Shown in pieces: positions 1 through 12,827 of a stretch of DNA of 12,827 nt; the first letter of the stretch is position 1, and the number at the start of each line of letters is the position of its first letter. Source of the DNA: Candidatus Zhuqueibacterota bacterium. Lineage in GTDB: Bacteria; Zhuqueibacterota; QNDG01. Below the pieces are notes generated by a model. It did no database searches and was not told the origin of the DNA. It was given only the letters and a program-made list of their open reading frames with translations. The stretch covers positions 1-12,827 of the forward strand of contig QNDG01000006.1 of the NCBI GenBank assembly GCA_003645915.1. Reading direction: 5' to 3'. A program made the translations under genes and the position numbers.

Positions 1-2733
1 ACTATTCAAAAAGGTAAACCATGGGGCGGTTTGGGTTTGAGAGTTGAACAGAGAGGATTCCAGTGGAATAATCCACAGGCTCGGGACTGTATTTTTTGGG
101 AGTATACAATAGCTAATATTTCTGATTATGATCTACCACAAGTCGCTTTTGGTTATTGGGTAGATAATGGAATTGGTGGTGAGAGAGATGATGAACTGGG
201 ATTTTTTGACCGAAAAATTGACATGGCTTACTCTTGGGATGTTGATGGTATAGGTCAGGGTGGATTAACACCTGGAACAATGGGCTTTGCCTATCTGGAG
301 AGTCCTGGTATTTCGTGGGATAATATTGACAATGACCAGGATGGATTAATAGACGAAAAGAGAGACAATGATGCAACTAAACTGGTAGGCCCTACTGATG
401 GAATTTATGATGTTGCTGCTTTTTTAGAAACGTACAATTTAAAAATGGAAGATCTGCGTGATCATTGGGATGCTGATGAAGATCAGGATTGGGATGATGG
501 CGTAGATGCAAACGGAGACGGAGTATATCAGATAACTGAAGATGCAGGAGATGATGTCGGTATTGACGGAGTCGGACCGGCCGAACTTAACTACACAGGG
601 CCAGATGAGGGAGAGTGTAATCACAAACCAGACAGAAGAGAAGGAGACAGTGAGCCTGATTTTGCTGAGACGGATGTTTCTGAATCAGATATGGTTGGAT
701 TAACAAGCTTTCAGCTTTTTCCTGTACCAAGCCATTCCTCTGAGTACCATTGGTTCAGAGGAGACCAGTCTATGTGGGAATTGATGGACAGTGATACCCT
801 GGCTGAGTATCTTGGAAACATTTCTAACCTTATTGAAACATTTGCTTCCGGACCCTTCCCTCTGTTTCAAGGCAGAACTGAGCGAATTTCAATGGCAGAG
901 CTTCATTCCTTTGACCCATTAGCTGGTCTTAATTCAGATAATCATGGTGCACCTGCTTTGTTTGAAGCAAAAAGGATAGTACAGGTTATTTATGAAAGCG
1001 ATTACCGTTTTGCAAAACCTCCGGAAATGCCGACCCTAGAGGCAACAGCAGGGGATGGTAAGGTTGTGCTGACATGGGATGATAAAGCAGATACAAGAAC
1101 CCGTGATCCTTTTTTAGGTAATATAAATGATTTTGAAGGATATAAACTGTTTAAGGCAACTGATAAACGTATGTCTGATGCAGAGGTGATTACTGACGGA
1201 TACGGTACTCCGATGATGAAAAATCCGATTTTTCAATGTGATGTAATTGATGGGAAAAAAGGTTTTACTGATTTTGGAATGGTTAATGGAATTGGTTATT
1301 ACCTTGGTGAGGATAATGGGATCACGCACTATTTTATTGATAATGAAGTACAAAATGGCAGGACCTATTATTATGCACTGATTGCTTATGATTATGGTGC
1401 TCCAGATATCGGACCTGGTATAGCTCCTAGCGAAAACAGCATATATATTGATTTGGATGAAAGTGAAAATGTTCGTTCAATAGGGCCTAATGTTCAGATT
1501 GTAACACCTCATCAAAATGCTGCGGGATATATTTCACCTGACCTGCAGAATGATGAAAATAATATTACTTTTGGAGCAGGTACAGTGGAACCTGAAATTC
1601 TGGCACAGGGTAGCCTTCAGGCAAACCACCAATATAAAGTAAATTTTACTATTGATACTCTATATACTGTAAAGGATTATGATTACGGCTTTTTGTACGT
1701 TACAAATGGATTTAAAGTTTTTGATGTTACTGATGGAAACAATGTTGTTTATCAGGAATCGCCTGATAGGTTTGCATTCGAGAATATAATATATAATGAT
1801 TCTTTAAATACCAGTTATTTGAAAAGCGGCAGTATAATACATACAGATATCTTTAACGGAATAAGATTGAATATATATCAACCTCTTGATTTTCCTGAAT
1901 ATGACAGAGAAAACTCTGGTTGGGTTACAGGCAGTGCACCAATTGAAATTATCCCGACTTCTCAGGAATCTAAATATTTCGCATGGGATTATGATATTGT
2001 TTTTACAAATAATGATTCCGCATATACCGGACGAGTGAAAATAAAAACTATGCGTGATGAGTATAATAAGAGAATAAGCCGTTCTGCATTAATAACAGAG
2101 AGTAAATTTTCTTTTTATGTGATTAATAAATCATTCCCAAACGAGAACGGCTATGAAATGATGGACCTTGTAGTGCATGATGTTAATGGTGATGGTAAGT
2201 TCACATATGGAGAAGACAGAGTGCTGGTAGGACCTGTTACTGAAACAGGCCGCTGGGCAGGAACTGCTTTTATCATAGATTTCCTAAGCAGTGAAGATCT
2301 GCCTCAACCAGGCGATATTTACAGGGTGACATTTAAACGACCGTTTTTTGACCAGGATAATTTTATTTTTACTGTTAATACCACAGAAGGAATAGATGAA
2401 GAAGCTCTATCTGAAAAAATGGGTGAAATTAAAGTGGTACCAAATCCATATATAGCAACAAATTCCATGGAACCTGCAGTTGGTAACTGGAAACTGAATC
2501 AGCGCAGACGGCTTATGTTTACTAATATTCCGGCTCAATGTACAATTAAAATATTTACGGTCAGTGGTGTGCTGGTTGATGAAATTGAGGTTAATAATTC
2601 TGCAGATAATGGTATTGTTCATTGGGATTTATTAACTAATGAGGGGCTTGAAGTAGCCGCTGGTATGTATCTTTACTATGTTAAAGCAAGTACAGGTGAA
2701 GAGCATGTAGGGAAATTTGCTATTATAAAATAA
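1..2733 (+). CDS. Large secreted T9SS-cargo protein with Ca-binding-like loops and FN3-like module (5' end missing)
   Basis: The reading frame is open from base 1, so the true start lies upstream. A TTG at 31 is in frame but follows protein-like sequence and is not a convincing start. About 910 codons are present. Visible modules are an N-terminal part with aspartate-rich loops resembling thrombospondin-3/dockerin Ca-binding loops (DNDQDGLIDE at 328-357, DANGDG at 505-522, and DVNGDGK near 2179); an FN3-like module starting near 1021 (GDGKVVLTW, then EGYKLFKATD); a long beta-rich middle region; and a C-terminal T9SS-type sorting domain (2428-2730) that opens with VVPNPY and closes in a GMYLYYVKAS...GKFAIIK strand pair. 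Proteins of this build are common as surface proteins in FCB-group and KSB1-like bacteria, often next to PorV-like genes, as here (51-base gap). Its ligand or activity cannot be read from the sequence; I see no catalytic motif. Secretion by T9SS is inferred from the tail. Confidence 0.85.
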   Translation, partial: TIQKGKPWGGLGLRVEQRGFQWNNPQARDCIFWEYTIANISDYDLPQVAFGYWVDNGIGGERDDELGFFDRKIDMAYSWDVDGIGQGGLTPGTMGFAYLESPGISWDNIDNDQDGLIDEKRDNDATKLVGPTDGIYDVAAFLETYNLKMEDLRDHWDADEDQDWDDGVDANGDGVYQITEDAGDDVGIDGVGPAELNYTGPDEGECNHKPDRREGDSEPDFAETDVSESDMVGLTSFQLFPVPSHSSEYHWFRGDQSMWELMDSDTLAEYLGNISNLIETFASGPFPLFQGRTERISMAELHSFDPLAGLNSDNHGAPALFEAKRIVQVIYESDYRFAKPPEMPTLEATAGDGKVVLTWDDKADTRTRDPFLGNINDFEGYKLFKATDKRMSDAEVITDGYGTPMMKNPIFQCDVIDGKKGFTDFGMVNGIGYYLGEDNGITHYFIDNEVQNGRTYYYALIAYDYGAPDIGPGIAPSENSIYIDLDESENVRSIGPNVQIVTPHQNAAGYISPDLQNDENNITFGAGTVEPEILAQGSLQANHQYKVNFTIDTLYTVKDYDYGFLYVTNGFKVFDVTDGNNVVYQESPDRFAFENIIYNDSLNTSYLKSGSIIHTDIFNGIRLNIYQPLDFPEYDRENSGWVTGSAPIEIIPTSQESKYFAWDYDIVFTNNDSAYTGRVKIKTMRDEYNKRISRSALITESKFSFYVINKSFPNENGYEMMDLVVHDVNGDGKFTYGEDRVLVGPVTETGRWAGTAFIIDFLSSEDLPQPGDIYRVTFKRPFFDQDNFIFTVNTTEGIDEEALSEKMGEIKVVPNPYIATNSMEPAVGNWKLNQRRRLMFTNIPAQCTIKIFTVSGVLVDEIEVNNSADNGIVHWDLLTNEGLEVAAGMYLYYVKASTGEEHVGKFAIIK

Positions 2734-2784
2734 GAAAGCAAGTAATTTGAAACGAGAAGTAATTTTATAAGAGAGGCAATAGAT

Positions 2785-3855
2785 ATGACTGTGAAATTAA
2801 ACAGCACACTTTTAATGCTGAGTATTATTGTTATTACAGTATCTGTTAATGTGGTTCAGGCACAGGAACCTTATAGACAGGGTACAACTGCAGCAAATTT
2901 TTTGGAAATTGGATTCGGAAGTGCCGGTAATGCTATGGGGGATGCTTATGTTAGTATGGCAAATGATATATCCTCTGTATTCTGGAATCCTGCCGGACTG
3001 GGCTTTATGAACAGAGGGGAGGCAGAATTCAATTATCAACCCATAATTTTAGATATAAACGCTATGGCTTTTGCTGCAGGCATGCCATTAGGGAATGTTG
3101 GTTCTTTTGCTATTAATTATATTCAGATGGATTACGGACGCAATGAAGTAACAACGATGGAAATGCAGGACGGTACAGGGGAGTTGTTTAATGCAACAGA
3201 ATTTGCCATTGGTTTTTCATTTGCCAGAAAACTTGCCCAGTGGTTTTCCTTTGGTGCCACAGCAAAATATATATCATCACAGATTTGGCAGACATCTGCA
3301 AATGCTTTTGCTGTTGATTTGGGGGTTATTATTCAGACAAACTTTTTTTCCAGTACAGGGGAAAGAGGTGACGGGATGAACATAGGAATGTGTATTTCAA
3401 ATTTTGGAACTAAAATGCGTTACATGGGAGATCAACTTTTAAATCCAATTGATATACTTCCTGATGAAGCCGGGAATTATCAGAGCGTTCCAGGGATGTT
3501 CAAAACAGAAGGATGGGAACTTCCCCTTTTATTTCGTGTAGGTGTTTCAGTTAATCCAATTGTAACAGAAAAAAGCAGGTTCAGTGTTTCTCTTGATGCA
3601 GTTCACCCTAACAATAACAGTGAATCAGTAAATGTGGGGGGACAATATAAGATAACAATGCCTACAGGTTGGTCGTTTTTTCTACGGGGGGGCTATAAGG
3701 CTTTATTTATGGTGCATTCAGAGTACGGTTTTTCATTTGGGGGTGGATTTGTTATGAATATGATGCATGGTAAAGGATTAAAAATTGAGTACTCATACAG
3801 GGAGCTTGGCATATTGGGGAATATTCAGACATACAATATAGGTCTAATGTTTTAA
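2785..3855 (+). CDS. PorV/PorQ-family outer-membrane beta-barrel protein
   Basis: The protein has 356 residues. A signal peptide covers about residues 1-26 (hydrophobic LLMLSIIVITVSV, cleavage after VVQA). The mature start carries the family's typical N-terminal block, residues 33-75: GTTAANFLEIG, GSAGNAMGDAYVS and SVFWNPAGLG. The rest alternates short beta-strands with turns rich in Gly and Asn, and it ends in an aromatic residue (GLMF), as outer-membrane barrels usually do. Known relatives (PorV/LptO, PorQ, UPF0164) act in type IX secretion, where PorV carries cargo from the translocon to the attachment complex. Whether this copy is the general PorV or a paralogue tied to the neighbouring cargo cannot be told from sequence. 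GAGAGG at 2771-2776, 8 bases before the ATG, fits a ribosome binding site. It lies 51 bases after the large cargo gene and 14 before the next gene, so co-transcription is likely. Confidence 0.88.
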   Translation: MTVKLNSTLLMLSIIVITVSVNVVQAQEPYRQGTTAANFLEIGFGSAGNAMGDAYVSMANDISSVFWNPAGLGFMNRGEAEFNYQPIILDINAMAFAAGMPLGNVGSFAINYIQMDYGRNEVTTMEMQDGTGELFNATEFAIGFSFARKLAQWFSFGATAKYISSQIWQTSANAFAVDLGVIIQTNFFSSTGERGDGMNIGMCISNFGTKMRYMGDQLLNPIDILPDEAGNYQSVPGMFKTEGWELPLLFRVGVSVNPIVTEKSRFSVSLDAVHPNNNSESVNVGGQYKITMPTGWSFFLRGGYKALFMVHSEYGFSFGGGFVMNMMHGKGLKIEYSYRELGILGNIQTYNIGLMF

Positions 3856-3869
3856 AAAGAGCTTATATA

Positions 3870-5390
3870 ATGGACCTGAAAAATATGAGAGCAGATAAAT
3901 ATTTAGTGATAGTTTTCATTATATTTGATATTTTTGTTTTATCATGCCAGAGAGAAAATGCCGAACAACCTTCTGAAAAAATATTAGCACGGATTGGAGA
4001 TAAAACTATATCAGTTAATGAATTTATTCGACGGGCTGAATATACAATAAGGCCGATTTACTGTAGAAAGGATAATTACATACACCGGAAAATTGTTCTT
4101 AATTCTCTGATTGCCGAAAAATTGCTTGCATTAGAAGCAGGGGATGAAAATAAGTTAGTAAAAACCCCATATTTTCAAGATTATTTAAAAGGTCGTCAAG
4201 AACAGGCCATGAGGCAATGGTTATTTTATAATAATTTCTATCAGAGAGTTAAGCTATCTCCACAAAAAATTAGTGAAAGAATGAAGTTAGTAGGTAGAAA
4301 GTATGATATTTCTTATTTTTCTGTCTCTGATACTTACGTTGCTCATAAAATTTCTAAAACTATGCATGACACAGTTGATTTTAAAATAAAATTCAATGAA
4401 TTAAGTAATGGAGCAGATCTCCCAAGAAGGTTTGTTCAGTGGAATAATCTTGAAACCAGGGAAGTAATTAATGCATTGTACAGTGGTTCCCCTAAAAAAG
4501 GAGATATTATTGGCCCGTTAAAACAGGATACTAACTATATTTTTATAAAGATTAATGGCTGGACAGAACGGGTTTATCTTTCGCAAAACACTAAAAAGCA
4601 ACTTTGGGAGGATGTAAAAGAACAAATGCAATATGATGAGGCGAAAGAAGAGTATGTAAAATTTGTAAAAGGATTAATGAAGGGAAAAAAATTAAGGTTT
4701 AATAATGAGACTTTTGAAACTTTGGTACCAATAATTGCAGATGACTACTTAAAATCACAGGAAGAAAAAAAAGCTGCCTTCAATAACCGATTCTGGAAAA
4801 AGGAATCACACCGAAATGATCTTGACAATCATAGTTCTAGTCTTAAAGACATTATTGATAAGCCGTTATTCACTGTAGAAGGTCAGACCTGGACAGTAAG
4901 GCAGTTTGAACTTGCACTTGTATCACATCCGTTGGTTTTCCGGAAACATAATATTTCTAAATCAGAATTTGCCGAGCAATTAAAATTTGCAATTGCAGAT
5001 CTAATAAGGGATCAATTTATAACTCAGGAAGCCTATAAACATGGATATGAAAATGTAAATGTTGTTAAAAGAAATGTGAGTATGTGGAGGGATAATCTTT
5101 TAGCAATATATAAAAGAAACAGCTGGTTAAAATTAAATAATAAAGAAGATGAATTTAAATCGAATATAATAAAAACTATTGAGAAAGATTTAAACCCTTA
5201 TATTCTCAGTATTATGAAAAAATATAATGATGAAATTGAAATAGATACCGAGTTATTTGAGAAGATAAAACTCAGCAAGATTAACAGTTTTATGACACAG
5301 CGTAATATGCCCTTCAAAATCATGGTGCCTTCTTTCCCAGTGATTACCAACCATAACAAACTTGATTATGGCAGGAAAATGCAGCATTGA
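3870..5390 (+). CDS. SurA/parvulin-like periplasmic chaperone lipoprotein (divergent)
   Basis: The protein has 506 residues. The N-terminus is a lipoprotein signal with a lipobox ending at Cys26 (FVLSC). Residues 37-60 (ILARIGDKTISVNEFIRRAEYT) match the opening of SurA/PrsA-type chaperone domains, followed by the helical segment expected there (about 70-135). Residues 144-233 have the outline of a parvulin (PPIC) domain: KYDISYFSVS at the first strand, then GDIIGPLKQDTNYIFIKI near its end. Usual active-site residues are not evident, so isomerase activity is doubtful. A second SurA-N-like segment appears near 332-395 (PLFTVEGQTWTVRQFELAL). Charged helices fill the rest. AAGAG at 3857-3861 sits 8 bases before the ATG; Met6 is an alternative start. 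The 14-base gap after the PorV-like gene points to one operon and suggests a role in folding outer-membrane or secreted products of this locus. Function is inferred from fold; the family match is moderate. Confidence 0.75.
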   Translation: MDLKNMRADKYLVIVFIIFDIFVLSCQRENAEQPSEKILARIGDKTISVNEFIRRAEYTIRPIYCRKDNYIHRKIVLNSLIAEKLLALEAGDENKLVKTPYFQDYLKGRQEQAMRQWLFYNNFYQRVKLSPQKISERMKLVGRKYDISYFSVSDTYVAHKISKTMHDTVDFKIKFNELSNGADLPRRFVQWNNLETREVINALYSGSPKKGDIIGPLKQDTNYIFIKINGWTERVYLSQNTKKQLWEDVKEQMQYDEAKEEYVKFVKGLMKGKKLRFNNETFETLVPIIADDYLKSQEEKKAAFNNRFWKKESHRNDLDNHSSSLKDIIDKPLFTVEGQTWTVRQFELALVSHPLVFRKHNISKSEFAEQLKFAIADLIRDQFITQEAYKHGYENVNVVKRNVSMWRDNLLAIYKRNSWLKLNNKEDEFKSNIIKTIEKDLNPYILSIMKKYNDEIEIDTELFEKIKLSKINSFMTQRNMPFKIMVPSFPVITNHNKLDYGRKMQH

Positions 5391-5445
5391 ATCCAGTTTT
5401 GTATTTTATTATAACGAATTACGAATTTAAGGAATTCTGACAGAC

Positions 5446-7236
5446 ATGAGATGTAAATATATTATATTAATTGTTCTTATATCAACTATAACAGTTTATG
5501 CAAAAAATTATAAAGGTGCTGAGTTACGTACAAAGCAGGCATATCTTTATGGAAGGTTCGAAGTAAGATACAAAGCTTCATGGGGAAGTGGTCAGACTTC
5601 AACATTTTTTACGTACAATGATGATTACCCAAATACTCCATGGAATGAGATTGATATTGAAATACTTGGAAGGTATGATGATGATGTTCAGTTTAATACA
5701 ATTACTAATTACCAAACTAATCATCTTAGACATCAATTTGTAAGTTTTAACCCAGGGTTGGATTTTCATACTTATGGAATTGAATGGACGCCTTCATATG
5801 TAGCATGGTTTATTGATGGTGTTGAAGTATATCGCCAAACAGGAGAGCACATATCTTTATTGAAGTATCCTCAAAAAATCATGATGAATATATGGAATCC
5901 TGCATATTCAGACTGGGTAGGCGAATTTGATGATCGCACTTTGCCGTTTTTTGCTTATTATGATTTTGTGAGCTACAGCTCATATACTCCCGGACAAGGT
6001 AATTGTGGTACTGATAATAATTTTACTCTTCAGTGGACAGATGAATTCAACAATTTTAACAGTAGCAGATGGCAAAAAGCTACACATACATGGAATGGTA
6101 ATAATTCGGATTTTATTCAGGAAAACTGTTTGTTTAAAGATGGTAAAATGATATTATGCCTTACAGATAATTATAACACTGGTTATACAGATAAGAATCC
6201 TCCTGTAGTAATGTGGGCAATAGCAGAGGATGACAGTGTTATCGTGCATTTTTCAGAGAATGTAACGGAAACAAGTGCAGAAAATCTTTTAAATTATGTT
6301 ATCCCGGGTGCTCAGGTACATAATGCCCGGTTGTTAAGAGATAAACGTACAGTTGTATTACGTGTTAATGGTATGCTAAAAAGCAATACTTACAATCTTG
6401 TATGTCTGGGTGTTGAAGATGAAATGGAAAATCACAATAAGCTTCAGGGTCAAAATATCCCTATTACCAGTATTCCAACCATTTATTTTCCTTTCAAAAT
6501 TAATGTTGGATCTAATAAATATAATGATTACAAAAATGATCAAGCCTGGGACTACCAGAAAAATTATGGTTATGAAGGTGGAAGCTCCAGAGGGATGACA
6601 CAATCAGTATCTGGTACAGAAGATGATCCGATATTCCGAACTTGGCGACAGGGATTAGCAGCGTACAGAATTCGGGTGCCTAATGGTGTTTATAATATAA
6701 AGATGCTTTTTTCGGAAAACATATTTGAAAATTCGGGCCTTCGATGTTTTGATGTCTATATTGAAAATGTACTGGTCATAGAAAATCTTGATATATTTAA
6801 GGAAGTCGGAAAACATGTCGCTCACATAGAAGGAATTAATAATGTTTCTGTCGATGACGGAATTATAGATGTCCATTTTAGTGCAGTCGTAAACGAACCT
6901 GTTTTATCGGGTTTAATCATTGAGCAGGTATCAACAGGAATTGTTGAAAAAGAGTCTGGAATAAAAGAATTTTTATTAAAGGCAAATTATCCCAACCCGT
7001 TTAACAATAAGACAATTATACCGTTTGTTCTCAACGATTATGGTCTTGTTTTTATTAAAATATTTGATCTTACTGGCCGGTTGGTTTATAGCAAAAATAT
7101 GCCTGTGCAGAGCCCTGGACGGTATAAATTTATATGGAAATATGATGGTCCTTCAGGAATTTATATATGCAGACTTGATTTTTTAACAAATAATAGCTTA
7201 TATTCATCTAGTAGAAAGATGCTTTATGTTAAGTAG
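5446..7236 (+). CDS. Circularly permuted GH16 lichenase (beta-1,3-1,4-glucanase) with Ig-like, malectin-like and T9SS-tail domains
   Basis: The protein has 596 residues with a signal peptide of about 19 residues (cut after VYA). It would hydrolyse mixed-linkage beta-glucan outside the cell. The catalytic motif WNEIDIEILG places the nucleophile at Glu68, the assisting Asp at 70 and the acid/base at Glu72; the EIDIE form without an extra residue is the lichenase type. The fold is permuted: the segment that opens Bacillus lichenases (F..FN...S..W.KA, then the G.M.L.LT strand) lies after the catalytic part at residues 193-241, joined through YTPGQG (180-185). Fibrobacter succinogenes lichenase has the same order, including a KDFSGAEL-like start (here KNYKGAEL) and YTPGQG. 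Next come an Ig-like/Big_5-type domain (about 252-342), a malectin-like domain (about 346-494; INVGS, SGLIIEQ) and a T9SS tail (514-596; NYPNPFN). AAGGAA at 5429-5434 precedes the start. The 3' end overlaps the next GH16 gene by 11 bases. Confidence 0.9.
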   Translation: MRCKYIILIVLISTITVYAKNYKGAELRTKQAYLYGRFEVRYKASWGSGQTSTFFTYNDDYPNTPWNEIDIEILGRYDDDVQFNTITNYQTNHLRHQFVSFNPGLDFHTYGIEWTPSYVAWFIDGVEVYRQTGEHISLLKYPQKIMMNIWNPAYSDWVGEFDDRTLPFFAYYDFVSYSSYTPGQGNCGTDNNFTLQWTDEFNNFNSSRWQKATHTWNGNNSDFIQENCLFKDGKMILCLTDNYNTGYTDKNPPVVMWAIAEDDSVIVHFSENVTETSAENLLNYVIPGAQVHNARLLRDKRTVVLRVNGMLKSNTYNLVCLGVEDEMENHNKLQGQNIPITSIPTIYFPFKINVGSNKYNDYKNDQAWDYQKNYGYEGGSSRGMTQSVSGTEDDPIFRTWRQGLAAYRIRVPNGVYNIKMLFSENIFENSGLRCFDVYIENVLVIENLDIFKEVGKHVAHIEGINNVSVDDGIIDVHFSAVVNEPVLSGLIIEQVSTGIVEKESGIKEFLLKANYPNPFNNKTIIPFVLNDYGLVFIKIFDLTGRLVYSKNMPVQSPGRYKFIWKYDGPSGIYICRLDFLTNNSLYSSSRKMLYVK

Positions 7237-8116
7237 GGCGGGTATTGTGAAATTAAGATTTAAATTCATTGTTTGGATATTATTGATGGTTAATCTTCTT
7301 GTTTGTTTGTCTTTAAGCTGCAGTAAAAAAATCAGCAACTCTGAAAGGGAGCATAATCAAGATATCAAAACACCTGCTGGTTATGTTTTAATCTGGAATG
7401 ATGAATTTAATGGTTCTACGATTAATCCTGAGAAATGGGAGCACGAGGTTAACGCTGCAGGAGGCGGTAATAATGAATTACAGTATTATACTGACCGTGT
7501 AGAAAATTCATATGTTGATAACGGATTTTTAATATTACAGGCATTTAAGGAAAAATATACAGGAGAAGAAGGTACAAGAGAGTTTACATCTGCAAGATTG
7601 AGGACAATTCATAAAGGAGACTGGAAATACGGAAGATTTGAAGTTTGTGCAAAATTACCTTTTGGCCAGGGTATATGGCCTGCAATATGGATGATGCCTA
7701 CAGATAATGTTTACGGTGGATGGGCTGCAAGCGGTGAGATTGACATTATGGAGCTTCTTGGTCAGGAGCCAGATAAAATATATGGGACAATACATTACGG
7801 TGGAAAATATCCGCGTAACAAGCATAGTGGTTCGTTCTATAAATATCCTGAATCTTTTAGTGATGGTTTTCATGTTTTTTCAATAGAATGGGATACAACT
7901 GAGATAAGATGGTACGTTGATGATATTCAATATGCAGTTCAGACAGAGTGGTATTCAGAAAATGGTGAATATCCTGCACCTTTTAACCAGCGATTTTACC
8001 TGATAATTAATGTGGCTGTAGGCGGTAACTGGCCTGGAAATCCTGATACTACTACACAGTTTCCTCAAAAAATGGTAGTTGATTATGTCCGGGTTTTTCA
8101 AAAGAGAGTTGATTGA
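7226..8116 (+). CDS. GH16 laminarinase-type endo-beta-1,3-glucanase, lipoprotein
   Basis: The protein has 296 residues and is essentially a signal plus one GH16 domain in normal order. The lipobox ends at Cys32 (LSLSC), so the enzyme is probably membrane-anchored; it has no T9SS tail. The domain starts at residue 53 (YVLIWNDEFNG), passes NNELQYYT (82-89), YGRFEV (135-140) and the substrate-cleft WPAIWMMP (151-158), and reaches the catalytic GEIDIMELLG with nucleophile Glu171, Asp173 and acid/base Glu176. The EIDIME form with the extra beta-bulge residue is typical of laminarinases (GH16_3-like). It ends with a VDYVRVFQ strand, as usual. The ATG at 7226 lies inside the preceding gene (11-base overlap, suggesting translational coupling). 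A GTG at 7247 would give a tidier lipoprotein signal (MKLRFKFIVWILL) and a 10-base gap, and is a serious alternative. Laminarin or mixed-linkage glucan as substrate follows from family and neighbours. Confidence 0.92.
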   Translation: MLSRAGIVKLRFKFIVWILLMVNLLVCLSLSCSKKISNSEREHNQDIKTPAGYVLIWNDEFNGSTINPEKWEHEVNAAGGGNNELQYYTDRVENSYVDNGFLILQAFKEKYTGEEGTREFTSARLRTIHKGDWKYGRFEVCAKLPFGQGIWPAIWMMPTDNVYGGWAASGEIDIMELLGQEPDKIYGTIHYGGKYPRNKHSGSFYKYPESFSDGFHVFSIEWDTTEIRWYVDDIQYAVQTEWYSENGEYPAPFNQRFYLIINVAVGGNWPGNPDTTTQFPQKMVVDYVRVFQKRVD

Positions 8117-8173
8117 TCTTTAAACCATCTCTGTTCATCGGGATGGTCTCGTTCCTAAACAGGTCAACACTAA

Positions 8174-8362
8174 CGTGCTTTTTTAGACTCACCGATCTGC
8201 GGGAACTCTAAAAGTCACTACCTTTGGTTTTGGATGTTTACTGATATATTTTTTGGAAACAGAACTAACCAAAAATTTTGTGAAGCATTTAATACAGGTC
8301 TTAGAAATAAATTTAAAATAAATTATATTTTTCCAATAAATGATAAGGAGCCTTATTGTTAA
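8174..8362 (+). pseudogene. Possible decayed coding remnant, radical-SAM-like (low confidence)
   Basis: The gap between the laminarinase and GH-A genes (8117-8371) holds a 62-codon open frame ending in TAA at 8360, in the same frame as the downstream gene. Its translation looks like real protein: YLWFWMFTDIFF, then NQKFCEAFNTGL and KINYIFP. That succession resembles the strand-helix-strand with acidic DD.F that follows the iron-sulfur motif in B12-type radical SAM proteins. Just upstream in the same frame (8135-8170) the translation reads SSGWSRS*TGQH, which would fit SSGCxxxCxxCH if all three cysteine codons had been lost. There are stops at 8156 and 8171 and only a late ATG (8234), so it cannot be a working gene of that family. 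A chance likeness is quite possible. No terminator or promoter in this gap is convincing. Confidence 0.25.
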
Positions 8363-8371
8363 GTTCACAAT

Positions 8372-10345
8372 ATGGGGAATATTATTGTGTCAGCATATTT
8401 GAGAAAAATGTTCATTGCCTATTGTGTTTTTATCAGCCTTATTAACTGTCGAGCGCAGGGCATAGAAATAAAAAATGGCTGGTATTACATTAATGGGGAT
8501 AAGTTTTTTATTAAAGGGATTGGCTATGAGACACATACAAGACCCGGACAGGTGCCGTGGGTTTACGAATTTGACGCTGATATTATAAAATTTGACCTTA
8601 ATAGAATAAAAGAAGCAGGATTTAATACTATACGTACATGGGGCGCATTAAGTGAAGAAGAATTACAATTAGTGGAACAATCTGGTTTAAAAGTTCTGTT
8701 CGGGATCTGGATTGATCCAGCAGGTGATTTTGGGGATGAGACTTTTGTTCAGTCTGCTCTGAATCATGTTTCGAGTGTTTTATCATATTCTAAGAAATAC
8801 TCATGTATTTTAGGGTATTTAATAATGAATGAACCTCAGGTTAATAGTATCTATAATTCAGGTGCAGAAAACCTTATTTCTTTATGGAAGTCAATTATAG
8901 AGATAATTAATGCTAAGCATCCTGGCGTACCTGTTTCATTTTCAAACTCAATGGTTGGGGACTATATTGGAATGGATATTTTTAATTTTGCAGCATATAA
9001 TGCGTATATATACAATCCTGTGACGTTAAGTAAATCAAGTGGTTATAGAGGATTTCTTCAATGGTTGAAAGATCGAAGGTCACCAGATAAACCATTTATT
9101 ATCACTGAATATGGATTATCTGTTTCACCGGGCGTATCATTAACAGAATATGGTTATGGTAAAAACACTGTTGATCAGCAGAAAGAAGGAGACTTGTTAA
9201 TGTATCGTCAGTTGATTGATGCTGATGCTCAAGGTGGGTGTGTTTTTCAATATCATGATGGTTGGTGGAAAGGTGGTAATGAATTTATTCATGATCCAAA
9301 TCCTGAGGAATGGTTTGGATTAATTGGATTTACAAGCGAGTTTGATAAAACCGGTGAAACAAGGCCTGCATGGGGAGGATTTAAAAGATATAATAAAGCG
9401 ATAATAACCAATCCAAAAAATGAGCATATTTATCAAGAAAAAATTCCCCTTGAAATTTATTCATCTGAAGATGTATTCTCTTTTAAAATATTTATTGAAG
9501 ATAGTGTTGTTTTTGAGAAAATATTAGATGGCAATTATTTTTCAGAAAATTTAAGCCTGACATTTGAAGACAGTATTAAAGATGTTTTGTTAGATTTTCG
9601 TTTTTTTAATTCAAATAACGATACTCTCAAATCAGAAGTCATATCTATCTTATATACAAAAAATATGATAGAGCTCCCGAAGCTAAAATTTGAGATTTTA
9701 CCAGGGGAGCTTCTTCCGGATGCACGGAATTATATGAACATTCATGTGGTAAAGGATTCATTATTTCTAATTAACGATAATAAGATTGATTATGCTTTTC
9801 ATCCTCATTTAGGTTTTGACCCAGGGCAGGCAAAATCAAAAGTAATGGAATTTCGTGAGGGTACTTGGACTTATCTTGATTTTTTTGAAATTCCAGAGGA
9901 TACAAAAGTAGCCACTTTTAGCGCTGGTTTTACTATAACTTATGGACAATTTCAAAAAAGGATCTGTGCACAAAAAATATTACTCTGGGAAGATTGGGCT
10001 GAACCAATTGCAGCATCAGAATTGATTACAGGAGTTAACTATTCTACTAATGATTCTGTGAAGAAAAAATCAACTATAAAATTGTTTCCGGCATATCCGA
10101 ATCCTTTTAATCAAAGTACAACAATCAAGTATTTTATCCCGTCAGGAAAGATAATAAAAGAACCTGCCAGTCTTAAAATATATAATATTCTTGGTCAAGA
10201 ATTGACCGTTATTGAAAATTTAGATATATTGCCAGGTGTCCATGTTTTGCATTTTAACAGTAGCGAGCTTAGTAGTGGAATGTATTTTTACTCCTTAGTC
10301 ATAGGTGACCTGGTTTTAGTGAAAAAGTTTATTGTGATTGATTAA
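8372..10345 (+). CDS. Clan GH-A glycoside hydrolase (GH5/GH2-like barrel) with T9SS tail, probable beta-glucan enzyme
   Basis: The protein has 657 residues. A signal peptide lies within residues 1-29 (FIAYCVFISLINCRAQ); Met13 (ATG at 8408) is a possible later start. There is no good ribosome binding site for either, and the AAGGAG at 8344-8349 is about 22 bases upstream of the first ATG. Residues 31-345 form a TIM barrel of clan GH-A type: FFIKGIGYETH at the first strand, DLNRIKEAGFNTIRTWG (75-91), the strand-4 acid/base Glu154 in IMNEPQ, and the strand-7 nucleophile Glu246 in FIITEYG. The exact family (GH5, GH2-type barrel or another) cannot be fixed by eye. Residues about 350-437 look Ig-like, and 438-565 are a module I do not recognise (possibly carbohydrate-binding: HPHLGFDPG, MEFREGTWTYLDFF). 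A T9SS tail fills 571-657 (LFPAYPNPFNQ to VKKFIVID). Beside two GH16 beta-glucanases, a beta-glucan or its oligosaccharides is the likely substrate, by inference. Confidence 0.82.
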   Translation: MGNIIVSAYLRKMFIAYCVFISLINCRAQGIEIKNGWYYINGDKFFIKGIGYETHTRPGQVPWVYEFDADIIKFDLNRIKEAGFNTIRTWGALSEEELQLVEQSGLKVLFGIWIDPAGDFGDETFVQSALNHVSSVLSYSKKYSCILGYLIMNEPQVNSIYNSGAENLISLWKSIIEIINAKHPGVPVSFSNSMVGDYIGMDIFNFAAYNAYIYNPVTLSKSSGYRGFLQWLKDRRSPDKPFIITEYGLSVSPGVSLTEYGYGKNTVDQQKEGDLLMYRQLIDADAQGGCVFQYHDGWWKGGNEFIHDPNPEEWFGLIGFTSEFDKTGETRPAWGGFKRYNKAIITNPKNEHIYQEKIPLEIYSSEDVFSFKIFIEDSVVFEKILDGNYFSENLSLTFEDSIKDVLLDFRFFNSNNDTLKSEVISILYTKNMIELPKLKFEILPGELLPDARNYMNIHVVKDSLFLINDNKIDYAFHPHLGFDPGQAKSKVMEFREGTWTYLDFFEIPEDTKVATFSAGFTITYGQFQKRICAQKILLWEDWAEPIAASELITGVNYSTNDSVKKKSTIKLFPAYPNPFNQSTTIKYFIPSGKIIKEPASLKIYNILGQELTVIENLDILPGVHVLHFNSSELSSGMYFYSLVIGDLVLVKKFIVID

Positions 10346-10460
10346 AAAATGTAAGGATATTTAGAGATAAGAATTATTATAAATTGTTTGGTTTAAAAAC
10401 TCTTTCCAGTTAATTACTGCTTTTTTATTTCCACTTTTACAAAAACCGTAAAAATACAGG

Positions 10461-10479
10461 GCCAGCCATACAGGCTGGC
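10461..10479. repeat. Perfect GC-rich hairpin after the GH-A gene
   Basis: GCCAGCC (10461-10467) and GGCTGGC (10473-10479) pair perfectly around a 5-base loop ATACA. It is the most stable hairpin I see in this AT-rich gap. It lies 115 bases past the stop of the GH-A gene. No T-run follows on the + strand (AATCAAAAAG), so it is not a textbook intrinsic terminator; it may protect the mRNA 3' end or act with Rho. On the - strand a T5 run follows about 6 bases after the stem, but no minus-strand gene is seen. Confidence 0.5.
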
Positions 10480-10545
10480 AATCAAAAAGAAAATGAAACC
10501 GTTCTATCAATACAATGATCAAAAATTATATTTTTTGCAAAGTAG

Positions 10546-10567
10546 GGAATTTTAAATTCCATTTTTT
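10546..10567 (+). terminator. Weak AT-rich intrinsic terminator candidate
   Basis: GGAATTT (10546-10552) and AAATTCC (10554-10560) are complementary arms, realistically a 5-base stem with a 5-base loop. They are followed at once by ATTTTTT. The low GC of the stem makes it weak. It could end the transcript of the glucanase locus together with the hairpin at 10461-10479. Confidence 0.3.
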
Positions 10568-10592
10568 GTGGAAATGTATTTTCCGCTTGACT

Positions 10593-10716
10593 TGTAAAGT
10601 GGACCCTATTGTCAAGACCAAAATGAATTATTTTTAAGGTGTATCATTTCTTCGGCATTGGAACCTTCCATTTTACACTTTATACGATGGTCCAGGTTAA
10701 AGGGTCCAATATAAGG
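10593..10716. mobile_element. Possible insertion-sequence scar or MITE-like element
   Basis: TGGACCCT at 10600-10607 is repeated inverted as AGGGTCCA at 10701-10708, 93 bases apart, with partial similarity continuing outward (TGTAAAGT against the reverse of AATATAAG). A third, partial copy (TGGTCCA) lies at 10688-10694. The interior carries no transposase gene; the longest minus-strand frame from an ATG is only about 19 codons. Composition is slightly less AT-rich than the flanks. This fits a short non-autonomous element or the remains of an insertion sequence, but no target-site duplication is clear. Confidence 0.3.
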
Positions 10717-10871
10717 TGCAGCGAAGATTTAACCTTTTTATTTTACCAAATTAAAATAGTTGGATATTTCAAAAAACAGGTACTTAATTTGATAAGACTT
10801 TAAAATTGTATTTATCATGAGTAGAAAGTTTTGCGCTCATAACAATTGTACCAAATTGTTGAAAAATTTTC

Positions 10872-10901
10872 TTGACTTTTGAAAATTTGGGATTATATTA
10901 T
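10872..10901 (+). promoter_or_regulatory. Sigma-70-type promoter of groES-groL
   Basis: TTGACT at 10872-10877 is a near-consensus -35 box. A -10 box is TATATT at 10894-10899 (16-base spacer) or TATTAT at 10896-10901 (18-base spacer). Transcription would start at about 10906-10910, at the edge of the CIRCE operator. The box style is housekeeping sigma-70, not the TAnnTTTG style of Bacteroidota proper. Confidence 0.7.
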
Positions 10902-10909
10902 ACATGCAT

Positions 10910-10936
10910 TTAGCACTCAATAAGCGAGAGTGCTAA
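10910..10936 (+). promoter_or_regulatory. CIRCE operator (HrcA binding site)
   Basis: TTAGCACTC (10910-10918), a 9-base spacer, and GAGTGCTAA (10928-10936) match the CIRCE consensus TTAGCACTC-N9-GAGTGCTAA without mismatch. It lies just downstream of the -10 box, so bound HrcA repressor would block initiation. HrcA loses activity under heat stress, when GroEL is occupied by unfolded protein, and the operon is then released. hrcA itself is not in this window. Confidence 0.97.
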
Positions 10937-10947
10937 AAAATAAACAG

Positions 10948-10992
10948 AAGGCCTTGATTTTTAAATAAATTAACAAAACAACATTCGGCCTT
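10948..10992 (+). other. Inverted repeat in the groES 5' leader
   Basis: AAGGCC (10948-10953) can pair with GGCCTT (10987-10992) across a 33-base AT-rich interval, giving a stem near the start of a leader of about 130 bases. The first arm is part of a self-complementary AAGGCCTT (10948-10955). It ends about 38 bases before the Shine-Dalgarno sequence at 11031. Its role is unknown; it could affect mRNA stability or translation. Confidence 0.4.
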
Positions 10993-11042
10993 AAAATTAT
11001 ATTAAATTTTCTGAGTTTAACAAATAAAACAGGAGGTAGTAG

Positions 11043-11327
11043 ATGAAAATCAAACCTTTATCTGACAGGGTGGTAATTAAGCCTGCACCAGCTGAAGAGA
11101 AAGTGCAGGGAGGAATTATTATTCCTGATTCGGCTAAAGAAAAACCTCAGAAGGGTGAGGTTGTGGCAGTTGGACCTGGAAAGTCCGGGGACTCAGGCAG
11201 TGTAATGCCTTTAAGTGTTAAGGTTGGAGATACTGTGCTTTACGGAAAATATTCAGGTACAGAAATAACTATTGATAATGAAGAGTACTTAATTGTACGT
11301 GAAAGTGATATTCTGGCAATTATTTAG
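11043..11327 (+). CDS. groES: Co-chaperonin GroES
   Basis: The protein has 94 residues, the normal bacterial length. GroES forms a seven-membered lid that closes the GroEL chamber in the cytoplasm during ATP-driven folding. Family landmarks are the opening [14 protein letters not shown], the mobile loop that docks on GroEL (about residues 16-32, [17 protein letters not shown], containing GGIIIPD), GEVVAVGPG (38-46), [17 protein letters not shown] (59-75) and the closing [15 protein letters not shown] at 11031-11037, 5 bases before the ATG, is the strongest ribosome binding site in the window and fixes the start. It is the first gene of the groE operon under the CIRCE operator, and groL follows after 44 bases. 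Nothing unusual in the protein. Confidence 0.98.
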
Positions 11328-11356
11328 GTTTAGTTAAAATATTTGTAAAATTATAG

Positions 11357-12827
<1,471 letters not shown>

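Follow-up and report, generated by a model that had tools for sequence, protein, structure and literature searches.

A circularly permuted, lichenase-type GH16 enzyme from a probable KSB1 bacterium and its permuted relatives

The window analyzed here, a stretch of 12,827 bases of DNA from a bacterium probably of the phylum KSB1, encodes a GH16 enzyme with a circularly permuted jelly roll, in which the catalytic segment comes ahead of the strands that are N-terminal in the native order. We observed this order of the segments, a predicted model that matches the lichenase fold, and an intact catalytic motif in the same protein. Permuted lichenases form a large family in KSB1, Marinimicrobia, Ignavibacteria/Bacteroidota, and Calditrichota, and the Fibrobacter enzymes are a long, distant branch. 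Taken as a whole, the best explanation, which we hold with considerable confidence, is a secreted GH16_21-type permuted lichenase of the KSB1 phylum, with a permutation of single origin and a place in a glucan locus.

Segment order, fold, and predicted activity

The open reading frame occupies positions 5446–7236 of the window and has a product of 596 amino acids; the gene and all its features described below lie on the + strand. Residues 1–19 (5446–5502) resemble a signal peptide that ends in VYA and is followed by KNYKGAEL. The cleavage site was read from the sequence rather than computed, and the domain model has a helix of low pLDDT at residues 4–12. Segment A, the catalytic part of GH16, comprises residues 20–179 (5503–5982) and was recognized through PDB matches and PF00722 (residues 14–151, E = 9.4e-29). 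The ExDxE catalytic motif, W66-N-E68-I-D70-I-E72, lies at 5641–5661. The junction linker YTPGQGNCGTD (residues 180–190; 5983–6015) joins the native C-terminus to the native N-terminus, and segment B (residues 191–245; 6016–6180) supplies the native N-terminal strands, as indicated by sequence matches and by strands at residues 193–199, 209–211, 221–223, 228–231, and 234–241 of the domain model.

An earlier note had proposed that the catalytic half comes first and the opening strands follow, in the order of the Fibrobacter lichenase. The motifs it quoted are present where it placed them, and the A–B order was borne out by PDB matches, motif positions, and rotated-query searches, in which a query rotated to the native order regained full-length lichenase matches. 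The relationship to the Fibrobacter enzyme was confirmed by the same matches and by the predicted model, which superposes over both segments on the Fibrobacter lichenase and on engineered permutants, and in which residues 193–241 complete one jelly roll. The view that these residues form a module of their own or stem from shuffling, with a GH16 domain that is simply truncated, would agree with the Pfam GH16 model, which reports residues 14–151 only, but the full-length matches and the superposition across both segments make it hardly credible, and on the strength of models and sequence we rejected it.

The cut loop and the linker are those of the F. succinogenes type, represented in the window protein by KNYKGAEL and YTPGQG. 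The chain starts in the loop before the strand KNYKGAELRT, just past the signal peptide; in a native-order protein (L119) the sequence of this loop is ...LTLKPEFYIDRNYTGGELRS..., and the matching K-N-Y-K-G-A-E-L is where the permuted proteins start. Because residue 22 of the window protein aligns to position 59 of 2AYH, which the table in PMC2395249 gives as the cut of both 1CPM and 1CPN, the cut is the same as that of these engineered permutants.

Beyond the lichenase, a bacterial Ig-like domain (residues about 250–345; 6193–6480) was recognized from strands in the full-length model (pLDDT 91.8). A Pfam scan of the window protein itself gave no match for it, and the homologue P0038 carries PF13205, the same type of Ig-like domain, in its precomputed annotation. 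A malectin domain follows at residues 351–483 (6496–6894; PF11721, E = 1.3e-22). The C-terminal sorting domain at residues 515–596 (6988–7233) reached 30.0 bits with TIGR04183 (cut-off 23), which marks the protein as a predicted substrate of type IX secretion, and PF18962 scored 23.9 bits on the same tail (515–578), below its cut-off of 27. For the accessory domains, a structure search with the full-length model returned malectin (9ikp) and beta-glucuronidase.

The Fibrobacter succinogenes 1,3-1,4-beta-D-glucanase was reportedly described as a natural circular permutant by Tsai et al. in 2003. An engineered permuted Clostridium lichenase is cited in two lichenase papers, and another glucanase, from a fungus, was reportedly found to be a circular permutant in a 2010 study. 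According to their PDB titles, 1MVE, 1ZM1, and 3AXD are entries of the F. succinogenes enzyme. In contrast to that enzyme, the window protein has added Ig-like, malectin, and type IX sorting domains, has His rather than Trp at position 214, and has neighbors that suggest a type IX/TonB glucan locus. The engineered Bacillus permutants 1CPM and 1CPN differ in being laboratory constructs without the natural linker or extra domains. Native-order GH16_21 lichenases (1GBG, 1MAC, 3O5S, 3WVJ, and 3I4I) share the catalytic motif and most subsite aromatics but keep the native segment order, and GH16_3 laminarinases (the next gene; 4DFS and 3AZX) share the GH16 jelly roll but have the native order and belong to a different subfamily.

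To describe the active site, we examined 444 permuted sequences, of which 439 aligned well enough for residue statistics. F55, W66, E68, D70, E72, and W157 were invariant in all 439, whereas Y57 was variable (Tyr in 387); at position 214, His was present in 315 sequences and Trp in 119. With the 1mac row as the guide, F55, Y57, W66, and W157 correspond to Phe92, Tyr94, Trp103, and Trp192 of the Bacillus enzyme, and section 24 of PMC6827312 includes these four among the marks of GH16_21 (1GBG numbering). The window protein therefore has the ExDxE motif (E68/D70/E72) together with the equivalents of Phe92, Trp103, and Trp192; at Tyr24 of 1GBG the pairwise alignment has a gap, which leaves this residue without an aligned counterpart. 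On the BglS equivalog model NF047856, the window protein scored 155.3 bits and the Fibrobacter enzyme 112.4 bits, both below the cut-off of 300, so the window protein is not an equivalog of BglS, and this score does not decide the subfamily.

From its sequence, the gene product would be a secreted endo-beta-1,3-1,4-glucanase of the GH16_21 type. It is rather unlikely, although conceivable, that the permuted lichenase fold serves another substrate, such as a laminarin-like beta-1,3-glucan: a GH16_3 laminarinase adjoins the gene, GH3 genes also lie nearby, and position 214 is divided between His and Trp, with Trp in Fibrobacter, but the residues F55, W66, and W157, which the cited section of PMC6827312 treats as GH16_21 marks, are constant throughout the aligned sequences.

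Distribution of permuted lichenases

The earlier note had expected a permuted enzyme outside Fibrobacter to be of value. Such an enzyme does exist here, but it is one member of a large permuted family rather than a lone case. Homology searches gave 1871, 436, and 709 matches, and the 120 listed from each amounted to 359 distinct proteins, which include near-copies of the window protein and one synthetic construct; because the searches began from permuted queries, the listed proteins lean toward permuted relatives. Among these 359, 354 were permuted, 353 with a plain A–B order and one with segment A split by an internal deletion, and the remaining five were short A-only pieces; none had the order B–A.

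Species-representative genomes contain 364 stretches coding for a relative, of which the best 80 were kept as named loci. All 80 had the permuted A–B order (two of the loci share one contig). By title, these best 80 included 31 Ignavibacteria-type loci (with Melioribacter and Stygiobacter), 19 from Marinimicrobia, 12 from Bacteroidetes/Bacteroidota, 6 from Calditrichota, 5 from KSB1, and 1 each from Chlorobiota and Caldisericaceae. The Caldisericaceae label, carried by genome G091, is probably wrong, and the genome collection puts G091 under Calditrichota.

Whole-genome searches in four phyla, whose centers were picked for holding the gene, detected the permuted gene in 148 of 762 genomes. In KSB1, 26 of 82 genomes, including that of the window, had family matches of >130 bits, and the A–B order was confirmed for each in the loci. 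The counts for the other three phyla were made by hand from matches reaching query residue 240 or beyond: 69 of 245 genomes in Marinimicrobia (70 matched, one of them, G237, with the A part alone), 36 of 395 evenly drawn genomes in Bacteroidota in the GTDB sense (including Ignavibacteria), and 17 of 40 in Calditrichota. These four phyla belong to the FCB group. A scan of viral contigs found no relative. A search for Fibrobacter-like enzymes in the 61 genomes of the family of G494, the genome of locus L171, returned G494 itself and two weak partial matches. In many Marinimicrobia genomes the long permuted lichenase has a shorter permuted one as a close companion, in most cases immediately downstream (L041, L054, L060, L074, L083, L178–L180, and L182).

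The permuted and the native-order form of the gene can occur in one genome. In the KSB1 genomes G016 and G027, the two share a contig and are separated by about 30 kb; in G614, of the Bacteroidota phylum, they lie within about 8 kb. The native-order copy of G614 is an open frame of 345 amino acids, and two stops in the match fall beyond its end.

Among the papers listed by searches of open PubMed Central, we found no report of permuted GH16 lichenases outside Fibrobacter, and the main text of PMC6827312 contains neither "permut" nor "Fibrobacter." As far as the open-access literature goes, the distribution of the family seems not to be in print.

One permutation event or several

The permutation most likely arose once. 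We favor one event because the junction linker is shared with Fibrobacter; the trees do not settle the question. In the 439 aligned permuted sequences, P182 was present in 433 and G185 in 427. Of the 120 proteins that the Fibrobacter search listed, 95 had the form YTPGQG itself, as did 7 of the 239 other listed proteins and 2 of 85 ORFs of the named loci; the commonest forms among the 239 were YTPGSG, YTPGTG, and YTPGAG. The pattern Y-T-P-G-x-G was absent from all 13 native-order rows compared, and the linker is a by-product of the permutation event and no part of the native fold. The linker is missing from two permuted proteins, L171 and L174, and the N-terminal stretches of L174 and L177 contain cysteine and are unrelated to the usual start. 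The divergent permuted members are L171 (G494), L172 (G400), and L174–L177.

Near-identical rows were removed before the tree counts (146 of 151 kept). In a 90-row tree, which omitted 56 of the 84 permuted rows of the named loci, the permuted rows needed two changes and were united in 12% of bootstrap trees. In a 42-row tree with 26 of 58 permuted rows, 5 of 8 Fibrobacter rows, no outgroup, and without the native-order rows L145, L146, L147, L148, L165, and L181, a single branch (99/98) split permuted from native-order rows. When L145, L146, and 4 of 7 outgroup rows were restored (48 rows), L145 and L146 fell inside the permuted group, the starred branches forced two or more changes, and no bootstrap tree united the permuted rows. 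The tree of segment A alone needed three changes, one of them forced, and again united the permuted rows in 0%. AU tests did not reject trees in which all permuted rows were held together (p = 0.27; 0.335 on segment A alone). The choice of rows therefore matters: the clean split of the 42-row tree was lost in the other two. L145 (G053) and L146 (G029) are divergent native-order, lichenase-like KSB1 genes, and their position inside the permuted group of the outgroup-rooted tree might be a long-branch artefact or a return to the native order.

These trees bear on the alternative that this loop was opened by permutation more than once, independently in the Fibrobacter lineage and, one or more times, in the remaining members. 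Such a history would suit the unresolved fork between Fibrobacter with L171 and the main permuted clade in the 90-row tree, as well as the low bootstrap values obtained with long native-order rows and an outgroup. The loop also tolerates cuts, since an engineered permutant opened there folds, judging from the titles of 1CPM and 1CPN and the cut tabulated in PMC2395249. However, Fibrobacter and the other permuted enzymes share both the linker YTPGxG and the start K-x-[YF]-x-G-[AG]-E, and the 42-row tree unites the permuted rows, so we regard repeated permutation as improbable and prefer a single event.

In the 90-row, 42-row, and 48-row trees, Fibrobacter groups with L171 of the Bacteroidota phylum (99/93, 100/99, and 100/99, respectively) and the window enzyme groups with L013 (100/81, 99/85, and 100/88), which the genome collection places in Marinimicrobia via G301. 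Because of this grouping with L013, exchange between phyla is likely, unless the L013 bin is contaminated. A recent transfer from Fibrobacter to the window organism was rejected: the nearest rows are from KSB1 and Marinimicrobia, and Fibrobacter is a distant long branch. The earlier note had suggested that a permuted enzyme outside Fibrobacter would help to date the event or show transfer; the GH16 trees were built, but they fixed neither a date nor a direction of transfer.

Circular permutation usually proceeds by gene duplication followed by loss of the outer halves. A native-order lichenase gene may have been duplicated and have lost its outer halves in this manner, and the permuted gene would then have spread by descent and by exchange between related phyla, reaching Fibrobacter as well. 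No duplication intermediate (B–A–B) was present among the 359 listed proteins or among 210 ORFs with an A segment (186 partly overlapping loci).

Neighboring genes and the putative glucan locus

The following neighbors all lie on the + strand of the window. Upstream are orf1, the 3' part of a large protein without family assignment (1–2733); a PorV/PorQ-family outer membrane protein (2785–3855; NF033709, 202.2 bits, cut-off 90); and a candidate SurA-like periplasmic chaperone (3870–5390; PF13623, 22.8 bits, below the cut-off of 28.5, with no NCBIfam match). Downstream are a native-order GH16_3-type laminarinase (7226–8116), which overlaps the permuted gene by 11 bases, and a candidate glycoside hydrolase with a type IX tail (8372–10345; PF02836, 27.6 bits, cut-off 21; PF18962, 32.8 bits). 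The latter protein also has weak GH2 TIM-barrel and GH72 matches. Further downstream of the glucan genes, a groEL-like chaperonin gene (11372–12826 of the window) is cut by the contig end; the locus may stop at this gene. A promoter and terminator scan gave signals at or below the level of shuffled sequence.

In G001, a sister genome of the same genus, the order is a type IX-tailed protein, GH3, a CBM9/type IX protein, a TonB receptor, and orf1 (1152 amino acids, with no family match), followed by frames of 356, 506, 600, and 305 amino acids that match the PorV-like protein, the SurA-like protein, the permuted lichenase, and the GH16_3 enzyme of the window in size and order. Among the 80 named loci (the best 80 of 364), homologues of PorV were found in 61, orf1 in 55, and SurA in 21, and a GH16_3-like match in 18 (phmmer, E 1e-8, anywhere in the locus, with flanks of ≤ 4 kb and many contig ends). 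Loci of relatives contained a TonB receptor, a CBM9 protein, GH3, a ROK kinase, and sugar transporters in Ignavibacteria (L195); GH16_3, GH5, and two GH3 in Marinimicrobia (L196); GH3, a CBM9 protein, and a TonB receptor in KSB1 (L186 of G027); a TonB receptor, GH9, GH2, and GH3 in the Bacteroidota phylum (L198); and GH9, a sodium symporter, GH18, CotH, and a LacI regulator in Calditrichota (L197). Around the Fibrobacter-like L171, the 3 of 16 frames scanned encode an esterase and a symporter in addition to the enzyme. These TonB receptors, GH enzymes, and transporters support a role in the degradation and uptake of beta-glucan, and the window genes and the neighbors in relatives are likely to represent a beta-glucan utilization locus.

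No SusD was found in the neighbors scanned, and orf1 might take its place in a glucan uptake pair. Three longer forms of orf1 (L194, L195, and L196) had no match in a Pfam scan. Across phyla, orf1 travels with the PorV-family protein (L010–L086), joined in several loci by a TonB receptor; a paralogue of orf1 lies at G000:C61 (37% identity over part). Among the papers listed by a literature search on PorV and TonB loci, nothing concerned the glucan locus.

GH16 enzymes use a retaining mechanism with two glutamates. Once exported and folded like an ordinary lichenase, the permuted enzyme would cut mixed-linkage beta-glucan by this mechanism, with the malectin domain presumably binding the glucan and type IX secretion displaying or releasing the enzyme. 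A TonB receptor, as found in the locus of the sister genome, would take up the fragments, and the GH16_3 and GH3 enzymes may finish them. A bolder version, which is possible though doubtful, holds that one old event took place in FCB-related phyla, that the lichenase is the core of the glucan locus, that Fibrobacter is an offshoot, and that L145 and L146 are perhaps reversions. If this is true, the locus would be built on a TonB receptor, a large orf1-type protein, and a PorV-family protein, and the textbook Fibrobacter enzyme would be a side branch that lacks the additional domains.

Citations of the permuted lichenase usually refer to Fibrobacter only, but hundreds of permuted relatives exist. 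Native-order family models (PF00722 and NF047856) pick up no more than the catalytic part of these proteins, and routine annotation therefore misses the permutation. With native-order cousins in the same phyla and a marker at the junction, the single origin of the permutation, its age, and its effect on stability or secretion become testable.
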